Of a stretch of 64,000 bases of DNA, positions 1 through 64,000 are shown piece after piece. Each line of letters starts with the position of its first letter. The first letter of the stretch is position 1. The translations under genes were made by a program, and so were the position numbers. The stretch spans positions 1 through 64,000 of the forward strand of contig SCSG01000020.1 in assembly GCA_004322135.1 (NCBI GenBank), in the 5' to 3' direction. The DNA is from Burkholderiaceae bacterium. GTDB taxonomy: Bacteria > Pseudomonadota > Gammaproteobacteria > Burkholderiales > Burkholderiaceae_B. The notes below the pieces were generated by a model. The model made no database searches. It was given only the letters and a program-made list of their open reading frames with translations, and was not told the DNA's origin.

Positions 1-286
1 CCGGCTCCAACCATGTCAATATTGGTGGAAACACCTAGATTCTATGTAATTACCTCTCAACTTCATCAGAATTATATGTTCTGTATACAGAACATAAACG
101 GCAACAGTAACGTTGACGTGGCGCGTTACGCAGGATGCTGGGCGCGGACATTTGGCACGCGGACATTTGCATCCCATTTGCCATTTCGTCGGCCAAGGGC
201 TTGAATTGGATCAGCTCAAGGGCTTGGCACCCGGTTAATGACCGACAACTGGATGGTACGATGTAAAGGCTCGGAGGGAGAATGAC
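1..286. other. Gene-free left edge with a palindrome
   Basis: No convincing gene is seen here. The only clear structure is the 22-bp palindrome listed separately. It may serve a gene lying to the left of the window. The last bases hold the ribosome binding site of the hicB-like gene (GGAGGGAG, about 8 bases before its ATG). Confidence 0.6.
75..96. promoter_or_regulatory. 22-bp perfect palindrome, candidate operator
   Basis: The half-site TATGTTCTGTA is followed with no spacer by its exact reverse complement. A GTATAC centre with flanking dyads is typical of IclR and GntR-type operators. No gene start lies immediately to the right, so the regulated gene is probably on the minus strand beyond the window edge, or is the hicB-like gene about 190 bases away. 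Confidence 0.6.
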
Positions 287-574
287 ATGCTTTATAGAAT
301 CGGATTGCCATTCTGGAAACTCGCCGCTCGGCGAGGAGTGACCATTGCCGTTCCCGTACGTGTTTTCTTCGACGGTGAGGCAAGTGTTTACTTTGCCACG
401 TCGCCGCGTCTTCATGGTCTGGCTGTTGAAGCGCTGACGCTGGACGGGCTGCGGGACGAGGTGCGGGGGGCAATCGATGATCTCATGGATTCGGAAGTCG
501 GGCGCACGGGTGGTCCGCACACGAAAGCCGCGCCACGGTTCAGCTTCCGGGATCGACCCGTAGCAATCGCATGA
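287..574 (+). CDS. HicB-like antitoxin (DUF1902 type)
   Basis: A 95-residue protein that resembles the small DUF1902/HicB-like antitoxins. It has a central partly degraded HicB-type fold (FFDGEASVYFATSPRLHGLAVEA), in which an acidic, strand-rich core precedes a helix. It is read with a good ribosome binding site (GGAGGGAG). Its stop overlaps the ATG of the next gene in an ATGA junction, so the two are translationally coupled. The order antitoxin then toxin is the reverse of classical hicAB and is usual for DUF1902 pairs. The expected role is neutralising the HicA RNase and repressing its own promoter. The family call is by recognition only. Confidence 0.65.
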   Translation: MLYRIGLPFWKLAARRGVTIAVPVRVFFDGEASVYFATSPRLHGLAVEALTLDGLRDEVRGAIDDLMDSEVGRTGGPHTKAAPRFSFRDRPVAIA

Positions 575-885
575 ACGGTTATCATGACCAGGTTGCCCGG
601 CTCCTAAAAAAAGCCGGGTTTTCTTATGTCCGGAATGGCAAAGGGTCTCATGAAATATATTCAAATGGGCGCCATACCACAACGGTTCCGTTCAATCTGT
701 TATCACGTATCCTCGCCAACGCCATCCTGAAGAAGGCGGGGGTCAAGGATCGCGTGTGGCTAACCAGCGGGCGCACTTGTCCCCCGGCTTGTTCAACGAA
801 CTCTCAGGCTTTCGCTCATGGCCTGCGTGATGGCGTGCCCGGTATCGGCGACCGCTTGCGCGTACTGCGTAAGCCTGTCCTCTGA
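571..885 (+). CDS. HicA-like mRNA interferase toxin with aberrant C-terminus
   Basis: The first ~60 residues look like a HicA toxin: a short amphipathic helix (VARLLKKAGF), then GKGSHEIY with the catalytic His of the family, a TTTVPFN strand and the closing AILKKAGVK helix. HicA proteins normally stop here. This reading frame runs on for about 40 more residues, rich in Arg, Pro and Gly, and overlaps the 3' end of the convergent iclR gene by 93 bases. The tail therefore looks like read-through into antisense sequence after loss of the original stop, near 750-790. Whether the toxin is still active is unknown. Confidence 0.6.
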   Translation: MNGYHDQVARLLKKAGFSYVRNGKGSHEIYSNGRHTTTVPFNLLSRILANAILKKAGVKDRVWLTSGRTCPPACSTNSQAFAHGLRDGVPGIGDRLRVLRKPVL

Positions 886-1713
886 TATTTCCGAAGTGAA
901 GCCGATCATGCACACGCCGCGGCAGGCGTCGCGCTGGACGGAGAACACCGGCGCCGCAATGGCCGTATTCGCAAGATAGTATTCCCCGACGCTGATGGAG
1001 TAGCCGTCGCGCCTGATTTGCCTGAGGTCGGCGCGCAGTCCGTCGGGGTCCGTCTTGGTCGTGCGCGTGAATCGCTGCAGATTGTTTTGCGCGATGAACG
1101 ACTCGACCTCGGCCGGGCTGGACCAGGCCAGGGCGATTCGGGCAAAGACCGGCGCGGCGGGCGGAAAGTGCTGGCCAACGTCGATGGTTATCTTGATGTC
1201 TTTCTGGCTGTCGACTTTATCGACGATGACGAATTCGCCGTTGGGCAATTGCTCGAACGCCACGCACGTGAAGCCGGTTTTGCGCACCAACGCCCGCATG
1301 TGCGTGGCGCCTACCGACGGAAAAGTGCGATGACGCGCTTTGATGCTGAGCCCGATCAGGCCGGCGCCGAGCCAGTAGGTTCTGGATGTGGTGTCGTACT
1401 CGATGAAACCATGGGATTCCAGCGTGCGCAAGGTGTTGCTGCACGTGCTCTTGTTCATGCCCAGTGCGCGTGAAATGCCCGATACGGTGCAGGACGCCGG
1501 GTCGGAGCTGTTTTCCAGAAGGCGCAGGATGGCGATGGTTCGTTCGACAGCCGGGACGGGCGATGCAAGGGGCTTTTCGGGGTTGCGCTTGCTGTGGGGT
1601 GCTGCCACGTTCCGTGAACTTGCATCACTTTCGTCAAACGATGGCCAATGTGCCACGAATCTGCTCCGGTTGTTTCTGTTGCTCAGCGGCGTACGTAAAG
1701 GCACGCGCCACAA
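793..1713 (-). CDS. IclR-family transcriptional regulator
   Basis: The protein has an N-terminal winged helix (VERTIAILRLLENS ... SGISRALGMNKSTCSNTLRTLESHGFIEY) and the C-terminal IclR effector domain (LRQIRRDGYSISVGEYYLANTAIAAPVF...GVCMIGFTSE). IclR proteins usually have about 250-270 residues. This frame has 306 if opened at a TTG at 1713, so a GTG near 1608 (271 residues) is a better start, though no strong ribosome binding site decides it. The gene is divergent from the SBP1 gene, and the dyad element at 1774-1787 lies between them. It is the natural candidate regulator of the transport cluster. The effector is unknown. Confidence 0.88.
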   Translation of the reverse strand: MWRVPLRTPLSNRNNRSRFVAHWPSFDESDASSRNVAAPHSKRNPEKPLASPVPAVERTIAILRLLENSSDPASCTVSGISRALGMNKSTCSNTLRTLESHGFIEYDTTSRTYWLGAGLIGLSIKARHRTFPSVGATHMRALVRKTGFTCVAFEQLPNGEFVIVDKVDSQKDIKITIDVGQHFPPAAPVFARIALAWSSPAEVESFIAQNNLQRFTRTTKTDPDGLRADLRQIRRDGYSISVGEYYLANTAIAAPVFSVQRDACRGVCMIGFTSEISEDRLTQYAQAVADTGHAITQAMSESLRVR

Positions 1714-1743
1714 AGCGTAGCATGGCGCCGCCAGGGGCTTTTT

Positions 1744-1787
1744 AGGGGTTACCCCTATAAGGGAAAAATAATAAATGATTTACCATT
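1744..1787. promoter_or_regulatory. Conserved element copy 1, candidate IclR operator
   Basis: This ~44-base block, starting with a run of G then GTTACCCC and ending with AATGATTTACCATT (1774-1787), recurs upstream of SBP2 and SBP3. The last 14 bases form an imperfect dyad here (one mismatch) and better dyads in the other two copies. It lies between the divergent iclR and SBP1 genes, about 195 bases before the SBP1 start. Confidence 0.6.
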
Positions 1788-1981
1788 CGCGGCACGAGAC
1801 CATTGTCCGCGGCACGGGAATGCGCGAGTCAAATGGCTCCAGGGGTAATGAGCGGTCGGAATGGGGCCGATCCGCTTGGCGCACTCGGCGCAAATACGTC
1901 CATATGTAGAATGCGTCGTGCTGCGGTTCGAAAGATTTGCCATGCGCCTCATAAATGATAAAAATCAGGGACATATTAATC

Positions 1982-3154
1982 ATGAATTACAGGAAACTTT
2001 TGGTTGCTTCGTCGTTGGCTGTAGCCATGGGGGGCATGGGCGCGCCAGCCGTTGCCGAGCAGGTGACGATAGGCGTTATCACTACACTTAGCGGGCCGTT
2101 GGGGTCACAGGGCAAGAACATACGCGACGGCTTTGATCTTGCCGTGGCGGAAGCCGGCGGCAAATTGGGTGGCTTTGACACCAAGGTTATCGTCGAAGAC
2201 GACCAGGTGCGCCCGGATACCGGGCTGCAGGCGGCCCATAAGCTTATCGAGCAGGACAGGGCGCAAATCCTGACCGGCGTCGTGTTTTCCAATGTCGCGC
2301 TGGCAGTTGCCAAACCGGCGGCGCAGAACAAGGTCTTCTTCATCAGTCCCGTTGCCGGGCCTTCGCAGCTGGCCGGTAAAGGGTGTTCTCCCTATTTCTT
2401 CGTCACGTCGTGGCAGAACGATCAGCCACACGAAGCCATGGGCACCTATCTGCAACAGCAGCGCGTGAAAAGCGTGTATTTGATTGCGCCGAATTACGCG
2501 GCGGGCAAAGATGCCCTGCGTGGCTTCAAGCACGCCTATAAGGGCAACGTCGTGGCGGAAACTTATGTGGCCCTGAATCAACTGGATTACGCGGCAGAAA
2601 TTTCCAAGATCCGCGCGGCCAAGCCGGATGCGCTGTACGCCTTCCTGCCGGCCGGGATGGGCATCAATTTCACCAAGCAGTACGCCCAGGCAGGCCTGAC
2701 CGACAAGATTCCGATGTACTCGGCCTTTACGGTTGACGCCACGACGCTGCCTGCCATTGGCGAGGCGGCCGTGGGAACCTACCAGAGCAATCTGTGGAAT
2801 ACCGATTTTCCGAACGAGGCCAGCAAGCATTTCGTTGAGAAGTTCGAGGAGGCCTATGGGTATGTTCCTTCAAACTTCGCGGCGCAGTCGTACGATGTGG
2901 CGCGCATGATAGGCGCCGCGTTGAAGCAGGCGGGCGGCATTGCCAACAAGGATGCCTTTGCGGCGGCGCTGAAGCAGGCGAAGTTTGATTCGGTGCGTGG
3001 TTCGTTCACGTTCAACACCAACAACTATCCAATAGGTAATTTCTATCTGCTGAAGGTTGTGAAACAGCCCGATGGCAAGATCGTGCAAGTGACTCAGAAA
3101 AAGGTGCTTGCCGACGCCAAGGACGCCTATTATCAGGAATGCGCGATGAAGTGA
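1982..3154 (+). CDS. LIV-type ABC transporter substrate-binding protein (SBP1)
   Basis: A 390-residue periplasmic binding protein of the branched-chain amino acid/amide type (type I fold; VTIGVITTLSGPLGSQGKNIRDGFDLAV at the mature N-terminus). The start at 1982 is preferred over the in-frame ATG at 1955 because it gives the signal peptide MNYRKLLVASSLAVAMGG...AVA-EQ and aligns with the starts of SBP2 and SBP3. It is the most diverged of the three related SBPs in this cluster. It should deliver ligand to the LivHMGF transporter encoded at 8095-11450. The ligand is unknown; many proteins of this family in Burkholderiales bind aromatic acids, amides or nitrile-derived acids. Confidence 0.92.
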   Translation: MNYRKLLVASSLAVAMGGMGAPAVAEQVTIGVITTLSGPLGSQGKNIRDGFDLAVAEAGGKLGGFDTKVIVEDDQVRPDTGLQAAHKLIEQDRAQILTGVVFSNVALAVAKPAAQNKVFFISPVAGPSQLAGKGCSPYFFVTSWQNDQPHEAMGTYLQQQRVKSVYLIAPNYAAGKDALRGFKHAYKGNVVAETYVALNQLDYAAEISKIRAAKPDALYAFLPAGMGINFTKQYAQAGLTDKIPMYSAFTVDATTLPAIGEAAVGTYQSNLWNTDFPNEASKHFVEKFEEAYGYVPSNFAAQSYDVARMIGAALKQAGGIANKDAFAAALKQAKFDSVRGSFTFNTNNYPIGNFYLLKVVKQPDGKIVQVTQKKVLADAKDAYYQECAMK

Positions 3155-3337
3155 AGTCGTTCTGTATATTGGACGACCGACCTGAATATTGCTTTTTTTT
3201 TAGGGCCATGCTATTCAAGATAACGTGGCATCCTTGGTGGTGCCAACCGTTGGCATCAATGCGTGCCGGGGTTGGTGCTACATGCCGATGTCTGCGCCGT
3301 GCTTTCAAGCGCGGCGGACGTATAACAGGAGATGGGT

Positions 3338-4417
3338 ATGAGCGACGAATTGGGCACCATTAAATTGGCGGCTGTGCAGGCTGCGTCGGTGCATCTTGAC
3401 CGTGACGCGTCAGTGGAAAAAGCGTGCCGTTTCATTCACGAGGCGGGCAAGGCGGGGGCCAACGTCATTGGTTTTCCGGAAGGGTTCATCCCGGCGCACC
3501 CGTCGTGGTACACAGTCAGGCCCGCCACCGATCTGACAACATTGGGGTTGTCCCGAAAGCTGTTTCAGAACGCCGTGGTCATTCCAAGTGAAGCCACGGC
3601 GCGGCTTGCCACGGCATGCCGCGATGCGAATATCACGGCAGTGGTCGGGTTGTGCGAGAAGCGCCCCGATACGACTGGCACTATGTTCAATACGCAGCTT
3701 TTCATCGGCGCTGACGGTACTATTTTGGGCAAGCACCAGAAGCTGATGCCCACGGTGGGCGAGCGGCTGGTTCACACCGGGGGCTGGGGCGACACGCTGC
3801 AGGCTTTTCCCGCGCCGTTTGGCGCCCTCAGCGGCATGGTTTGCACCGAAAATGCCAATCCGCTGGCCACTGCCACAATAGCAAGCTACTACCCGCTGGT
3901 TCATGTGGCGGCGTGGCCGGCGTTCCTGTCGCCGGCGCACGAGCTGTCCGACATGATTAGCGCCGTAAGCCGCGGGCTGGCCGTCACCATGGGGTGCTAC
4001 GTCATCAACGCCGCGGGTGTGCTCGATCAGGCAACGATAGATGCCTACGAGGTAGGCGATGACGTGCGCAAGTTCCTGGAGAAAAGCAAGAATCGCGGCT
4101 TTGCCTCGATCATCTCTCCCACTGGACGGGTGTTGACCGAGCCGCTGGTCACGAAGGATGGGGAAGGTATTGTTTACGCCGACGTGGATCTCGACGCGAT
4201 AATGATACCCAAGCTCATCACCGACTTTGCGGGCCATTACAACCGTCCCGACGTTTTTTCGCTTACCGTGAATACGTCCGCGCCCAAGCTGGTTACGGCG
4301 CCGCGCAACTCCGGCTCCGACCCGATTGCCCCGGCTCCCGTTGAAGGGGCGGGTCTGGGCGGCCTCTCGGAGGATGCCCGCAAGGTATTGCGCAACATGG
4401 CCAGGTCCGAGTCCTGA
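3338..4417 (+). CDS. Nitrilase-superfamily hydrolase (CTEN active site)
   Basis: A 359-residue carbon-nitrogen hydrolase of the nitrilase branch. The triad is visible: Glu48 in FPEGF, Lys135 in KHQKLMPT and Cys169 in GMVCTENANPL. The Cys context is closest to the CGENTN group of nitrilases, with Thr in place of Gly after the Cys. The start at 3338 has AGGAG (3327-3331) at ideal spacing; the ATG at 3332 abuts that site and is unlikely. It presumably converts a nitrile to an acid plus ammonia in the cytoplasm. It lies between SBP1 and SBP2, so uptake and hydrolysis may be linked. A copy of its 3' end lies at 6170-6240. Confidence 0.88.
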   Translation: MSDELGTIKLAAVQAASVHLDRDASVEKACRFIHEAGKAGANVIGFPEGFIPAHPSWYTVRPATDLTTLGLSRKLFQNAVVIPSEATARLATACRDANITAVVGLCEKRPDTTGTMFNTQLFIGADGTILGKHQKLMPTVGERLVHTGGWGDTLQAFPAPFGALSGMVCTENANPLATATIASYYPLVHVAAWPAFLSPAHELSDMISAVSRGLAVTMGCYVINAAGVLDQATIDAYEVGDDVRKFLEKSKNRGFASIISPTGRVLTEPLVTKDGEGIVYADVDLDAIMIPKLITDFAGHYNRPDVFSLTVNTSAPKLVTAPRNSGSDPIAPAPVEGAGLGGLSEDARKVLRNMARSES

Positions 4418-4959
4418 TGTTGGTGGGCGTGTTGCCACCGCCCGATTTGCGGAGTACCCCTGTAGTTTTGAGGGTTACTCCCATGAATGGAAAATAATCA
4501 ATGACTTATCATTGTCAGCAAGAATCGAAAGTGTCGGATAGTTACGAAGGTTGTCGAGCCATGACCGCAGGAGCTGGGTTCGTCGCACAGGGTGCGGCGT
4601 CCGGCGCCGGGCAAAGGCGGGCCGATGGATGCAGTGGGCGGGTGCGCAGCGGGGCGCACGGTGTGGCACGGGCAACGCCGGGATCATAGAAATTTAATTA
4701 CGTTCGGCGTTGTTCAGGTAGTAACAAGGGTTGCGTCTGAATGCGCTCAACGTTCAGGTAATACGTGGTTTTTGGCGCAAGCCGTTCAACGGCTGAGTGG
4801 CTTGATTTTCAGGTCAGCCAGTCAGGCGTTGGGTTTGCAATTGTTGGGGCTACAAGCGGCTGGAACAAGGCTGAACCGGGTTTGCGTCTGGTTTAAAAAG
4901 CTTTTGTTATTGTCGGACACCTTGGGGCTTATTTAATCAGTCTAGGAGACAGAACAATC
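4418..4959 (+). other. Long leader of SBP2 (542 bases, no gene)
   Basis: No gene is seen. The stretch holds copy 2 of the conserved element and then ~450 bases that reappear, clearly homologous, in front of SBP3 (6300-6805). The conserved length and lack of coding capacity suggest an untranslated leader or distal promoter. The ribosome binding site of SBP2 (TAGGAG) is at its end. Confidence 0.6.
4471..4514. promoter_or_regulatory. Conserved element copy 2, candidate IclR operator
   Basis: AGGGTTACTCCCATGAATGG followed by AAAATAAT, then CAATGA-CTTA-TCATTG (4499-4514), a perfect 6-4-6 dyad. It is equivalent to copies 1 and 3. Confidence 0.62.
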
Positions 4960-6141
4960 ATGAAATGCAAGCAACTTTTGGTGGCTTCTGCATTAGCTGC
5001 GGCCATAGGTATGCTGGGTGCCCCGGCAAGTGCCCAATCGAAAGATCAGGTCCGGATAGGGCTTATTACTACGCTTAGCGGTCCCACCGGTGCGCAGGGC
5101 CAGAACATTCGCGACGGCTTCGACCTGGCCATGGACGAGGCCGGGGGCAAGCTGGGCGGCTTTGACACCGAGGTCATTCTTAAAGACGTCAAGTTGCGTC
5201 CCGATCTGGCTGTTCAAGACGCCAATAAGCTTATCGAGCAGGACAAGATCCAGATTTTGACCGGGGTGCTTTATTCCCAGGTGGCTCTGGCAATCGTCAA
5301 GCCTGCCGTCGAGAACAAGGTGTTTTTCATCAGCCCCAATGCCGGGCCTGCGCAGATGGCTGGCAAAGGTTGTTCTCCATACTTCTTTAATATGTCGTGG
5401 CAGAACGACCAGCCGCACGAAGCCATGGGCGCCTATCTGCAAAAGAAGGGTGTGAAAAGCGTGTATCTGATTGCGCCGAATTTCGTCGCCGGTCATGATG
5501 CCATGCGCGGTTTCAAGAGCGCCTACAAGGGCAAGGTGGTGGCCGAGACCTATGTGGCCATGAACCAGCTTGATTTCGCGGCCGAGATTTCCAAGATTCG
5601 CGCGGCCAAGCCCGATGCGCTGTATGCCTTCCTGCCTGCCGGCATGGGGATCAATTTCACCAAGCAGTACGCCCAGGCGGGTTTGACCGACAAGATCCCG
5701 ATGTATTCGAACTCCACGATCGACAGCATTTCGCTGCCGGCTATTGGCGAAGCGGCAGACGGCACGTACCAGAGCAACCTGTGGAATTCGGATTTCCCGA
5801 ACGAGGCCAGCAAGAATTTCGTCAAGAAGTTTGAGGCCAAGTATCACTACGTTCCCACCAATTTTGCGGCGCAGTCGTACGACGTTGCGCGCTTGATCGG
5901 CGCGGCGTTGAAACAGGCGGGCGGCATCACCAATAAAGATGCCTTCCGCGCGGCACTTAAAAAGGCGGACTTTAAATCGGTGCGTGGTTCGTTCAAGTTC
6001 AACACGAACCAATACCCGATCAGTAACTTCTATATCCTGAAGACCATAAAAGGGCCCGATGGCAAGATGGAGCAGGTTACCCAGGAAAAAATACTTTCCG
6101 ACGCCAAGGACACCTATTACAAGCAATGCCCGATGAAGTAA
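4960..6141 (+). CDS. LIV-type ABC transporter substrate-binding protein (SBP2)
   Basis: A 393-residue exported binding protein. Signal peptide MKCKQLLVASALAAAIGMLGAPASA is cleaved before QSKDQVRIG; the mature protein has the LSGPTGAQGQNIRDGFDLAMDEAGGKLGGFDTE opening and the YAFLPAGMGINFTKQYAQAGL segment typical of this subgroup. It is nearly identical to SBP3 over its full length, with differences clustered around residues 75-115. That region borders the ligand cleft in this fold, so the paralogues may differ in ligand range. It arose by the tandem duplication described under the repeat entry. Confidence 0.93.
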   Translation: MKCKQLLVASALAAAIGMLGAPASAQSKDQVRIGLITTLSGPTGAQGQNIRDGFDLAMDEAGGKLGGFDTEVILKDVKLRPDLAVQDANKLIEQDKIQILTGVLYSQVALAIVKPAVENKVFFISPNAGPAQMAGKGCSPYFFNMSWQNDQPHEAMGAYLQKKGVKSVYLIAPNFVAGHDAMRGFKSAYKGKVVAETYVAMNQLDFAAEISKIRAAKPDALYAFLPAGMGINFTKQYAQAGLTDKIPMYSNSTIDSISLPAIGEAADGTYQSNLWNSDFPNEASKNFVKKFEAKYHYVPTNFAAQSYDVARLIGAALKQAGGITNKDAFRAALKKADFKSVRGSFKFNTNQYPISNFYILKTIKGPDGKMEQVTQEKILSDAKDTYYKQCPMK

Positions 6142-6169
6142 GGCGCTTTGATCCTTGCAAGGTAATCCC

Positions 6170-6240
6170 TTGCAGGGGTGGGGCCGGGCGGCCTCTTTGA
6201 GGGTGCCCACAAGGTATTGCGCAGCATGGCCAGGCCGGGG
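6170..6240 (+). pseudogene. Nitrilase gene 3'-end remnant
   Basis: The stretch GGGCGGCCTCTTTGAGGGTG and the CAAGGTATTGCGCAGCATGG that follows shortly after match the last ~70 bases of the nitrilase gene (about 4342-4411), which encode GLGGLSEDARKVLRNMARS. The stop codon region has decayed and there is no start. It marks the left end of the second duplication unit and shows that a breakpoint fell inside the nitrilase gene. Confidence 0.8.
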
Positions 6241-6301
6241 TGCTGGTGCCCGGTCTGGCATGTTGTGACAGCCCGATTTGTGGAGTGTCCCGTTGATTTT
6301 A

Positions 6302-6345
6302 AGGGTTACTCCTATGAATGGAAAATGATAAATGATTTATCATTG
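6302..6345. promoter_or_regulatory. Conserved element copy 3, candidate IclR operator
   Basis: AGGGTTACTCCTATGAATGG then AAAATGATA, then AATGAT-TT-ATCATT (6331-6344), a perfect 6-2-6 dyad. It is about 460 bases upstream of the SBP3 start, as copy 2 is for SBP2. Confidence 0.62.
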
Positions 6346-6805
6346 TCATCGTAAATGGAATGTGTCGGATGATTACGAAGGCTGTCGAGCCATGACTGTA
6401 GGTTCTGGGTCCGTCGCGCCGGGCGTGGTGTCCGGCGCCGTGCAAGGGCGGGTCAATGGAAGCAGTGGGTTGGTGCGCTGCGGGGCGCACTGGGTGGCAC
6501 GGGCAATGCCGGGATCATAGAAATTTAATTACGTTCGGTGTTGTTCGGGTTAGTAACAAGGGCTGCGTCTGAACGCGCCCAACGCTCAGGTAATACGTGG
6601 TTTTTGGCATAAGCCGTTCAGAGGCTGAGTGGCCTGAATTTCAGGCCGGCCGGTCGGGCGGTGGGTTTACAATTTGTTGGGGGCTACAGGCGGCTGGAAC
6701 AAGGCTGAATCGGGTTCGCACCCGGTTTGCACTTGGTTTGAAAGTTTTTGTGTATCGTCCGACACCTTGCGGCTTACTTAAATTAGTCTAGGAGACAGAA
6801 CAATC

Positions 6806-7987
6806 ATGAAATGCAAGCAACTTTTGGTAGCTTCTGCATTAGTCGCGGCTGTTGGTATGCTGGGTGCTCCCGCAAGCGCCCAATCGAAGGATCAGGTCAG
6901 AATAGGGCTTATCACCACACTTAGCGGCCCCACCGGCGCGCAAGGCCAGAACATCCGCGACGGCTTCGACCTGGCCATGGACGAGGCCGGCGGCAAGCTG
7001 GGCGGTTTCGACACCGAGGTACTTGTCAACGACGTTCAACTACGGCCCGACCTGGCTTTGCAAATGGTCAACAAGCTTATTGAGCAGGACAAGATCCAGA
7101 TCCTGACTGGCACAATTTATTCCAACGTGGCATTGGCGGTAGTTAAATCTGCTGTTCAGGCCAAGGTGTTTTTCATCAGCCCCAACGCCGGGCCTGCCCA
7201 AATGGCTGGCAAGGGTTGTTCCCCGTATTTCTTTAACACGTCCTGGCAGAACGATCAGCCGCACGAAGCCATGGGTGCCTATCTGCAAAAGAAGGGCGTG
7301 AAAAGCGTGTATCTGATTGCCCCCGATTACATTGCGGGTCATGATGCGCTGCGCGGTTTCAAGAGCGCTTATCACGGCAAGGTGGTTGGCGAGACGTACG
7401 CGGCGTTGAAGCAGCTTGATTTCGCGGCTGAAATTTCCAAGATTCGCGCGGCCAAGCCCGATGCGCTGTATGCCTTCCTGCCTGCCGGCATGGGCATCAA
7501 TTTCACCAAGCAATATGCCCAGGCTGGCCTGACCCACAAGATTCCCATGTATTCGAACTCCACGGTCGACAGCATTTCGCTGCCGGCTATTGGCGAAGCG
7601 GCAGACGGCACGTACCAAAGCAATCTGTGGAATGTCGATTTCCCGAACGAGGCCACCAAGAATTTCGTCAAGAAATTCGAGGCCAAGTATCACTACGTTC
7701 CCACGAATTTTGCCGCGCAGTCGTATGACGTGGCGCGCATGATCGGTGCGGCGTTGAAGCAGGCGGGCGGAATTACCAATAAAGACGCTTTTGCTGCGGC
7801 ACTGAAAAAGGCAGATTATCCTTCGATTCGCGGTAAATTCACGTTCAATACGAATAACTACCCGATCAGCAACTTCTACATCCTGAAAACCATCAAAGGG
7901 CCCGATGGCAAGATGGAACAGGTGACTCAGGAAAAAATTCTTTCCGACGCCAAGGATGCCTACTACAAGCAGTGCCCAATGAAGTAA
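6806..7987 (+). CDS. LIV-type ABC transporter substrate-binding protein (SBP3)
   Basis: A 393-residue exported binding protein, the downstream copy of the SBP2/SBP3 duplication. It has the same signal peptide (MKCKQLLVASALVAAVGMLG...ASA) and the same ribosome binding site context (TAGGAGACAGAACAATC before ATG). It is closest to the permease genes, so it is probably the main binding protein of this transporter. A strong hairpin between it and livH may lower expression of the membrane components relative to the SBP. Confidence 0.93.
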   Translation: MKCKQLLVASALVAAVGMLGAPASAQSKDQVRIGLITTLSGPTGAQGQNIRDGFDLAMDEAGGKLGGFDTEVLVNDVQLRPDLALQMVNKLIEQDKIQILTGTIYSNVALAVVKSAVQAKVFFISPNAGPAQMAGKGCSPYFFNTSWQNDQPHEAMGAYLQKKGVKSVYLIAPDYIAGHDALRGFKSAYHGKVVGETYAALKQLDFAAEISKIRAAKPDALYAFLPAGMGINFTKQYAQAGLTHKIPMYSNSTVDSISLPAIGEAADGTYQSNLWNVDFPNEATKNFVKKFEAKYHYVPTNFAAQSYDVARMIGAALKQAGGITNKDAFAAALKKADYPSIRGKFTFNTNNYPISNFYILKTIKGPDGKMEQVTQEKILSDAKDAYYKQCPMK

Positions 7988-7996
7988 GTTACGTTG

Positions 7997-8026
7997 AACC
8001 TTGCAAGGATGATACCTTGCAAGGTT
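7997..8026 (+). terminator. Hairpin with T-rich tail between SBP3 and livH
   Basis: A perfect 12-bp stem, AACCTTGCAAGG / CCTTGCAAGGTT, with loop ATGATA, is followed by GTTTT. It is likely a partial terminator or a 3' stabiliser of the SBP mRNA. The equivalent hairpin after SBP2 is degraded. Confidence 0.7.
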
Positions 8027-8094
8027 GTTTTCAGGCACTTGTGCATACAGTCAGTCGCATCCACATGCCACATTAATTCAGTAGGAGCCGGGTC

Positions 8095-8958
8095 TTGTTA
8101 CTTTTCTTGGAACAACTGCTTAACGGTACGCAGTTTGGGATGATGCTGTTCCTGATGGCGGCGGGCCTGACCCTGGTCGTTGGCATCATGAATCTTGTCA
8201 ACCTTGCTCACGGCGTGCTGTATATGCTGGGCGCATTTTTGATGGTCACGTTCGTGGCGCTGACGGGCTCGTACCTGTTGTCGCTGGGGCTTGCCATTGC
8301 CGCTACCGCCATCATTGGCCTCATACTCGAGTTTTTGGTGATCAGGCCGGTTTATTCGCGCGGACACCTGGATCAGGTTCTGGTCACCTTTGGCCTTATC
8401 CTGTTTTTCAACGAGTTCACCCGGATGGTGTGGGGGCCTACGCCGCTGCGCCTGGATATTCCCAGTTTGCTGGATCATTCCGTAACCTTGCTGGGCATTG
8501 GCTACCCCGTTTACCGTTTGGCGATTATTGCGGTCAGCCTTGTGGTGGCTTTTGGGCTGTACCTGCTTATCGAGCACACCCGCATCGGGATGCTGATTCG
8601 CGCCGGGGCGTCCGACCGCAGAATGATCGTCGGCCTAGGGGTGAACATATCGTTGCTGTATTCGCTGATTTTCGCGCTGGGCGCGGCGCTGGCGGCGTTG
8701 GCCGGCATCCTGGCTTCGCCGATCTTTGCGGTTCAGGTGGGCATGGGCGATGAAATTCTTATTCTTACCCTTGTGGTAATAGTCATTGGCGGCATAGGTT
8801 CCATTCGGGGGTCTTTGGTGGCTGCCATTGGCGTGGGTGTCATTGACACGCTGGGGCGGGTCATGTTGCCTACCGGCTTTGGCAACATCATTATTTATCT
8901 TCTTATGGCTGTAATCCTATTCTGGCGCCCTCGTGGGTTGTTCCCGTCGCATGCTTAA
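8095..8958 (+). CDS. livH: LIV-type ABC transporter permease LivH
   Basis: A 287-residue inner-membrane permease with about eight hydrophobic segments and the family motif near residues 30-45 (LVVGIMNLVNLAHGVLYMLGA). The start is a TTG at 8095: TAGGAG at 8082-8087 is seven bases upstream and no ATG is available nearby. It is the first gene of the livHMGF block. It forms the translocation pore with LivM. Confidence 0.94.
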   Translation: MLLFLEQLLNGTQFGMMLFLMAAGLTLVVGIMNLVNLAHGVLYMLGAFLMVTFVALTGSYLLSLGLAIAATAIIGLILEFLVIRPVYSRGHLDQVLVTFGLILFFNEFTRMVWGPTPLRLDIPSLLDHSVTLLGIGYPVYRLAIIAVSLVVAFGLYLLIEHTRIGMLIRAGASDRRMIVGLGVNISLLYSLIFALGAALAALAGILASPIFAVQVGMGDEILILTLVVIVIGGIGSIRGSLVAAIGVGVIDTLGRVMLPTGFGNIIIYLLMAVILFWRPRGLFPSHA

Positions 8959-10006
8959 ATCCCTGCTTATGTCTCGCACTCCCCCCGCTGGTTCGTCATC
9001 GGGGGTCGCTCCCGCCAAGCATCCTGTTGGCGTGGCGCTTGGTATCCTTTTCTTTATTGCGCTGGCTTGCGTGCCATGGATCGCGGCGGCTATTGGCGAG
9101 CCGTTTTATGTGCGTCTTTTGATGCGCATGATGATATTTTCCATTATTGCCCTTAGCCTGAACCTGATTCTTGGGTATGGCGGCCTGGTGTCGTTTGGGC
9201 ATGCCATGTTTGTGGGCGTGGCCGCCTATGTGGTGGGCATTTTGGCGTATCACTCCTTCAACAGCGAGGCCCTTATCATTGGCCCGTTCTCGTTTGACGG
9301 GTCGCTTGAGGCGCTCATCACCTGGCCAATTGCCCTTATTGTCACGGCCATCGTGGCGGCGATCCTTGGCACGGTGGCGTTGCGTACCAGTGGGCTGTAT
9401 TTCATTATGATTACGCTGGCGCTGGCCCAGATGCTGTTTTTCCTGGCGGTGTCCATGCAGAAATACGGCGGCGAAGATGGGCTGCAGGTACTGGGCACGC
9501 AGACGCTGGGCTGGATCGACTTGGGCGACTTCACCTCGCTTTATTACGTGGTGTGGGTGTGCCTGGCGGGCGTGTTGCTGCTGTGTCACCGCATTGTCAA
9601 TTCGCGATTCGGCCTGGTGCTCAAGGCCAGCCGCCAAAACGAAAACCGCTTGCATGCCGTGGGTGTGCCGGTGTTCTGGTACCGGCTGGTGGCGTTTGTC
9701 ATTTCTGGAACCCTGGGCGGCCTGGGCGGGGTGTTGCTGGTTAGCAGCCAATCGTTTGTCAGCCCGGCGGACATGGCCTGGATACAGTCCGGCGACTATA
9801 TCGTCATGGTGGTCGTGGGCGGCATGGGCTCGCTGTTCGGACCGATATTTGGCGCATTCTTTTATCTGACCGCCCAATATGTACTGGGGAACATTACCGA
9901 GTACTGGCAAATGTACTTGGGGCCACTATTGATACTGGTCGTGCTGTATGCGCGCTGGGGTATTGCGGGTGCATTCATGAGTAAAGCGGCGAGGAAGCAG
10001 GTATGA
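8951..10006 (+). CDS. livM: LIV-type ABC transporter permease LivM
   Basis: About 351 residues with multiple membrane segments and the LivM hallmark SLNLILGYGGLVSFGHAMFVGVAAY around residues 60-85. The ATG at 8951 overlaps the end of livH by eight bases; an ATG at 8969 is an alternative. Neither has a strong ribosome binding site, which fits translational coupling. It pairs with LivH. Confidence 0.93.
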   Translation: MLKSLLMSRTPPAGSSSGVAPAKHPVGVALGILFFIALACVPWIAAAIGEPFYVRLLMRMMIFSIIALSLNLILGYGGLVSFGHAMFVGVAAYVVGILAYHSFNSEALIIGPFSFDGSLEALITWPIALIVTAIVAAILGTVALRTSGLYFIMITLALAQMLFFLAVSMQKYGGEDGLQVLGTQTLGWIDLGDFTSLYYVVWVCLAGVLLLCHRIVNSRFGLVLKASRQNENRLHAVGVPVFWYRLVAFVISGTLGGLGGVLLVSSQSFVSPADMAWIQSGDYIVMVVVGGMGSLFGPIFGAFFYLTAQYVLGNITEYWQMYLGPLLILVVLYARWGIAGAFMSKAARKQV

Positions 10007-10758
10007 GCACTCCCATTCTAGAAGTTCGTCATCTCGTCAAGCATTTTGGCGCGCTGGCTGCTACCGACGACTTGTCGCTGTCGGTGGAAGCCAATGAAGT
10101 TCACGCCATCATCGGTCCCAACGGGGCGGGGAAAACCACCTTCCTGGCTCAGCTTACCGGGCAGGTGCAGCCCACTTCGGGCAGCATCCTGTACAAGGGT
10201 GTGGACATTACCGCGCTGGATGTCGTGAAGCGGGTGCGCCTGGGCATTGCGCGGTCGTTCCAAATTACCTCATTGTGGCCGCAGCTCAATGTGCTCGAGA
10301 ACGTCATGTTGGCGGCGCAGGCTCACAATGGCCACGCGTTTCATTTCTTTCGGCCCGCCTTGGGCGTGCGCAAATTGTGCGACGAGGCGCATCGGTTCCT
10401 GGAGCTGGTCGATCTGGAATCGCGCGCTGGCACGATGACGCATTCGCTCTCGCACGGCGAGCAGCGTCAGCTGGAATTGGCCGTGGCGCTGGCCACGCAT
10501 CCCACACTGCTTTTGCTGGACGAGCCTTTGGCCGGTATGGGAATTGAAGACAGTCAGCGCATGATCAGCTTGCTGCAGCGGCTTAAGGGGCAGTACACGA
10601 TGGTTTTGGTCGAGCACGATATGGAAGCGGTATTTTCCCTGGCGGATCGGATCAGCGTGCTGGTTTACGGACGGTGCGCCGCCACCGATACTCCTTTGGC
10701 CATTCGCAACAACGAAGAAGTGCGGGCGGCGTATCTGGGTGAGGAGTCGGAATGCTGA
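10003..10758 (+). CDS. livG: LIV-type ABC transporter ATPase LivG
   Basis: A 251-residue ATP-binding subunit: Walker A GPNGAGKTTF, signature LSHGEQRQLE, Walker B LLLLDEPLAG, and the switch His in LVEHDMEAVF. The LivG-specific segment (RLGIARSFQITSLWPQLNVLENVMLAA) is present. It overlaps livM in an ATGA junction. Confidence 0.95.
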   Translation: MSTPILEVRHLVKHFGALAATDDLSLSVEANEVHAIIGPNGAGKTTFLAQLTGQVQPTSGSILYKGVDITALDVVKRVRLGIARSFQITSLWPQLNVLENVMLAAQAHNGHAFHFFRPALGVRKLCDEAHRFLELVDLESRAGTMTHSLSHGEQRQLELAVALATHPTLLLLDEPLAGMGIEDSQRMISLLQRLKGQYTMVLVEHDMEAVFSLADRISVLVYGRCAATDTPLAIRNNEEVRAAYLGEESEC

Positions 10759-11450
10759 AAATAAGCAATCTCACCGCCAGCTATGGATTAAGCCAGGTGT
10801 TGTTCGGCATCGACCTGCATGTCGACGCCGGTGAAGTCGTGGCGCTTCTGGGGCGTAATGGCATGGGCAAGACGTCGACCATCATGTCCACGATGGGGCT
10901 CATTCATGCCACGGGCACGGTCGAATTCAATGGCAGGCCGCTGCATCAGATCAAGGCCTATAAGATTCCTCAGGCGGGAATTGGGCTGGTGCCCGAAGGC
11001 CGGCATGTTTTCCCGAACTTGACCGTGCGTGAAAACCTGATTGCCACGGCGGCAAATCGCCATCATGCCGAAAATCCGTGGAATTTGAAGCGGGTCCTCG
11101 AGCTGTTTCCAAAGCTGGCCGAACGCCTGGGTAACTATGGTAATCAGCTGTCGGGCGGCGAGCAGCAGATGCTGGCCATTGCGCGGGCGCTCATGACCAA
11201 CCCGCAGTTGCTGATTCTTGATGAGGCCACCGAGGGGCTGGCGCCGCTTATCCGCCTCGAGATATGGCGTTGCCTGGACGAGCTTAAAAATCTTGGCCAG
11301 TCTATTCTTGTCGTCGATAAAAACCTGAATCATTTGCTCAGGGTGGCAGACCGGCATTACATTCTTGAAAAGGGCCGGATTGTCTGGTCCGGAACGTCGA
11401 CCGAATTGCGGACCGATACGTCGGCACAGCAGAAGTACCTGGGGGTTTAG
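10752..11450 (+). CDS. livF: LIV-type ABC transporter ATPase LivF
   Basis: A 232-residue ATP-binding subunit with Walker A GRNGMGKTS, the LivF mark GIGLVPEGRHVFPNLTVRENL, signature LSGGEQQML and Walker B LLILDEATEGLAP. The region after Walker B reads LVVDKNLNHLL instead of the commoner LVEQN, so the switch residue is changed; LivF proteins vary here. It overlaps livG by seven bases and ends the transporter block. Confidence 0.94.
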   Translation: MLKISNLTASYGLSQVLFGIDLHVDAGEVVALLGRNGMGKTSTIMSTMGLIHATGTVEFNGRPLHQIKAYKIPQAGIGLVPEGRHVFPNLTVRENLIATAANRHHAENPWNLKRVLELFPKLAERLGNYGNQLSGGEQQMLAIARALMTNPQLLILDEATEGLAPLIRLEIWRCLDELKNLGQSILVVDKNLNHLLRVADRHYILEKGRIVWSGTSTELRTDTSAQQKYLGV

Positions 11451-11693
11451 GCGCAAAGCGTGTGGGGGGCGGCGAGCTTTCGTTGCCCCTGGGTTCCGTT
11501 CTGCATACACTTCGATTGTTAAGTTTTAGTTAATAGTTTCTAAGAAAATTAAATTTATCTTTTGATTCCTGGCTCGATATACTGAAGCAATATGGTCGGA
11601 TCAGTTGCCGCCAGAACGTCGGGAAGGACGCGACGTTGGAAGGCTCAGACCAAGGTAGCAAACATTTGTATGGATTGATCCAGAGGAAAGAAC

Positions 11694-12935
11694 ATGAAAG
11701 TTGCAGTGATAGGCGGTGGGATTGGCGGGCTGGCTTTTGCGCTTGGCCTGCACAAACGGGGGCTCGACTGTGAAGTTTACGAAGCCGTACCCGAAGTCAA
11801 GGAAATTGGCGTGGGGATTACCATCTTGCCCCACGCGATGACCGAGTTGGCGGCACTGGGGTTGCAAGCCAAGCTGGAGTCGTTGGGCATTGAAAACGAA
11901 GAAAGTGTATTTTTCAACCGCTTTGGTCAGTTCATCTACAAGGAACCGCGCGGCCGGTACGCAGGCTACAAGGTTCCCGAGGTAGGCATTCATCGCGGAC
12001 GGCTGCATCGGGTGCTATACGAGGCGGCCATTGAACGGTTGGGCGCCGACAAGATTCACACCAATCATCGCTGTGTCAGCGTCGAGCAGAACGAAAACGA
12101 AGCCATAGTACATTTCATCGAGGGATCCACCGGTAAGCCGCTACCCTCCATCAAGGCCGACATTGCCGTCGCTTGCGACGGAGTCAACTCGGCTGTGCGC
12201 AAGCAGTTCTACCCGCACGAGAAACTTATGTTCGCGGGTATCAACTTCTGGCGCGGCATTACTCGACACAAACCTATCCTTACAGGCAAAAGTTATGTTC
12301 GGATCGGGTCCATCGAGACCGGCAAGATTGTGCTGTATCCGATCATCGACAATATCGATGGCAACGGCAACCAGCTTATCAATTGGGCAACCGAGATTCG
12401 TCGTGCCGATTGTGGCATGAACGATTGGAACAAGAAGGGCGAGCTGGCGGATTTCGCGGACGTCTACAAAGACTGGAAGTTCCCATGGCTGGACGTCCCC
12501 AATCTGTTGGCTACGGCAGATGAGATTTTCGAGCATCCCATGGTGGATAAAGATCCGGTTTCCCAGTGGACCTTTGGCCGAATCACGTTGATGGGCGATG
12601 CGGCTCATCCCATGTACCCACGAGGATCGAACGGCTCGGCCCAGGCCATCATCGATGGGCGAGTGCTGGCACAGTTGTTGCTGGAGTCGAACGGCGATTG
12701 GAACGCTGCCATGGTTAAATACGACGCCATCAGGCGGCCCGCGACGGCCAAGGTGGTAGAGACGAACCGAAGCACGCCTCCTGACTTCATCAACATCAAG
12801 GTGGAAGAGCTGACTGGCGGCAAGCCATTTGACAACATCGACGATGTGGTCAGCCAGGAAGAGCTTCGAAAGATCTCCGAAGATTACAAGAAGGTTGCCG
12901 GCTTTGCGCTGGCAAAAGACGGCGCCGTAGGTTGA
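11694..12935 (+). CDS. FAD-dependent monooxygenase (PhzS / salicylate hydroxylase-like)
   Basis: A 413-residue class A flavoprotein monooxygenase. It has the FAD-binding GGGIGGLAFALGLHKRGLDCEVYE at the N-terminus, the middle motif ACDGVNSAVRK, and the second FAD motif LMGDAAHPMYPRGSNGSAQAIIDG near residue 300. The MYPRGSNG wording is that of the PhzS-like (PRK07538) group rather than typical salicylate hydroxylases. Ribosome binding site GAGGAAAG. It probably hydroxylates an aromatic acid or heterocycle using NAD(P)H and O2 in the cytoplasm. It lies 243 bases after the transporter, in the same direction, so the transported compound or its product may be the substrate. Confidence 0.88.
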   Translation: MKVAVIGGGIGGLAFALGLHKRGLDCEVYEAVPEVKEIGVGITILPHAMTELAALGLQAKLESLGIENEESVFFNRFGQFIYKEPRGRYAGYKVPEVGIHRGRLHRVLYEAAIERLGADKIHTNHRCVSVEQNENEAIVHFIEGSTGKPLPSIKADIAVACDGVNSAVRKQFYPHEKLMFAGINFWRGITRHKPILTGKSYVRIGSIETGKIVLYPIIDNIDGNGNQLINWATEIRRADCGMNDWNKKGELADFADVYKDWKFPWLDVPNLLATADEIFEHPMVDKDPVSQWTFGRITLMGDAAHPMYPRGSNGSAQAIIDGRVLAQLLLESNGDWNAAMVKYDAIRRPATAKVVETNRSTPPDFINIKVEELTGGKPFDNIDDVVSQEELRKISEDYKKVAGFALAKDGAVG

Positions 12936-12993
12936 TGCTGTGGGGGCATTCATGCCCCTGTTCATTTTCATTTCGACATGAGGGGGGGCTTCC

Positions 12994-13521
12994 ATGGCAG
13001 CTGAAAATCAGGCCGTTCGGCGGCGGCAGGTGTATGCCGGCTATCAGGGCAAAGAAAATCCAACGGAAAAAGATCGGATCGTGCATTTCATGCAAATGTA
13101 CCGTTCTACCGAGCATTTCAACGCCACGTTCATTTTGCCCTGGATCGAAGTCAGCCCCAGCGAAGCGGTAAGGGGCGGGCTGCGTATTGTTCAGGCGCGC
13201 GAAGGCGTGCACGCGCGCATGATGCGGGAACGGTTGCGCGAGCTGGGCGAGACGACGTTTGTGGATGTCTCGGAAGAGCGCAAGGCCACTCAGATTCCGT
13301 TCTTTGCGTCGCCCGTGCGCAGCGATCTTGAAAAAATGGATATGCTGGTGCATATCTTCGATGACCTCGATGATTTCTTCGAGCCTCTTACCACGCTTAT
13401 CGACACCATTAAAGAAGATCTGCAAACGCGGGAAATGTTGCGCACGATTCTTGAAGATGAGTACGCTACGGTCAAATGGTTTCTTTTCATCCACAAGGAG
13501 CTAAGCAGCGGTTCGGTATAG
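12994..13521 (+). CDS. Uncharacterised alpha-helical protein, possibly ferritin-like
   Basis: A 175-residue soluble protein that I do not recognise at family level. It has no signal peptide or membrane segment. Helical stretches carry a possible metal-ligand pattern: RSTEHFNATFIL, AREGVHARMM (an ExxH pair), DDLDDFFEPL and ILEDEYATVKWFLFIHKEL. This resembles a ferritin/rubrerythrin four-helix bundle, but the second ExxH is not clear. Ribosome binding site AGGGGGGG with good spacing. It is 58 bases behind the flavin monooxygenase and is probably co-transcribed. A role as accessory oxygenase or electron or iron partner is only a guess. Confidence 0.6.
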   Translation: MAAENQAVRRRQVYAGYQGKENPTEKDRIVHFMQMYRSTEHFNATFILPWIEVSPSEAVRGGLRIVQAREGVHARMMRERLRELGETTFVDVSEERKATQIPFFASPVRSDLEKMDMLVHIFDDLDDFFEPLTTLIDTIKEDLQTREMLRTILEDEYATVKWFLFIHKELSSGSV

Positions 13522-13707
13522 GGGGCCGCAAGCCAGTGCACATCATTACAACGTACAGCCACAGCGTACGGCCATAACGGGCCATTCGAGCCCACATCAT
13601 GCAGTAACGAGCCTTCATCAAGAAAGGTTACGTTCACGACAAGTCATAACGAGTTCGCGCGCACCGCTGTGTACAGGGGGCGCATTCAAATTACCCGGGA
13701 CAAAACC

Positions 13708-14868
13708 ATGAAGAACAACACAATACGCCATGCCATGTTGGCATTTACGCTGGCCTTCACAACGTGCGCCGCCACGGCGCAAGAGCCCGTACGAATCGGC
13801 GTGATTTCGTCGATTACAGGGCCTATTGCATTTGTGGGGATTTCGCACAAGAATTCGCTGGCGTTGCTGCCGGCCAAAATTGGCGGCAGTGATGTCTCGT
13901 ATATTTTTTATGATGATGCCAGCGATCCGACACAGACCGTGCGCCTGGTCAAGAAGCTGCTGACCGAAGACAAGATTGATGCGTTGCTGGGGCCATCGGG
14001 TTCGCCCAACGCCATTGCGGCCATCCCGTTTGTGGCGGCTGCCACCACACCGATGCTGGCGGTGGTGGGTACGCAGGCCGCTGTGCTGCCGATGGATGAT
14101 CAGAAGCACTGGGTCTTCAAGACCACGCAGAACGACAATATCATGGCGCAGACGCTGGTCGAACACATGGTCAAGGCGGGAGTCAAGACGGTTGGTTTCA
14201 TTGGCTACAGCGACTCGTACGGCGAGAGCTGGTACAAGACCATGGCGCCCTTGCTGGAAAAGCAGAATATTCGAATTACGGCTAACGAGCGCTATAGCCG
14301 CGCCGACAGCAGCGTGACGGGCCAGTCCACCAAGCTGTATGCGGCCAAGCCCGACGTGGTGTTTGTGGCGGGTGTGGGCGCAGGCGCCGCGCTGCCCGCC
14401 ATCCAGTTGCGCGGCATGGGGTACAAGGGCGCGGTTTATCAAACCTACGGCTCGGCTTCACCCGATTTCATCAAGGTGGGCGGCAAGGCGGTAGAGGGCA
14501 CCATCATGTCGGCAAGCCCCATGCTGGTTCTGCCCGATATTCCCGATTCCAGCCCGTCCAAGAAAGTGGCCACGCAGTATGTGGTTGCCTACCAAAAGAT
14601 GTATGGTTCAACGCCCCCGACGTTTGGCGCGGCGTTCTATGACGGCGGCCTGCTGCTGCAAAACGCCATTCCCACGGCCCTGAAGCAAGGCAAGCCGGGC
14701 ACCAAAGAGTTTCGCTCGGCACTGCGCGATGCCCTGGAAGCCACCAAGGATCTCGTGGTTTCGCAGGGGGTTTACAACATGACGCCGCAGGATCATTCCG
14801 GCTTCGATCAGCGCGGCAGTGTGCTGGTAACCATCAAGGACGGCAAGTTCAGGTTGCTTGACGATTAA
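13708..14868 (+). CDS. ABC transporter substrate-binding protein (SBP4, distinct subfamily)
   Basis: A 386-residue exported type I binding protein with signal peptide MKNNTIRHAMLAFTLAFTTCAATA before QEPVRIGVISSITGPIAFVG. It is only distantly similar to SBP1-3. The ATG at 13708 is preferred over the in-frame ATG at 13669 because it opens the signal peptide. No permease genes follow, so it may share the LivHMGF machinery upstream or work with another transporter. A terminator closes the transcript at 14949-14979. Confidence 0.9.
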   Translation: MKNNTIRHAMLAFTLAFTTCAATAQEPVRIGVISSITGPIAFVGISHKNSLALLPAKIGGSDVSYIFYDDASDPTQTVRLVKKLLTEDKIDALLGPSGSPNAIAAIPFVAAATTPMLAVVGTQAAVLPMDDQKHWVFKTTQNDNIMAQTLVEHMVKAGVKTVGFIGYSDSYGESWYKTMAPLLEKQNIRITANERYSRADSSVTGQSTKLYAAKPDVVFVAGVGAGAALPAIQLRGMGYKGAVYQTYGSASPDFIKVGGKAVEGTIMSASPMLVLPDIPDSSPSKKVATQYVVAYQKMYGSTPPTFGAAFYDGGLLLQNAIPTALKQGKPGTKEFRSALRDALEATKDLVVSQGVYNMTPQDHSGFDQRGSVLVTIKDGKFRLLDD

Positions 14869-15184
14869 AGGGTTGGAGCGCTGTAGCGTTGTTAGAGGAC
14901 TTCGCTCTTTGCTTGTTCTGCGGGGTGAGTAGCTGGCAGGCAAGCAGACAGGCTGCGTTGGGGCGCAGCCTGTTTTTTTACGATTGTCATTCTTGAACGT
15001 CTTGGGCCCCGCGTGGGCGAAGCGCGCGGCCTGGGCCAGAATCCGTTGCCTTTCGCAAGTTCTTCGTTTGCGGCTTTTGGGGAAATTCTGCCTTTTTATC
15101 GACAAATAGTTTCCAAACAATCCATTTTGTTTCATAATCCGTCTGTCACAAGCGTGACTTATTTGTCTATCGGAGGAAACAACA
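14869..15184. other. Intergenic region before the autotransporter
   Basis: A 316-base region holding the SBP4 terminator and then an AT-rich promoter-like stretch (TTTCATAAT near 15130). GGAGG lies 8-9 bases before the autotransporter ATG. No gene is seen. Confidence 0.5.
14949..14979 (+). terminator. Rho-independent terminator after SBP4
   Basis: A 9-bp perfect stem CAGGCTGCG / CGCAGCCTG with loop TTGGGG is followed directly by seven T. Confidence 0.92.
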
Positions 15185-17689
15185 ATGATTGCAAGATTGT
15201 CGATGTTGCCGGGGGTGGGAAATAGTAGGCTTGAGGTTAACGTCTGTTTGGATTTTTGGCGGGCGGTGGATGGTCTGAGGCGCGCTGCGCGGGTGCTGGT
15301 GGCGGTCTGGGTGTTGAATTGTGGGTTGATGGCGGCAGCGGGTGCCGGGTCGTTGGCCGAGGGGTTGGATCTGCGGCGGCACGGGCCGCTGTTCGAGGGG
15401 CTGGCGGAACCGCCACCAGCGGGGTTGGACGGCAAAGATTTTGGCAAGGCGCTTTTGGGGGAACCCATGGCGCCTTTTGCATTTTCGGGCGTCATGCATA
15501 TAACTGACCCAAAGTTCGAGTCGGATGCGGATTATGTGATCGATGGCAGCACCGCGGTCGTGAATACGCATGACGACGTCAACGCGCACTTAAGTGGTGT
15601 GATTCGTGGCACCGTGTCCCCCGGCCTGATGAAGCTGGGCGCCGGCACGCTGGCCCTGTCGGGCGCCAACACCTATTCGGGCACAACGTATCTGCTGCAG
15701 GGTGGCTTGCAGGTACGCAGCAATAGTGCCTGGGGATCGGCGTCATTGCAGGCGGCGGTGGGAACGAGGCTGGAGTACGCGCCGGGCGTGGTGATGTCAT
15801 CGCCGCTGCACGTGACGGCGATGAAGGTGGAGGACTGGGCGCCGTCGGGCTCGTACGGCGCGGTGGTGGCGCCCGAGCATGCGGACAAGTTGCGCTGGGC
15901 GGTTGAAAGCGGTGAAGCGGTGCACGCGGGCCTGCTGCAGGGCAGCGCCCCGTTCGTAAAGCTTGGGGCCGGGCGGCTGAATCTTGTGGGCGATGCCATG
16001 GGGTATGGCGGCGCGGCGCTGGTAAGCGGCGGCACGCTGGCTGTCAACGAGATGTTTGGCGGATCGGTGGCCGTGGATGCCGGAGCGCGTCTGGAAGGCG
16101 CGGGTATGGTGGGTTCGACCCGGATACGGTCGGGCGGCACGCTGGCGCCGGGCAACAGCATTGGAACGCTGATGATCAACGGCGACCTGCACTTTGAGTC
16201 GGGCGGGCATTTCGAAGTAGAGGTTGACCCGGATGGCACCAGTGATGCGGTGCTGGTGGGCGGCAAGGCGCTTCTGGCGGGCGATGTGATGGCACTGGCA
16301 AGCGCCGGCGACTGGCAGGCCAGTACGCGCTATACCTTGCTGACGGCGGCAGGCGGACTGGATGGCACGCGCTTTGATTCCGTGTCGGTGCACAAGGACT
16401 TTGCGTTTCTGGAGCCCACGCTCTCGTATGACCTTGACACGGTGACGTTGACGCTGGTGCGCAATGGCAAGGCACTGGACGACGTGGCCGAGACACCCGA
16501 TGAAAAGGACGTGGCGGACGTGATCGATGGCGAGGGCCCGGCTGGTCCCGGCGGCTCGCCTTTTGACGGGAATCCGGTGCTGCGCGACGAATTGTTGGTG
16601 CTGGACCGGGCCCGGGCGCGTCAGGCATTGCAGCAGCTTTCAGGGAGCTGGTCGGCATCCGTGCGGTCTGGCCTGGCGGAAGATAGCCGATTCCTCCGAC
16701 AGTCGGCGCTGGGCAATGCCCGGGCTCCGGGAGCCTGGGGCCGCGCGTTCTTTTCCTCGTCGCGGCGGGATGGGGTGGAGGGCGTCGCGGGTGATACGCG
16801 CACGTTGCAGGGCCTGGTCGTGGGCGTTAACCGCGAGGTGGGCGGGGATGTGGTGGTGGGAGGCTACCTTGGCGTGCAGCAGGCGAAGTACCGGCGCGAT
16901 GGGGTTGGCGCAATCGGCGGCGGCCATGGTGCCTATCGCCATGATTCCGGCACTGAAGGTGGGCAGGCCGCCGCCACGGTGCAAGGGGTGCATTTGGGGT
17001 TGGTCGCGTCAGGACAATGGCAGCCATTAAGGTGGTCGGCGGGTGCCGCGCACACCTGGCATACGGTCAAAAGCCAGCGTCGGGTTGCCTTTGGCCGCTT
17101 GGATGAGAGCCTGCGTGCCAGCTATCAGGCTGGCGTCACGCAGATGTTTGCGGAAGTGGGCTGGCCAGTGTGGTGGCAGGATGTTGTGCACCCTCCCTCC
17201 GCCACGCGCGATGATGCAGGTGTTTTGGATCGGGGCGGCCGCGTTGGCCGCCCCGGTTCGTTATTGCTGGAGCCTTTCGTTGGGTTCGCCCATGTTCGCC
17301 TGAGCTCCGACAGCTTTGATGAGCGCGGCGGCGCGGCGGCGCTATCGGTGTTGCCGGTGAAGCAAGCCGTTTCGTTTTCCACGTTGGGGGTGCGAATGAC
17401 GCAGGACGTTGAAACGCGTCATGGCATGCTGCGTCTACAGGGGCAGTTGGCCTGGCGCCATGCGGGAGGTGGGCGGCAGGTGGCCGCCACGCAGTATTTT
17501 CGCGAGGGTGCGGGACGCGTTGAGTTTGCTTCGCACGGCGTGCCTGTGATGCGTAGTGCCTGGTCGCTGGATCTGGGTGTTACGGGCAACGTGTCCAGGC
17601 ATGCAAGCGTGTCGCTGGCGTACGCGGGGCAGTTCGCGCGCGGTGTGCGCGATCATGGCGTGCGCCTGAACATGCGGTGGGTTTTCTAG
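15185..17689 (+). CDS. Autotransporter (type Va) with beta-strand repeats
   Basis: An 834-residue outer-membrane autotransporter. An extended signal region ends near residue 55 (RRAARVLVAVWVLNCGLMAAAGAGS). The passenger (about 60-570) has autotransporter-associated repeat motifs such as LMKLGAGTLALSGANTYSGT and FVKLGAGRLNLVGDAMGYGG, plus the GGTLAPGNSIGTLMINGDL motif common before the beta domain. The C-terminal ~260 residues form the beta barrel and end with the outer-membrane signature LNMRWVF. No protease motif is seen, so adhesion or aggregation is more likely than proteolysis. It stands alone after a terminator and converges on waaA, ending four bases past the waaA stop. Confidence 0.92.
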   Translation: MIARLSMLPGVGNSRLEVNVCLDFWRAVDGLRRAARVLVAVWVLNCGLMAAAGAGSLAEGLDLRRHGPLFEGLAEPPPAGLDGKDFGKALLGEPMAPFAFSGVMHITDPKFESDADYVIDGSTAVVNTHDDVNAHLSGVIRGTVSPGLMKLGAGTLALSGANTYSGTTYLLQGGLQVRSNSAWGSASLQAAVGTRLEYAPGVVMSSPLHVTAMKVEDWAPSGSYGAVVAPEHADKLRWAVESGEAVHAGLLQGSAPFVKLGAGRLNLVGDAMGYGGAALVSGGTLAVNEMFGGSVAVDAGARLEGAGMVGSTRIRSGGTLAPGNSIGTLMINGDLHFESGGHFEVEVDPDGTSDAVLVGGKALLAGDVMALASAGDWQASTRYTLLTAAGGLDGTRFDSVSVHKDFAFLEPTLSYDLDTVTLTLVRNGKALDDVAETPDEKDVADVIDGEGPAGPGGSPFDGNPVLRDELLVLDRARARQALQQLSGSWSASVRSGLAEDSRFLRQSALGNARAPGAWGRAFFSSSRRDGVEGVAGDTRTLQGLVVGVNREVGGDVVVGGYLGVQQAKYRRDGVGAIGGGHGAYRHDSGTEGGQAAATVQGVHLGLVASGQWQPLRWSAGAAHTWHTVKSQRRVAFGRLDESLRASYQAGVTQMFAEVGWPVWWQDVVHPPSATRDDAGVLDRGGRVGRPGSLLLEPFVGFAHVRLSSDSFDERGGAAALSVLPVKQAVSFSTLGVRMTQDVETRHGMLRLQGQLAWRHAGGGRQVAATQYFREGAGRVEFASHGVPVMRSAWSLDLGVTGNVSRHASVSLAYAGQFARGVRDHGVRLNMRWVF

Positions 17690-19023
17690 GCGTCGCCGCG
17701 TTCCGCTTTCAATTCGTTCAGGCCGGCTACGACACGGGCGACGGCGCCCGTGTGCTTTTGCACCCAGTGGGCGCCGGCCTCACTCATTTTGTTGAGTCGT
17801 TGAGGGTCGTTCAGAAGGTGTAGTGCCAGTTGCAGCGCCGTGTCGGGGTTGCTGCCGCGTAGCGCGGCACCCTCGTCAATGGCGTCAACGACGGCCTGTT
17901 CGAAGTTTTTCGTGTAGGGTCCCACGATCACTGGCGTGCCGATGGCGCAGGCTTCGATCAGGTTCTGCCCGCCCAGCGGCATGAAACTGCCGGCAACAAT
18001 CGCTACCTGGCTGGTGGCGTAGTAGTGCGGCATTTCGCCCAGGCTGTCGCCCAGCAGCACCGCTGCCTCGTTGCAGCGGCGCACGCTTGACGACGTGGTC
18101 GAGCTGTTCCCGCTCAGTTCCGAACGACGCACGAACGGCAGGCCTGCTTTGGCCAACAGCCCCGCCACTTCGTCAAAGCGCTGCGGATGGCGCGGGATGA
18201 GGAAGAACAACACTTCCCGATCAAGCTCATTGCTTTGTGCGTTGGCACGCCGCAGGTGTTTGGAAATGGCCTGAATGAAGAGCTCGTCTTCTCCTTCGCG
18301 CGTGCTGGCTATGGTGATGACTTTGCGCTGCAGTGCTGCGGCGAAGGCGTGACCGCGCTCGACCTGGTCGGCGGGCACGGAGACGTCGAATTTGAAGTTG
18401 CCCGATACCCGCACCGCTGGCGCGCCAGCCTGTTCCAGCCTTTGGGCGTCCTGCCACGACTGCGCGTAAACGGCCTGCAGCGTGCCGTAGGCCTCGCGCA
18501 TGACGCGCCCGGCGCGCAGGCTTTGGCGCAGCGAGTTGTCGGAGAAGCGCGCGCTGGCGAGCATGACGGGGATGCTTGCACGATGTGCGGCAGCAATGAT
18601 GTTGGGCCAGATTTCGCGCTCTATCAGCACGGCGATGGCGGGCTGGTAATGCTCCAGGAATCGCCGCGCACTGCCCGGAAAGTCATAGGGCATCCATTGC
18701 TGGGCAAGCTGGTTGTTGGCGATTGCCTCGGCGAACATGCGCGCGCCTGCCGCGCGGCCGGTGGCGGTCATGTGGGTGAGCAGCACCTGGTTGCCCTGGT
18801 CCAGGAGCGCCTGAATGAAGGGCTGCGCGGCGCGGGTTTCGCCAAGGCTTACGGCGTGCACCCATATGGGGTGATGCAACGTGGGGGAGTTTTTGTAGTA
18901 GCCGAAGCGTGTGCCCGACATGACTTCCCAATGTCCTCCCGCGCGGCGCGCGCGCAGCCCCATCCAGGCCATCAGGCCCGGAGAAAGAAGGCGTATGGAC
19001 GCGTTGTAAAGGAAGCGATTCAA
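17686..19023 (-). CDS. waaA: 3-deoxy-D-manno-octulosonic acid (Kdo) transferase
   Basis: A 445-residue GT30 glycosyltransferase that adds Kdo to lipid IVA, anchored to the inner membrane by its N-terminus. The conserved HAVSLGETRAAQPFI contains the catalytic Glu. The second Rossmann domain has FLIPRHPQRF and the donor-site motif GSFMPLGGQNLIEACAIGTPVIVGPYTKNF. The length is slightly above the usual ~425. It overlaps waaC by four bases, so the two LPS core genes form an operon. Confidence 0.97.
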   Translation of the reverse strand: MNRFLYNASIRLLSPGLMAWMGLRARRAGGHWEVMSGTRFGYYKNSPTLHHPIWVHAVSLGETRAAQPFIQALLDQGNQVLLTHMTATGRAAGARMFAEAIANNQLAQQWMPYDFPGSARRFLEHYQPAIAVLIEREIWPNIIAAAHRASIPVMLASARFSDNSLRQSLRAGRVMREAYGTLQAVYAQSWQDAQRLEQAGAPAVRVSGNFKFDVSVPADQVERGHAFAAALQRKVITIASTREGEDELFIQAISKHLRRANAQSNELDREVLFFLIPRHPQRFDEVAGLLAKAGLPFVRRSELSGNSSTTSSSVRRCNEAAVLLGDSLGEMPHYYATSQVAIVAGSFMPLGGQNLIEACAIGTPVIVGPYTKNFEQAVVDAIDEGAALRGSNPDTALQLALHLLNDPQRLNKMSEAGAHWVQKHTGAVARVVAGLNELKAERGDA

Positions 19024-19994
19024 AAGGAGAGCTCCCGGCCTTTCTTGGGCAGAGCCTGGTCGATGGCGCTTAGTACGGTTTGGGCCGAGGGGGCGTGGTC
19101 CCGTTCACCCAGGCTGGCATTGTAGGCGGGCCCCTGCAGTGGCGTGCGCACGGGCGTGGAGGCCTTGTAGATGCCGATGGTGGGCCGCCCCAGGCTTGCC
19201 GACAGATGGGTAAGCCCGCTGTCCAGCCCCACCATGATGCTGGCCTTGGCCAGCACGTGGGCGGTATCGGTAAGGCTTGCGCGGGGAAGGACTTCGGCGT
19301 TTGGCCGGCGTGCGATCAGGGCTTGCGCGCGCTGGGTTTCCTGCGTATTGCCGGCCAGCAGCTTGAGCGCCAGCCCGCGCTGTTGCAGGCCGTCGAACAC
19401 AGTAAGCCAGTCGTTGATGGGCCATAGCTTGTCGTCGCGGCTGGCCGACGGCATGATGACGGCATAGGGTTCCACCGTTGTCCCCTGAGTGAAATGCGTC
19501 AGGCCGAAGTCGGGGTCGCCTTCGTAAGTATAGCCAAAGGTGGCCGCAGCCAGTTCACGCTGGCGGATGACGGCCGGTTGCCAGAACTTGACCCGGTGTC
19601 TGACGTCGTAGAAGAACGACGCAAGTGGTTCGCGCGCGGACCTGAAGTCCAGGCCGTGCCGCAGTCCATGGGTTTGGCGCAGCAGCCATACGGATTTCAT
19701 CAGCGCCTGCATGTCCAGCACGATGTCGTAGTGGCGTGCCTGCAGATTGGCGCGCAGCGCCGCGCGTTCGGCGCGGGTTTGCTTTGACCACCAGTGCTTG
19801 CGCCAGCGCCGGTGCGCAACGGGAATGACTTCATGCACGGCCGGGTGCCACGCGGGAATTTCCACAAAATTTTCCTCGACGATCCAGTCGATATCCGCTT
19901 GCGGAACGTGTGCAGCGATATCGGTGATTGCCGGCAACATGTGCACCAGATCGCCCAGCGACGACGTACGTACTATGAGTATCTTTTTCGTCAT
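19020..19994 (-). CDS. waaC: Lipopolysaccharide heptosyltransferase I
   Basis: A 324-residue GT9 enzyme that transfers the first L-glycero-D-manno-heptose to Kdo2-lipid A. It has the typical opening KKILIVRTSSLGDLVHMLPAI, the acceptor-side IDWIVEENFVEIPAWHP and the ADP-heptose-binding MVGLDSGLTHLSASLGRPTIGIY. It is first in a two-gene waaC-waaA operon on the minus strand. Confidence 0.97.
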   Translation of the reverse strand: MTKKILIVRTSSLGDLVHMLPAITDIAAHVPQADIDWIVEENFVEIPAWHPAVHEVIPVAHRRWRKHWWSKQTRAERAALRANLQARHYDIVLDMQALMKSVWLLRQTHGLRHGLDFRSAREPLASFFYDVRHRVKFWQPAVIRQRELAAATFGYTYEGDPDFGLTHFTQGTTVEPYAVIMPSASRDDKLWPINDWLTVFDGLQQRGLALKLLAGNTQETQRAQALIARRPNAEVLPRASLTDTAHVLAKASIMVGLDSGLTHLSASLGRPTIGIYKASTPVRTPLQGPAYNASLGERDHAPSAQTVLSAIDQALPKKGRELSF

Positions 19995-20032
19995 GCCGCG
20001 ATTATAAGTAGATTTCGCGATGTCATTTTTGC

Positions 20033-21553
20033 TTAGGACGCCTGGATGCGCCGATTGGGGCTGTTCAGCAATTTAAGTGCACCCAGGACGCGTTCGTCCA
20101 TGATGTCCTGCAGTGCCGCCGTGACGCGGCGCGTGAATTCCAGGTCTTTGGGCAGCGTGGTGCCGAAGATGGGCCGCACGTGTATCAGCGCTTCCACCAG
20201 ATCGAATGCGCTGGCGGTGCGTCCACCCGCCGAGAGCACTGCCTGAAGCAGTTCGTCCTGCAGCGGGTCGCTTACGCGGAGTTCTTCGTTGCGTTCGTTG
20301 TAGCCGGTAAGATAGCGCATCCAGGCGGCGACGGCGGTGGCGTGGTGCTCGATGCTTTGGCCGTGCACCATGCGGATTTTCAGGGGTTCGAGGATGCCCG
20401 ACACCAGGACGGAGGAACTGTCTATGGTTGTTTGCGCCGTGGTGATGGTTTGGGCAGAATTGCCGAAGCGTCGAAGCAGTTTTTGCTTGTACCTGTCCCA
20501 GTCGATGCGCGTGTGTTTGGGCAATGTAAAGATGGCGTCTTCAAGCAGGTCGTCGATGTAGCGGGCAATTTCCGGATGTTGCATGGCTTGCGCCAGCGTT
20601 TTGCAGCCTGCAACCGCTCCCAGGTGCGCCAGCGCGAAGTGGCCGGCATGCAGCATGATGGATTGGGCCTGCTCGAACGGTGCCACGTGCGTCACCAGCA
20701 CTGCGCCCGCCTTTTCCCATTGTGGACGATCGGTCGAAAACCAGTCCTGGATGATCCATTGCGAGAAGGGTTCGGTGACGACGGGCGCGGCATCGTGCAC
20801 GCTTAGCAGTGCTTCGGCCGAGCTGACGTCGGCGGGCGAGGCGGCCAGCGCGGTGCGGTCTACCAGTGAGCACGGACACGCGTACTGGTCCAGGAAATAT
20901 TGCAGCAGGTCAGGGGCGTTCAGGTCGTTCTGGACCCGGTCTATGTAGTGTTCAAGCACACGCTGCAGGATTTTGCCGTTGGCGGGCAGGTGGTCGCAGC
21001 TAAGAAGGGTAAGGGGCGGGCGGCCATTGAGCTTGCGCTGGAGTATGGCCCACGCCAGCACGCCAATGGGTGAGCGCGCGCTTTGCGGCGAATGAAGATC
21101 GAGCTGCACGTCGGGAAGGGACACGTCCAGGCCGTCGTGCGAGGCGTCATAACCATACCCCCTTGCGCCAAGGGTAAGCGTAACGATTTCAGTTTGTGGT
21201 GCGACCAGTGCGTTGATGACTTCGTCCCGGGATTGAGCCAGACACGCGACATGATTCAGGCTGCCAATGACGCGCGCCCTGCGGGTGTCGTTGTCGTCCA
21301 CCAGAACGGTGTAAAGGCCGTTTTGCGGGGCTAGTGCGAGGCTCAGAGCGGGGTTGTGTATGCTGGTGGCGAAGATGCCCCAGTTCGGGCCTTCCAGTTG
21401 CATGACCTGGTCGGTGTAGATGGCCGAGTGGCTGCGGTGGAACGTGCCAGTGCCCAGGTGGACGATGCGCGTGGGCACGACCGACCGGTCATAGGACGGC
21501 GTGACCACGGCATGCGGCACGAGGCCCAGGGTGGCGTTTGATAGTTGTTCCAT
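20033..21553 (-). CDS. Mannitol dehydrogenase-family protein with altered active site
   Basis: A 506-residue member of the long-chain polyol/uronate dehydrogenase family (mannitol 2-dehydrogenase, UxuB). The NAD-binding GTGTFHRSHSAIYTD, LSCDHLPANG, CSLVDRT and EPFSQWIIQDWF motifs are all present. The catalytic segment, normally KxRxLNGSH, reads QSIMLHAGH: the catalytic Lys is Gln297 and the Asn is His302, while the final His (305) is kept. The alignment to UxuB needs no gap here. Classical hydride transfer with Lys as general base should fail, so it may have another activity or be a paralogue losing function. It stands alone between galU and waaC on the minus strand. Confidence 0.88.
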   Translation of the reverse strand: MEQLSNATLGLVPHAVVTPSYDRSVVPTRIVHLGTGTFHRSHSAIYTDQVMQLEGPNWGIFATSIHNPALSLALAPQNGLYTVLVDDNDTRRARVIGSLNHVACLAQSRDEVINALVAPQTEIVTLTLGARGYGYDASHDGLDVSLPDVQLDLHSPQSARSPIGVLAWAILQRKLNGRPPLTLLSCDHLPANGKILQRVLEHYIDRVQNDLNAPDLLQYFLDQYACPCSLVDRTALAASPADVSSAEALLSVHDAAPVVTEPFSQWIIQDWFSTDRPQWEKAGAVLVTHVAPFEQAQSIMLHAGHFALAHLGAVAGCKTLAQAMQHPEIARYIDDLLEDAIFTLPKHTRIDWDRYKQKLLRRFGNSAQTITTAQTTIDSSSVLVSGILEPLKIRMVHGQSIEHHATAVAAWMRYLTGYNERNEELRVSDPLQDELLQAVLSAGGRTASAFDLVEALIHVRPIFGTTLPKDLEFTRRVTAALQDIMDERVLGALKLLNSPNRRIQAS

Positions 21554-21646
21554 GGCGCGTTGTCCTGCGGTGTGCTATTGGCTTACTTCACCATTATGGT
21601 GCCCGCGTCACACTCTGGCAATGGCTGGCAGACCGCCGTGGAAGTG

Positions 21647-22477
21647 TCAGAGACCGTGGTATTTGCGGCCCAGTTCTATGGTTGCGTGGAAGAATCCTTC
21701 CTTGCTGCCGCAGTCGTAGCGCGTGCCCTCGTACTGGTAGCCGAACACGTGGCGTGCCTTGAGCAGGCTGGCGATTCCATCGGTAAGCTGGATTTCGCCG
21801 CCCACGCCGGCCTGAGTGTGCCGCAGGTGTTCGAATATTTCGGGTTCCAGCACGTAGCGCCCCACGACGGCCAGGGTTGAAGGCGCGTCGGCCGGCTGCG
21901 GCTTTTCGACGATGCTCTTGACGAGGGTGGTTCGATCGGCGATCCGATCGCCTGAAATAATGCCGTATTTTGACGTGGATTCGCGTTCGACGTTTTGTAT
22001 GGCCAGGATGCTGCCGTTCTGCTGGTGCGCGGCTTCGACAAGCTGCAGCGTGGCCGCGGTATTGGCGTCGATGAGGTCGTCGGCCAGCAGTACGACGAAC
22101 GGTTCGTTGCCGACAATGGGTGCCGCGCACAGGACGGCGTGGCCCAGGCCCAGCGGCGCGGGCTGGCGCGTGTAAATGCAGTTGATGTGCGGCGGAATGA
22201 CGTTGCGCACGATGTCGAGCAGCCTGGTTTTGTGCTTGGCGGTCAAATCGGCTTCAAGTTCGGGTGCCCGGTCGAAATGATCTTCGATAGCTCGTTTGTT
22301 GCGGCCGGTGATGAATATCAGGTCGGTGATGCCGGCTGCAACCGCTTCTTCCACCGCGTACTGGATTAGCGGTTTGTCCACAATTGGCAGCATTTCCTTG
22401 GGCATGGCTTTGGTTGCCGGAAGAAAACGGGTACCCAGGCCCGCAACAGGGAAGACAGCTTTGCGAATTGGTTTCAT
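21647..22477 (-). CDS. galU: UTP-glucose-1-phosphate uridylyltransferase
   Basis: A 276-residue nucleotidyltransferase making UDP-glucose for polysaccharides and LPS. It has the opening [39 protein letters not shown], and the motifs LADDLID and VEKP expected for GalU. It is divergent from the GntR regulator gene. Confidence 0.97.
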
Positions 22478-22782
22478 AGGGAAAAATCAGCGATGCGCGG
22501 CGATGAGCGCGAGAAATAGTTATACCGTTCGCGCTTATTGTAGAGGAACGGGGTCTTGGGCGGAGTAGCGCCATGAATTCCAGTGTTGTAATGAAGGGGG
22601 AATTTCAGGCAGTGCTCGGCGCTTATTTTTGTGGGCTTTGCCTGACAATATGAGCTGCGTCAATTCCAGGGGTTCTTGTCCGGGATCTGGGGTTTGCCGT
22701 GGGACGGTGCATGGTTCGGGGAAAACATTGTGTGCCGCCCTGAAGGGTTTCTCTTGTTGTTTCCTACTATTCATAAATAACA
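22478..22782. other. Divergent promoter region galU / GntR
   Basis: A 305-base region without a gene. On the minus side TACAAT and TATAAC boxes lie within ~80 bases of galU. On the plus side an AT-rich CTACTATTCATAAATAA sits just before the GntR start, which lacks a clear ribosome binding site. No operator-like dyad is obvious. Confidence 0.45.
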
Positions 22783-23520
22783 ATGTTCGCTTCTGCTGCT
22801 GACCGCGTGCGCTCGGAAATCGAGGCTCGTATAGTGAATGGCTCGATGCCGCCTGGGGCACCGCTTGACGAATCGCAGTTGGGCGCAATGTTTGCTGTGT
22901 CGCGTACGCCGGTGCGCGAAGCGTTGCTGCAACTGTCCACCATGGGCTTTGTGCAGATTATCCCGCGCTCGGGAATTTATGTGGTGCTTTTGTCCGCGCG
23001 TGATCTGGCGTCTTTGTACGAGGTGCTGGCGCAGCTTGAGGGCCTGGTTGCGCGGCTGGTCATTCACCGCATCAATGAAGAGCAGATCGCCACGCTGCGC
23101 CAATTGCACGCAACCGGCAAGACGGCAGTGGATCAGGGTGACGTTGAAGGCTTCCTGGCTTACAACAAGGCCTTTCACGAGGCCCTGTATTACGTTTGCG
23201 GCAATAGTTTTCTGGTTGAACAGATTCTGCTGATCCGCAAGCGGATCAACCCGTACCGTTCGCCTGCAGCGGATTACGCGCAGCATATTGGCGAGTTCTG
23301 GGCCGGGCACGACGCGCTGCTGAACAGCATCCTGGGCAAGGATGCGGCGCTGGCCTTGGATCTGGCCAGCGGCCACGTCATGAATAGTGGCAAGGATCTC
23401 TTCGGGTCAACGGACATTGCCGCCGGGAATCTGGTGTTCGATATGGCCTATGGCGGCCTGCCGCGCGTGACGATTGATTTTCCGCGCTTACCCAACGCCC
23501 GGCACGCCCCGGTGGCGTAG
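22783..23520 (+). CDS. GntR-family regulator (FCD domain)
   Basis: A 245-residue regulator with an N-terminal winged helix (LDESQLGAMFAVSRTPVREALLQLSTMGFVQIIPRSGIYVV) and a C-terminal all-helical FCD effector domain that keeps the metal-type histidines (NKAFHEALYYVCGN, GHDALLNSI, ASGHVM). FCD domains usually sense organic acids. No catabolic genes adjoin it, so its target is unclear. Confidence 0.9.
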   Translation: MFASAADRVRSEIEARIVNGSMPPGAPLDESQLGAMFAVSRTPVREALLQLSTMGFVQIIPRSGIYVVLLSARDLASLYEVLAQLEGLVARLVIHRINEEQIATLRQLHATGKTAVDQGDVEGFLAYNKAFHEALYYVCGNSFLVEQILLIRKRINPYRSPAADYAQHIGEFWAGHDALLNSILGKDAALALDLASGHVMNSGKDLFGSTDIAAGNLVFDMAYGGLPRVTIDFPRLPNARHAPVA

Positions 23521-23585
23521 CTAAAGGGGCCTCAGGTCGTATGCGCAGCGGCGCATCTCATGCGTGCTCGCCGCGGTGTGGCGTG

Positions 23586-23837
23586 CTATGGTGCACGGGG
23601 AGTGGTGGTGGCCGGGGTCGCATTGTTTGGCGTGCCGGGACCGCCGGTGGTGCTGTTTGACGTGTTGGGGGATCCCGTGTCGGAAACCGGTGTTCCCAAG
23701 CGAACGGCCTGCGGGTTCACTTCGCTGGGAGGGTTGATCTGCATGCCGCTTGCATGCGGCGGTTGGCCGAAAACACCCTCACCCAGCGCGAGGACGGCCA
23801 GGTTGGCGATGACGATGGCTAGAAACAGAAAGCGCAT
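23586..23837 (-). CDS. Small membrane-anchored or exported protein behind coaX
   Basis: An 83-residue protein starting MRFLFLAIVIANLAVLALGEGVFGQPP, an uncleaved-anchor-like hydrophobic N-terminus followed by a Pro/Gly/Thr/Ser-rich tail. The ATG at 23837 is chosen because the open frame further upstream runs into coaX sequence and lacks hydrophobic character. In related genomes I recall a SPOR-domain protein after coaX with a similar N-terminus. Here no SPOR domain is seen, so this may be a shortened form. The tail is low-complexity. It is 64 bases downstream of coaX, in the same direction. Confidence 0.55.
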   Translation of the reverse strand: MRFLFLAIVIANLAVLALGEGVFGQPPHASGMQINPPSEVNPQAVRLGTPVSDTGSPNTSNSTTGGPGTPNNATPATTTPRAP

Positions 23838-23901
23838 GGCAGTGGCATTGGGAGTGACACCAAAGTTTAAGCCATCGGCGGGTTTTTGGCTTGCGGCTTG
23901 A

Positions 23902-24834
23902 TTACGAGCTGCTCGTCGCCAGGCAGGCCAGGCCGTCCAGCACTGGGCTGTCCAGCCATTCAATGGGAGCGGGCGGCAGCCCGAATCGTGCCTGGGCGGT
24001 GTGGATCAGGCGCAAGACCTCGTCCTTGACGGTGGGCCAGCCGCCGCCCGTTGCGTAAATGCGCGGCACCTGGCTGTACACATCCAATCCGATCATCCAT
24101 TGGCGCAGGATGGCGCCCGCCTGCGCCGCGGCGATACCCGTGGCGATGGCCTGGTGTGTATGCGTGGGGTAGTCGGCCGAGTGCCCCTGGGCCTTTGGCA
24201 GCTGGGCGGTGGCGTGGGCAAGCGATGAGTTCATCAGGGCCGGGCCAGGCAGAATCACGCCGCCCCGGAATGTGTAGCCGCCGGTACTATTCTCTTTGGT
24301 GCCGGCCTTGTCATTGCCCGAAGGCTGCCTGGTACTGCGGGGGTTGGCAGGGCTGGAGTCCGCTACCGCTGCGTCTTGGGTGCCGGGGCGGGTGGGCGCG
24401 GCGTCTTTGGGGACAAGCGTGTCGATGGTTGTGGCAGTGCCGAAGCTGACGAGGATGGCGGGAGCGCGATTGTCCGGAAGTGTGCGCTCAAGGTGCTGCG
24501 CCAGCCCCAGCAGGGCAACCCAGCGATCGGAGCCGAGTTGCTCGGGTTTGTCGTAGCCGTTCAGTACGTTCAGGGCGGCGCGCTGACTGTTGACCCAATT
24601 TATGGTCAGCGCGTTTGCGGCGAGTCTGGTGCTGATGCGGCTGGAAATAGCATTGCCCGCGACGTTGACGCCGAACGCGGCAGTGGGCGTGGCGGGCAGG
24701 TCATGCAGCCAGGCGCCAATTTGGTCCAGGCCTGTATAGGGAAAGGCCAGAGGTGCGACTTCACGCTGGCCGGTAATTGGCTGGACCCAGCCAAGCTTCA
24801 GGCGTGTGTTGCCGGCATCAATCAATATGATCAT
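23902..24834 (-). CDS. coaX: Type III pantothenate kinase
   Basis: A 310-residue CoaX that phosphorylates pantothenate in coenzyme A synthesis. It has ATP-binding IIDAGNTRLKLGW, the SDRWVALLG motif, SFGTATTIDT, and GGYTFRGGVILPGPALM. Family members usually have ~255-270 residues. The excess is a Ser/Thr/Asn-rich insert between IDTLVPKD and GGYTFRGG (about residues 140-185) that looks like a disordered loop. It overlaps the end of birA by four bases, forming a birA-coaX operon. Confidence 0.95.
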   Translation of the reverse strand: MIILIDAGNTRLKLGWVQPITGQREVAPLAFPYTGLDQIGAWLHDLPATPTAAFGVNVAGNAISSRISTRLAANALTINWVNSQRAALNVLNGYDKPEQLGSDRWVALLGLAQHLERTLPDNRAPAILVSFGTATTIDTLVPKDAAPTRPGTQDAAVADSSPANPRSTRQPSGNDKAGTKENSTGGYTFRGGVILPGPALMNSSLAHATAQLPKAQGHSADYPTHTHQAIATGIAAAQAGAILRQWMIGLDVYSQVPRIYATGGGWPTVKDEVLRLIHTAQARFGLPPAPIEWLDSPVLDGLACLATSSS

Positions 24835-25691
24835 AGGCGTACCGAAATTTCGCCGATGGTGATGGGGGTCTCGCCCTTTGGGGTGCGCAGCAGCAGCTGC
24901 CCGAACTGATTGATTCCACAGGCGATTCCCGAGTCGATGATGTGGCCTTCATCCAGGACGTCAACGTGCTGGCCGGCCAGCGTATCGATTTGCGCATGGC
25001 GGGCGGGGAAGGTCTCGAAGCCGCTGTGCATGATGGTGTTCAGGGCTTCGTACCAGGCGTGCGCTATGGAGGTGACCAATGTTGCGACGGGCACGTCTTC
25101 AAGCAGTGCATTGTCGCGGGCGATTTCGCACCAGTCGGCCACCTGCCGGTCCAGCGCCAGGCTCAGGGCGCGCGCATCGTCCAGATTGATGCCGATTCCA
25201 ATGATCACGACATGGTGGTCCGACGACAGGCGCGAGGTGCCTGCCCGCGTGGTTTCAACCAGAATGCCTGCCAGCTTCCCGGTTTTCCATTGCAGGTCGT
25301 TGGGCCATTTCATGGTGAGGTTGTCGCGCTGGGGAGGCTTGATGAAGCGGCGCAGGGCTTCGCAGGCGGCGATGCCGGCCACGGGAGACAGGGCGGGCAA
25401 CAACTTGATTGGCAGGAAAACGTCGAAGGCGCACGAGAACATCAGGTTGGCGCCGGCGCGGTTTTGCCAGGTTCGTCCGGCCCGGCCGCGCCCCTGCTCC
25501 TGAAGGTGGGCGCCTGAAAGCCAGGGCCGCGCCAGGCGTTGCCGGTTCGTGCGAGCCTTGTTCAGCAGTTCGGCATTCGTGGACGTGGTGCGCTCGACCC
25601 ATTCGATTTGCTTGAATTGCGGCAGGTCGCGGCGCAATAGCGGCACGAGGGTCTCGGGTGCAGGCAGTGTCGGCGATGTCGTCTCTGGCAT
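24831..25691 (-). CDS. birA: Biotin-[acetyl-CoA-carboxylase] ligase
   Basis: A 286-residue biotin protein ligase with the biotinyl-AMP motif GRGRAGRTWQNRAGANLMFS, the LTMKWPNDL motif and GIGINLD. The N-terminal DNA-binding helix-turn-helix of E. coli BirA is absent, so this is a catalytic-only ligase. It is first in the birA-coaX operon. Confidence 0.95.
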   Translation of the reverse strand: MPETTSPTLPAPETLVPLLRRDLPQFKQIEWVERTTSTNAELLNKARTNRQRLARPWLSGAHLQEQGRGRAGRTWQNRAGANLMFSCAFDVFLPIKLLPALSPVAGIAACEALRRFIKPPQRDNLTMKWPNDLQWKTGKLAGILVETTRAGTSRLSSDHHVVIIGIGINLDDARALSLALDRQVADWCEIARDNALLEDVPVATLVTSIAHAWYEALNTIMHSGFETFPARHAQIDTLAGQHVDVLDEGHIIDSGIACGINQFGQLLLRTPKGETPITIGEISVRL

Positions 25692-25929
25692 GGTGGCGGC
25701 GGTGTTCGTTCGGCTGTGGTTGGTGTGGAATGAATATGCGGCGCAGGATGTCTGCGACGGGCCGCGTTCGTGAATGATGGGTCTTGCCCGACGGTAATTT
25801 TATATCTTATCGTTTTCCATATGCTGCGTTTCCGTGCGTCATGTGGCGGACGGGTGTGGGCGGCCTTGTTTCGTGGCGGGCATGTTGCCCGGTATGATGT
25901 TCTTTTTGTGGATGGATCAGAGCGTGAGC

Positions 25930-26628
25930 ATGGAAGATACCTCATTCGAGGGCTTGGCGGGCGCCATTGACTGTGCCATCGAGTGGCCTGAAACCCCCGT
26001 GCGCGGTTGGGCGCTGGTGCTGCACCCGCATCCCCTGCACGGCGGCGCGCGCGACAACAAGATTGTGACGACTATTGCGCGCGCCTGCGTGCAAAGCGGC
26101 CTGGTGGCGGTGCGGCCGGATTTTCGCGGGGTGGGCGCGTCGGCGGGCGAGTTCGACAACGCCGTGGGTGAAACGCTGGACATGCGCGAGCTGGTGCGCC
26201 AGTTTACGCAGCGCTATCCGCAGGCGGCCGCGGGCAAGTGGCTGTTGGCGGGGTTTTCCTTTGGCACGGCCGTGGCGGCGCAGCTGTATTCAATGCTGGA
26301 GCAGGAGACGCACGAGGCGCAGGCGGACGCGGGTGTGCCATCGGCAACGCCCGAAGAAGGGGCCGATGCTTCGCGCGGTGTGCTTCCAGGCGCCCTGGTT
26401 CTGGTTGGGACCGCTGTGCGGCGGTTCGAATTTCGAGAGGTGGTGGTACCGGGCAACACCTTGCTGATTCATGGCGAGTCAGACGAAGTGGTGCCGTTCG
26501 CCGAAGCCGTCGATTTTGCGCGCGCGCACGATCTGCCGGTTGTCATGGTGCCCGACGCGTCGCATTTCTTTCACGGCAAGCTTATTTTGCTTAGACGACT
26601 GGTGCAGGATTACTTGCTGACGCTTTGA
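25930..26628 (+). CDS. Alpha/beta hydrolase (serine hydrolase)
   Basis: About 232 residues. Visible motifs are the HPHPLHGG oxyanion segment, nucleophile elbow GFSFG, acid HGESDEVVPF and base DASHFFHG. This is the CocE/NonD-like small alpha/beta hydrolase group common in betaproteobacteria. A Glu/Ala/Pro-rich insert (EQETHEAQADAGVPSATPEE) interrupts the core after the nucleophile. The start is uncertain: MEDTSFEGL at 25930 is chosen, MDQSVSM at 25912 is possible, and neither has a clear ribosome binding site. The substrate is unknown. Confidence 0.82.
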   Translation: MEDTSFEGLAGAIDCAIEWPETPVRGWALVLHPHPLHGGARDNKIVTTIARACVQSGLVAVRPDFRGVGASAGEFDNAVGETLDMRELVRQFTQRYPQAAAGKWLLAGFSFGTAVAAQLYSMLEQETHEAQADAGVPSATPEEGADASRGVLPGALVLVGTAVRRFEFREVVVPGNTLLIHGESDEVVPFAEAVDFARAHDLPVVMVPDASHFFHGKLILLRRLVQDYLLTL

Positions 26629-26640
26629 CTTAGTGCCCTG

Positions 26641-26661
26641 TCCGGCTAATTTTAAGTGCTC
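26641..26661. repeat. Dispersed motif copy 1
   Basis: TCCGGCTAATT then TTAAGTGCTC. The same two blocks recur at 54368-54392 with a four-base longer spacer. Here the motif lies 12 bases after the hydrolase stop and ~180 bases before dacC. Function unknown. Confidence 0.45.
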
Positions 26662-26778
26662 AAACTATCCAGAGAGACAGGACGCCAGCGTAATTTTTTA
26701 ATGGGTTTCGTAGCAAATGATTGCGTGTTGATGCGGAAAACACTGGGTTTCAGCGCCCCTTACGTGGGGTGCACTGCC

Positions 26779-26784
26779 TATAAT
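26779..26784 (+). promoter_or_regulatory. Candidate -10 box of dacC
   Basis: A consensus TATAAT 57 bases before the dacC ATG. No good -35 box is seen at the expected distance. Confidence 0.4.
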
Positions 26785-26840
26785 AAGCGGGTATTGCGTG
26801 CGTTTCCCTTGAATTTTCCCGGACGGACTTATTGATTCCT

Positions 26841-28175
26841 ATGTCACCTAAACATACCGCACCCCTGTTCCCTGTTACGAAGCTTTCACGCTGCCTGGCA
26901 ATTAGCCTGGCGCTGGCACTTTCTCCCGCGCTGGTGGCGGCGCAGCAGAAGGCCGCCGCTCCAGCGCCTTCGTCAGGTACAGCCGCCGCGGCAGCACCCG
27001 CTGCTGGCACATCGGCGAAAGGGACTGCGGCGGCACCCGCAGCGGGCGCTGCCGGAGCGGTGACGCCGGCACCAGATGCGTCGGGTGGCATGTTCACGGT
27101 AAGCCAGCTATCCAAGATTCCGGTTCCCGATCTGACCGCCACGGCGTGGCTCAGTCTGGACGCGACCAGTGATCAGATTATTGCCGCCGACAACGGCAAC
27201 CAGATGATTGAGCCCGCGTCCCTGACCAAGATCATGTCAACGTATGTCATCTTCCAGGCGTTGGCGAACAAGCGCCTGGCGCTGGATCAGATGGTGAATG
27301 TTTCCGAGAAGGCCTGGCGAACCGGGGGCTCGCGCATGTTCATCAAGGTTGGCACGCAGGTCAGCGTCCAGAATCTGCTGCAAGGGATCATTGTGCAGTC
27401 GGGCAATGACGCGACCGTGGCCTTGGCCGAAGCAGTGGCCGGCAGCGAGTCGGCCTTCGCCGCGATGATGAATCAGGAAGCGGCCCGGATGGGGCTCACG
27501 CACACACACTTCGTGAATTCGACAGGCCTGCCCGAACCCGGCCACGAGACCACGGTGCATGACCTGGCGGTCATGGCCGATCATCTGGTGACTGATTTCC
27601 CGCAGTATCTGCACTTCTACGGCGAGAAGGAATTCACCTACAACAACATCAAGCAGCACAATCGCAATCGTCTGCTCTGGAGCGACCCCACCGTTGACGG
27701 CCTGAAGACTGGCCACACGTCCGAGGCCGGCTATTGCCTTGTTGCCACGGCGCTGCGTGATGGCCGCCGTGTGGTGACGGTTGTGGTGGGAGCGCCCTCC
27801 GATGCGGCACGCGCCGAGAACAGCCTGAAGCTGTTGAACTGGAGCTACCAGAATTTCGATACGGTTAAGGTGCTGGATGACTCGAAGCCGCTTTTACAGG
27901 CCCGGGTTTGGGAAGGAAAGGCCAAGACGGTCGGTCTGGGCAAGACCGTGCCGGTCTGGGTTACGGTGCCGCGCGGCAAAAGCGCCGACATAAAGTCCGA
28001 GGCGCACTACACCCAGCCTTTGCTAGCACCGCTGGCCAAGGGCGCGAAGGTTGGCACCGTCACATTTTCGCTGGACGGCAAGGTGCTTCGCGAGGAGCCT
28101 TTGCTGGTGATGAGCGCCGTTCCGCAGGCGGGCTTCTTTGGCCGCATGATCGACAAGATTCGTTTGATATTCTGA
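26841..28175 (+). CDS. dacC: D-alanyl-D-alanine carboxypeptidase (PBP5/6 family)
   Basis: A 444-residue serine peptidase that trims peptidoglycan pentapeptides. Signal peptide to about residue 35 (LAISLALALSPALVAA). It is followed by an unusual Ala/Pro/Gly-rich linker of ~45 residues. The catalytic motifs are S127-x-x-K130 in EPASLTKIM, VQSGNDA (SxN) and DGLKTGHT (KTG). A PBP5 C-terminal beta domain and an amphipathic terminal helix (GFFGRMIDKIRLIF) anchor it to the inner membrane. Start: ATG at 26841 is preferred to a TTG nine bases upstream. Confidence 0.95.
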   Translation: MSPKHTAPLFPVTKLSRCLAISLALALSPALVAAQQKAAAPAPSSGTAAAAAPAAGTSAKGTAAAPAAGAAGAVTPAPDASGGMFTVSQLSKIPVPDLTATAWLSLDATSDQIIAADNGNQMIEPASLTKIMSTYVIFQALANKRLALDQMVNVSEKAWRTGGSRMFIKVGTQVSVQNLLQGIIVQSGNDATVALAEAVAGSESAFAAMMNQEAARMGLTHTHFVNSTGLPEPGHETTVHDLAVMADHLVTDFPQYLHFYGEKEFTYNNIKQHNRNRLLWSDPTVDGLKTGHTSEAGYCLVATALRDGRRVVTVVVGAPSDAARAENSLKLLNWSYQNFDTVKVLDDSKPLLQARVWEGKAKTVGLGKTVPVWVTVPRGKSADIKSEAHYTQPLLAPLAKGAKVGTVTFSLDGKVLREEPLLVMSAVPQAGFFGRMIDKIRLIF

Positions 28176-28218
28176 ACAAGGATTAAACTTGCTACTTTGA
28201 GTTCAGAGCGTGTAGAAA

Positions 28219-29082
28219 ATGATTCCGGATGTCGATAACGACAGCATTGCGTATTTGAATGGCGAGTTCGTTCGCCTGGGCGACGCCAAGATCTCTGTGC
28301 TGGATCGAGGCTTTATTTTCGGTGACAGCATTTACGACGTCGTGCCCGTATACAAGGGCAAGCCGTTTCGCATGGAAGGCCATCTGACGCGCCTGCTGCG
28401 CAGTCTGGAATCCGTTCAGATCGACACCGGCTGGACGCGCGAACAATGGCAGACCCTGGTTCGCGACATGGTGGCCCGATGCGCGCCGGGCGGCGACTGT
28501 GTGGTGTACATACAGGTAACGCGCGGCGTCGCCAAGCGCGAGCACTCGTTTCCCAGGGGCAAGGTGGCTCCTACGATATTCTGTATGGTGTCGCCCTTCA
28601 AGCGCCCGACCGCGGCGCAGCGCGAGAAGGGCCTGACGGCGGCTTCGCTGCCCGACATTCGCTGGCTGCGCTGCGAGATCAAGACCACGTCTTTACTGGG
28701 CAACGTGCTGGCCAAGCAGGCGGCTGTTGACGCCGGTGTGGACGAAGTCGTGCAGTTTCGCGATGGCTTTTTGTCGGAAGGTTCTTCCTGCAATATCTGG
28801 GTCGTAAAAGACGGCACGCTGCTGGCGCCGCCGCGCGATAATCTGATTCTGGAAGGTGTGCGCTACGCGCTTCTGGTGCAGTTGGCCGAAGCGGCTGGCG
28901 TGCCTTTTGAAGCCCGGCCCATTTCCGAACAAGAAGTGGATGACGCCGACGAATTGATGCTGACCTCTGCTTCGAAAGAGGTTCTGCCCATTGTCGCGTA
29001 TAACGGCAAGCCGGTTGGCACCGGCCGCCCCGGCAGTGTTTACGCGAAGTTGCGCGCAGGCTACGATCGCGCCGTGGAGTAA
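28219..29082 (+). CDS. dat: D-amino acid aminotransferase (class IV)
   Basis: A 287-residue PLP enzyme of fold type IV. Typical features are SVLDRGFIFGDSIYDVVPVY at the N-terminus, the catalytic Lys in RCEIKTTSLLGNVLAKQ, and SEGSSCNIWVV. It interconverts D-alanine and D-glutamate with their keto acids; a branched-chain aminotransferase-like specificity cannot be excluded from sequence alone. The dacC-dat-ybeD-lipB order is a usual one in Alcaligenaceae. Confidence 0.9.
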   Translation: MIPDVDNDSIAYLNGEFVRLGDAKISVLDRGFIFGDSIYDVVPVYKGKPFRMEGHLTRLLRSLESVQIDTGWTREQWQTLVRDMVARCAPGGDCVVYIQVTRGVAKREHSFPRGKVAPTIFCMVSPFKRPTAAQREKGLTAASLPDIRWLRCEIKTTSLLGNVLAKQAAVDAGVDEVVQFRDGFLSEGSSCNIWVVKDGTLLAPPRDNLILEGVRYALLVQLAEAAGVPFEARPISEQEVDDADELMLTSASKEVLPIVAYNGKPVGTGRPGSVYAKLRAGYDRAVE

Positions 29083-29085
29083 TGT

Positions 29086-29376
29086 GTGGTGAATGGGTCT
29101 TCGCCTGAGGTTCCGTCCAGGCCTTCGCTTATTGAGTATCCCACCGATTTTCCCATCAAGGTGATGGGCAAGTCGCACCCCGAGTTTGCACAGACCCTGG
29201 CAGAAGTGGTTTTGCAGTTCGACCCCGAGTTTGATGTTGCCACCGTCGAGATGCGGCCAAGCAAGAACGGCACGTATGTTGGCCTGACGTTTGTTGTAAG
29301 GGCTGTTTCCCGCGAACAACTTGATAACCTGTACCGCGCCCTGCACAGCCACCCCATGGTAGCTGTCGTTTTATAA
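29086..29376 (+). CDS. YbeD/DUF493 family protein
   Basis: A 96-residue ACT-like regulatory fold protein (SLIEYPTDFPIKVMGKSHPEFAQTLAEVV ... MRPSKNGTYVGLTFVVRAVSREQLDNLYRALHSHPMVAVVL). The family lies next to lipB and has been linked to lipoate metabolism, but its function is not established. It starts with GTG, four bases after the dat stop, with no ATG in frame. Confidence 0.92.
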   Translation: MVNGSSPEVPSRPSLIEYPTDFPIKVMGKSHPEFAQTLAEVVLQFDPEFDVATVEMRPSKNGTYVGLTFVVRAVSREQLDNLYRALHSHPMVAVVL

Positions 29377-29388
29377 AGGCACTGACAG

Positions 29389-30042
29389 GTGATTACTTAC
29401 AAGTGGCTGCCGCGTCCGGCGCCGTACCTGGATGTCTGGCGTGCCATGCACGATTACACCGAAAGCCGCGACGAGCAGTCGCCCGACGTGATCTGGCTGG
29501 TCGAGCATGAGCCCGTGTATACGTTGGGGCAGGCCGGAAAGCCCGAGCATATTCTGAACAGCGGGTCAATTCCCGTCGTCCACACCAATCGTGGCGGGCA
29601 GGTTACTTACCATGGGCCGGGCCAGGTCATAGCGTATTGCCTGATCGACCTGCATCGCGCCGGATTGTTCGTTAAGGAATACGTGGCGTTGCTGGAAGAC
29701 GTGACGATCGAGCTGCTGACGGACATGGGCGTTGCCGGCGTTTGCCTCAAACCGGGAGCACCCGGCGTGTATGTGCCTATGGCCGATCGGGGCGGCGAGC
29801 TGGCCAAGATTGCCGCCTTGGGCATCAAGGTGCGCCATGGCCGTGCTTATCATGGGATTGCGTTGAACGTGGCCATGGACCTGTCACCGTTTCTGGGCAT
29901 CAACCCCTGCGGCTATGCGGGCCTGCGAACCGTGGACATGGCCACGTGCGGCGTGCACGTTTCAATGGAGCAGGTGGGTGAGCAGCTCGCGCAACGCCTG
30001 GCGCAGGGTCTTTCGGCGAAGGTAGCGGCCAAGTCGCTGTAA
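29389..30042 (+). CDS. lipB: Octanoyl-[acyl-carrier-protein]:protein octanoyltransferase
   Basis: A 217-residue LipB that moves octanoate from ACP to lipoyl domains. Visible features are the family signature [18 protein letters not shown], the catalytic Lys-Cys region ([22 protein letters not shown] and INPCGYAG). It starts with GTG, 12 bases after ybeD. The lipA gene that normally follows is not here. Confidence 0.95.
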
Positions 30043-30371
30043 ATTGTGCCGGTAAGACCGCGAGGTTCTGGTCTATGCGTTGCGCAACCTGCGCTCGAGT
30101 AATGTCAGGTCTTCGCGCAGCTGGCGCAAAGACCCTGTGCCAGACGTTGATTGGCGTTGGTGCAGGAGCCGTTTAAGGAGAGTGGCCCGCACCGTTGGTT
30201 GGGCGAAACCATGGGGCTCTGGCCCGTGACTTGCGTGGCCTGTGCTTAGGCAATTCCAGGTCTTCGCGTCAAGGGCGATGTGTGCTAAAACTTTCTTTTA
30301 TGGCCATTATTGATGCCACTTGACACACGGTGTTGATGACCATCACTTTATATTGAAAGGGAGCAGCGTTG
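30043..30371. other. Gene-free stretch where lipA would be expected
   Basis: These 329 bases hold no open frame with codon structure and no recognisable lipA fragment. The last ~60 bases are AT-rich and act as leader to the CusF-like gene, with GGGAG before its ATG. Confidence 0.5.
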
Positions 30372-30671
30372 ATGCGTCCGCCCTATTATTTGCAGAGTGC
30401 CTTAGCGGCTGTCTTGATTGCGACTTCAACGTATTGTGTTGTGGCGGTTGCCCAAGAAGGCACCAGCTCGGGCGAAGTGCGGCGCGTTGATGCGGCCGCC
30501 GGAAAAATTACCATCAAGGCGGGGGCGATTGCCGAGTTGCAGCTGCCCGCCATGATATTGGTCTATCGAATCAGCCCCGACCTGCTCAAGGGCATCAAGC
30601 CCGGCGACAAAGTTACCTTCACGGCCAAGCGTGAAGGCGGCAACTACGTTGTGACGAAGATCAGCAAGTAA
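30372..30671 (+). CDS. CusF-fold periplasmic protein with degraded copper site
   Basis: A 99-residue exported protein: signal peptide to about residue 27 (LIATSTYCVVAVA-QE), then the CusF-like beta barrel (GEVRRVDAAAGKITIKAGAIAELQLPAMILVYRISPDLLKGIKPGDKVTFTAK). In E. coli CusF the ligands are His36, Trp44, Met47 and Met49. The aligned residues here are Ala, Leu, Met and Leu, so only one ligand is left. It is probably not a classical Cu(I) chaperone. The ATG at 30372 is preferred to the TTG just before it. No efflux genes adjoin. Confidence 0.8.
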   Translation: MRPPYYLQSALAAVLIATSTYCVVAVAQEGTSSGEVRRVDAAAGKITIKAGAIAELQLPAMILVYRISPDLLKGIKPGDKVTFTAKREGGNYVVTKISK

Positions 30672-30719
30672 CCGGGCGTTCGTGCCCGGGCAGTGCCTGC
30701 TGTTTTGAAAGTTATGTAA

Positions 30720-30908
30720 GGCTCGCAGGCCCTCAATCAGCTTTTCGATATCACCGTAGACGTTCTTGTAGTCGCGCCCGAGCAGGCACGCAAGTTGCGC
30801 GATGGGGTGGGTGGGAGTTATGTCTATTTATTTGATGAATTCAAAGTTGATCGGCACCACATGTTGCATGGCGCCGATCAGCTCCAGACGTGCAGGGCCT
30901 GCCTTTGT
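30720..30908 (-). pseudogene. Decayed winged-helix (HVO_A0114/antitoxin-like) gene fragment
   Basis: Reading the minus strand directly behind hslU, one frame gives ARLELIGAMQHVVPINFEFIK, a TAA stop, then in the same frame ITPTHPIAQLACLLGRDYKN and VYGDIEKLIEGLRAL. The second part closely resembles the recognition helix of a family of small winged-helix regulators, often antitoxins, with the motif LARxLGRDYKNVHxDV...L...GL. The in-frame stop and missing start mark it as a remnant. Confidence 0.5.
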
Positions 30909-30910
30909 AT

Positions 30911-32242
30911 TTACAGCACGTAGCGGGAAAGGTCCTGGCTGCTGGCGGCTTCTTCCAGTTTGTCGTTGACGTAGGCGGCGTCGATGGTGATGGTCTGGCC
31001 GCTGCTGGCGGTGGCATCGAACGAGAGGTCTTCCAGCAGTTTTTCCATGACCGTATACAGGCGGCGCGCGCCGATGTTTTCGGTGCGCTCGTTCACTTCG
31101 AACGCCAGCTCGGCGAGCCGCTGCACACCCTCGTCGGTGAATTCCAGTTTGACGTCTTCGGTGGCCATCAGCGCCCGGTATTGCTTGGTGAGCGATGAAT
31201 CGGTGTCGCACAGGATGCGAACAAAGTCTTGCGCGGTCAGCGAGTCGAGCTCCACACGAATGGGGAAGCGTCCCTGCAGTTCGGGAATAAGGTCGGAAGG
31301 CCGGGAAAGGTGGAAGGCGCCGGAGGCGATGAACAGGATGTGGTCGGTGCGCACGACACCGTACTTGGTGTTGACCGTCGTGCCTTCGACAAGCGGCAGC
31401 AGGTCGCGCTGTACGCCCTGGCGCGAGACATCGCCGCCGGAATGGTCTTCGCGGTTGGCGATTTTGTCGATTTCGTCAAGGAAAACAATTCCGTTCTGTT
31501 CGGCATTGGTCACGGCCGTGGTTCGCAGGTCTTCTTCGTTGATGCGGCGTGATGCCTCTTCTTCGACGATGAGTTTGAATGCTTCCTTCACGGTCATCTT
31601 GCGCGTTTTTTTCTTTTCGCGACCCAGGCCGGCGAACATGCCCTTGAGCTGTTCGGTCATTTCTTCCATGCCCGGCGGGGCCATGATTTCCATTTGCGGC
31701 ATGGGCTGGGCGACGTCGATCTCGATTTCGAGGTTGTCAATTTGCTTTTCGCGCAGACGCTTGCGAAACGTTTGCCGTGCGGCGTTTTCTTCGCGTATGG
31801 GCTCACCCTGGTTGTTGCGCGCAGGTGCAACCAGCACATCCAGTATGCGGTCTTCGGCGGCGTCTTCAGCCTGTGAGCGTACGTGACGCATCTGCACTTC
31901 GCGGGTCTGCTTGATGGAAATTTCGATGAGGTCGCGGATGATGGTGTCGACGTCGCGGCCAACGTAGCCCACCTCGGTGAATTTGGTGGCCTCGATTTTA
32001 ATGAAAGGTGCGCTGGCCAGCTTGGCCAGGCGACGGGCGATTTCGGTCTTGCCGACGCCGGTTGGTCCGATCATGAGAATGTTCTTCGGCACGATTTCGT
32101 TGCGCAGCGGCAGCGGGACCTGCTGTCGGCGCCAGCGGTTGCGCAGGGCCACGGCAACCGAGCGCTTGGCGCGGTCCTGGCCGACAATGTTCTTGTCGAG
32201 TTCGGAGACGATTTCTCCGGGGGTCATATTCAGTGCAGACAT
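30911..32242 (-). CDS. hslU: HslUV protease ATPase subunit
   Basis: A 443-residue AAA+ unfoldase. It has [26 protein letters not shown], Walker [18 protein letters not shown], Walker [14 protein letters not shown], and the C-terminal LSRYVL that docks into HslV. The ATG at 32242 gives the exact length of E. coli HslU. It lies 49 bases downstream of hslV in an operon. Confidence 0.98.
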
Positions 32243-32291
32243 GGGTGGGTATCCCGATTGGGCGGCGTCGCCGGGTGAGGCGGCGTCGTGT

Positions 32292-32825
32292 TCAGAGCGT
32301 TTCGACGATGTGGTTCTGGTTGGTGTAGATGCACAGGTCGCCGGCAATTTCGAGTGATTTCTTGACGATGTCGGCGGGTGGCAGGCTGGTGTTGCCCAGC
32401 AGTGCCAGAGCGGCCGATTGGGCGTAGGCGCCGCCCGACCCAATGGCTGCGACGCCGTTTTCGGGTTCGAGCACGTCGCCGTTGCCGCTTAGAATGAGCG
32501 AGTGTTCCTGGTCGGCCACGATGAGCATGGCCTCGAGCCGGCGCAGCACGCGGTCGGTGCGCCAGTCCTTGGTCAATTCCACCGCGGCGCGCATGAGGTG
32601 CCCCTGATGCTTTTCGAGCTTGGCTTCGAAGCGTTCCTGCAGGGTGAAGGCATCGGCGGTGGCGCCGGCAAACCCGGCCAGGATCTTGTCGTGGTACAGG
32701 CGGCGGATTTTGCGCGCGGTGCCTTTGAAAACAATATTGCCAAGAGTAACCTGACCGTCGCCGCCAATGGCGACCTGATTGTCGCGGCGAACACAAATAA
32801 TGGTGGTGGCGTGAAATTGTTCCAT
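32292..32825 (-). CDS. hslV: HslUV protease peptidase subunit
   Basis: A 177-residue N-terminal-nucleophile threonine peptidase. The short propeptide MEQFHA is removed to expose Thr7 ([23 protein letters not shown]). [14 protein letters not shown] follows in the C-terminal half. It forms the two-ring core of the HslUV protease. Confidence 0.98.
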
Positions 32826-33125
32826 GAATTCTTCCTTAGAGCGTTTCAGGTGGGGTCGAACCGTGAAAGTTCAAGGGCACACGAAAGTTCATGACCCAGC
32901 ATAGCGCAATGCGGGGGAGGCGGCAGCAGTGGGGGCGGTTGGCGCGTGGGCGGCCGGGCGGTGTGAATGCGTACCGCAGGCGCTAATTTGAGGGCGGTGC
33001 GTTGGGGTCTGCGGGCTGCGTAAGCTTGTGCGCAGGCCCGCTCTGGATCGTGTTTTCTGTGGCGGCCAGGTTGACCGCCGGTGGGCCGACGGCCGGTTAC
33101 CTGTGCGTGGCCGACTGGCTGCCGA
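32826..33125. other. Intergenic region hslV / dksA
   Basis: A 300-base region, probably containing the hslV promoter (minus strand) and the 3' end of the dksA transcript. An imperfect hairpin with GCGGGC / GCCCGC arms lies near 33009-33041 but has no T run. No gene is seen. Confidence 0.4.
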
Positions 33126-33569
33126 CTAGTCGCCGTACAGCTTTTGGCGCATTTCGCGCCGTTCTTGCGCTTCGAGTGAAAGCGTTGCGGTTGGGCGGGC
33201 CAGCAGGCGTTGTATGCCGATGGGTTCGCCGGTTTCTTCGCACCAGCCGTATTCGCCCGTGTCGATACGGGTGATGGACTGCTGTACTTTCTTCAGCAGC
33301 TTGCGTTCGCGGTCGCGGGTGCGCAGCTCAAGGGCGTGTTCCTCTTCAATCGTCGCACGATCAGCCGGGTCGGGCACGAACTGTGTTTCGCGCAGATTCT
33401 CGGTAGTGGTGTCGGCGTTGTTGAGAATGTCCTGTTCCAGCTGCTTGAGACGGTTGCGAAAGAAGGATAGCTGAGCCTCGTTCATGTAGTCAGACTCAGG
33501 CATCGCCAGAAGTTCTTTTTCCGTCAATGGGCGATTTTCGAGTTTAACGGCGGTCGATTTGGTGGCCAT
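33126..33569 (-). CDS. dksA: RNA polymerase-binding transcription factor DksA
   Basis: A 147-residue DksA, which acts with ppGpp in the RNA polymerase secondary channel. The coiled coil carries DPADRATIEEEHALELRTRDRERKLLKKV with the tip Asp and Ala of DksA. The zinc-finger position reads GWCEETGEPIGIQRLLARPTATLSLEAQERRE, so only one of the four usual Cys is kept. I recall this zinc-less form as normal for Burkholderiales. Confidence 0.96.
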   Translation of the reverse strand: MATKSTAVKLENRPLTEKELLAMPESDYMNEAQLSFFRNRLKQLEQDILNNADTTTENLRETQFVPDPADRATIEEEHALELRTRDRERKLLKKVQQSITRIDTGEYGWCEETGEPIGIQRLLARPTATLSLEAQERREMRQKLYGD

Positions 33570-33650
33570 GGTGTTACCCCTTTCAATAAACTGTCGTTCT
33601 GTTCTTCGGCTGGTTTCGCAGTGTGGCAGTATATACGCTTTAGCGCCTGG

Positions 33651-34742
33651 TCAGACCAGGCATTGCTCAAGTCCTGAAGTAAAGATGTCTTCAGGGAGCT
33701 TGCGGCCGATGAATACCATCTTGGTACCCGGCTTCTCGTTGGCGAGCCAGGGTTTTCCGGGCTCGGCGCCCATCATCATGTGCACGCCCTGGAACAGCAT
33801 GCGGCGGTTGCTGCCCTTTATGTACAGGATGCCTTTGTAGCGCAGCAGGTCGGGACCGTATACCTGGATGATGCCCCCAAGGAAATCCTCGAGGCGCTCG
33901 GGGTCGAATGCCCTGGCGGAGCGAAACAGGAAGGTGCCGATCTGGTCGGTGTGGTGCGCGTGATGGTGGTCGTGATGCTCGTGATCGTGATGTTCGTGGT
34001 CGTGATCGTGGTCATCGCCGTGATCATGATCGTGGTCGTGGTGGCTGTGCGCGTCCGGGTGCTCGTCGGCCAGGAATTCCGGGTCGATGTCGAGGATGGT
34101 GTTCAGATTGAAGCCGCTGATGTCGAGCAGCGACTTGATGTCGGTTTCGCCGAAATTGACGGCGGTAATGGGCGCGCGCGGGTTGATATGCACCAGACGC
34201 GAGCGCAGCGCCTTGTAGTCGACCTCGTTGACCAGATCCTTCTTGGACACCAGAATGCGGTCGGCAAAGCCAACCTGCTTCTGGGCTTCTTCCTGTTTGT
34301 CGAGGGTTTCCATGCCGTGCTTGGCATCGACGATGGTAATGACGGAATCCAGGCGGAAGTTCTGGGCGACGTCCTCGTCCATGAAGAATGTCTGGCAGAC
34401 CGGGCCTGGGTTGGCCATGCCCGTGGTTTCGAGCACGACGCGTTCAAACTTGATTTTGCCGGATGCGCGCCGGGCGTGCAGGTCGTTCAGTGCCACTTGC
34501 AGGTCGCCACGCACCGTGCAGCACACGCAGCCGTTGTTCAGCTCGACGATTTCTTCCTGGCTGTTTTGCACCAGCAGGTCGCTGTCGATGCTTTCGGCAC
34601 CGAATTCGTTTTCGATGACGGCAATGCGCTGCCCGTGATATTCGCTGAGAATACGCTTGAGCAGGGTGGTTTTACCGGCTCCGAGGAAACCGGTTAAGAC
34701 TGTGACGGGTACCATTTTTTCGAGGCTAGGGACGGCATTCAT
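33651..34742 (-). CDS. CobW/COG0523 GTPase, probable zinc metallochaperone
   Basis: A 363-residue G3E GTPase: Walker A TGFLGAGKTTLLKRIL, the metal-binding GCVCCTVRGD (CxCC) and a very His/Asp-rich linker of ~38 residues (about 230-268) before the C-terminal CobW_C domain. The neighbouring zur and znuCBA genes argue for a zinc role, as in ZigA/ZagA/YeiR-like proteins that deliver zinc under starvation. It runs in the same direction as zur, 273 bases downstream of it. Confidence 0.92.
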   Translation of the reverse strand: MNAVPSLEKMVPVTVLTGFLGAGKTTLLKRILSEYHGQRIAVIENEFGAESIDSDLLVQNSQEEIVELNNGCVCCTVRGDLQVALNDLHARRASGKIKFERVVLETTGMANPGPVCQTFFMDEDVAQNFRLDSVITIVDAKHGMETLDKQEEAQKQVGFADRILVSKKDLVNEVDYKALRSRLVHINPRAPITAVNFGETDIKSLLDISGFNLNTILDIDPEFLADEHPDAHSHHDHDHDHGDDHDHDHEHHDHEHHDHHHAHHTDQIGTFLFRSARAFDPERLEDFLGGIIQVYGPDLLRYKGILYIKGSNRRMLFQGVHMMMGAEPGKPWLANEKPGTKMVFIGRKLPEDIFTSGLEQCLV

Positions 34743-35015
34743 TGTTGAACTCGCTTAACGCGGAACGAACATTGCAATGCGCTGGCAATAGCGACGACTA
34801 CTCCGACGACTACTTTATTCTAGACCGCGTAAAAAAACACTTAACGTGCGATTACAGCACAGCATACGCTTAAGAGCAAACTTTAGCGCTTCTCTTTGTA
34901 TTTTAAGGGGAAATACTAGTTGATCATTGGTAATTGTGGCCTGTTTGTCGGGGTGTTGGGGGAGGCGGGCGTGTAACGCCATGGAAAATGGACCGCTGCC
35001 GTGGATGCGGTCGGG

Positions 35016-35492
35016 TTAATGCGGGTGGTCGAGTTCGGCCTGCCGCTGGCACTTGCCGCACAGGGCGCGTAGCTCGGTTTCCTGGCTGGCCAGCACGAAG
35101 CCGGCGCTGGCCACCTTGTTGGCAAGCTGATGGCTGAGGCCCGGATCGCTAAGCTCGGCAACCGCTCCGCATTGTGTGCAGATGACCAGCAGGTCGTGGG
35201 GCTTTCCACCCGCGTCCAGGCAGGCGGACCAGGCGTTGACGGCATCGAGCCGGTGGACCAGCCCTTCTTCGTTCAGGAAGTCCAGGGCGCGGTAAACGGT
35301 GGGTGGCGCCGCGCCGGGCTGGACGCTGCGGATCTTTTCGAGCAGATCGTACGCTTTGACGCTACGTTTTTGCCGCAGGAGTATTTCCAGTACCTTGCGT
35401 CGTATGGGCGTCAGGCGCTTGCCGCGCTGCTGGCAGAGCTGTTCAGCGGTGTCGAGCTGTTCGGCGATGAGGGTTGAGTGACGGGCTGACAT
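35016..35492 (-). CDS. zur: Zinc uptake regulator, Fur family
   Basis: A 158-residue Fur-family repressor: winged helix LTPIRRKVLEILLRQKRSVKAYDLLEKI...PPTVYRALDFLNEEGLVHRL, then the dimer domain with HDLLVICTQCGAVAEL and ALCGKCQ (CxxC pairs of the structural zinc site). Its position between a zinc GTPase and divergent znuCBA supports Zur rather than Fur or PerR. The candidate operator at 35597-35610 lies between it and znuC. Confidence 0.93.
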   Translation of the reverse strand: MSARHSTLIAEQLDTAEQLCQQRGKRLTPIRRKVLEILLRQKRSVKAYDLLEKIRSVQPGAAPPTVYRALDFLNEEGLVHRLDAVNAWSACLDAGGKPHDLLVICTQCGAVAELSDPGLSHQLANKVASAGFVLASQETELRALCGKCQRQAELDHPH

Positions 35493-35596
35493 ATTGGGTT
35501 GACATAAGGATGTCTGGTTGGCCGGTGTAATTTTTGTTTGCGGCGTATTGGCACAAGCAATGAAATATGGGCGTGTGATCCAAGTTGAACGATAGT

Positions 35597-35610
35597 TATG
35601 TTATAACATA
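35597..35610. promoter_or_regulatory. Candidate Zur operator
   Basis: A perfect 14-bp palindrome, TATGTTA/TAACATA, in the zur-znuC divergent region. It contains the TGTTATA-type half-sites of proteobacterial Zur boxes. It is 105 bases before zur and 226 bases before znuC. Confidence 0.75.
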
Positions 35611-35678
35611 GCCTATTCGCAGCGCCAATCTCTTGTTCCATCCCAATCCCTTACACCGTTTTTGAACTCCCTTTCTGT

Positions 35679-35825
35679 ATGCCTCGTTTTTTCAGGTCTT
35701 CCCGTACCGGGCGCTCTTATCGGGGCTCAATCCTGCTGGTCTCCAGTTTTGAGCGCATTGTCCGCGCGCTGGTGGCGGTGATGTGTTTGTGGGGTTTGAC
35801 CGGATGGGCTGCCGGGTGGTGGTAG
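35679..35825 (+). CDS. Possible 48-residue small protein before znuC
   Basis: An ATG-to-TAG frame of 48 codons: a basic N-terminus (MPRFFRSSRTGRSYRGS) and a hydrophobic, Trp-rich C-terminus (LVAVMCLWGLTGWAAGWW). It ends 10 bases before the znuC ATG, downstream of the candidate Zur site, so it would be zinc-regulated if real. No strong ribosome binding site precedes its ATG. It could be a leader peptide, a small membrane protein or chance. Confidence 0.35.
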   Translation: MPRFFRSSRTGRSYRGSILLVSSFERIVRALVAVMCLWGLTGWAAGWW

Positions 35826-35835
35826 GAAAGGCAGC

Positions 35836-36552
35836 ATGGCGCATTCAATTATCGAGTTCGATCAGGTTTCGCTGGGTTGGCGCGACCGTGTCGCCTTGCG
35901 TGACATCACGGGGTCGTTTGCGCGCGGTTCGCTGACGGCGGTCATCGGCCCAAACGGTGCGGGGAAATCCACACTGGTCAAGGCCATCATGGGTACGCTA
36001 AGCCCGCTGCGTGGCCAGATCCGGCTTGCAGATGGGGCCCGTTCCGAAATGGCCTGTCTGCCGCAGGTTGGTGAACTGGACCGCGATTTTCCCATCAATG
36101 TCTACGATCTTGTGGCCATTGGCGCGTGGCGTCGGGTGGGGCCATGGCGGCGCTTCAGCGCGGCAGAGCACGAGCGTGTCCTGCAGGCACTGGAAACGGT
36201 GGGACTGGCCGATTTTGGCACCCGCACGGTGGGGACGCTTTCGGGGGGGCAGCTGCAGCGTGCGCTGTTTGCGCGCCTGTTGCTGCACGATGCGCGTATT
36301 CTGTTGCTGGACGAACCATTTGCGGCGGTGGACCGCGCGACCACTGACGATTTGATGGCGCTGTTGCAGACGTGGAACGAAGAAGGGCGCACTGTTATTA
36401 CAGTGCTGCACGATCTTGAAATGGTGCGTGCTTCGTTTCCGCAGTCGCTGCTGTTGGCTGGGCAGGTCGTGGCGTGGGGAGATACACAATCGGTGCTTAT
36501 GCCCGAGAACCTGCATCTTGCGCGTCACCTGTGCGCGGGGGACTACTTGTGA
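35836..36552 (+). CDS. znuC: Zinc ABC transporter ATPase ZnuC
   Basis: A 238-residue ATP-binding protein of the metal-cation family: Walker A GPNGAGKSTLVKAI, LPQVGELDRDFPINVYDLVAIG (the typical Mn/Zn subfamily segment), signature LSGGQLQRALFARLL, Walker B ILLLDEPFAAVD and switch His VLHDLEMV. Ribosome binding site AGGAAAGG. Confidence 0.93.
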   Translation: MAHSIIEFDQVSLGWRDRVALRDITGSFARGSLTAVIGPNGAGKSTLVKAIMGTLSPLRGQIRLADGARSEMACLPQVGELDRDFPINVYDLVAIGAWRRVGPWRRFSAAEHERVLQALETVGLADFGTRTVGTLSGGQLQRALFARLLLHDARILLLDEPFAAVDRATTDDLMALLQTWNEEGRTVITVLHDLEMVRASFPQSLLLAGQVVAWGDTQSVLMPENLHLARHLCAGDYL

Positions 36553-37451
36553 TGAGCCTCATCGACTGGTTGTTTGGCCCTTTTGTGGCGTTCGATTTCA
36601 TGCGCCGTGCGTTGGCGGGCTCGCTGGCCTTGTCGTTTGCGGCGGGGCCTCTGGGTGTGTTTCTGGTGTTGCGCCGCATGAGCCTCATGGGCGATGCCAT
36701 GGCGCATGCGATTTTGCCGGGGGTTGCCGTGGGCTTTCTGACGGCAGGCCTGTCGTTAAGCGCGATGACGGTAGGAGGCATGATTACCGGCCTGGTGGTT
36801 GCGTTGCTGGCGGGGCTGGTGGCACGTCTGACGCCGCTGCGTGAAGACGCGAGCTTCGCCGCGTTTTACCTTATTTCACTGGGGCTTGGCGTGCTGCTGG
36901 TGTCGCTGCGCGGCTCGAATATGGATTTGATCCACGTGTTGTTCGGTACGGTGCTGGGCCTGGACGATGCGGCGTTGCTGCTGGTCACGATCAGCGCCAG
37001 CATCACGCTGGTTGTCATTGCGCTTATTTTTCGGCCGCTGGTGGTGGAATGTTTCGACCCGGGGTTTTTGCGCGCCGAGCGCGGCGCAGGGTCAGTCAGC
37101 CACATGCTGTTTCTGGTCCTGCTGGTGATGACGCTGGTGGCGGGCTTTCAGGTTCTGGGTACGTTGATGGTGGTGGGTATCATGATGTTGCCAGCCACGT
37201 CGGCCCGCTTCTGGGTGCGATCGTCCGGTCAGCAGATGATTCTGGCGGCCGCCGTGGCGTCGTTGTCGTCGTACGTTGGCTTGCTGGTTTCGTATCGGGC
37301 GAATGTTCCGGCGTCACCCGCCATTATTCTGGCGGCGGGCGCGGTGTATGTGTTTTCGGTAGTGGTGGGGCCCTACGGCGGCCTGTTGCAGGTGGCGCGC
37401 CAGGCGCGTGCACGGCGCAGGCATCTGTCGAAAATTGCCGAGGCTGGCTAG
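36552..37451 (+). CDS. znuB: Zinc ABC transporter permease ZnuB
   Basis: A 299-residue inner-membrane permease of the ABC-3 family: LALSFAAGPLGVFLVLRRMSLMGDAMAHAILPGVAVGF, then several hydrophobic helices. The ATG overlaps the znuC stop by one base. An in-frame upstream start inside znuC gives no membrane signal and is rejected. The C-terminus is basic and cytoplasmic. Confidence 0.93.
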   Translation: MSLIDWLFGPFVAFDFMRRALAGSLALSFAAGPLGVFLVLRRMSLMGDAMAHAILPGVAVGFLTAGLSLSAMTVGGMITGLVVALLAGLVARLTPLREDASFAAFYLISLGLGVLLVSLRGSNMDLIHVLFGTVLGLDDAALLLVTISASITLVVIALIFRPLVVECFDPGFLRAERGAGSVSHMLFLVLLVMTLVAGFQVLGTLMVVGIMMLPATSARFWVRSSGQQMILAAAVASLSSYVGLLVSYRANVPASPAIILAAGAVYVFSVVVGPYGGLLQVARQARARRRHLSKIAEAG

Positions 37452-37514
37452 CGGCGTAGTGCTGGCTTGTTGATGGTTTGTCTTTTTCACTAATTTTTTT
37501 ATCGGTGTGTTGCG

Positions 37515-38492
37515 ATGTTGAAAATAATAATGCAAGGTTGTGCCCGCCGACTTGGGCTGCTGATGGCGGCATGCGTGCTGGCCGGTTCGCCGGCCGTAGC
37601 GGCGCCATTGAATGTGGTTGCCAGTTTTTCGATATTGGGCGATATGGTCAGCCGGATTGGTGGCGACCACATTTCGTTGACGACCATTGTTGGCCCCAAT
37701 GGCGATGCGCATTCGTTCGAGCCCAGGCCCAGCGATGCCAAGGCGCTGGCGAATGCGCAGATGCTGGTCGTCAACGGCCTGAATTTCGAAGTGTGGTTGC
37801 CGCGGCTGGTAAAGGCTTCAGGCTTTAGCGGCGTGACGGTGGTGGCGTCCGACGGGATTGTGCCGCGTCTGCTTACCGACGAAGAGATGGCTGAATTTAC
37901 GGGTCACGATCATGCCGACAAGACGGGTTCTGACGCTGCTGGCCGGCATAACGCCATTGATCCGCATGCGTGGCAAAGCCTGTCCAATGGCATGATTTAT
38001 GCCAAGAATATTGCCAGTGCGCTGATGAAGGCCGACCCGAAGAACGCCAAGGATTATCGCAGTCGCGCTGAAATCTATATTTCTGAAATGAAGAAAATGG
38101 ACGAGGAAGTGCGGCAGGCTCTGGCGACGATTCCCGCAGATAGCCGCAACGTGGTGACCTCGCATGATTCCTTTGGATATTTTGGCCGCGATTACGGGGT
38201 GCATTTCATTCCCGCGCTTGGCATTTCCAATGACGCTGAGCCGTCCGCGCAGGAGATGGCCAGGCTGGTGAAGCTTGTAAAGCAAAGCCACAGTAAAGTC
38301 GTGTTCCTGGAGAATGTCACCAGCCCCAAGCTGGTCGAGCAGATAGCCCGTGAAACTGGGGCCAAGGTGGGTGGTACCTTGTATTCTGATGCCCTGGCTG
38401 CGCCCGACCGGCCGGCCGGCACGTACCTTGGCATGTTCTCGTGGAACGCGGGCCGGCTGATCTACGCGCTGAAGCCGGGCGTTGCAAAGTGA
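37515..38492 (+). CDS. znuA: Zinc ABC transporter substrate-binding protein ZnuA
   Basis: A 325-residue cluster A-I metal-binding protein with a signal peptide ending near residue 30 (LAGSPAVAA-PLNVVASF). Candidate metal ligands are the His in GDAHSFEP, DPHAWQS and VTSHDSFGYF, and an Asp near the C-terminus. The His-rich loop of many ZnuA proteins is reduced to GHDHADKTG. Manganese binding is possible in this family; the zur neighbourhood favours zinc. Confidence 0.92.
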   Translation: MLKIIMQGCARRLGLLMAACVLAGSPAVAAPLNVVASFSILGDMVSRIGGDHISLTTIVGPNGDAHSFEPRPSDAKALANAQMLVVNGLNFEVWLPRLVKASGFSGVTVVASDGIVPRLLTDEEMAEFTGHDHADKTGSDAAGRHNAIDPHAWQSLSNGMIYAKNIASALMKADPKNAKDYRSRAEIYISEMKKMDEEVRQALATIPADSRNVVTSHDSFGYFGRDYGVHFIPALGISNDAEPSAQEMARLVKLVKQSHSKVVFLENVTSPKLVEQIARETGAKVGGTLYSDALAAPDRPAGTYLGMFSWNAGRLIYALKPGVAK

Positions 38493-38575
38493 AGCACGGC
38501 TGACTGCACTGCCGTAGTGCCCGTGCCAAGACCCTGGCGCTGCGGCGTTAACGCCAACTTTTATTTCGTCGTTTT

Positions 38576-39532
38576 TTATTTGCTTTTGCGATTTGCGCGC
38601 GGGTGGGCCTGGTCGTACGACTTGGCCAGATGCTGGAAATCCAGGCGGGTGTAGATCTGGGTGGTGGAGATGTTGGCGTGGCCCAGCATTTCTTGAACAG
38701 CGCGCAGGTCTTGAGCCGATTGCAGCAAATGGCTGGCGAAGCTATGGCGCAGGCTATGCGGGTGCACGTGCATGGGCAGACCCGCCAGTGCCGCAAGTTT
38801 GTTCAGCTGTATTTGCACGACGCGTGGCGAAATGCGCTGGCCGCGCACACCCAGGAACAGGGCGGCCGAGGCGTTCGTGTCGTGGGCGCCGGAAGCGGCG
38901 AATTTGGGGCGCTCGGCCAGCCAGTGCTTGATGGCCTCTACGGCCTTGCTGCCCAGTGGCACGCTGCGCGTCTTGCTGCCTTTGCCGCGAACCGTGGCCT
39001 GGGCTTCTTCAAGCAGAATCCAGCTTTGTGATTTGTAGGCGCCGTCGTGCGTGTAGCGCCAGTCAAGGCTGACCAGCTCGGCCAGGCGCAGGCCGCTGGA
39101 ATACAGCACTTCGAACATGGCTTGGTCGCGGCATTCCACGGGCGTCCTGGGCGCGGGCAGGCCCGGCCTGTCGAGCAGAACCTGAACTTGTTCCACCGAT
39201 AACGCCTTGGGCAGGCTACGGGGTACTTTGGGCGCGCGTACGCCGGTTGCGGGGTTGCGTTCCATGCCCGCGCCGGGAGCCCACCACTGAAAAAAACCGC
39301 GCCAGGCGGCCAGTGCCCGCGCCAGGCTGCGCGGCTTGAGCCCTTGCGCGTGCAGCCGCGCCAGTGCCTGACGGATGTGGCTTTCAGTAAAGTTCGATAG
39401 TTCTATGCCGGGGTGGATCTGTATGAGGTGATTCAGATCCTGCCGGTAGCCCTGCAGCGTGTGGCCGGAATAGCGCTGGTGAGTTTCCAGGTGTGCCAGC
39501 CATTGTTCCATTGCCGTGGGCAGCGTGTGCAT
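38576..39532 (-). CDS. xerC: Tyrosine recombinase XerC
   Basis: A 318-residue site-specific recombinase for chromosome dimer resolution. The N-terminal SAM-like domain (WLAHLETHQRYSGHTLQGYRQDLNHL) precedes the catalytic domain with Arg in SSGLRLAELVSLDW, Lys region GKGSKTRSVPLG, HSLRHSFASHLL (HxxR), LGHANISTTQIYTRLD with the nucleophile Tyr. The ATG at 39532 is chosen; the longer frame runs back into the DUF484 gene. It is the last gene of a dapF-DUF484-xerC operon, the standard order. Confidence 0.96.
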   Translation of the reverse strand: MHTLPTAMEQWLAHLETHQRYSGHTLQGYRQDLNHLIQIHPGIELSNFTESHIRQALARLHAQGLKPRSLARALAAWRGFFQWWAPGAGMERNPATGVRAPKVPRSLPKALSVEQVQVLLDRPGLPAPRTPVECRDQAMFEVLYSSGLRLAELVSLDWRYTHDGAYKSQSWILLEEAQATVRGKGSKTRSVPLGSKAVEAIKHWLAERPKFAASGAHDTNASAALFLGVRGQRISPRVVQIQLNKLAALAGLPMHVHPHSLRHSFASHLLQSAQDLRAVQEMLGHANISTTQIYTRLDFQHLAKSYDQAHPRANRKSK

Positions 39533-39546
39533 GGCGGAATGCGGCG

Positions 39547-40236
39547 TCAGGCCCGTTCGGGCTCGTCGTTCAGGCTGTCGAGTCGGGTAAGGCTGGCGCT
39601 GGCCAGTTCGTTGATGGTGTCCAGAAACGTGGTACCCATGTTCGGGCTGAAGCGCTTGGGGTCGTCGGCGCCCAGCACCAATAAGCCGAAGGGCTGGGTC
39701 CGGTTGTGTGGCTTGAGTGGGATGATGGCCAGCGACGCGGGTGCTGTGCCCAGCCACGAGGCGGCTTCCTGACCCTCAAGCGGGCCGCAGTATGGGTGGG
39801 TGAGTTCCTGCGCGTATTGGCGGATGCTGCTCGTGACGTCCTGGGTGAATTCGCTGTCGCTGCCCAGCGCGGGAAGATCCCACAGGCGTAGCGCGATGGT
39901 CGGCAGATCGAACATGTCGCCCAGGCTGCGCACGATATGGCCCGGCAGGTTGATCGGATTTGGCTCGGCCAGCATGCGGCTGCACCACGCCATGAGTGTC
40001 TTGCTGATTTTTTCGTTGCCCGAGGCGTTATGGATAAGGTTGGAGAGTTTCCACTCCAGCTCTTTGGCTTTGCTTCGCAGGGTCAGTATTTGCCGTTCGC
40101 CCAACGAGATTGCGCGGCTTTCGTTGGGATGCGGAATGCGCAATGATGAGAACAGGTCGGCGTGTTCCTGGAAAAAATCCGGGTTTTCGGTGAGGAAATT
40201 GGCGACGTCTTCGGCGGTGAAATTGGCGGCGCTCAT
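39547..40236 (-). CDS. DUF484 family protein
   Basis: A 229-residue GAF-like protein of the YigA/DUF484 family: EDVANFLTENPDFFQEHADLFSSLRIPHP, a coiled coil (LGERQILTLRSKAKELEWKLSNLIHNA) and a C-terminal GAF-like half. It lies between dapF and xerC as in E. coli; function unknown. It overlaps dapF by two bases. Confidence 0.94.
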   Translation of the reverse strand: MSAANFTAEDVANFLTENPDFFQEHADLFSSLRIPHPNESRAISLGERQILTLRSKAKELEWKLSNLIHNASGNEKISKTLMAWCSRMLAEPNPINLPGHIVRSLGDMFDLPTIALRLWDLPALGSDSEFTQDVTSSIRQYAQELTHPYCGPLEGQEAASWLGTAPASLAIIPLKPHNRTQPFGLLVLGADDPKRFSPNMGTTFLDTINELASASLTRLDSLNDEPERA

Positions 40237-41126
40237 AGCGTGCTGGCATCCTTGAAGTTGAACGAGCTGGTCAGGGCATCAATGTCGATCTGGCCCGAGA
40301 ATACTGTGGCGACGGGGCCGCCCAGGCGCGGCGCGGTGCCGTCCCAGGAAACGGTCAGCGCACCGCCGCGAGTATGGACCAGAATGGGGGTGTCGAGCAA
40401 GCCGCGGCGGATGCCCGCTATGGCAGCGGCACATGCGCCGGTACCGCAGGCCAGCGTTTCACCGGCACCACGTTCGTACACGCGCAGATTGATGGTGTGA
40501 CGGTCGACGATTTGCATGAACCCGGCGTTGACGTGTTGCGCAAAGCGCACATCCGATTCGATGAGTGGTCCGGTTTGGGCGACGGGGGTGTTGTCCACGT
40601 CGGGCACCACCTGGACCGCGTGCGGATTGGAAATGGCCACAAGGGAAATTTCGGCTGCGTCGTGGCCGGGCAGCGGCAACGTCCATAACGTATCGTCAGC
40701 CATGGGGCGGGAACTCAGGCCTTGTGTATCGAAGTGAACCGCGGCGGGCCCGAAGCTGGCCGGGCCCATATCCACTTCCACCTCGCCCGATTCGGACTCG
40801 TCCAGCGTGATCAGGCCCGAGCAGATTTCGGCGCGCAGCGGGTTGCGCCGCGACAGGCCCTGTTCATGCACGAAGTTGACGAAACAGCGGGCGCCGTTTC
40901 CGCAGTGCTCGACTTCGCCGCCATTGGCATTGAAGATGCGATAGCGAAAGTCGGCCTCGGGGTGCAGCGGGGTTTCGACCAGAAGTATCTGGTCCGCGCC
41001 GACGCCGAAGTGGCGATCAGCCAGGGCGCGGGCACGTTCAGGCGTCATTTCAATTGACTGGCGCACGCCGTCGAGGACGACAAAGTCGTTGCCGGCGCCG
41101 TGCATCTTGGTGAAGTTCCAGATCAT
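40233..41126 (-). CDS. dapF: Diaminopimelate epimerase
   Basis: A 297-residue PLP-independent epimerase making meso-diaminopimelate for lysine and peptidoglycan. Catalytic Cys pair in GGEVEHCGNGARCFVNF and ETLACGTGACAAA. FTKMHGAGNDFVVLD marks the N-terminus; the ATG at 41126 gives it directly. Confidence 0.97.
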   Translation of the reverse strand: MIWNFTKMHGAGNDFVVLDGVRQSIEMTPERARALADRHFGVGADQILLVETPLHPEADFRYRIFNANGGEVEHCGNGARCFVNFVHEQGLSRRNPLRAEICSGLITLDESESGEVEVDMGPASFGPAAVHFDTQGLSSRPMADDTLWTLPLPGHDAAEISLVAISNPHAVQVVPDVDNTPVAQTGPLIESDVRFAQHVNAGFMQIVDRHTINLRVYERGAGETLACGTGACAAAIAGIRRGLLDTPILVHTRGGALTVSWDGTAPRLGGPVATVFSGQIDIDALTSSFNFKDASTL

Positions 41127-41258
41127 GGTGTGTGGGGGCCGCGCGGGGCTGTTGGGGTGAGTGGATGCATAAGTAGGCAAGGATCCGTACGCGGCATAAT
41201 CTGAAAGCTTAACAGGCGCACGACCAAGTTGGTAGCGCCTGGGCCCACTTTTGAATGC

Positions 41259-42149
41259 TCAGTAGGGGCGGGCCTCACCTTGCGGCCTGGTCTTGAATCG
41301 GCGGTGTACCCAGTAGTATTGCGCGGGATCGGGGCGCACCCACGACTCGATAAGCTGGTTCAGGCGAGTCGTGGCGTCTTCCAGGGACTGGTCGCCGGGG
41401 AAGTCTTCCAGGGGTGGCGGAATATCTACCTGATACTGGCCGGTTTCGCTGTTCAGGCGGCTGATGATGGGCACGACCGCGGCGTTCCAGTTTTTGGCGA
41501 TCTGTGCCGTGGCAAGCAGCGTAGCGGCCTGCATGCCAAAAAACGGTATGAATGCGGCCCCTTCCAGGCCGAAATCCATGTCGGGCAGGTAGTACACCGG
41601 CACGCCCGCGCGCAACTGGCGAATCAGGCCGCGCACACCATCGCGGCGGCTGATGAGGTGAACCCGATTGAAGCGGCCGCGTCCTTCGCGCACCAGGGCA
41701 TCGACGTCGGCATCGCTTTGCGGGGTGTACAGCGTGGCGGATTCCTTGAGAAACAGCGTCAGGCGGGTGGCCGCGGCGTCCAGGCCGATGAAGTGAGGGG
41801 CCAGCAGGATGATGCGGCGTTGGGCCTTCAGCAGAGCGTCCAGGTGTTCCAGGCCGTTGATCCGGACGGTGTCGAGAACGCGCTCGGGCCGGCCAAACCA
41901 CAGCAGGCCCCGATCCAGCACGGACTGGGCCAGCAGGCGAAAGTGACGGGCCTGCAAGGCCTCGCGCTGTTGCGCGGAAAGGGACGGGAAGCACAGGGCG
42001 AGATTGGTGCTCACGATATGGGCGCGCGAGCGCAGCAATCTGGCTGACAGCCAGCCCAGCGCTCGGCCCCAGCGCAGGCGGGTCGAGGTGGGGCAGCGGC
42101 CGAAATAAGAGAAAACCGCGACGAGGAGATGGGATTTGTGGAATTTCAT
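41259..42149 (-). CDS. Lipid A biosynthesis acyltransferase (LpxL/HtrB family), copy 1
   Basis: A 296-residue inner-membrane acyltransferase. The HxxxxD catalytic pair is in LLAPHFIGLD, with later motifs VYYLPDMDFG and PPLEDFPGD. It adds a secondary acyl chain to Kdo2-lipid A precursors; which chain cannot be told from sequence. It overlaps the next acyltransferase gene by four bases. Confidence 0.93.
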   Translation of the reverse strand: MKFHKSHLLVAVFSYFGRCPTSTRLRWGRALGWLSARLLRSRAHIVSTNLALCFPSLSAQQREALQARHFRLLAQSVLDRGLLWFGRPERVLDTVRINGLEHLDALLKAQRRIILLAPHFIGLDAAATRLTLFLKESATLYTPQSDADVDALVREGRGRFNRVHLISRRDGVRGLIRQLRAGVPVYYLPDMDFGLEGAAFIPFFGMQAATLLATAQIAKNWNAAVVPIISRLNSETGQYQVDIPPPLEDFPGDQSLEDATTRLNQLIESWVRPDPAQYYWVHRRFKTRPQGEARPY

Positions 42150-43000
42150 TGGTGAGTCGGCGTCGGCGCGGGGGCGGCCCCGGCCGGCGTTTTATAGCGG
42201 TTGTAGCTCCACAGGTATTGGGCAGGGAAGCGACGTATGAGGGTTTCCATGGTCTGGTTGATGAGCGTTGCCTGAGCCAGAGGGTCTGAAGGCAGCGGCT
42301 CGGGCAGGCGCACGTAGTGAATGCGCCATCCGCGGCCGGCCGGCAGGCGTTCTCCGGCAGTCAGTATGACGGCCACGCCGGTTTGCACGGCCAGTTTGCC
42401 AGGCAGCGTCGTGGTGTAGGCAAGGCGGTCAAAGAACGGCGCCCAGACCCCTTCACCTTTGCCGGGTGCCTGGTCGGGCAGCATGCCCACGGCTTCGCCG
42501 CGTTTAAGCGCGCGGACGAATTCGCGTACGCCTTGCAGGGTGGCCGGCACGGCGTGCAGCGCCGACGTGTTGCGCGCGATTTCCATGACGGGTGCCAGGA
42601 TGGCCTTGCGGGGTGGGCGGAACATGACGGTGATGGGGCCGTGGCGTGTCAGGTAGCGCGCGGTGATTTCGAAGCAACCCAGGTGGGGGGTCAGGTACAG
42701 GATGCCGCGTTTTTCGGCCAGCGCCGCTTCAACGACTGCGTTGTCGTCGCTGACGATCTTGTTCAGGCTTTGTGTGTTGCGCAGCCATACCTTGGGCAGT
42801 TCGGTGATCATGGCGCCCGCCTGTGCGGCCGCCTGGCGCGCAAAGGACGCGTGGGTATAGCCGGCCTGCGCCGCATTGGCGCGCAGGCGCTGGCGGTACT
42901 TGCCCGGCAAGGCATAGACCAAGCGCCCGGCAAGGCGCCCCAACCCGTGCAATACGGGCAGGGGCAGCCAGGCGAGCAGGCGAAATACAGTAAGCAGCAT
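42146..43000 (-). CDS. Lipid A biosynthesis acyltransferase (LpxL/HtrB family), copy 2
   Basis: A 284-residue paralogue. The catalytic motif is HLGCFE (HxxxxE) and the second motif is MLPDQAPGKGEGVWAPFF. The two copies form an operon divergent from metK and probably add different secondary acyl chains. Confidence 0.93.
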   Translation of the reverse strand: MLLTVFRLLAWLPLPVLHGLGRLAGRLVYALPGKYRQRLRANAAQAGYTHASFARQAAAQAGAMITELPKVWLRNTQSLNKIVSDDNAVVEAALAEKRGILYLTPHLGCFEITARYLTRHGPITVMFRPPRKAILAPVMEIARNTSALHAVPATLQGVREFVRALKRGEAVGMLPDQAPGKGEGVWAPFFDRLAYTTTLPGKLAVQTGVAVILTAGERLPAGRGWRIHYVRLPEPLPSDPLAQATLINQTMETLIRRFPAQYLWSYNRYKTPAGAAPAPTPTHQ

Positions 43001-43189
43001 GCGGCGGGGTGTGGTCTGGTTGTAGTCTTTTTAATGGGTGCAAAGCATTGAGCGCTATTTTCGCTTAAAATAAATTACATCGCTGAGTTAACCGACAACT
43101 TGCGGAGCGACGACAGCACTCGTACGTAATAGGGTACTGCCTAAAACCGCTAAAGCGTCGCGCCCCACAGTCAAAGCCATACGCTGTCC

Positions 43190-43235
43190 CGAGGTGCAAC
43201 GCGTTCCGTTCAACCTCGTAAAGCTGGAATCCAGC
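43190..43235 (+). other. Two hairpins in the metK leader
   Basis: Hairpin 1 (43190-43218) has outer arms CGAGGT / ACCTCG and inner arms AACG / CGTT. Hairpin 2 (43223-43235) is GCTGG-AAT-CCAGC. The ribosome binding site AAGGA begins four bases after hairpin 2. The layout would suit a translation-level control element. No known SAM-riboswitch class is recognised. Confidence 0.4.
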
Positions 43236-43252
43236 TATAAGGACATACTGCT

Positions 43253-44416
43253 GTGGCAAACACCGACTTTCTCTTTACTTCCGAATCCGTTTCCGAAGGG
43301 CATCCCGACAAGGTGGCGGACCAAATCTCCGATTCCATCCTTGACGCGATTTTCCAGCAAGACCCGCGCGCGCGGGTTGCAGCTGAAACGCTGTGCAATA
43401 CCGGGCTGGTTGTCCTGGCTGGTGAAATCACCACGACAGCCAACGTCGATTACATTCAGGTGGCGCGCGACACGATCAAGCGCATTGGGTACGACAATAC
43501 CGATTACGGCATCGACTATAAAGGTTGTGCGGTGCTGGTGGCGTACGACAAGCAGTCGCCCGATATTGCACAGGGTGTTGACCGCAGCCCTGAAGAAGAC
43601 ATGAATCAGGGTGCTGGCGACCAGGGCCTGATGTTCGGCTACGCCTGCGACGAAACTCCCGATCTGATGCCTGCACCGATCTGGTATGCGCACCGCCTTG
43701 TGCAGCGCCAAAGCGAACTGCGCAAGGACGGCCGCCTGCCCTGGCTGCGCCCCGATGCCAAATCGCAGGTTACGTTCCGTTATGTCGACGGCAAGCCGGT
43801 CGAGGTGGATACCGTGGTGTTGTCCACGCAACACTCGCCCGACATCTCCCAGGGTGAAATCCGTGAAGCGGTCATCAAGGACATCATCAAGCCAAGTTTT
43901 GCCGAAGGCCTGATCACGCCCAAGACCAAATTCCTGGTCAATCCTACGGGCCTGTTTGTCATTGGCGGCCCGCAGGGCGATTGTGGCCTGACCGGCCGCA
44001 AGATTATCGTCGATACCTACGGCGGTTCGTGCCCTCACGGCGGTGGCGCGTTCTCGGGCAAGGATCCTTCAAAGGTGGACCGCTCGGCCGCGTACGCGGC
44101 GCGTTATGTGGCCAAGAACATTGTGGCGGCGGGCCTGGCGCGCAAGTGCCAGGTGCAGATCAGCTACGCCATCGGCGTTGCCGAGCCCATCAACATCACG
44201 GTGGATACCGACGGCACGGGCGTTGTCAGCGACGAGAAAATCGCCATGCTGGTGCGCGAGCATTTCGATCTGCGGCCCAAGGGCATCATCAACATGCTTG
44301 ACCTGTTGCGTCCCATTTACGCGAAAACGGCGGCGTACGGCCACTTTGGCCGTCACGAACCCGAGTTCACGTGGGAAGCGACCGACAAGGCTGTGGTGCT
44401 GAAAAAAGCCGCCTGA
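43253..44416 (+). CDS. metK: S-adenosylmethionine synthetase
   Basis: A 387-residue enzyme making SAM from methionine and ATP. Signatures are [26 protein letters not shown] and [19 protein letters not shown]. It starts with GTG (AAGGA nine bases before), since no ATG is near. Its leader contains two hairpins. Confidence 0.98.
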
Positions 44417-44511
44417 TCGCGCGGGCTGCGGCGGCCGGTTTTCCGGCTCGCTGCGGCTTGCGCGCCACAGGGCGGTGGCGAATCAGGACTAAAGGAGTAT
44501 TATTTATTTCC

Positions 44512-44724
44512 ATGAGCGATACGCCAGAACATTCCATCGATCACAGCCGCAGTCTTGCCGTCAGCGATTCACCTTGCGTCGCAATTTGCTCCACGCTTTA
44601 CGACGAGATTTGCCGCGGTTGCGGCCGCACAACAATGGAAGTGGCCAACTGGGTTTTTCTTTCCGACGAAGAAAAGCAGGCTGTCTGGGTTCGCATCAAG
44701 GCGCAAGGCTATCCGCGCCGCTAG
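44512..44724 (+). CDS. DUF1289 family Cys-rich small protein
   Basis: A 70-residue protein with SPCVAICSTLYDEICRGCGRTTMEVANWVFLSDEEKQAVW. The four Cys in CxxxC...CxxC suggest a metal or Fe-S site, as proposed for DUF1289. The ATG at 44512 is preceded by AAAGGAG. It is often found beside methionine-cycle genes; function unknown. Confidence 0.88.
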   Translation: MSDTPEHSIDHSRSLAVSDSPCVAICSTLYDEICRGCGRTTMEVANWVFLSDEEKQAVWVRIKAQGYPRR

Positions 44725-44742
44725 CCCACCGCCAAATTACGC

Positions 44743-44748
44743 TACAAT
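44743..44748 (+). promoter_or_regulatory. Candidate -10 box of the ahcY transcript
   Basis: TACAAT nine bases before the first riboswitch stem, so transcription would start right at the aptamer. No convincing -35 box is seen. Confidence 0.5.
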
Positions 44749-44756
44749 TCATGCTT

Positions 44757-44841
44757 CCTGAGGAGCGCTGCACCGGGGTCCAGGCAGGCTTACGCCGCCG
44801 CTCCGCCAGGCTCAGGACAGTTTTCTGATTTAACGGCGCTC
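44757..44841 (+). ncRNA. SAH riboswitch
   Basis: The sequence fits the S-adenosylhomocysteine aptamer. Stem P1 is CCTGAG (44757-44762) with CTCAGG (44811-44816). The conserved GAGCGCTGCACC follows P1, CCAGGCTCAGG closes it, and AACGGCGCTC (44832-44841) forms the pseudoknot, with GCGCTC pairing to GAGCGC at 44763-44768. This class is known upstream of ahcY in beta- and gammaproteobacteria and turns expression on when SAH builds up. The downstream ahcY-(DUF360)-metF order is the expected target. Confidence 0.93.
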
Positions 44842-44917
44842 ATCATCTCCTGCATGCAGGCGAAGGTGAGCAGAACCGTTTGCACCACCGCTTGCGCAGG
44901 TTTATTGGGACACCACC

Positions 44918-46336
44918 ATGAACACTGTTGCTGACATCAAATTCTCGGATTACAAAGTTGCCGATATTGCCCTGGCTGGCTGGGGACGTCGCGAAATTGC
45001 TATCGCCGAAACCGAAATGCCGGGCCTGATGGCTACGCGCGAAGAATACACTGCCGCCCAGCCCCTGAAGGGCGCCCGCATTGCGGGCAGCCTGCACATG
45101 ACGATCCAGACCGCCGTGCTGATTGAAACGCTGGTTGCTCTGGGCGCCCAGGTGCGCTGGGCATCGTGCAATATTTTTTCCACGCAGGATCACGCGGCTT
45201 CGGCCATTGCCGCTTCGGGCACGCCGGTTTTCGCCGTCAAGGGCGAGTCGCTGGAAGAGTACTGGGACTACGCCCACAAGATCTTCGAGTGGCCGAACGG
45301 CGAGCAGGCCAACATGATTCTTGACGACGGCGGTGATGCCACGCTGTTGCTGCATCTGGGCGCCAAGGCCGAGAAGGACGTCTCGGTTCTGGCCAAGCCC
45401 ACCAGCGAGGAAGAGCGTGTGTTGTTTGCCTCCATCAAGGCAACGCTGGCGCGCGACCCCAAGTGGTATTCGGTGCGTCTGGCACAAATCAAGGGTGTGA
45501 CCGAGGAAACCACCACGGGCGTACATCGTCTTTATCAGATGTCGCAGAAGGGCGAGCTTGCCTTCGCGGGCATCAATGTGAACGATTCGGTCACGAAATC
45601 CAAATTTGACAACCTGTATGGCTGCCGCGAGTCGCTGGTCGATGGCATCAAGCGCGCCACCGACGTCATGGTGGCCGGCAAGATCGCCGTTGTGTGCGGG
45701 TTTGGTGACGTGGGCAAGGGTTGCGCACAGGCTCTTGCCGCGTTGCGCGCGCAAGTCTGGGTAACCGAGATCGACCCGATCTGCGCGTTGCAGGCTTCGA
45801 TGGAAGGCTACCGTGTCGTCACCATGGAAGAAGCGGCAGACAAGGGTGACATTTTCGTGACGGCTACGGGCAATTACCACGTCATCCGGCGCGAGCATCT
45901 GGACCGCATGAAAGACCAGGCCATTGTTTGCAATATCGGACACTTCGACAGCGAGATTGATGTGGCTTCCGTTGAAAGCCTGCAATGGGAAGAAATCAAG
46001 CCGCAAGTCGACCACATTATTTACCCCGACGGCAAGCGCATCATTCTGTTGGCCAAGGGGCGCCTGGTGAACCTGGGCTGCGCCACGGGTCATCCTTCGT
46101 TCGTGATGTCGGCGTCGTTCACCAACCAGACCATTGCACAAATTGAGTTGTTCACGCATGGTGAAGCCTACGAGAAGGGCAAGGTATACGTATTGCCCAA
46201 GCACCTTGACGAAAAGGTGGCGCGTCTGCATCTGAAGAAACTTGGCGTGAATCTCAGCCAGTTGAGCAAGGCGCAGGCCGACTACATCAATGTGCCGGTG
46301 GACGGTCCTTACAAGCCCGACTACTACCGCTACTAA
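44918..46336 (+). CDS. ahcY: Adenosylhomocysteinase
   Basis: A 472-residue NAD-dependent enzyme that splits SAH to adenosine and homocysteine. Visible are [35 protein letters not shown], the NAD motif [22 protein letters not shown] and the C-terminal [10 protein letters not shown]. It is controlled by the SAH riboswitch. Most homologues end in PDHYRY; the His is Tyr here. Confidence 0.98.
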
Positions 46337-46359
46337 ACCATTTTTGTGCAGTGTCCGGT

Positions 46360-46390
46360 GCGGCAGCTGATAAAAATTTTCAGCTGCCGC
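46360..46390 (+). other. Strong hairpin between ahcY and the DUF360 gene
   Basis: An 11-bp perfect stem, GCGGCAGCTGA / TCAGCTGCCGC, with an A/T-only loop. No T run follows, so it is not a simple terminator. It may shield the ahcY mRNA end or partly block read-through. Confidence 0.55.
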
Positions 46391-46415
46391 CGGCGACTAC
46401 CGGGAGGGTAAGACC

Positions 46416-46751
46416 GTGGAACTTCTGCTTATCTGGATTCTTAACGCCGTTGCCCTGTTGATCGTGGCTTACATTTTGCCGGGCATCTCGGTAGCGTCAT
46501 TCTGGTCGGCGCTTATTGCCGCCCTGGTTCTTGGCCTGCTCAACACGCTGGTCAAGCCTATTCTCATTATCCTGACGCTGCCCATCACCATCGTCACGTT
46601 GGGACTGTTCCTGCTGGTGGTCAACGCGCTGGTGTTCTGGTTTGCCGGTTCCGTGCTTAAAGGCTTCCACGTCAATGGTTTTTGGTGGGCCATGCTGGGC
46701 GCGCTTATTTACAGCATTATTTCAGGGTTACTGTCCAGGGTGTTCTCGTAA
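46416..46751 (+). CDS. Phage holin family / DUF360 membrane protein
   Basis: A 111-residue protein with four hydrophobic segments (LLIWILNAVALLIVAYILPGISV ... LVLGLLNTLVKPILIILTLPITIVTLGLFLLVVNALVFWFAG). It belongs to the YvlD/DUF360 group that NCBI names phage holin family; no phage genes are nearby. GTG start with GGGAGGG seven bases upstream. It lies between ahcY and metF, ending exactly where metF begins. Confidence 0.88.
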   Translation: MELLLIWILNAVALLIVAYILPGISVASFWSALIAALVLGLLNTLVKPILIILTLPITIVTLGLFLLVVNALVFWFAGSVLKGFHVNGFWWAMLGALIYSIISGLLSRVFS

Positions 46752-47603
46752 ATGGTGCCAGGTTCTACATCAGCAAAGAAGACCATCAGTCTGGAGTTTT
46801 TTCCTCCGCGCGATATTGCTGCGCGCGAGAAACTGGTGCGTACGGCCAAGCAGTTGCTGGCCTTGCAGCCGGAATACGTCAGCGTTACGTTTGGTGCCGG
46901 CGGTTCGACGCGTTCGGGCACCATCGATACCGTGCACATCATGCAGAACCTCGGGCTGGAGGTCGCGCCACACCTGTCGTGCATTGGCGCTTCGCGCGCC
47001 ATGTTGCGCGAGGTTCTGGACACCTATCGGGAGAACGGTGTGCGGCGCATTGTGGCGTTGCGCGGCGACGTGCCGTCGGGCATGGGTGGCGACCAGGGTG
47101 AGTTGCATTACGCCAGCGAGCTGGTGCGTTTTATTCGCGAATACAGTGCGGGCTGGTTCCAGATAGAGGTTGCAGCCTACCCCGAAGTGCATCCGCAGGC
47201 TCACAGCACCGACGCCGACCTGGATCACTTTGTGGCCAAGATCGAGGCGGGGGCCGACAGCGCGATTACGCAGTATTTTTTCAATGCCGACGCGTATTTC
47301 AATTTTGTGGAACGCGTGCGCGCCAGGGGTGTGACCGTACCCATAGTGCCGGGCATCATGCCCATTACCAACCATTCTCAGCTGGTGCGTTTTTCAGAGA
47401 TGTGTGGCGCGGAAGTGCCGCGCTGGATTCGGCGCCGTTTGGGCGAATTCGGGGACGACAGGGCGTCCATCAAGGCGTTTGGCGTCGAGGTGATAGCGCG
47501 CATGTGCCAGAACCTGCTGGACCAGGGGGCGCCTGGCCTGCATTTCTATACGCTGAATAGCGCCGAATCGATCATGGCCATTTCGAAGTTGCTGGCGCGG
47601 TGA
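46752..47603 (+). CDS. metF: Methylenetetrahydrofolate reductase
   Basis: A 283-residue FAD enzyme making 5-methyl-THF for methionine synthesis. ISLEFFPPRD with the catalytic Glu, VTFGAGGSTRSGT, HLSCIGASR, LRGDVPSG and ITQYFFNADAYFNFVE are all present. It follows the DUF360 gene without a gap, as part of the riboswitch-controlled ahcY operon. Confidence 0.97.
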   Translation: MVPGSTSAKKTISLEFFPPRDIAAREKLVRTAKQLLALQPEYVSVTFGAGGSTRSGTIDTVHIMQNLGLEVAPHLSCIGASRAMLREVLDTYRENGVRRIVALRGDVPSGMGGDQGELHYASELVRFIREYSAGWFQIEVAAYPEVHPQAHSTDADLDHFVAKIEAGADSAITQYFFNADAYFNFVERVRARGVTVPIVPGIMPITNHSQLVRFSEMCGAEVPRWIRRRLGEFGDDRASIKAFGVEVIARMCQNLLDQGAPGLHFYTLNSAESIMAISKLLAR

Positions 47604-47629
47604 TCGTCTGGTGCGCGCGCCGTGCTGCC

Positions 47630-47651
47630 GTGGCTACGCAAGCCGCTTTTT
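47630..47651 (+). terminator. Terminator after metF
   Basis: Stem GTGGCT / AGCCGC (one G-T pair), loop ACGCA, then five T, 27 bases past the metF stop. It closes the ahcY-metF transcript. Confidence 0.7.
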
Positions 47652-47750
47652 AAGTACGTGAGCAGCGCGGACGAGCTTCGGCTTGGACAGACGCCGGCTC
47701 AGAGAGACGCCGGTGCAGGCAGACGTTGGCGCAGACGGGCCCTTTGTTTT

Positions 47751-48380
47751 TCAGGCAAGCTTCGGTGCGGGCACGGCCCAGCCCTTGTCCGTGAGGATGG
47801 AATCCAGCTTCACGTCGTGCGCGGCGGGTGTGTGGTCTTGTCCGCTCAGGTCGCCGCAAGCCCAGGCGATGCCTATGCTGGTGAAGGCGTGGGACTTTGC
47901 CTTCAGGGCGGCCAGTGTACGGTCGTAATACCCTTTGCCATAGCCAATGCGATCGCCATGGCGCGTGTAGCCCAACGTGGGCACAAGGATGATGTCGGGC
48001 AGCGGGGCGGCAAGGCCTACGGGTTCTTCAAAACCGTAAGGGCTTGTCTGCATGGCGGTGCCGGGGGTCCATATGCGAAACTGCAGGGGGCTGTCGGCAG
48101 CGCTGATTACCGGCAGTGAAACGCTTATGCCGTCTTCCACCCACTGAGCCAGCAACGGTTGCAATTCGGGTTCGCTTTCCATTGACCAGAATGCCGCAAC
48201 ATTTGTTGGCGTGGGGCGGCCTGCAGCCTGCAGTGCCGCACGCGTCGTTGCCAGCCACGTGTACAGCCTGCCGCGAATCAGCAGCGCGCCGCGGCGGGTG
48301 TCGTGAGGACTCTGGGCCTTGCGAAGTTCTTTCAGGCGCGTGCGTAAAGCGGCGGCGTTATTCTCTATACTGTCGTTCAT
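47751..48380 (-). CDS. 5-formyltetrahydrofolate cyclo-ligase
   Basis: A 209-residue enzyme that converts 5-formyl-THF to 5,10-methenyl-THF using ATP. The C-terminal motif LGYTRHGDRIGYGKGYYDRTLA is diagnostic. It is convergent with metF and divergent from slt with only 28 bases between the start codons, so the two promoters must overlap the opposite genes. Confidence 0.95.
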   Translation of the reverse strand: MNDSIENNAAALRTRLKELRKAQSPHDTRRGALLIRGRLYTWLATTRAALQAAGRPTPTNVAAFWSMESEPELQPLLAQWVEDGISVSLPVISAADSPLQFRIWTPGTAMQTSPYGFEEPVGLAAPLPDIILVPTLGYTRHGDRIGYGKGYYDRTLAALKAKSHAFTSIGIAWACGDLSGQDHTPAAHDVKLDSILTDKGWAVPAPKLA

Positions 48381-48408
48381 GGTCGATATCTAGCGGAAGC
48401 CAGGCACA

Positions 48409-50559
48409 ATGTTAATGAAGCAGAGTCAACGTTATCAGAAAATCCGGAATCTTTCCCGCCGGGGATTTGGCTTGGCGCGATATGTTGGTCTGTGGCTGCT
48501 GCTGTCGGTAGGGCTGGTGGGGTGTGCGGGCGCTCAGGCTCCGACGTCCGGGACCGACGCGGCTTCAATAGCGGAACACGAAGCGGAAGATCCGGTACCT
48601 GCGAAGACCCCCGAGGATGACCCACGGCTGCATCTTCCCTCTGCCCTGCCGCCGCAAGCGCGGCATGGCGTCTTTCCACCGTCGACGCCGCAGGCGCTGC
48701 AGGCGCTTGCCAGTGCGCGCGAGGCCATGCAAAAGAAACAGTGGTCGCGTCTGGCCAGCCTGGCGCCGCAAGCCCAGACTGACCCCCTGCTTGGTTCGTA
48801 TGTTCAGTACTGGCTGCTGCGTCAGCAGCTTCAGGACTCTACAGCGCCCATACCCACGGCGTCGTTGCAGCAGTTCATGAAGGCTACGCAAGATGACTAT
48901 CTGGCCGATCGCATCAAGGCTGACTGGATCGTCGCCGCCATGCGCACGGGCGACTACGCCACGATAAACCGGCTGGGGCCGGTTATAAGCCCCAGCGCCC
49001 AGGTTGATTGCGCGCTGTTGATGGCAGAGCACATGACGGGCACAGTTGTCACCGCGGATCAGGTCATGACCGCGTTTGAGCCGGTGAGCACGTGCTGGAC
49101 CCTGCTTGGCGAGATGGTGGATCGAAATGTGGTGGGCTGGAACAATCTGGAGCCATTGCTGCGGGCGACGCTGGAAACGTCCAAGACGGGCAATGCCAGA
49201 CGTATTGCCTCGCTTATGTTTACGACCGATGAAATGGCGTCGTATAACGCGTTAATGAAATCGCCCGACAAGTGGTTGGCTACACAGCAGCGGCCCACGA
49301 CGCGTCCGCAAATCGAACTGGTAACCCTGGCGTTGTCACGCATGGCACGTGACGACAACCGCGTTGCCGCGGCGGCGTATGTGAAAAGCGTCTGGTCGGC
49401 TTCCATGCCCAAATCCAATATGCAATGGGTATGGGGGCAGTTTGGTCTGGTGGCTGCCCTGAACGTCGATTCGGACGCCTCCGGGTGGTATCGCCGCTCA
49501 GGCAATGTTCCCATGACCGACTACAACCATGCCTGGCAGGTGCGCGCCGAATTGCGCCAGCCTAAGATCGACTGGGGTTGGGTGGCCAAGGCCATCGAGA
49601 AAATGACCGCCCGTCAGCAGGCTGAACCTGTGTGGGTGTATTGGCATGGCCGCGCCATGGAGGCGCAGGGTCACGCCGAGGCCGCCAAAAAGCATTTTGA
49701 ATCCATTGCCGGTGTGTACGGCTTTTACGGACAGCTGGCGAACGAAGAACTCCATCGCCGCATTCCGATTCCACGGGAACCCAAGGCGGTGACCAAGGCT
49801 GAATTGGCTCGGGCACGCTCGAACGAGGGGCTGCAGCGTGCGGTGCGCCTGTTTGATCTGGGCTGGCGGTCCGAGGCTGTGCCCGAGTGGAACTTCAGCC
49901 TGCGCGGCATGGATGACCGCCAGTTGCTGGCAGCGGCCGAATACGCCAAATCGGAACAGATTTATGACCGCGTCGTGAACACGTCGTTGAAAACCCGGGA
50001 CGAAATCGATTTTCGCCAGCGCTTCATTGCTCCTTTCGAAGGTCGCGTTGCCGAGAAGGCCAAGCAGATTGATCTGGACCCTGCCTGGGTGTACGGGCTT
50101 ATCCGGCAGGAATCGCGTTTCATTACCAACGCGCGCTCTCATGTGGGGGCATCGGGACTTATGCAGCTTATGCCCGCTACGGCGCGCTGGGTGGCGCGCA
50201 AGCTGGGCATGAAGAATTTCTCGCCCTCGTCGGTCAACGATTTCGACACGAACACGGTATTGGGCACCAACTACCTGAGCATGGTGCTCAACAAGCTGGA
50301 CGGCTCGCAAGTGCTGGCCACCGCGGGCTATAACGCAGGGCCGCGGCGGTCGGTGCAGTGGCGCGCCAAGCTTGGTGGTCCGGTGGAAGGCGCCATTTTT
50401 GCCGAGACCATTCCGTTTACCGAAACCCGTCTTTACGTCAAGCACGTGATGTCCAACGCGGTGTACTACGCTATTTTGTTCAGCGGCAAGCCGCAGTCGC
50501 TCAAGGCGCGCCTGGGCACGATCACACCCGAACCCACGACAAACGTGGCGTTGCCTTAG
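48409..50559 (+). CDS. slt: Soluble-type lytic murein transglycosylase (lipoprotein)
   Basis: A 716-residue muramidase-like enzyme. The N-terminus ends in a lipobox ([12 protein letters not shown]), so it is probably an outer-membrane lipoprotein. A long alpha-superhelical U domain is followed by the catalytic SLT domain: [30 protein letters not shown] with the catalytic Glu, and [11 protein letters not shown]. The start may be the ATG at 48409 or 48415. Confidence 0.95.
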
Positions 50560-50576
50560 TGCCGGGGAGGAACGAC

Positions 50577-51710
50577 GTGGTCAAGCCCGGCGCGGCAGCC
50601 GATGCCGCCACCACTGGCCTGGAAGTTTACGTGGTGGGGGGCGCGGTGCGTGATGATCTGTTGGGCTTGCCGGCGGGTGATCGCGACTGGGTGGTGGTGG
50701 GCGCCACGCCCGAGGCCATGGCGCGGCGCGGTTTTATTCCCGTGGGCGGCGATTTTCCGGTCTTCCTGCACCCGCAAACCAAAGAAGAATATGCATTGGC
50801 CCGCACCGAGCGCAAGTCTGGGCGCGGTTATAAAGGGTTCACGTTCTACACCGGCACGGACGTTACGCTGGAACAGGATCTGGGGCGACGCGATCTTACG
50901 GTTAATGCCATTGCGCGCGCGCCTGATGGGCGCCTGATCGATCCGCTTGATGGCCAGGCCGACGTACGGGCCAGGGTCCTGCGCCATGTGGGCAACGCCT
51001 TTACGGAAGATCCGGTACGTCTGTTGCGGCTGGCCCGCTTCGCTGCGCGCTTCCACGATTTTTCCATTGCGCCTGAAACCATGACGCTGGCGCGCCACCT
51101 GGTCGCGAACGGAGAGGTGGATGCGCTGGTGCCCGAGCGCGTCTGGCGCGAGGTGGCGAAGGGGTTGAGTGCCGCGCGGCCCGGACGCATGTTCGATGTG
51201 CTGTGCGATACGGGCGCACTGGAGCGTGTGATGCCTGGGCTGGTGTTCAACGATGACGTCGCGCGGCATCTGGCCTGTGGCGCGCAGCGCGAGCTTGGGC
51301 TGGCGGCGCGTTTTGCGTTGTTGTGTGTGGTATCGCCACAGCCTGAACATGTGGCGCGGCATGTGCGCGCACCCACCGAGTGTATCGATTATGCACGGCT
51401 GCTGCCGCTTGTGGTGGCGGCCCTTAATGCCGCGGCCGGGGTAAGTTCTGCAACCGACGCATTACCGGCCAAGGCATGGCTGGAGCTGATCGAGCGCTGC
51501 GATGGGCTGCGCAAACCGGATCGATTTCTGGATTTGATCGGTGCCGCGCAATGCATGCTGGACGGCGTGGACGTTCAGGCATGGCGCGCGCGCCTTCACG
51601 CCGTGCGCAGCATTGATGCGGGCGCCATAGCCAAAGCGCAGCACGGGCAGCCGGAGCGAATCAAAGAGGCGCTGCACGAAGCGCGTCTGCAGGCATTGCT
51701 GGATAGTTGA
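50577..51710 (+). CDS. cca: CCA tRNA nucleotidyltransferase
   Basis: A 377-residue class II nucleotidyltransferase that builds the tRNA CCA end. [26 protein letters not shown] with the catalytic Asp pair, [10 protein letters not shown] and [16 protein letters not shown] are present. The HD phosphohydrolase domain of E. coli Cca is not seen; I recall a short form of this kind in Bordetella. It starts with GTG behind GGGGAGG. The C-terminal codons are duplicated downstream. Confidence 0.96.
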
Positions 51711-51896
51711 ACGCTGCTTCGCCCTTTCACTTCACCGCCTATTTCGTGCCGCACTTCGAGCCCCACTTCGAGCCCCACTTCATGCTGTACGAGACACGTC
51801 TGCGAGAACTGTTGAATAGTTGAGCATTGCTTCGCCGCTCGCTTCACCTTTCACTTCACCCGCCATTTCGCGCTGCACTTCAAGCCCCACTTCATG
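51672..51896. repeat. Diverged tandem duplication of the cca 3' end
   Basis: Unit 1 (51672-51784) begins inside cca and unit 2 (51785-51896) follows directly. Unit 2 still encodes YETRLRELLNS-stop, matching [11 protein letters not shown]-stop at the true end of cca, and the following non-coding bases also align (TAGTTGA-C/G-GC..TGCTTCGCC). Both units hold CACTTC-rich short repeats. A third partial start (CTGCAC) lies at 51896-51902. Confidence 0.75.
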
Positions 51897-51910
51897 CTGC
51901 ACATCACGCC

Positions 51911-52849
51911 TCACTTCGCCTTTTGTTGTGCCGCCATCAGGGTTTGCTGAATCCAGTCGTGGCCGGTGACGAAGATGATGCCTACGCTTACGAGCGCGGC
52001 GCCAATAATGAAGCTGGAGTCCAGTGGCTCGTGCAGCAGCCAGACGCCGAAGACAATGCCGAAAAGAGGCGTCATGAATGAGAACACCCCCAGCCGCGAG
52101 GCCAGGTAATTGCGCAGCAGCCAGAACCACGTGAGGTAGGTGGCGAACGCGACAATTATGCCCTGGAACAGCACACTGGCCCATGCCTGCGCCGTGGGGT
52201 TGACCGCCGTCTGGCCCAGAACAAAGGTTGCCACGATCAGCACGACGAAGGCGGCGACGAGTTGATAGAACAGTGTCTTGGTGGCCGACGTGTCTGAAAG
52301 GCGCGTGCAGCGGATGATGACCGTCGTGGCGCCCCAGCATGCGCCGGCCAGCAGTCCCAGAAAATCGCCCAGCAGGATGTTGGGCGCTTCCCGGGTGGCT
52401 TCGCGCGTGTCGGGTCCGAAGAAGGCGGCGACGACGCCGATGAATGCAAGCCCGATGCCGCCCCATTGCAATAGCGAAAGCTTTTCTTCGGGTAGCTTCA
52501 GGTGCAATCCAATGGCGGCAAAGAAGGGCGCGGTGTAAAGGAAAACCGCCATGTGCGAGGCCGTTGTGTAGCGCATGCCTTCGCCCATGAACAGGAACTC
52601 CAGGGCAAACAGCACGCCGATGAGCAGCCCTGGACGCCACGTGCCGTCCTTGATCGCCAGGGGCTCGCGCCGCCACACCATGAGAAGCCCAACCAGTACG
52701 GCGGCAATGCCCGAGCGCAAGCCAATTTGCAGCACGGGCGATATATCGAAGGCCACGGCCTTGATGGCAATCTGTTGAAACCCCCAGATCAAGCAAAGAA
52801 CGGTCATGAGGCCCACTGCCTGACCGTTGATGGCTTTGCGTTCACTCAT
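51911..52849 (-). CDS. EamA-family (DMT) transporter
   Basis: A 312-residue membrane protein with about ten hydrophobic helices in two EamA repeats (MTVLCLIWGFQQIAIKAVAF ... GLLAGACWGATTVIIRC). It is probably an exporter of small metabolites; the substrate is unknown. GGAG lies six bases before the ATG. Confidence 0.92.
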   Translation of the reverse strand: MSERKAINGQAVGLMTVLCLIWGFQQIAIKAVAFDISPVLQIGLRSGIAAVLVGLLMVWRREPLAIKDGTWRPGLLIGVLFALEFLFMGEGMRYTTASHMAVFLYTAPFFAAIGLHLKLPEEKLSLLQWGGIGLAFIGVVAAFFGPDTREATREAPNILLGDFLGLLAGACWGATTVIIRCTRLSDTSATKTLFYQLVAAFVVLIVATFVLGQTAVNPTAQAWASVLFQGIIVAFATYLTWFWLLRNYLASRLGVFSFMTPLFGIVFGVWLLHEPLDSSFIIGAALVSVGIIFVTGHDWIQQTLMAAQQKAK

Positions 52850-52888
52850 GATTTCTCCGGAGGTAATACTTTGTTGTAATGTTCGATC

Positions 52889-54283
52889 TTAGTACGAATC
52901 GCGTGGTTCCAGCCTGTGGCGGCGGTCGCCGCTGGCGAACCCCAGCAGCGGGCCGTCCAGGTTCTTGCCCACGGCCAGTACTTTGAACAGTTCGCCCATT
53001 TCCGCTTCCGACATCAGCTTTTGAACTGCGGATACCGACTGGCTGTAATGGTGTGTGTCGTTTGGGTCGAGGTTGGTGAGCAGGTGCGCGAGGCCGACAT
53101 TCATGAGGAAGCGTGCCTGAGAGGTATAACCCAGCACGTCCAGCCCCCCTTCCAGCGCGGCGTCCGCCATGGCGGTGAAGTCGACGTGCGCGGTGATGTC
53201 CTGCAGGCCCGGGTAGATAAGCGGCTGATCGTGGCCGTGATGGCGAAAGTGGCACATCAGCGTGCCACTGGAGCGCTGCGGGTGGTAGTACTCGTGCCGC
53301 GGGAAGCCGTAATCGATGAGCAGGGCTGCACCCTTTGTCAGCCACGATCCCATTTGCCGCACCCAGGCCTCGGCCTGCGTATTGATTTCGGATTGATATT
53401 CGGGCAGGGGCGGCATGCGTTCGGCAACGGCTTTTGCGATGTGCGGCCGTGCGGGCCGTTCGGCCAGCAGGAACGGCGTGTCGTTCTGGGGAGAGTCACC
53501 GTCTTGTGTAGGCAGTTGTCCCAGGCTGGCCTGTACGCCGCCCGCATGGCGGTGCCGAAGGCTGATGTCGCTTTCGTGCGCGTAGCTGTGTCCAAGGGTG
53601 ACGCCCAGCTCCAGGACGTGGCCGGTATCGTCCCAGCGAAATAGCGAAACTGGCATGGCGTCGAGCACTTCGTTGGCCAGCACGCAGCCGGTGAAGTGCG
53701 CAGGGAGGCTGTCGAGCCAGGTGACAGCCGCGCCTGACGCGGCCAGGCGTTGCTGCTGCCGGGCGTGCAAGTCGGCCGACACTTCCATTATCTGGTAGGT
53801 GGGTTCAATGCCAAGTTCGCGGAGCGCGGGGATGAGTGAAGCGGCCAATGCACCGGATCCGGCGCCGAATTCCAGTACGTTGGTCGAGCCGCAGGCTTTC
53901 AGGATTTGCGCAACCTGCCGGGCAAGGACCTGGCCAAAGATCGGGGTCAGTTCGGGCGCGGTAGTGAAGTCGCCCACGGAGGTTTGGCGAACACCAGGAC
54001 TTGTACCGGGATCGGCAGCTGCCGCGTTGGCGGATTGTGGCGGGGCTGCGGCGGCCGTGGTGCCTGGGTTTACCGGCTGCCCGCCAAACTTGGTGTTGCC
54101 TGCCGCATAGTAGCCCAGCCCCGGCGCGTACAGGGCCAGGTTCATCCATTGTTCGAACAGCATGAAGCCCCATGGAGCGTGTTCTATCTGTTCGACGAGG
54201 TAGCGTTCGACGGCCTGCGTGTGCGCGGCCGATTCGGGGTCCAGCGCCGGCAGGCCGGTTGGGATGGTTGTGTGGAAAGACAT
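52889..54283 (-). CDS. SAM-dependent methyltransferase, MidA/NDUFAF7 (COG1565) family
   Basis: About 464 residues. The family motifs are WGFMLFEQWMNLALYAPGLGYYAAG, VGDFTTAPELTPIFGQVLARQV, LEFGAGSGALAASL (SAM site) and LANEVLDAMPV. The mitochondrial homologue methylates an Arg in complex I; the bacterial role is not established. An Ala/Pro-rich insert (about residues 70-95) separates the first two motifs. The start at 54283 (MSFHTT) is preferred over longer frames whose N-termini look non-coding. Confidence 0.9.
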   Translation of the reverse strand: MSFHTTIPTGLPALDPESAAHTQAVERYLVEQIEHAPWGFMLFEQWMNLALYAPGLGYYAAGNTKFGGQPVNPGTTAAAAPPQSANAAAADPGTSPGVRQTSVGDFTTAPELTPIFGQVLARQVAQILKACGSTNVLEFGAGSGALAASLIPALRELGIEPTYQIMEVSADLHARQQQRLAASGAAVTWLDSLPAHFTGCVLANEVLDAMPVSLFRWDDTGHVLELGVTLGHSYAHESDISLRHRHAGGVQASLGQLPTQDGDSPQNDTPFLLAERPARPHIAKAVAERMPPLPEYQSEINTQAEAWVRQMGSWLTKGAALLIDYGFPRHEYYHPQRSSGTLMCHFRHHGHDQPLIYPGLQDITAHVDFTAMADAALEGGLDVLGYTSQARFLMNVGLAHLLTNLDPNDTHHYSQSVSAVQKLMSEAEMGELFKVLAVGKNLDGPLLGFASGDRRHRLEPRDSY

Positions 54284-54367
54284 GGATGATGTGTATGGCG
54301 CGTGTGTGCATGGAGGCCGTGTGCATCCATGCGTGTCAGCGCATAGTTTATCAACCTTAGTGTCATC

Positions 54368-54393
54368 TCCGGCTAATTCGGATTTAAGTGCTC
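54368..54393. repeat. Dispersed motif copy 2
   Basis: TCCGGCTAATT, CGGA, then TTTAAGTGCTC. It matches the motif at 26641 apart from the spacer. It lies upstream of the MidA-type gene on its own side. Confidence 0.45.
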
Positions 54394-54412
54394 CAGCCAA
54401 TCAGACACAACA

Positions 54413-54589
54413 CTATTCCGAATCGGTGTCCTTGCCGCGTTTTAGTGCGTAAAGCCAATAGCACATGGAAAAGAACGTTGCCAAAAGCACTGCCACGATG
54501 ATGCCGACCAGAAGGCTTCCGAACACGATCCACAACGGTATGGTGAGGATGGCGATCAGGAAAAGCGGCTTGCTGGCGAGTTGCTTCAT
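54413..54589 (-). CDS. Small membrane protein (58 residues)
   Basis: A clear minus-strand gene beginning MKQLASKPLFLIAILTIPLW, continuing through a second hydrophobic stretch (GSLLVGIIVAVLLATFF) and ending in a charged tail (ALKRGKDTDSE). Two membrane helices are predicted by eye. It starts 31 bases after the wrbA stop in the same direction, so it probably belongs to the pirin-wrbA operon. Family not recognised. Confidence 0.7.
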   Translation of the reverse strand: MKQLASKPLFLIAILTIPLWIVFGSLLVGIIVAVLLATFFSMCYWLYALKRGKDTDSE

Positions 54590-54619
54590 CGTGGCGAGTG
54601 GCGTTCTGGCATGCGGTGC

Positions 54620-55258
54620 TTACGCCGTGGCGGCCTCTGGGTTGAGGGCTGCACGTCCTTGCACGAGAGCTGCAGCCATCTGTGCAATGTGCCGACCCTG
54701 GAAGCGCGCGCCATCCAGTTCGTTGGCGCTGGGCTGACGCGATCCGTCGCCGTTGGCGATGGTGCTTGCGCCATAGGGGCTGCCACCCGTTACCTGGCTG
54801 TTGTCGGTTTGCCCCACGAAAGAATAGGGCAGGCCTACGACCGCCATACCCAGATGCAGCAGGACCGTGTGGAATGACAAGATGGTGCTTTCCTGGCCAC
54901 CGTGCTGGGTGGCGGTAGACGTGAATACACCACCTATTTTACCGACAAGTGCGCCGCTGGCCCATAGGCCGCCCAATTGGTCCAGGAAATTTTTCATTTG
55001 CGCCGCCATGTTTCCAAAGCGCGTGGGCGTGCCAAAAATAATGGCGTCGTAATCGGCCAGCTCGGCGGGGGTGGCAATGGGTGCCGCCTGATCCATCTTG
55101 TAATGGCTGTTTTTGGCGACGGCTTCGGGGACGAGCTCGGGGACGCGCTTGACGACGACTTCGGTGCCGGCAATGGAGCGTGCGCCTTCGGCTTCGGCGT
55201 TCGCCATGGTTTCAATGTGGCCATAAGCGGAGTAATAGAGGACGAGAATCTTGGACAT
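54620..55258 (-). CDS. wrbA: NAD(P)H:quinone oxidoreductase, WrbA type
   Basis: A 212-residue flavodoxin-like FMN enzyme that reduces quinones by two electrons. [24 protein letters not shown] binds FMN phosphate; [17 protein letters not shown] and [17 protein letters not shown] are WrbA motifs. The ATG at 55258 gives the usual N-terminus. It is slightly longer than most (~200). Confidence 0.95.
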
Positions 55259-55382
55259 GTTGGTTCCTGTTTGTGGTGAAGGCTGTATGTGCGGGTGCAA
55301 GTACAGCGTAGAGGTTGGAAAAAGGTCCACACGCAGGCCGCCACGATTGGCGGTCTGGGTGGGCGTACAGGTTGCGGCGGGG

Positions 55383-56081
55383 TTACGGCAGGTCGAACAC
55401 CAGCACTTCGGCGTTGTTGCCGTCGGACAGCGTCAGCACGGTTTCTTCGGCAATCTTCACGCCGTCGCCGGCTTTCAGCGGTTGGCCGTTGAGTGTCAGT
55501 TCGCCACGCGCCACGTGCACGTATGCGTTGCGGCCAGGAGTCACCGTGTGTTCGACGCGTTCGTCGCCGTCGAGCAGCGCGGCGTAGATCGACGCGTCCT
55601 GCACGATAGTCAGCGAGCCGTCGCGGCCATCGGGTGACACTACCAGCCGTAGTTGGCCGCGCTTGTCAGCGGCATCGAAAAACTTTTCCTGGTAGTTGGG
55701 CTTTATCCCGGTGAACTTGGGTACTATCCAGATTTGCAGCAAGTGCACGAGGTCGGTGTGCGAGTGATTGAACTCGCTGTGGCGCACGCCGGTGCCCGCG
55801 CTCATGACTTGTACGTCACCAGGGCGGATGACCGAGCCGGAGCCCATGGAGTCTTTATGTTCCAGCGCGCCGTCCAGCACGTAGGTAATGATTTCCATGT
55901 CGCGATGGCCATGGGTGCCGAAGCCTTCGCCCGGTTGTATGGTGTCGTCGTTGATGACGCGCAGGGCGCTCCAGCCCATTTGTTTGGGGTCGAAGTATTC
56001 TGCGAACGAAAACGTATGGTGACTGTTCAGCCAGCCATGTTGAGCGTGGCCGCGATCAGCGGCTTGGCGTAGTTCGAGCAT
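55383..56081 (-). CDS. Pirin family bicupin
   Basis: A 232-residue protein close to E. coli YhhW (quercetinase activity in vitro). Metal ligands are visible in THGHRDMEI (HxH) and [10 protein letters not shown] (His and Glu). GGAG precedes the ATG. It is first in a pirin-wrbA-small protein unit divergent from a LysR gene. Confidence 0.93.
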
Positions 56082-56290
56082 GTGGATCTCCGGTTAATGG
56101 CGGTTTGAATGACTGGGGGTGCAGGACTGCCTTTTTGGGGCTGCCCGGGGTATCCGTGCGCAAGAAAATGATCTTTCGCCGCGCGGGCCCCGCCCGCTGT
56201 CTTCGCATTGCCAGTGAACTTACGAACTTCAATGAAGCTATTCTATGTCTTATAAATTAGATAAAAAAGCGCTATTATTCGATCAATTCA

Positions 56291-56305
56291 ATCTATTTTT
56301 TAGAT
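56291..56305. promoter_or_regulatory. LysR-type dyad in the pirin/LysR divergent region
   Basis: ATCTA-TTTTT-TAGAT, containing a T-N11-A pattern, in an AT-rich segment 13 bases before the LysR ATG. A position over its own promoter suits autoregulation. Confidence 0.5.
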
Positions 56306-56317
56306 GTTATTAGAATA

Positions 56318-57211
56318 ATGCGTATTCCCAAGACCACGTTGGAGCAATGGCGCGTGTTGCAAGCCATTGTGGAGTGCGGCAGCTACGCCCAGGCGGCCGA
56401 AGTGCTGCATCGCAGCCAATCGTCGGTCAGTTACGCGGTGGCCCGCCTGCAGGAACAGGTAGGGGTTGAACTGCTGGCGATTGAAGGCCGCAAGGCCCGG
56501 CTTACCGGAAATGGCAAAGTGCTTTTGAGAAACGCCATGGGCTTGCTGGACGAGGCGCAGCGGCTGGAGCAACTGGCGCAAAGCCTGGGCCGCGGCCGCG
56601 AGGCCGAGGTACGGCTGGTGGTGGACGTTGCCTTTCCTACTGCGCTGCTGCTCGAGGCGCTGACGCGTTTCACGCAGGTGGCCGAAGGAACGCGCGTGCA
56701 GCTTACCGAGGTTGTCCTGTCGGGCGCCGATGAAGCGCTGCTTGATCAGAGCGCCGATATCGTTATTGGTACGTATGTGCCAGCAGGCTACTTAAGCAAC
56801 GTGCTGCTGGATGTCGAGTTTGTGGCGGTGGCGCATCCCTCGCATCCTTTGCATCGGCTTGACCGCACGCTTACCGCCGACGATCTGCGGCGGTACATGC
56901 AGATTGTGATTCGCGATTCGGGCAAGACCCATCCGCGCGATGCAGGCTGGCTTGGGTCCACGCAGCGCTGGACGGTAACCAGCATGGAAACGTCGCTGTC
57001 CATGGTGGATGCAGCGCTGGGCTTTGCCTGGCTGCCCCGGCACATACTGCAAAAGCGTCTGGAGCAGGGCAGCCTGTGGCCACTGCCGCTGGACGAAGGC
57101 CAGGTGCGCCGTGCCCCGCTGTATTTGACGTTTGCCTGCGCCGGCCAGGCAGGTCCGGCGACGCTTCAGCTGGCTTCCCTGGTGGAAGACGTGGCGAAAG
57201 CCGCTACATAA
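56318..57211 (+). CDS. LysR-family transcriptional regulator
   Basis: A 297-residue regulator with N-terminal HTH (TLEQWRVLQAIVECGSYAQAAEVLHRSQSSVSYAVARLQEQVGVELL) and a periplasmic-binding-like effector domain. It is divergent from the pirin-wrbA operon and is the likely regulator of it. Confidence 0.93.
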   Translation: MRIPKTTLEQWRVLQAIVECGSYAQAAEVLHRSQSSVSYAVARLQEQVGVELLAIEGRKARLTGNGKVLLRNAMGLLDEAQRLEQLAQSLGRGREAEVRLVVDVAFPTALLLEALTRFTQVAEGTRVQLTEVVLSGADEALLDQSADIVIGTYVPAGYLSNVLLDVEFVAVAHPSHPLHRLDRTLTADDLRRYMQIVIRDSGKTHPRDAGWLGSTQRWTVTSMETSLSMVDAALGFAWLPRHILQKRLEQGSLWPLPLDEGQVRRAPLYLTFACAGQAGPATLQLASLVEDVAKAAT

Positions 57212-57273
57212 ACAGCGCGGGTTTTCACCCGTGCTGTGGTTCGAACCTTTGCTGCGCAAAGGTGTGGCGCTTG

Positions 57274-58047
57274 TCAGCGTTTGGCGCCAACCATGGCGAA
57301 CATGGCGCCTTGGGGATCAAGGCATTGGGCGACCCAGCTTCCGGTGGGCACTTGTTCGGGGCCGAAGAGGATTTTGCCGCCGCCTTGTTCGACGCGTTCC
57401 ATCGATGTATCCATAGAGGCAACGTTGAAGTAGTAAAGCCAGAAGGGCGCTGGCCTTTCCGGCACTTTTTTCATCACGGCGCCAATGGTTTCACCACCTG
57501 TTGCGAACATCTGATAAGTACCCATCGAGCCCATGTCCATGGACCGGGACTTGGCCCAGTTGAAAAGGCCCGCATAGAAGTCGAAGGCTTTGTCGGCATC
57601 GCTTGCATGCAGCTCGTGCCAGCCTATATGGCCTGGTTCGTCGGGTGCCGCCTGATTGGGCGGTGGCTCGCCCGTTCCGTGGAACAGGGCAAAGGCCGCG
57701 CCCTGAGGATCGGCCACGGCGGCGAAGCGACCGACGCCGGGGATGTCGGTGGCGGCATGGTGAACGGCCCCGCCCTTCGCAGTAACTTGTGCCTGGCAGG
57801 CATCAACGTCACTGACTCCCACGTAGCCCATCCATCCAGGCCGGGCACCTTGAGCGCGCGCCTCGTCGGGCAAGGTCATCAGTCCCGCGATCATCGTTGG
57901 CCCTGCACTGAGCAGCGTATACGACATGCCGGGCATGCCGGCGTCTTTCGAGTCCCAGCCAATAACGCTGCGGTAGAACGATTCGGCTGCTTTGCTGTCG
58001 CTGGTCATCAATTCGTACCAGACAAATTTCCCCTGAGGTTCAGACAT
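57274..58047 (-). CDS. VOC family (glyoxalase-like) protein, two domains
   Basis: A 257-residue tandem VOC-fold protein: FVWYELMTSDSKAAESFYRSVIGW in the first half and IGWHELHASDADKAFDFYAGLFNW in the second. The ATG at 58047 has AGGAG eight bases before it. The reaction is unknown; it is not close enough to glyoxalase I to claim that. Confidence 0.92.
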   Translation of the reverse strand: MSEPQGKFVWYELMTSDSKAAESFYRSVIGWDSKDAGMPGMSYTLLSAGPTMIAGLMTLPDEARAQGARPGWMGYVGVSDVDACQAQVTAKGGAVHHAATDIPGVGRFAAVADPQGAAFALFHGTGEPPPNQAAPDEPGHIGWHELHASDADKAFDFYAGLFNWAKSRSMDMGSMGTYQMFATGGETIGAVMKKVPERPAPFWLYYFNVASMDTSMERVEQGGGKILFGPEQVPTGSWVAQCLDPQGAMFAMVGAKR

Positions 58048-58336
58048 GGCGTTGCTCCTGCGGTTCGTTGGGTTGGTCGACAAACACCGGGCTGCAGGAT
58101 ATCTTTATACCTGCAGTCGCGGTCCAGCTTCGTGGCATTGAGTAACGACCCATGACTGTGATGGAACAGAAATGTTCAGCCAGGCGTGGCGCGATTCGCG
58201 GCCGGCAAAACATGCTTGACGTTTTTTTTATGACAGGATATCTTGTATACAATATACGTTTGGCCTTGATCTGACGCAGCGTTCGTGACGGGGTCGATCG
58301 CCTCTTGTGCGTGGTGTTTCAATTTGAAGAATTGCC
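58048..58336. other. Divergent regulatory region, VOC gene / molybdoenzyme
   Basis: A 289-base region with the promoter and the GntR-type operator of the molybdoenzyme gene. No gene is seen in it. Confidence 0.5.
58216..58252 (+). promoter_or_regulatory. Promoter with GntR-type operator (site 1)
   Basis: TTGACG (-35, 58216-58221), a 17-base spacer and TATCTT (-10, 58239-58244). The perfect palindrome TTGTATACAA (58243-58252) overlaps the -10 box, as expected for repression. The same palindrome lies in front of the nitrilase operon. Confidence 0.65.
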
Positions 58337-59362
58337 ATGTCCGTAGATAAATGTGAAATGGCGTGGGTGAAGCCGCCCATGCTTATCAATAATTTCCCGA
58401 TGAACATCCCGGCACGCGAGCTTACCAGCCGAATCACGCCGGTCGACAAGATGTTCGTGCTGGCGGCAACGGGCATACCGCAGGTGGATGTGGACCAATG
58501 GCGCTTGCAGATTGGCGGCATGGTTTCACGTCCGATTACGCTGGATTTTCCGCGGCTCCTGAAGTATTCGAAAATCGAGCTCGAAGCCTGCCATGTGTGT
58601 GCCGGGAGTGCCGTGAACGCGCGTGCCGCGGTTCACCGGGTGGCCAACGTGGCGTGGGGTGGTGTCGCGCTGGTTGATCTCCTCGAGGGTACACAGCTGC
58701 GGACGTCGGCGAAATTCCTATGGGCCTACGGGCTGGATCATGGCACGTATCGCGAGCATGTGGTGAATTCGTACATCAAGGACATTCCTCTTGATCGATA
58801 TTTCATCGAGGACCTGATGGTCGCCTATGAATTGAACGGCAAGCCTCTGTCCCCCGAGCATGGCTATCCGGCGCGCCTGGTTGCCCCAGGGCTTTACGGT
58901 ACCAATATGGTGAAGTGGCTGACCTGCCTTTGGTTTTCCGACGAGCGTGCACCCGGCGCGTTCACGCATGAGTTCTATAACGATCCGGAACTTGGGGCTG
59001 ACGGCAATGCCACAGGCAGGATGTTGCCCGTGTGGGAAGTGCAGCCGGACGCCATATTGGTTGGTCCGCAGGCGGGGGTCAAAGTAGGCGAGGAAACGCT
59101 GCTGTGGGGATGGGCCTGGTCAGGATGCGACGTGGTCCGGGTGGAAGCCAGCACGGATGGCGGGGCCACCTGGCAGCGCACGCGCCTGCAGGCGCGGGAG
59201 CATGAAGCCTGGCAGCGCTTCGATCTGCCCTGGACGCCCACGGCGGCCGGCAGGCACGCGTTGGTGGTGCGTGCCACGGACAGTCATGGCGTGACGCAGC
59301 CCTCTGTAAGTGCTCGCAATGCTCAGTTCCGCTGCCAGGTGGACGTCGAGGATGCGGCTTGA
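58337..59362 (+). CDS. Sulfite oxidase-fold molybdopterin oxidoreductase
   Basis: A 341-residue Mo-enzyme with the oxidoreductase molybdopterin-binding domain (about 50-225) and a C-terminal Ig-like dimerisation domain (about 230-335). The Mo-ligating Cys is in ACHVCAGSAVNARA, which differs from the common CAGNxR wording. GYPARLVAPGLYGTNMVKWLTCL is a conserved family segment. There is no Tat signal, so it is cytoplasmic or exported with a partner. Substrate unknown; sulfite or S-oxides are possible. It is probably in the GntR regulon of this cluster. Confidence 0.9.
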   Translation: MSVDKCEMAWVKPPMLINNFPMNIPARELTSRITPVDKMFVLAATGIPQVDVDQWRLQIGGMVSRPITLDFPRLLKYSKIELEACHVCAGSAVNARAAVHRVANVAWGGVALVDLLEGTQLRTSAKFLWAYGLDHGTYREHVVNSYIKDIPLDRYFIEDLMVAYELNGKPLSPEHGYPARLVAPGLYGTNMVKWLTCLWFSDERAPGAFTHEFYNDPELGADGNATGRMLPVWEVQPDAILVGPQAGVKVGEETLLWGWAWSGCDVVRVEASTDGGATWQRTRLQAREHEAWQRFDLPWTPTAAGRHALVVRATDSHGVTQPSVSARNAQFRCQVDVEDAA

Positions 59363-59906
59363 CGATCCGCACAACGGCTGCTGGAGCAAGCGCTTGGCTG
59401 GTCTGACTGAGTTCCGTCGGCGCAGCGGACGAGTGCGTCTGGCTGGAGTTGTGCAGGAGAACCTTCAGAGCACGAGGCCGTTGCGTCAGGTTGTCTTGTA
59501 GGGGAGGTAGTCGTACGCACCCACACCTTGCACGCTAATAAAACGGCAGGGCCCGGGCCCTGGATTGAAGGGCCGGTGGGCAGTGCCCACGTCCACCTTG
59601 GCCGATTCACCTACGTCAAGCTCGATGTCGGGCTGTCGCCTGCCACTGGATATTTCAATGCGTCCGACTTGCAGGTGCCCTTCCAGGCAGTAAAAAATGT
59701 CGAAAATATTCGAGTGGCTGTGCCAGGGAATCTCTTCTTTTGCGGCCAGCAGGAATTCCTTGACGTAAACGTCGGTGCCCTTGGCCACCAGCTTGCGTGA
59801 CGATATCGTGAAATTGGTGCTTTGCTCTTCCTGAGCCGCGAAGCGTTTCGTAGTAACCATTCGATTTCCGCAAATGAGTCAAGGCAGGTGGACGTCGTGG
59901 ATGCGG
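59336..59906. repeat. 22-base direct repeat flanking the cupin gene
   Basis: CAGGTGGACGTCG-x-GGATGCGG occurs at 59336-59357 (end of the molybdoenzyme gene, x = A) and 59885-59906 (between cupin and GntR genes, x = T), same orientation, 21 of 22 bases identical. Confidence 0.6.
59486..59860 (-). CDS. Cupin-domain protein
   Basis: A 124-residue single-domain cupin. The metal-site histidines are in IPWHSHSNIFDIFYCLEG (HxH) and a later VDVGTAHRPFNPG. It has no signal peptide. It lies 61 bases downstream of the GntR gene, in the same direction, and is probably co-transcribed with it. It could be an oxygenase, an isomerase or a binding protein. Confidence 0.88.
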   Translation of the reverse strand: MVTTKRFAAQEEQSTNFTISSRKLVAKGTDVYVKEFLLAAKEEIPWHSHSNIFDIFYCLEGHLQVGRIEISSGRRQPDIELDVGESAKVDVGTAHRPFNPGPGPCRFISVQGVGAYDYLPYKTT

Positions 59907-59921
59907 TCCGATCGTTGGAGG

Positions 59922-60713
59922 TCAGCCTTGCGCGGCACGCAACTGTTTTACTACTTCGCCGCCGTGCTTGAAGATGTGTGCCCTGAGAATCTCTTTGGCC
60001 TTGTGGGCGTCGTGGCAGCCGCACGCCTTTGCGATCTGGCGGTGTTCTTCAAGGACCACTTCCCATTCGAGGCGATTCGCGTGCAGGGGTGTTGCCTTTG
60101 CCGCACCGCGTGCTGTGTGGGCCTGCGCTGTATTGAGTCGTGTGCGCAGCTGGCGTGCAAAAAGCTGATGCAGGTTTTCGATGGTGGTCAGCAACCGCGG
60201 CCGTTCCGCCACGTTGTAAATGCGTTTGTGGAAGGCCCAGTTCATGCTGCCCCAGCGCGATTCGAATTCCTCTTGCAGGTCTTCGTTGCCTGCTGGCGGC
60301 ATCTTGCGTTGTGACTCGGTCACAAGCTTCAAGGCGTCGTCCAGATCCTTTTTGGTGAAATTCTCGGCGGCCAGTTCCAGTGCCAGGCTTTCCAGCGCGA
60401 AGCGCATTTCCAGGATTTCGTTGAAGTCGTCCGCTGACAGGCTGGTGACAATGACACCGCGCCGCGGTTGTGTTTCGACCAGGCCCTCGCCTTCCAGCTT
60501 GAGAAGGGCTTCACGCACCGGGATGCGGCTTACGCCAAGCTGTTTGGCCAGATCCGCCTGACGCAAGGTAGTACCACCTGCCAGGGCGCCATCCAGGATC
60601 GCTTGCCGCAAGATGCGCGAGATGCTTTCGGCCGCTGTTGGAGATTGTGCGGAGAAGCCGGCAAGGTAGGAGTTGAGGTTCATGGATGGCGGGATAGCGA
60701 TGGATTGCGGCAT
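59922..60713 (-). CDS. GntR-family regulator (FCD domain) of the nitrilase cluster
   Basis: A 263-residue regulator: winged helix (TTLRQADLAKQLGVSRIPVREALLKLEGEGLVETQPRRGVIVTSL) and FCD domain (FNEILEMRFALESLALELA ... NWAFHKRIYNVAERPRL ... EHRQIAKA). The ATG at 60713 has AAGGA nine bases before; the longer frame upstream is non-coding. It is divergent from the nitrilase gene. The palindrome TATTGTATACAATA between them, repeated before the molybdoenzyme gene, is its likely operator. Confidence 0.92.
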   Translation of the reverse strand: MPQSIAIPPSMNLNSYLAGFSAQSPTAAESISRILRQAILDGALAGGTTLRQADLAKQLGVSRIPVREALLKLEGEGLVETQPRRGVIVTSLSADDFNEILEMRFALESLALELAAENFTKKDLDDALKLVTESQRKMPPAGNEDLQEEFESRWGSMNWAFHKRIYNVAERPRLLTTIENLHQLFARQLRTRLNTAQAHTARGAAKATPLHANRLEWEVVLEEHRQIAKACGCHDAHKAKEILRAHIFKHGGEVVKQLRAAQG

Positions 60714-60730
60714 TTTAACCGGTCCTTCCG

Positions 60731-60770
60731 TTGACACGTGGATATTGCTTTGTGTATATTGTATACAATA
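60731..60770 (+). promoter_or_regulatory. Nitrilase promoter with GntR-type operator (site 2)
   Basis: A perfect TTGACA (-35, 60731-60736), 18-base spacer and TATATT (-10, 60755-60760). The perfect 14-bp palindrome TATTGTATACAATA (60757-60770) overlaps the -10 box. Binding would repress the nitrilase operon and probably the divergent GntR gene too. Confidence 0.75.
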
Positions 60771-60832
60771 CGGGTTGAAATTCAAGGTGTCGGAGCCGAG
60801 GGGTAGGTGGTGGGCTTTCGTCGAGGGGTGTG

Positions 60833-61855
60833 ATGGGAATGGAACAGAAGTTTCGGGTGGGGGTGGCGCAGCTAAGGCCTGCGCGCGACGCGCAGGATGC
60901 GGTAGAACGCATTGCGCAGATGGCGGCCGACGCCGCCACGAAGCATGTGCGTCTGGTGTTGTTTCCAGAGGCGTATGTGGGCGGCTACCCACGCGGGTCA
61001 GGCTTTGGGACGCTGGTGGGCCAGCGCACTGACTCTGGCCGTGAACAGTTCCAGCGGTATTGGGAGGCGGCGATCGACGTGCCGGGCAAGGAATGTGAGC
61101 AGCTTGGAGAAATCGCGCGACGCCATGAAACGATACTCGTCGTCGGTGTGATCGAACGGGAACTGGGCACGCTGTACTGCACGGTGGTGTTTTTCTCGGC
61201 CGGCGGTGTGCTTTTGGGGAAACATCGCAAGCTGATGCCCACGGGTGCCGAGCGGCTGATCTGGGGGTTTGGCAATGGTTCGACCATGCCGGTGCTCGAC
61301 ACGCCGGTCGGCAAGGTGGGGGCGCTGATCTGCTGGGAAAACTACATGCCGTTGATGCGCACGGCGCATTACGCCAAGGGTATCGAGATCTATTGTGCCC
61401 CTACGGCTGACGGCCGCGACACGTGGTTGCCGACGATGCGGCACATTGCGATGGAAGGGCGCTGCTTCGTGCTTTCAGCCAATCAGTTTGCGCGCCAGAG
61501 CGACTATCCGAAGGCTTCTTTCAGTGAATCGTCGGCCGGTGGGGCCGATCCCATAGTTTCGCGCGGCGGCAGTTGCATCGTCGACCCGTTCGGCAAGGTG
61601 CTTGCCGGGCCGGACTTCGAGGGTGAGGCATTGCTGGTGGCGGAGGTTGATCGGGGTGCCATCGCGCGCGCGAAATATGACCTTGACGCGGTGGGCCACT
61701 ACGCTCGTCCAGACGTGTTTTCGCTGCAGGTGAATGAATCGGACACCCGGCCCGTTGTGTTTCACTCGACTACCGGGGCGCAGGCCGCGGTCACCGGTCC
61801 GAAAGATTTCACGGACGCCGGGCAAGCAACTTTCAAGAAAAAAATTTCAACGTAA
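60833..61855 (+). CDS. Nitrilase
   Basis: About 340 residues with the complete nitrilase triad: Glu46 in FPEAYVGGYPRG, Lys133 in KHRKLMPT and Cys167 in ICWENYMPLMR. These are the wordings of true plant/bacterial nitrilases, so it should hydrolyse a nitrile (R-CN) to an acid plus ammonia in the cytoplasm. GAGGGG at 60823-60828 allows starts at 60833 or 60839. It is first in an operon with a dehydrogenase and a reductase gene, under a GntR-type operator. Confidence 0.93.
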   Translation: MGMEQKFRVGVAQLRPARDAQDAVERIAQMAADAATKHVRLVLFPEAYVGGYPRGSGFGTLVGQRTDSGREQFQRYWEAAIDVPGKECEQLGEIARRHETILVVGVIERELGTLYCTVVFFSAGGVLLGKHRKLMPTGAERLIWGFGNGSTMPVLDTPVGKVGALICWENYMPLMRTAHYAKGIEIYCAPTADGRDTWLPTMRHIAMEGRCFVLSANQFARQSDYPKASFSESSAGGADPIVSRGGSCIVDPFGKVLAGPDFEGEALLVAEVDRGAIARAKYDLDAVGHYARPDVFSLQVNESDTRPVVFHSTTGAQAAVTGPKDFTDAGQATFKKKIST

Positions 61856-61865
61856 GGTCAAGAGA

Positions 61866-62945
61866 ATGACTACAGTGGGTGCAACCACCTATCGCATTGC
61901 CGTGATTGCGGGCGATGGAATTGGCAAGGAAGTGGTTCCCGAAGGGCAGCGTGTCCTTGATGTGGCGGCGCGCCGGTTTGGTTTTTCACTGCACTATGAC
62001 GCGTTCGACTGGAGCTGCGACTATTATTTGCAGCATGGCCGCATGATGCCCGAAGATGGCCTCGCCCAGATTCGTCACCATGACGCCGTCTTTCTGGGTG
62101 CTGTGGGGTTTCCCGGTGTGCCCGATCACGTCTCCCTTGGCGGGTTGCTGCTGGCGATTCGACGCGGCTTTCAGCAGTATGCCAATATCCGCCCCATACG
62201 CCTGATGCCCGGTGTCCGGTCCCCGCTGGCTGACCGCAAGCTGGGCGACATAGACATGATTGTGGTGCGAGAAAATACCGAAGGCGAATATTCCAGTATT
62301 GGGGGCCTGATGGCAGTGGATACGCCCGAGGAGGCCGCCATTCAGGTCAGTACGTTTTCGCGAAAGGGCGTGGACCGCATTCTGAAATATGCGTTTGAAA
62401 CGGCGCGCCAGCGCAAGGCAAAGCACGTCACGTCTGCGACCAAATCCAATGGCCTGGCCATTACCATGCCGTATTGGGACAAGCGTTTCAAGCTTATGGC
62501 AGAGCACTACCCCGACGTGAAGACAGATCAGTATCACATTGATATTCTGGCAGCGCAGTTCGTGATGAATCCACAACGCTTCGACGTCGTCGTCGCGTCC
62601 AACCTGTTCGGCGACATCTTGTCAGACCTTGGACCGGCCTGTACCGGGACGATAGGCATTGCCCCTTCCGCCAACCTGAATCCGGAAAAAGAGTTCCCTT
62701 CCATGTTCGAGCCTGTGCATGGTTCGGCGCCCGACATCTATGGGCAGAACATTGCCAACCCGATCGGCCAGATCTGGTCCGGGGCGTTGCTGCTGGAGCA
62801 TCTTGGCCAGGCGCAGGCTGCGGCGGCCATTGTGCGCGGCATCGAGCATGTTCTTCAATCGGGACCCAGGACGCGTGACATGGGCGGGAAGGCCTCGACG
62901 AGCGAGGTCGGACAGGCTATCGCCCAGGCTGTGGGAACGGTGTAA
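61866..62945 (+). CDS. Tartrate/D-malate dehydrogenase-type enzyme (isocitrate dehydrogenase fold)
   Basis: A 359-residue NAD-dependent beta-decarboxylating dehydrogenase: YRIAVIAGDGIGKEVVPEG, SCDYYLQHGRMMPEDGL (characteristic of the tartrate dehydrogenase/D-malate dehydrogenase group), VRENTEGEYSSIGG, SNLFGDILSDLGP and EPVHGSAPDI. It probably oxidises a 2-hydroxy acid such as D-malate or tartrate to a keto acid plus CO2. It starts 10 bases after the nitrilase stop; ribosome binding site AAGG. Confidence 0.92.
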   Translation: MTTVGATTYRIAVIAGDGIGKEVVPEGQRVLDVAARRFGFSLHYDAFDWSCDYYLQHGRMMPEDGLAQIRHHDAVFLGAVGFPGVPDHVSLGGLLLAIRRGFQQYANIRPIRLMPGVRSPLADRKLGDIDMIVVRENTEGEYSSIGGLMAVDTPEEAAIQVSTFSRKGVDRILKYAFETARQRKAKHVTSATKSNGLAITMPYWDKRFKLMAEHYPDVKTDQYHIDILAAQFVMNPQRFDVVVASNLFGDILSDLGPACTGTIGIAPSANLNPEKEFPSMFEPVHGSAPDIYGQNIANPIGQIWSGALLLEHLGQAQAAAAIVRGIEHVLQSGPRTRDMGGKASTSEVGQAIAQAVGTV

Positions 62946-62961
62946 TTCTAAAAGGAAACTC

Positions 62962-63903
62962 ATGAGAATTCTGATACTTGGTGCGGGTGGGATTGGTGGC
63001 ATCGTTGGTGGGCGATTGGCGCAAAATGGCGCGGACGTTACTTTCCTGGTGCGCGACGCTCGCAAGAAAATACTGGACGCGAAGGGCTTGCAAATCGAGA
63101 GCCCCTACGGCAATGCCTCTATTCCGGTCACAGCCAGGCTGGATAAAGAAATTACTGACCATTACGACTTGGTTCTGCTTGCCTGCAAGGCTTATGACCT
63201 TGACTCTGCGATTGCGTCGATTCGTCCCGCCATGGGGCCGTCGTCTTGTGTGCTGCCGATCCTGAACGGAATGGCACACATCAAGCGCCTCAACGACGAG
63301 TTCGGGGCGCAAAGGGTGCTGGGCGGCACCATCAAGATGCAGGCCACGCTCACTCCAGATGGAGGGGTGCGGCAGCTTAGCGACTGGCAGACGCTGACCT
63401 TTGGTGAACAGGATGGCCACGCGAGCCCGCGGACTGCCGAGTTCAAGGCTCTGCTGGACAAGACGGGTATTGATGTCAAGCTCACCGAGCATGTCATGCA
63501 GGCGCTGTGGTCGAAGATGGTTCATCTTGCGACCGCTGCGGGGATGACTTGTCTGATGCGCGCGAACATCGGAGAAATTGCCCGCACGCCCGAGGGTACG
63601 GCACTTCTGCGTCGCTTCCTGCTAATGAACGCAGATATTGCGGGCCATGCGGGCTATCGGCCCAATGACGAATTCCTTGAGGGGTATATGAAGCTGTTTG
63701 GTCAGACCGACGCGCGCTACGAGGCCTCGATGCTAAGGGACCTGGAGCGCGGCGGGCGTATCGAGTCGGAGCAGATCCTGGGTGACATGCTGGTCCAATG
63801 CCGTGCAGCGGGTCTTGACGATGCCTTGCATCTTGCCGCCTACACGCACGTCAAGTCCTACGAGCAAAGACGGGACGCGGGAAGGCTGCCGGGGCATTCG
63901 TGA
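62962..63903 (+). CDS. 2-dehydropantoate 2-reductase-family protein
   Basis: A 313-residue NADP-dependent reductase (ApbA/PanE fold): MRILILGAGGIGGIVGGRLAQNGADVTFLVRD, the conserved Lys in LACKAYDL and NGMAHIKRL, and a C-terminal helical domain. In a catabolic operon a keto-acid reductase or dehydrogenase on another substrate is more likely than pantothenate synthesis. AAAGGA precedes the ATG. Confidence 0.9.
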   Translation: MRILILGAGGIGGIVGGRLAQNGADVTFLVRDARKKILDAKGLQIESPYGNASIPVTARLDKEITDHYDLVLLACKAYDLDSAIASIRPAMGPSSCVLPILNGMAHIKRLNDEFGAQRVLGGTIKMQATLTPDGGVRQLSDWQTLTFGEQDGHASPRTAEFKALLDKTGIDVKLTEHVMQALWSKMVHLATAAGMTCLMRANIGEIARTPEGTALLRRFLLMNADIAGHAGYRPNDEFLEGYMKLFGQTDARYEASMLRDLERGGRIESEQILGDMLVQCRAAGLDDALHLAAYTHVKSYEQRRDAGRLPGHS

Positions 63904-63927
63904 TGGTGTGTCAAGGATGGAAGAAAA

Positions 63928-64000
63928 ATGACGACGCTGGATATTCTATGCGCGGGCGCAACGAAGGCTGCCATGATGGATTTTTCCACGTGGCTTGCCC
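63928..64000 (+). CDS. Partial gene at the right edge, possibly a ModA-like binding domain
   Basis: Only 24 residues are visible (MTTLDILCAGATKAAMMDFS...). The LxILxAGATK opening resembles signal-less substrate-binding-domain (ModA-like) proteins found in Burkholderiales catabolic clusters. The ATG follows GGATGGAAGAAAA. The call is tentative because the gene runs out of the window. Confidence 0.4.
   Translation, partial: MTTLDILCAGATKAAMMDFSTWLA

Follow-up and report, generated by a model that had tools for sequence, protein, structure and literature searches.

Described systems closest to the locus

PMC8567248 reports that NIT4-type nitrilases convert 3-cyanoalanine to aspartate and ammonium, presents bacterial nit4 homologs in the P. 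pseudoalcaligenes (cio) gene context as previously undescribed, and gives radical SAM, acetyltransferase and AIR-synthase-like genes as partners within the Nit1C cluster. The locus described here, found in the window (the whole 64,000-nucleotide stretch of DNA that was analysed), resembles Nit1C, a cyanide/nitrile assimilation cluster, in being a nitrilase-centred gene cluster of proteobacteria, and its nitrilase shares the CWEN motif in alignment with plant NIT4 and bacterial 3-cyanoalanine nitrilases (Nit4). PinA is another bacterial 3-cyanoalanine nitrilase of this type. Unlike in the NIT4 systems, the nitrilase gene is accompanied here by genes for a GntR regulator, a tartrate/D-malate-type dehydrogenase (TTC), a ketopantoate-reductase-family oxidoreductase (PanE-like) and a molybdoenzyme. 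The latter has in common with SorA, SorT, SoxC and sulfite oxidase the Mo fold with a dimerisation domain, the Mo-ligand Cys and the active-site Tyr. The TTC protein matches the tartrate dehydrogenase/decarboxylase TTC of structure 3flk, which we take to be from Pseudomonas putida, over nearly its full length (513.6 bits), but is encoded inside a nitrilase operon.

A rhizobial locus on pRL8 of R. johnstonii 3841 (LysR, Rid, nitrilase, molybdoenzyme) carries the same molybdoenzyme subfamily beside a nitrilase; it differs in that the nitrilase belongs to a CGEN-motif subfamily and a LysR gene is adjacent. No TTC or PanE-like gene is annotated in the rhizobial loci inspected, whose annotation tables are incomplete. 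Passages of the R. leguminosarum literature, including PMC3333776, contained nothing specific on the nitrilase/molybdoenzyme pair. Full-text searches, which cover few subscription journals and thus give weak evidence of absence, returned nothing linking nitrilase with molybdoenzyme or "molybdopterin-dependent oxidoreductase", nothing joining nitrilase, tartrate dehydrogenase and 2-dehydropantoate 2-reductase, and nothing on pRL8 with nitrilase and rhizosphere; a broader search gave five papers, none of which appeared pertinent.

Gene content and recurrence of the cluster

Profile searches confirmed the families of the gene set (Table 1), which a sequence-only reading had proposed as a catabolic system. 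The nitrilase, TTC, PanE-like and ModA-like genes form a four-gene operon with gaps of 10, 16 and 24 bp (the gene starts behind these gaps were chosen by a custom codon-usage script), diverging from the GntR/FCD regulator and the cupin. Extending the DNA to the right, a check which that reading had proposed, added one co-directional gene (ModA-like) to the operon, while the genes beyond, named by eye as an opposite-strand DEAD-box helicase, a uracil-DNA glycosylase and trp genes, look unrelated. Within the window cluster, which lies in a block of ~10.7 kb that is missing at the same place in a congener and in another genus, neither an aminotransferase nor a transporter was seen. The reading had also stressed that the window holds two unrelated nitrilases; this is correct (27% identity) but carries little weight, since eight CN-hydrolase-family genes occur in the genome and the pair lies ~56 kb apart.

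Table 1 Features of the locus, with coordinates on the contig
Feature	Coordinates	Strand	Details
Predicted GntR operator ATCTTGTATACAATAT	58240..58255		Molybdoenzyme promoter, ~85-95 bp before start
Sulfite-oxidase-fold molybdoenzyme	58337..59362	+	PF00174, 138.8 bits; alternative start 58358
Small single-domain cupin, 124 aa	59486..59860	-	PF07883; downstream of GntR/FCD regulator
GntR/FCD transcriptional regulator	59922..60713 (start approximate)	-	Divergent from nitrilase; alternative start near 60683
Predicted GntR operator ATATTGTATACAATAC	60756..60771		Between GntR regulator and nitrilase
Nitrilase	60839..61855	+	PF00795, 194.5 bits; CWEN motif
Tartrate/D-malate-type dehydrogenase (TTC)	61866..62945	+	TIGR02089, 544.5 bits
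Ketopantoate-reductase-family 2-oxo/2-hydroxy-acid oxidoreductase (PanE-like)	62962..63903	+	Family profile matches
ModA-like protein, 229 aa	63928..64617 (window ends at 64000)	+	PF13531

When the same set was sought in relatives, five more genomes of the order proved to carry the core, which is more than chance. In all six clusters, which were located through the nitrilase and PanE-like genes themselves, GntR diverges from the nitrilase and the PanE-like gene is next or next but one downstream. TTC and ModA-like genes each occur in four of the six, and the cupin in three (with relatives in two of the five other clusters).

Among solved nitrilases, plant NIT4 is nearest to this one in sequence (387 bits; the next structure reaches 188), and the catalytic motifs are present. 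Membership in Nit1C was rejected (TIGR04048 score 206.4 against a cut-off of 502.6), and none of the Nit1C partners was found among the neighbours, those on the right side being judged by eye. A single-clade origin of the cluster nitrilases was not supported by the tree, as they fall in a 12-row clade (support 100/85) shared with six other rows from four genomes, for which the available DNA yielded no PanE-like gene.

The TTC dehydrogenase passes TIGR02089 (cut-off 470.4) and narrowly misses PRK08194 (499.5 against 501), and the PanE-like protein passes the subfamily model TIGR00745 (190.9 against 141.35) and narrowly misses the equivalog NF005094 (355.7 against 382). Ten PanE relatives from one genus (55-57%) had no nitrilase in the available flanks; two of these loci were inspected to ~19 kb. 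The ModA-like protein does not qualify as ModA itself (equivalog score 29.4 against 288 bits) and has no signal peptide apparent by eye. It is loosely specific to the cluster, with relatives at 1e-20 in 73 of 399 genomes, among which only that of G245, besides the window, reaches 46%; a plasmid search at 1e-20 gave no match. Pseudomonas aconitate isomerase is reportedly of the ModA-like type.

The molybdoenzyme subfamily and its nitrilase partners

Judged by its sequence, the molybdoenzyme is a member of a rare sulfite-oxidase-fold subfamily and is probably not a sulfite oxidase. It occurs in 2 of 398 genomes of the order, both of which carry the cluster. By sequence, its nearest solved structures are SorA and sulfite oxidase. 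The Mo-ligand Cys and the active-site Tyr of these enzymes are kept, whereas neither position expected to bind sulfite (presumably Arg55 and Arg109 of SorA) carries an Arg in 10 of 10 members compared, although in the Ramlibacter protein one Arg lies a residue further on and nearby arginines could substitute; a Deinococcus outgroup keeps both arginines. In contrast to SorA, SorT and SoxC, the protein lacks a signal peptide apparent by eye, pairs with nitrilases and scores far below the respective cut-offs (SoxC 152 against 420, SorA 133 against 600, SorT 109 against 570); four relatives likewise fall below the NCBIfam sulfite dehydrogenase cut-offs. No cytochrome gene was seen beside it. The molybdoenzyme was not found in three of the six cluster genomes (G021, G062 and G247, two of them incomplete at 75% and 87%), absence calls that assume the same genome sample as the cluster search, suggesting that the core can run without it.

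The plasmid relatives of the molybdoenzyme, mostly rhizobial, lie within 2 kb of a nitrilase of a different subfamily in 54 of the 60 records listed, and the two nitrilase subfamilies paired with it are 24-31% identical. The sequence-only reading had seen no obvious role for the molybdoenzyme in known nitrile routes. This needs correcting, given the pairing on plasmids and a predicted operator that it has in common with the nitrilase.

Predicted operator, proposed pathway and alternatives

The operator that we propose, ATTGTATACAAT, has two matches at one mismatch or fewer in the window against 0.02 expected, and these are exactly the nitrilase and molybdoenzyme promoters. ATCTTGTATACAATAT, one mismatch away, is the top-scoring site of the window at 25.5 bits with a matrix built on nitrilase promoters only. 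The GTATACAA core is present in all six GntR/nitrilase intergenic regions, and the matrix from the six nitrilase promoters gives its top rank to the molybdoenzyme promoter in L009, L045 and L197, also when one site is left out (24.0, 20.8 and 18.9 bits, respectively). Two of these rankings are in genomes other than that of the window. In G245 the molybdoenzyme and the nitrilase cluster lie on separate contigs; the nitrilase site there falls inside the script-chosen gene start, so that a later ATG was taken as the start. At up to two mismatches ATTGTATACAAT has no match in Ramlibacter (L045) or the G245 nitrilase locus (L178), and the evidence there comes solely from the matrix and its six sites. 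Sites of comparable strength were lacking (best 6.1-15.3 bits) at four orphan nitrilase loci in the 12-row clade, at one more such locus outside the clade and at seven plasmid loci. An operator common to both promoters suggests that the molybdoenzyme works in the nitrilase job. The earlier view of one catabolic unit, in which a nitrilase precedes hydroxy/keto-acid enzymes, is supported to this extent by the conserved gene neighbours and the operator-like palindrome, from which co-expression, the condition that the reading itself had set, is predicted rather than measured.

We consider it probable that the genes, molybdoenzyme included, form a single regulon under GntR control that serves a nitrile-bearing acid. 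In this proposal, the FCD-type GntR protein would bind ATTGTATACAAT-like palindromes at two promoters, that of the regulator/nitrilase pair and that of the molybdoenzyme, and let go of them as an acid intermediate builds up. Conversion of a nitrile to a carboxylate and ammonia would fall to the NIT4-like nitrilase, the PanE-like enzyme would interconvert a 2-oxo acid and an (R)-2-hydroxy acid, and TTC would catalyse oxidative decarboxylation of the resulting hydroxy-dicarboxylate. A specific route from 3-cyanopyruvate to (R)-3-cyanolactate (PanE-like), D-malate (nitrilase) and pyruvate (TTC) is, taken alone, unlikely. The molybdoenzyme may catalyse an oxygen-atom transfer other than sulfite oxidation, either to prepare the nitrile or to deal with a by-product. 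The conserved palindrome offers a direct handle, as the substrate should follow once the GntR ligand is found.

In an alternative explanation, the nitrilase is of the NIT4/PinA type, acts on beta-cyanoalanine and serves nitrogen supply or cyanide detoxification, with TTC and PanE-like merely co-housed, for example for tartrate. The closeness to NIT4 and its aspartate- and ammonium-forming reaction (PMC8567248) agree with this, as does a serine/threonine dehydratase gene adjoining two plasmid relatives. We nevertheless regard it as rather unlikely, because nitrilase and PanE-like genes stand in one gene run in six of six clusters (found via both genes) and genes for asparaginase, an aspartate enzyme or cyanoalanine synthase did not turn up in the window cluster. 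The molybdoenzyme could also be an ordinary sulfite dehydrogenase with a promoter type shared by chance, for instance one that disposes of sulfite when a sulfonated or other sulfur-containing substrate is broken down. Besides the fold and its nearest structures, a TauD-family (TauD-type dioxygenase) gene in the Candidimonas cluster (L037) and OsmC-type genes in two clusters (by eye; L178 was scanned) would fit, but the TauD-bearing Candidimonas genome gave no molybdoenzyme match (sample inferred), and with the low scores, the two missing arginines and the lack of an adjoining cytochrome gene this explanation appears improbable.

Equally improbable in our view is that the molybdoenzyme acts first by reductive N-O opening of an isoxazolinone, oxime or N-hydroxy compound, yielding a nitrile or related acid for the nitrilase. 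Its repeated pairing with two nitrilase subfamilies, a Rid-family hydrolase and a PLP enzyme at three rhizobial loci inspected, and malonyl-CoA genes near two loci, which would fit cyanoacetate conversion to malonate, point this way. Pea, lentil, vetch and related plants, in which isoxazolinones occur, make up many of the source plants, and isoxazolinones can give cyanoacetate. However, the reaction and its electron donor are hypothetical here, the source plants include other legumes too and the window organism has no known plant link here; a literature search on isoxazolinone and cyanoacetate gave nothing usable. A wider idea, which we put forward tentatively, is that this sulfite-oxidase-fold subfamily lost sulfite binding and became a dedicated nitrilase partner among alpha- and betaproteobacteria, in independent pairings with two or more nitrilase subfamilies, and that it catalyses an undescribed Mo-dependent step feeding nitrile catabolism, such as reductive cleavage of the N-O bond in an isoxazolinone or oxime; in rhizobia the compound broken down would probably be a legume root metabolite. 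Should this link hold, a joint function open to testing could be assigned to the rhizobial plasmid genes that carry only the annotations "molybdopterin-dependent oxidoreductase" and "carbon-nitrogen hydrolase family protein"; using or detoxifying a legume root compound is one possibility.

The palindrome might also be the target of a different GntR/FCD protein encoded in the genome, in which case the shared sites would be no proof of a regulon with the nitrilase. Genome-wide, ATTGTATACAAT at one mismatch or fewer occurs in four places (a control pattern in one), two of them here and two on contig C45 beside another GntR-type gene and a Rieske-type oxygenase gene (by eye). That a different regulator owns the palindrome nevertheless appears very unlikely, since the GTATACAA core is kept between GntR and nitrilase in every cluster genome and the G245 matrix site precedes a molybdoenzyme gene separate from the nitrilase cluster. 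Returning to the GntR regulon that we favour, matrix sites in Candidimonas precede further genes too, so that it may be wider than the pathway drawn here.

Gene content and setting of the nitrilase cluster

Both strands of the 52-64 kb interval were read and the encoded proteins were scanned for domains, which bore out the genes that a sequence-only reading had listed at 58337-64000, where it proposed a second candidate catabolic system of nitrilase, molybdoenzyme and hydroxy-acid enzymes. Extension of the window to the right added one operon gene, encoding a 229-residue ModA-like protein in which no signal peptide was apparent when the sequence was inspected by eye, followed by apparent housekeeping genes on the opposite strand. 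The four operon genes are separated by 10, 16 and 24 bp, with starts chosen by our own script.

Features of the cluster and predicted operator sites on contig C9, which carries the window in a host genome of 3.38 Mb
Feature	Position	Strand	Basis
Palindrome site, about 85-95 bp upstream of molybdoenzyme	58242		<=1 mismatch
Sulfite-oxidase-fold molybdoenzyme (sulfite-oxidase Mo domain and dimerisation domain)	58337-59362	+	protein scan
Cupin	59486-59860	-	protein scan
GntR/FCD regulator	59922 to about 60713	-	protein scan
Palindrome site, between GntR and nitrilase	60758		<=1 mismatch
Nitrilase	60839-61855	+	protein scan
TTC-type dehydrogenase	61866-62945	+	protein scan
Ketopantoate-reductase-family enzyme (PanE-like)	62962-63903	+	protein scan
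ModA-like protein, fourth operon gene	63928-64617 (contig)	+	PF13531

By sequence, the solved structure nearest to the nitrilase is plant NIT4 (387 bits), followed by 3wuy (188 bits); a Nit6803/Nit1C identity was rejected at 206 bits against a cut-off of 502.6. The TTC enzyme scores above the curated threshold for its family, and its match to a solved tartrate dehydrogenase, 3flk, covers almost the full length. The PanE-like protein exceeds a broad subfamily cut-off and narrowly misses the nearest equivalog cut-off.

DNA comparison placed the flanks of the cluster nearly adjacent in G016, the one congener opened, and in G127, a genome of another genus. In G016 the matches along the contig stop at 54.6 kb and start again at 65.3 kb, with about 0.7 kb between; the corresponding limits in G127 are 54.3 kb and 65.6 kb, with 1.0 kb between. 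The block of about 10.7 kb absent at this place from both (54602-65323, in contig coordinates past 64000) comprises the whole nitrilase cluster together with WrbA-like (by eye), pirin, LysR regulator and glyoxalase genes, and the best nitrilase match in G016 reaches only 35%. Two deletions could give the same pattern; gain of the block by insertion is the simpler reading of these alignments. Elsewhere in the window, the first nitrilase (3332-4417) is flanked by three similar branched-chain-type solute-binding-protein-like genes (1955-7987, by eye), possibly a tandem expansion.

The search for the same gene set in relatives retrieved the core, a GntR/FCD regulator divergent from a nitrilase plus a PanE-like gene, in the neighbourhoods of five other genomes: Candidimonas nitroreducens (L037), Ramlibacter alkalitolerans (L045), G021 (L115), G245 (L178) and G247 (L179); a further locus, L116 of G062, appears to duplicate that of C. 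nitroreducens. All six clusters have the divergent GntR gene beside the nitrilase and, one or two genes 3' of the nitrilase, a PanE-like gene; the nitrilase and PanE-like counts are partly selected, because instances were retrieved via nitrilase or PanE queries. TTC is present in four of the six (missing from L045 and L179), as is the ModA-like gene (missing from L115 and L179), and the cupin in three (window, L037 and L045). Substrate-binding proteins resembling the tripartite-tricarboxylate (Bug) type are encoded near the cluster in all five others, and OsmC-type genes at two clusters (one by scan, one by eye). As a background control, PanE-like genes were counted around nitrilases in general: of 248 confirmed loci, 80 from genome contigs were retained, some of them short, and 2 of these had such a gene; among 20 family loci taken with flanks of 1.5 kb there were 3, window included. 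Three genomes of the order sample (the window's, G245 and G247) encode a PanE-like protein with 62% or more identity to the query, each time with a nitrilase in the same gene run.

A predicted operator shared by nitrilase and molybdoenzyme genes

The motif GTATACAA, part of the palindrome ATTGTATACAAT, is common to all six GntR/nitrilase intergenic regions. With up to one mismatch, the 64 kb window contains two copies of the palindrome where 0.02 would be expected; allowing two mismatches added a third at 45923 (0.68 expected in all). Genome-wide, four places match within one mismatch, compared with one for a control pattern. The two outside the window are close neighbours in L220 (contig C45, about 282940-283281), with one mismatch each, between a Rieske-oxygenase-like gene and another GntR-like regulator gene, which suggests that a related regulator has an operator like this one.

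The strict search gave matches at two mismatches or better in L037, L115, L179 and L197, the molybdoenzyme locus of G245, and none within two mismatches in L045 and L178; for the relatives we turned to a symmetrised weight matrix derived from the six nitrilase sites. This matrix put the molybdoenzyme promoter at the top three times. In the window it scored 25.5 bits, ahead of the nitrilase promoter at 24.3 and a third-best site at 15.1. In Ramlibacter it scored 21.3 bits (nitrilase 19.2, next 9.4), the site being flanked by the molybdoenzyme gene and a divergently oriented Bug/ModA-like pair. In G245, whose molybdoenzyme gene and nitrilase cluster are on separate contigs, it scored 18.8 bits. 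Ranks were unchanged when each genome's own nitrilase site was left out (24.0, 20.8 and 18.9 bits, respectively). The G245 nitrilase site falls inside the first gene start chosen by the script, and a later ATG was adopted as the start. In 2.3 Mb of other DNA, six sites reached 18.8 bits, all in Bacillota loci, and the best score in 61 proteobacterial loci (0.7 Mb) was 15.3 bits, the window's own copy (L208) discounted. The molybdoenzyme is thus predicted from these promoter sites to belong to the nitrilase regulon. In Candidimonas, further matrix sites at L037:3912 and L037:8319 (20.7 and 16.6 bits) precede an alpha/beta hydrolase and Bug protein, and a Bug-TTC pair, so the regulon there may be wider.

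Molybdoenzyme distribution, active site and pairing with nitrilases

With a threshold of E 1e-60 and at most five candidates scored per genome, 2 of 398 order genomes yielded the molybdoenzyme: the window's and G245, both of which carry the cluster. Among 151 family genomes at 1e-40 only the window's had it, and a search of 398 phylum genomes that started from the Ramlibacter protein again gave the window's genome alone. No match was found in the cluster genomes G021 (75% complete) and G062 in the family search or G247 (87% complete) in the order search, assuming from the listed handles that the same genomes were drawn; the core therefore does not need the molybdoenzyme.

The active site was compared by alignment with SorA, whose variant entries mark Arg55, His57 and a Tyr (Tyr236). 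These residues and Arg109, at the Cys ligand plus five, have roles in the SorA active site, Arg55 and Arg109 in sulfite binding. The Mo-ligand Cys and the Tyr, the latter as part of YN(D/R), are retained by every one of ten aligned members, namely those of the window, Ramlibacter, G245 and seven plasmid loci; all ten have V, L or T at the Arg55 position and lack Arg at Cys+5. The usual signature is CAGS, with CFGS in Variovorax and CAGN in Bosea. A relative in Deinococcus aetherius has Arg at both expected sulfite-binding positions. The molybdoenzyme is thus probably not a sulfite oxidase, judging from these residues, and it is possible that other arginines replace the function of the absent two, as the Ramlibacter protein has Arg at Cys+6 and others further on.

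The Ramlibacter molybdoenzyme matched 62 plasmid records, of which 60 were listed; Rhizobium accounts for 34 records in all, the rest including Bradyrhizobium, Sinorhizobium, Neorhizobium, Variovorax and Bosea, and many of the plasmids come from legume roots or nodules according to the source field. A nitrilase of another subfamily (CGEN motif in four aligned members; 24-26% identical to the window's) lies within 2 kb of the molybdoenzyme in 54 of the 60 listed records (42 from joined match tables, 12 from further comparison), many of the records being near-copies; counted independently, the adjacency is represented by about seven genera. The distance is 3.1 kb in Methylobacterium nodulans and 15.8 kb in two Neorhizobium galegae plasmids, one of which (HAMBI 540) has, besides the full-length nitrilase match at that distance, a 49-residue nitrilase match immediately next to the molybdoenzyme, between its Rid and molybdoenzyme matches (L213:2781-2927). 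In Sinorhizobium chiapasense no nitrilase was found within 7 kb, and two Deinococcus plasmids had none among the matches; in the one opened, from D. aetherius, the molybdoenzyme relative sits inside a 4-hydroxyphenylacetate degradation operon (L215:6953-8050). Relatives of the rhizobial nitrilase are present on many Burkholderia glumae plasmids, an example of this enzyme type occurring where the molybdoenzyme is absent. On the one opened (L212), it adjoins a cation acetate symporter, with no molybdoenzyme annotated nearby.

Rhizobial-type pairs have malonyl-CoA genes near two loci and a Rid-family hydrolase with a PLP enzyme at three. Legume isoxazolinones can give rise to cyanoacetate, and one might speculate that these neighbours would fit a path from isoxazolinone through cyanoacetate to malonate. 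R. johnstonii 3841 carries the pair on pRL8. PMC3333776 describes this plasmid as specific to the pea rhizosphere, and the section of it that was consulted makes no mention of the pair.

Candidate route

Three of the operon's enzymes may act in a stereochemically consistent route from cyanopyruvate to pyruvate. The PanE-like enzyme would convert 3-cyanopyruvate to (R)-3-cyanolactate, the nitrilase would convert this to (R)-malate, that is D-malate, and ammonia, and the TTC enzyme, of a type with D-malate activity, would yield pyruvate and CO2. For NitC of Pseudomonas pseudoalcaligenes, a passage of PMC8567248 proposes the nitrile left after 3-cyanoalanine deamination as the nitrilase substrate. 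The interpretation in the sequence-only reading holds in outline and was too cautious on the molybdoenzyme, for which it saw no obvious role in known nitrile routes: the predicted operator and the recurrent pairing with nitrilases, new points drawn from sequence comparison, tie it to the system as a candidate member. In Variovorax and Rhizobium, plasmid-borne genes related to the window's nitrilase (L187 and L206) each have a serine/threonine dehydratase gene directly 3', possibly another recurrent pair.
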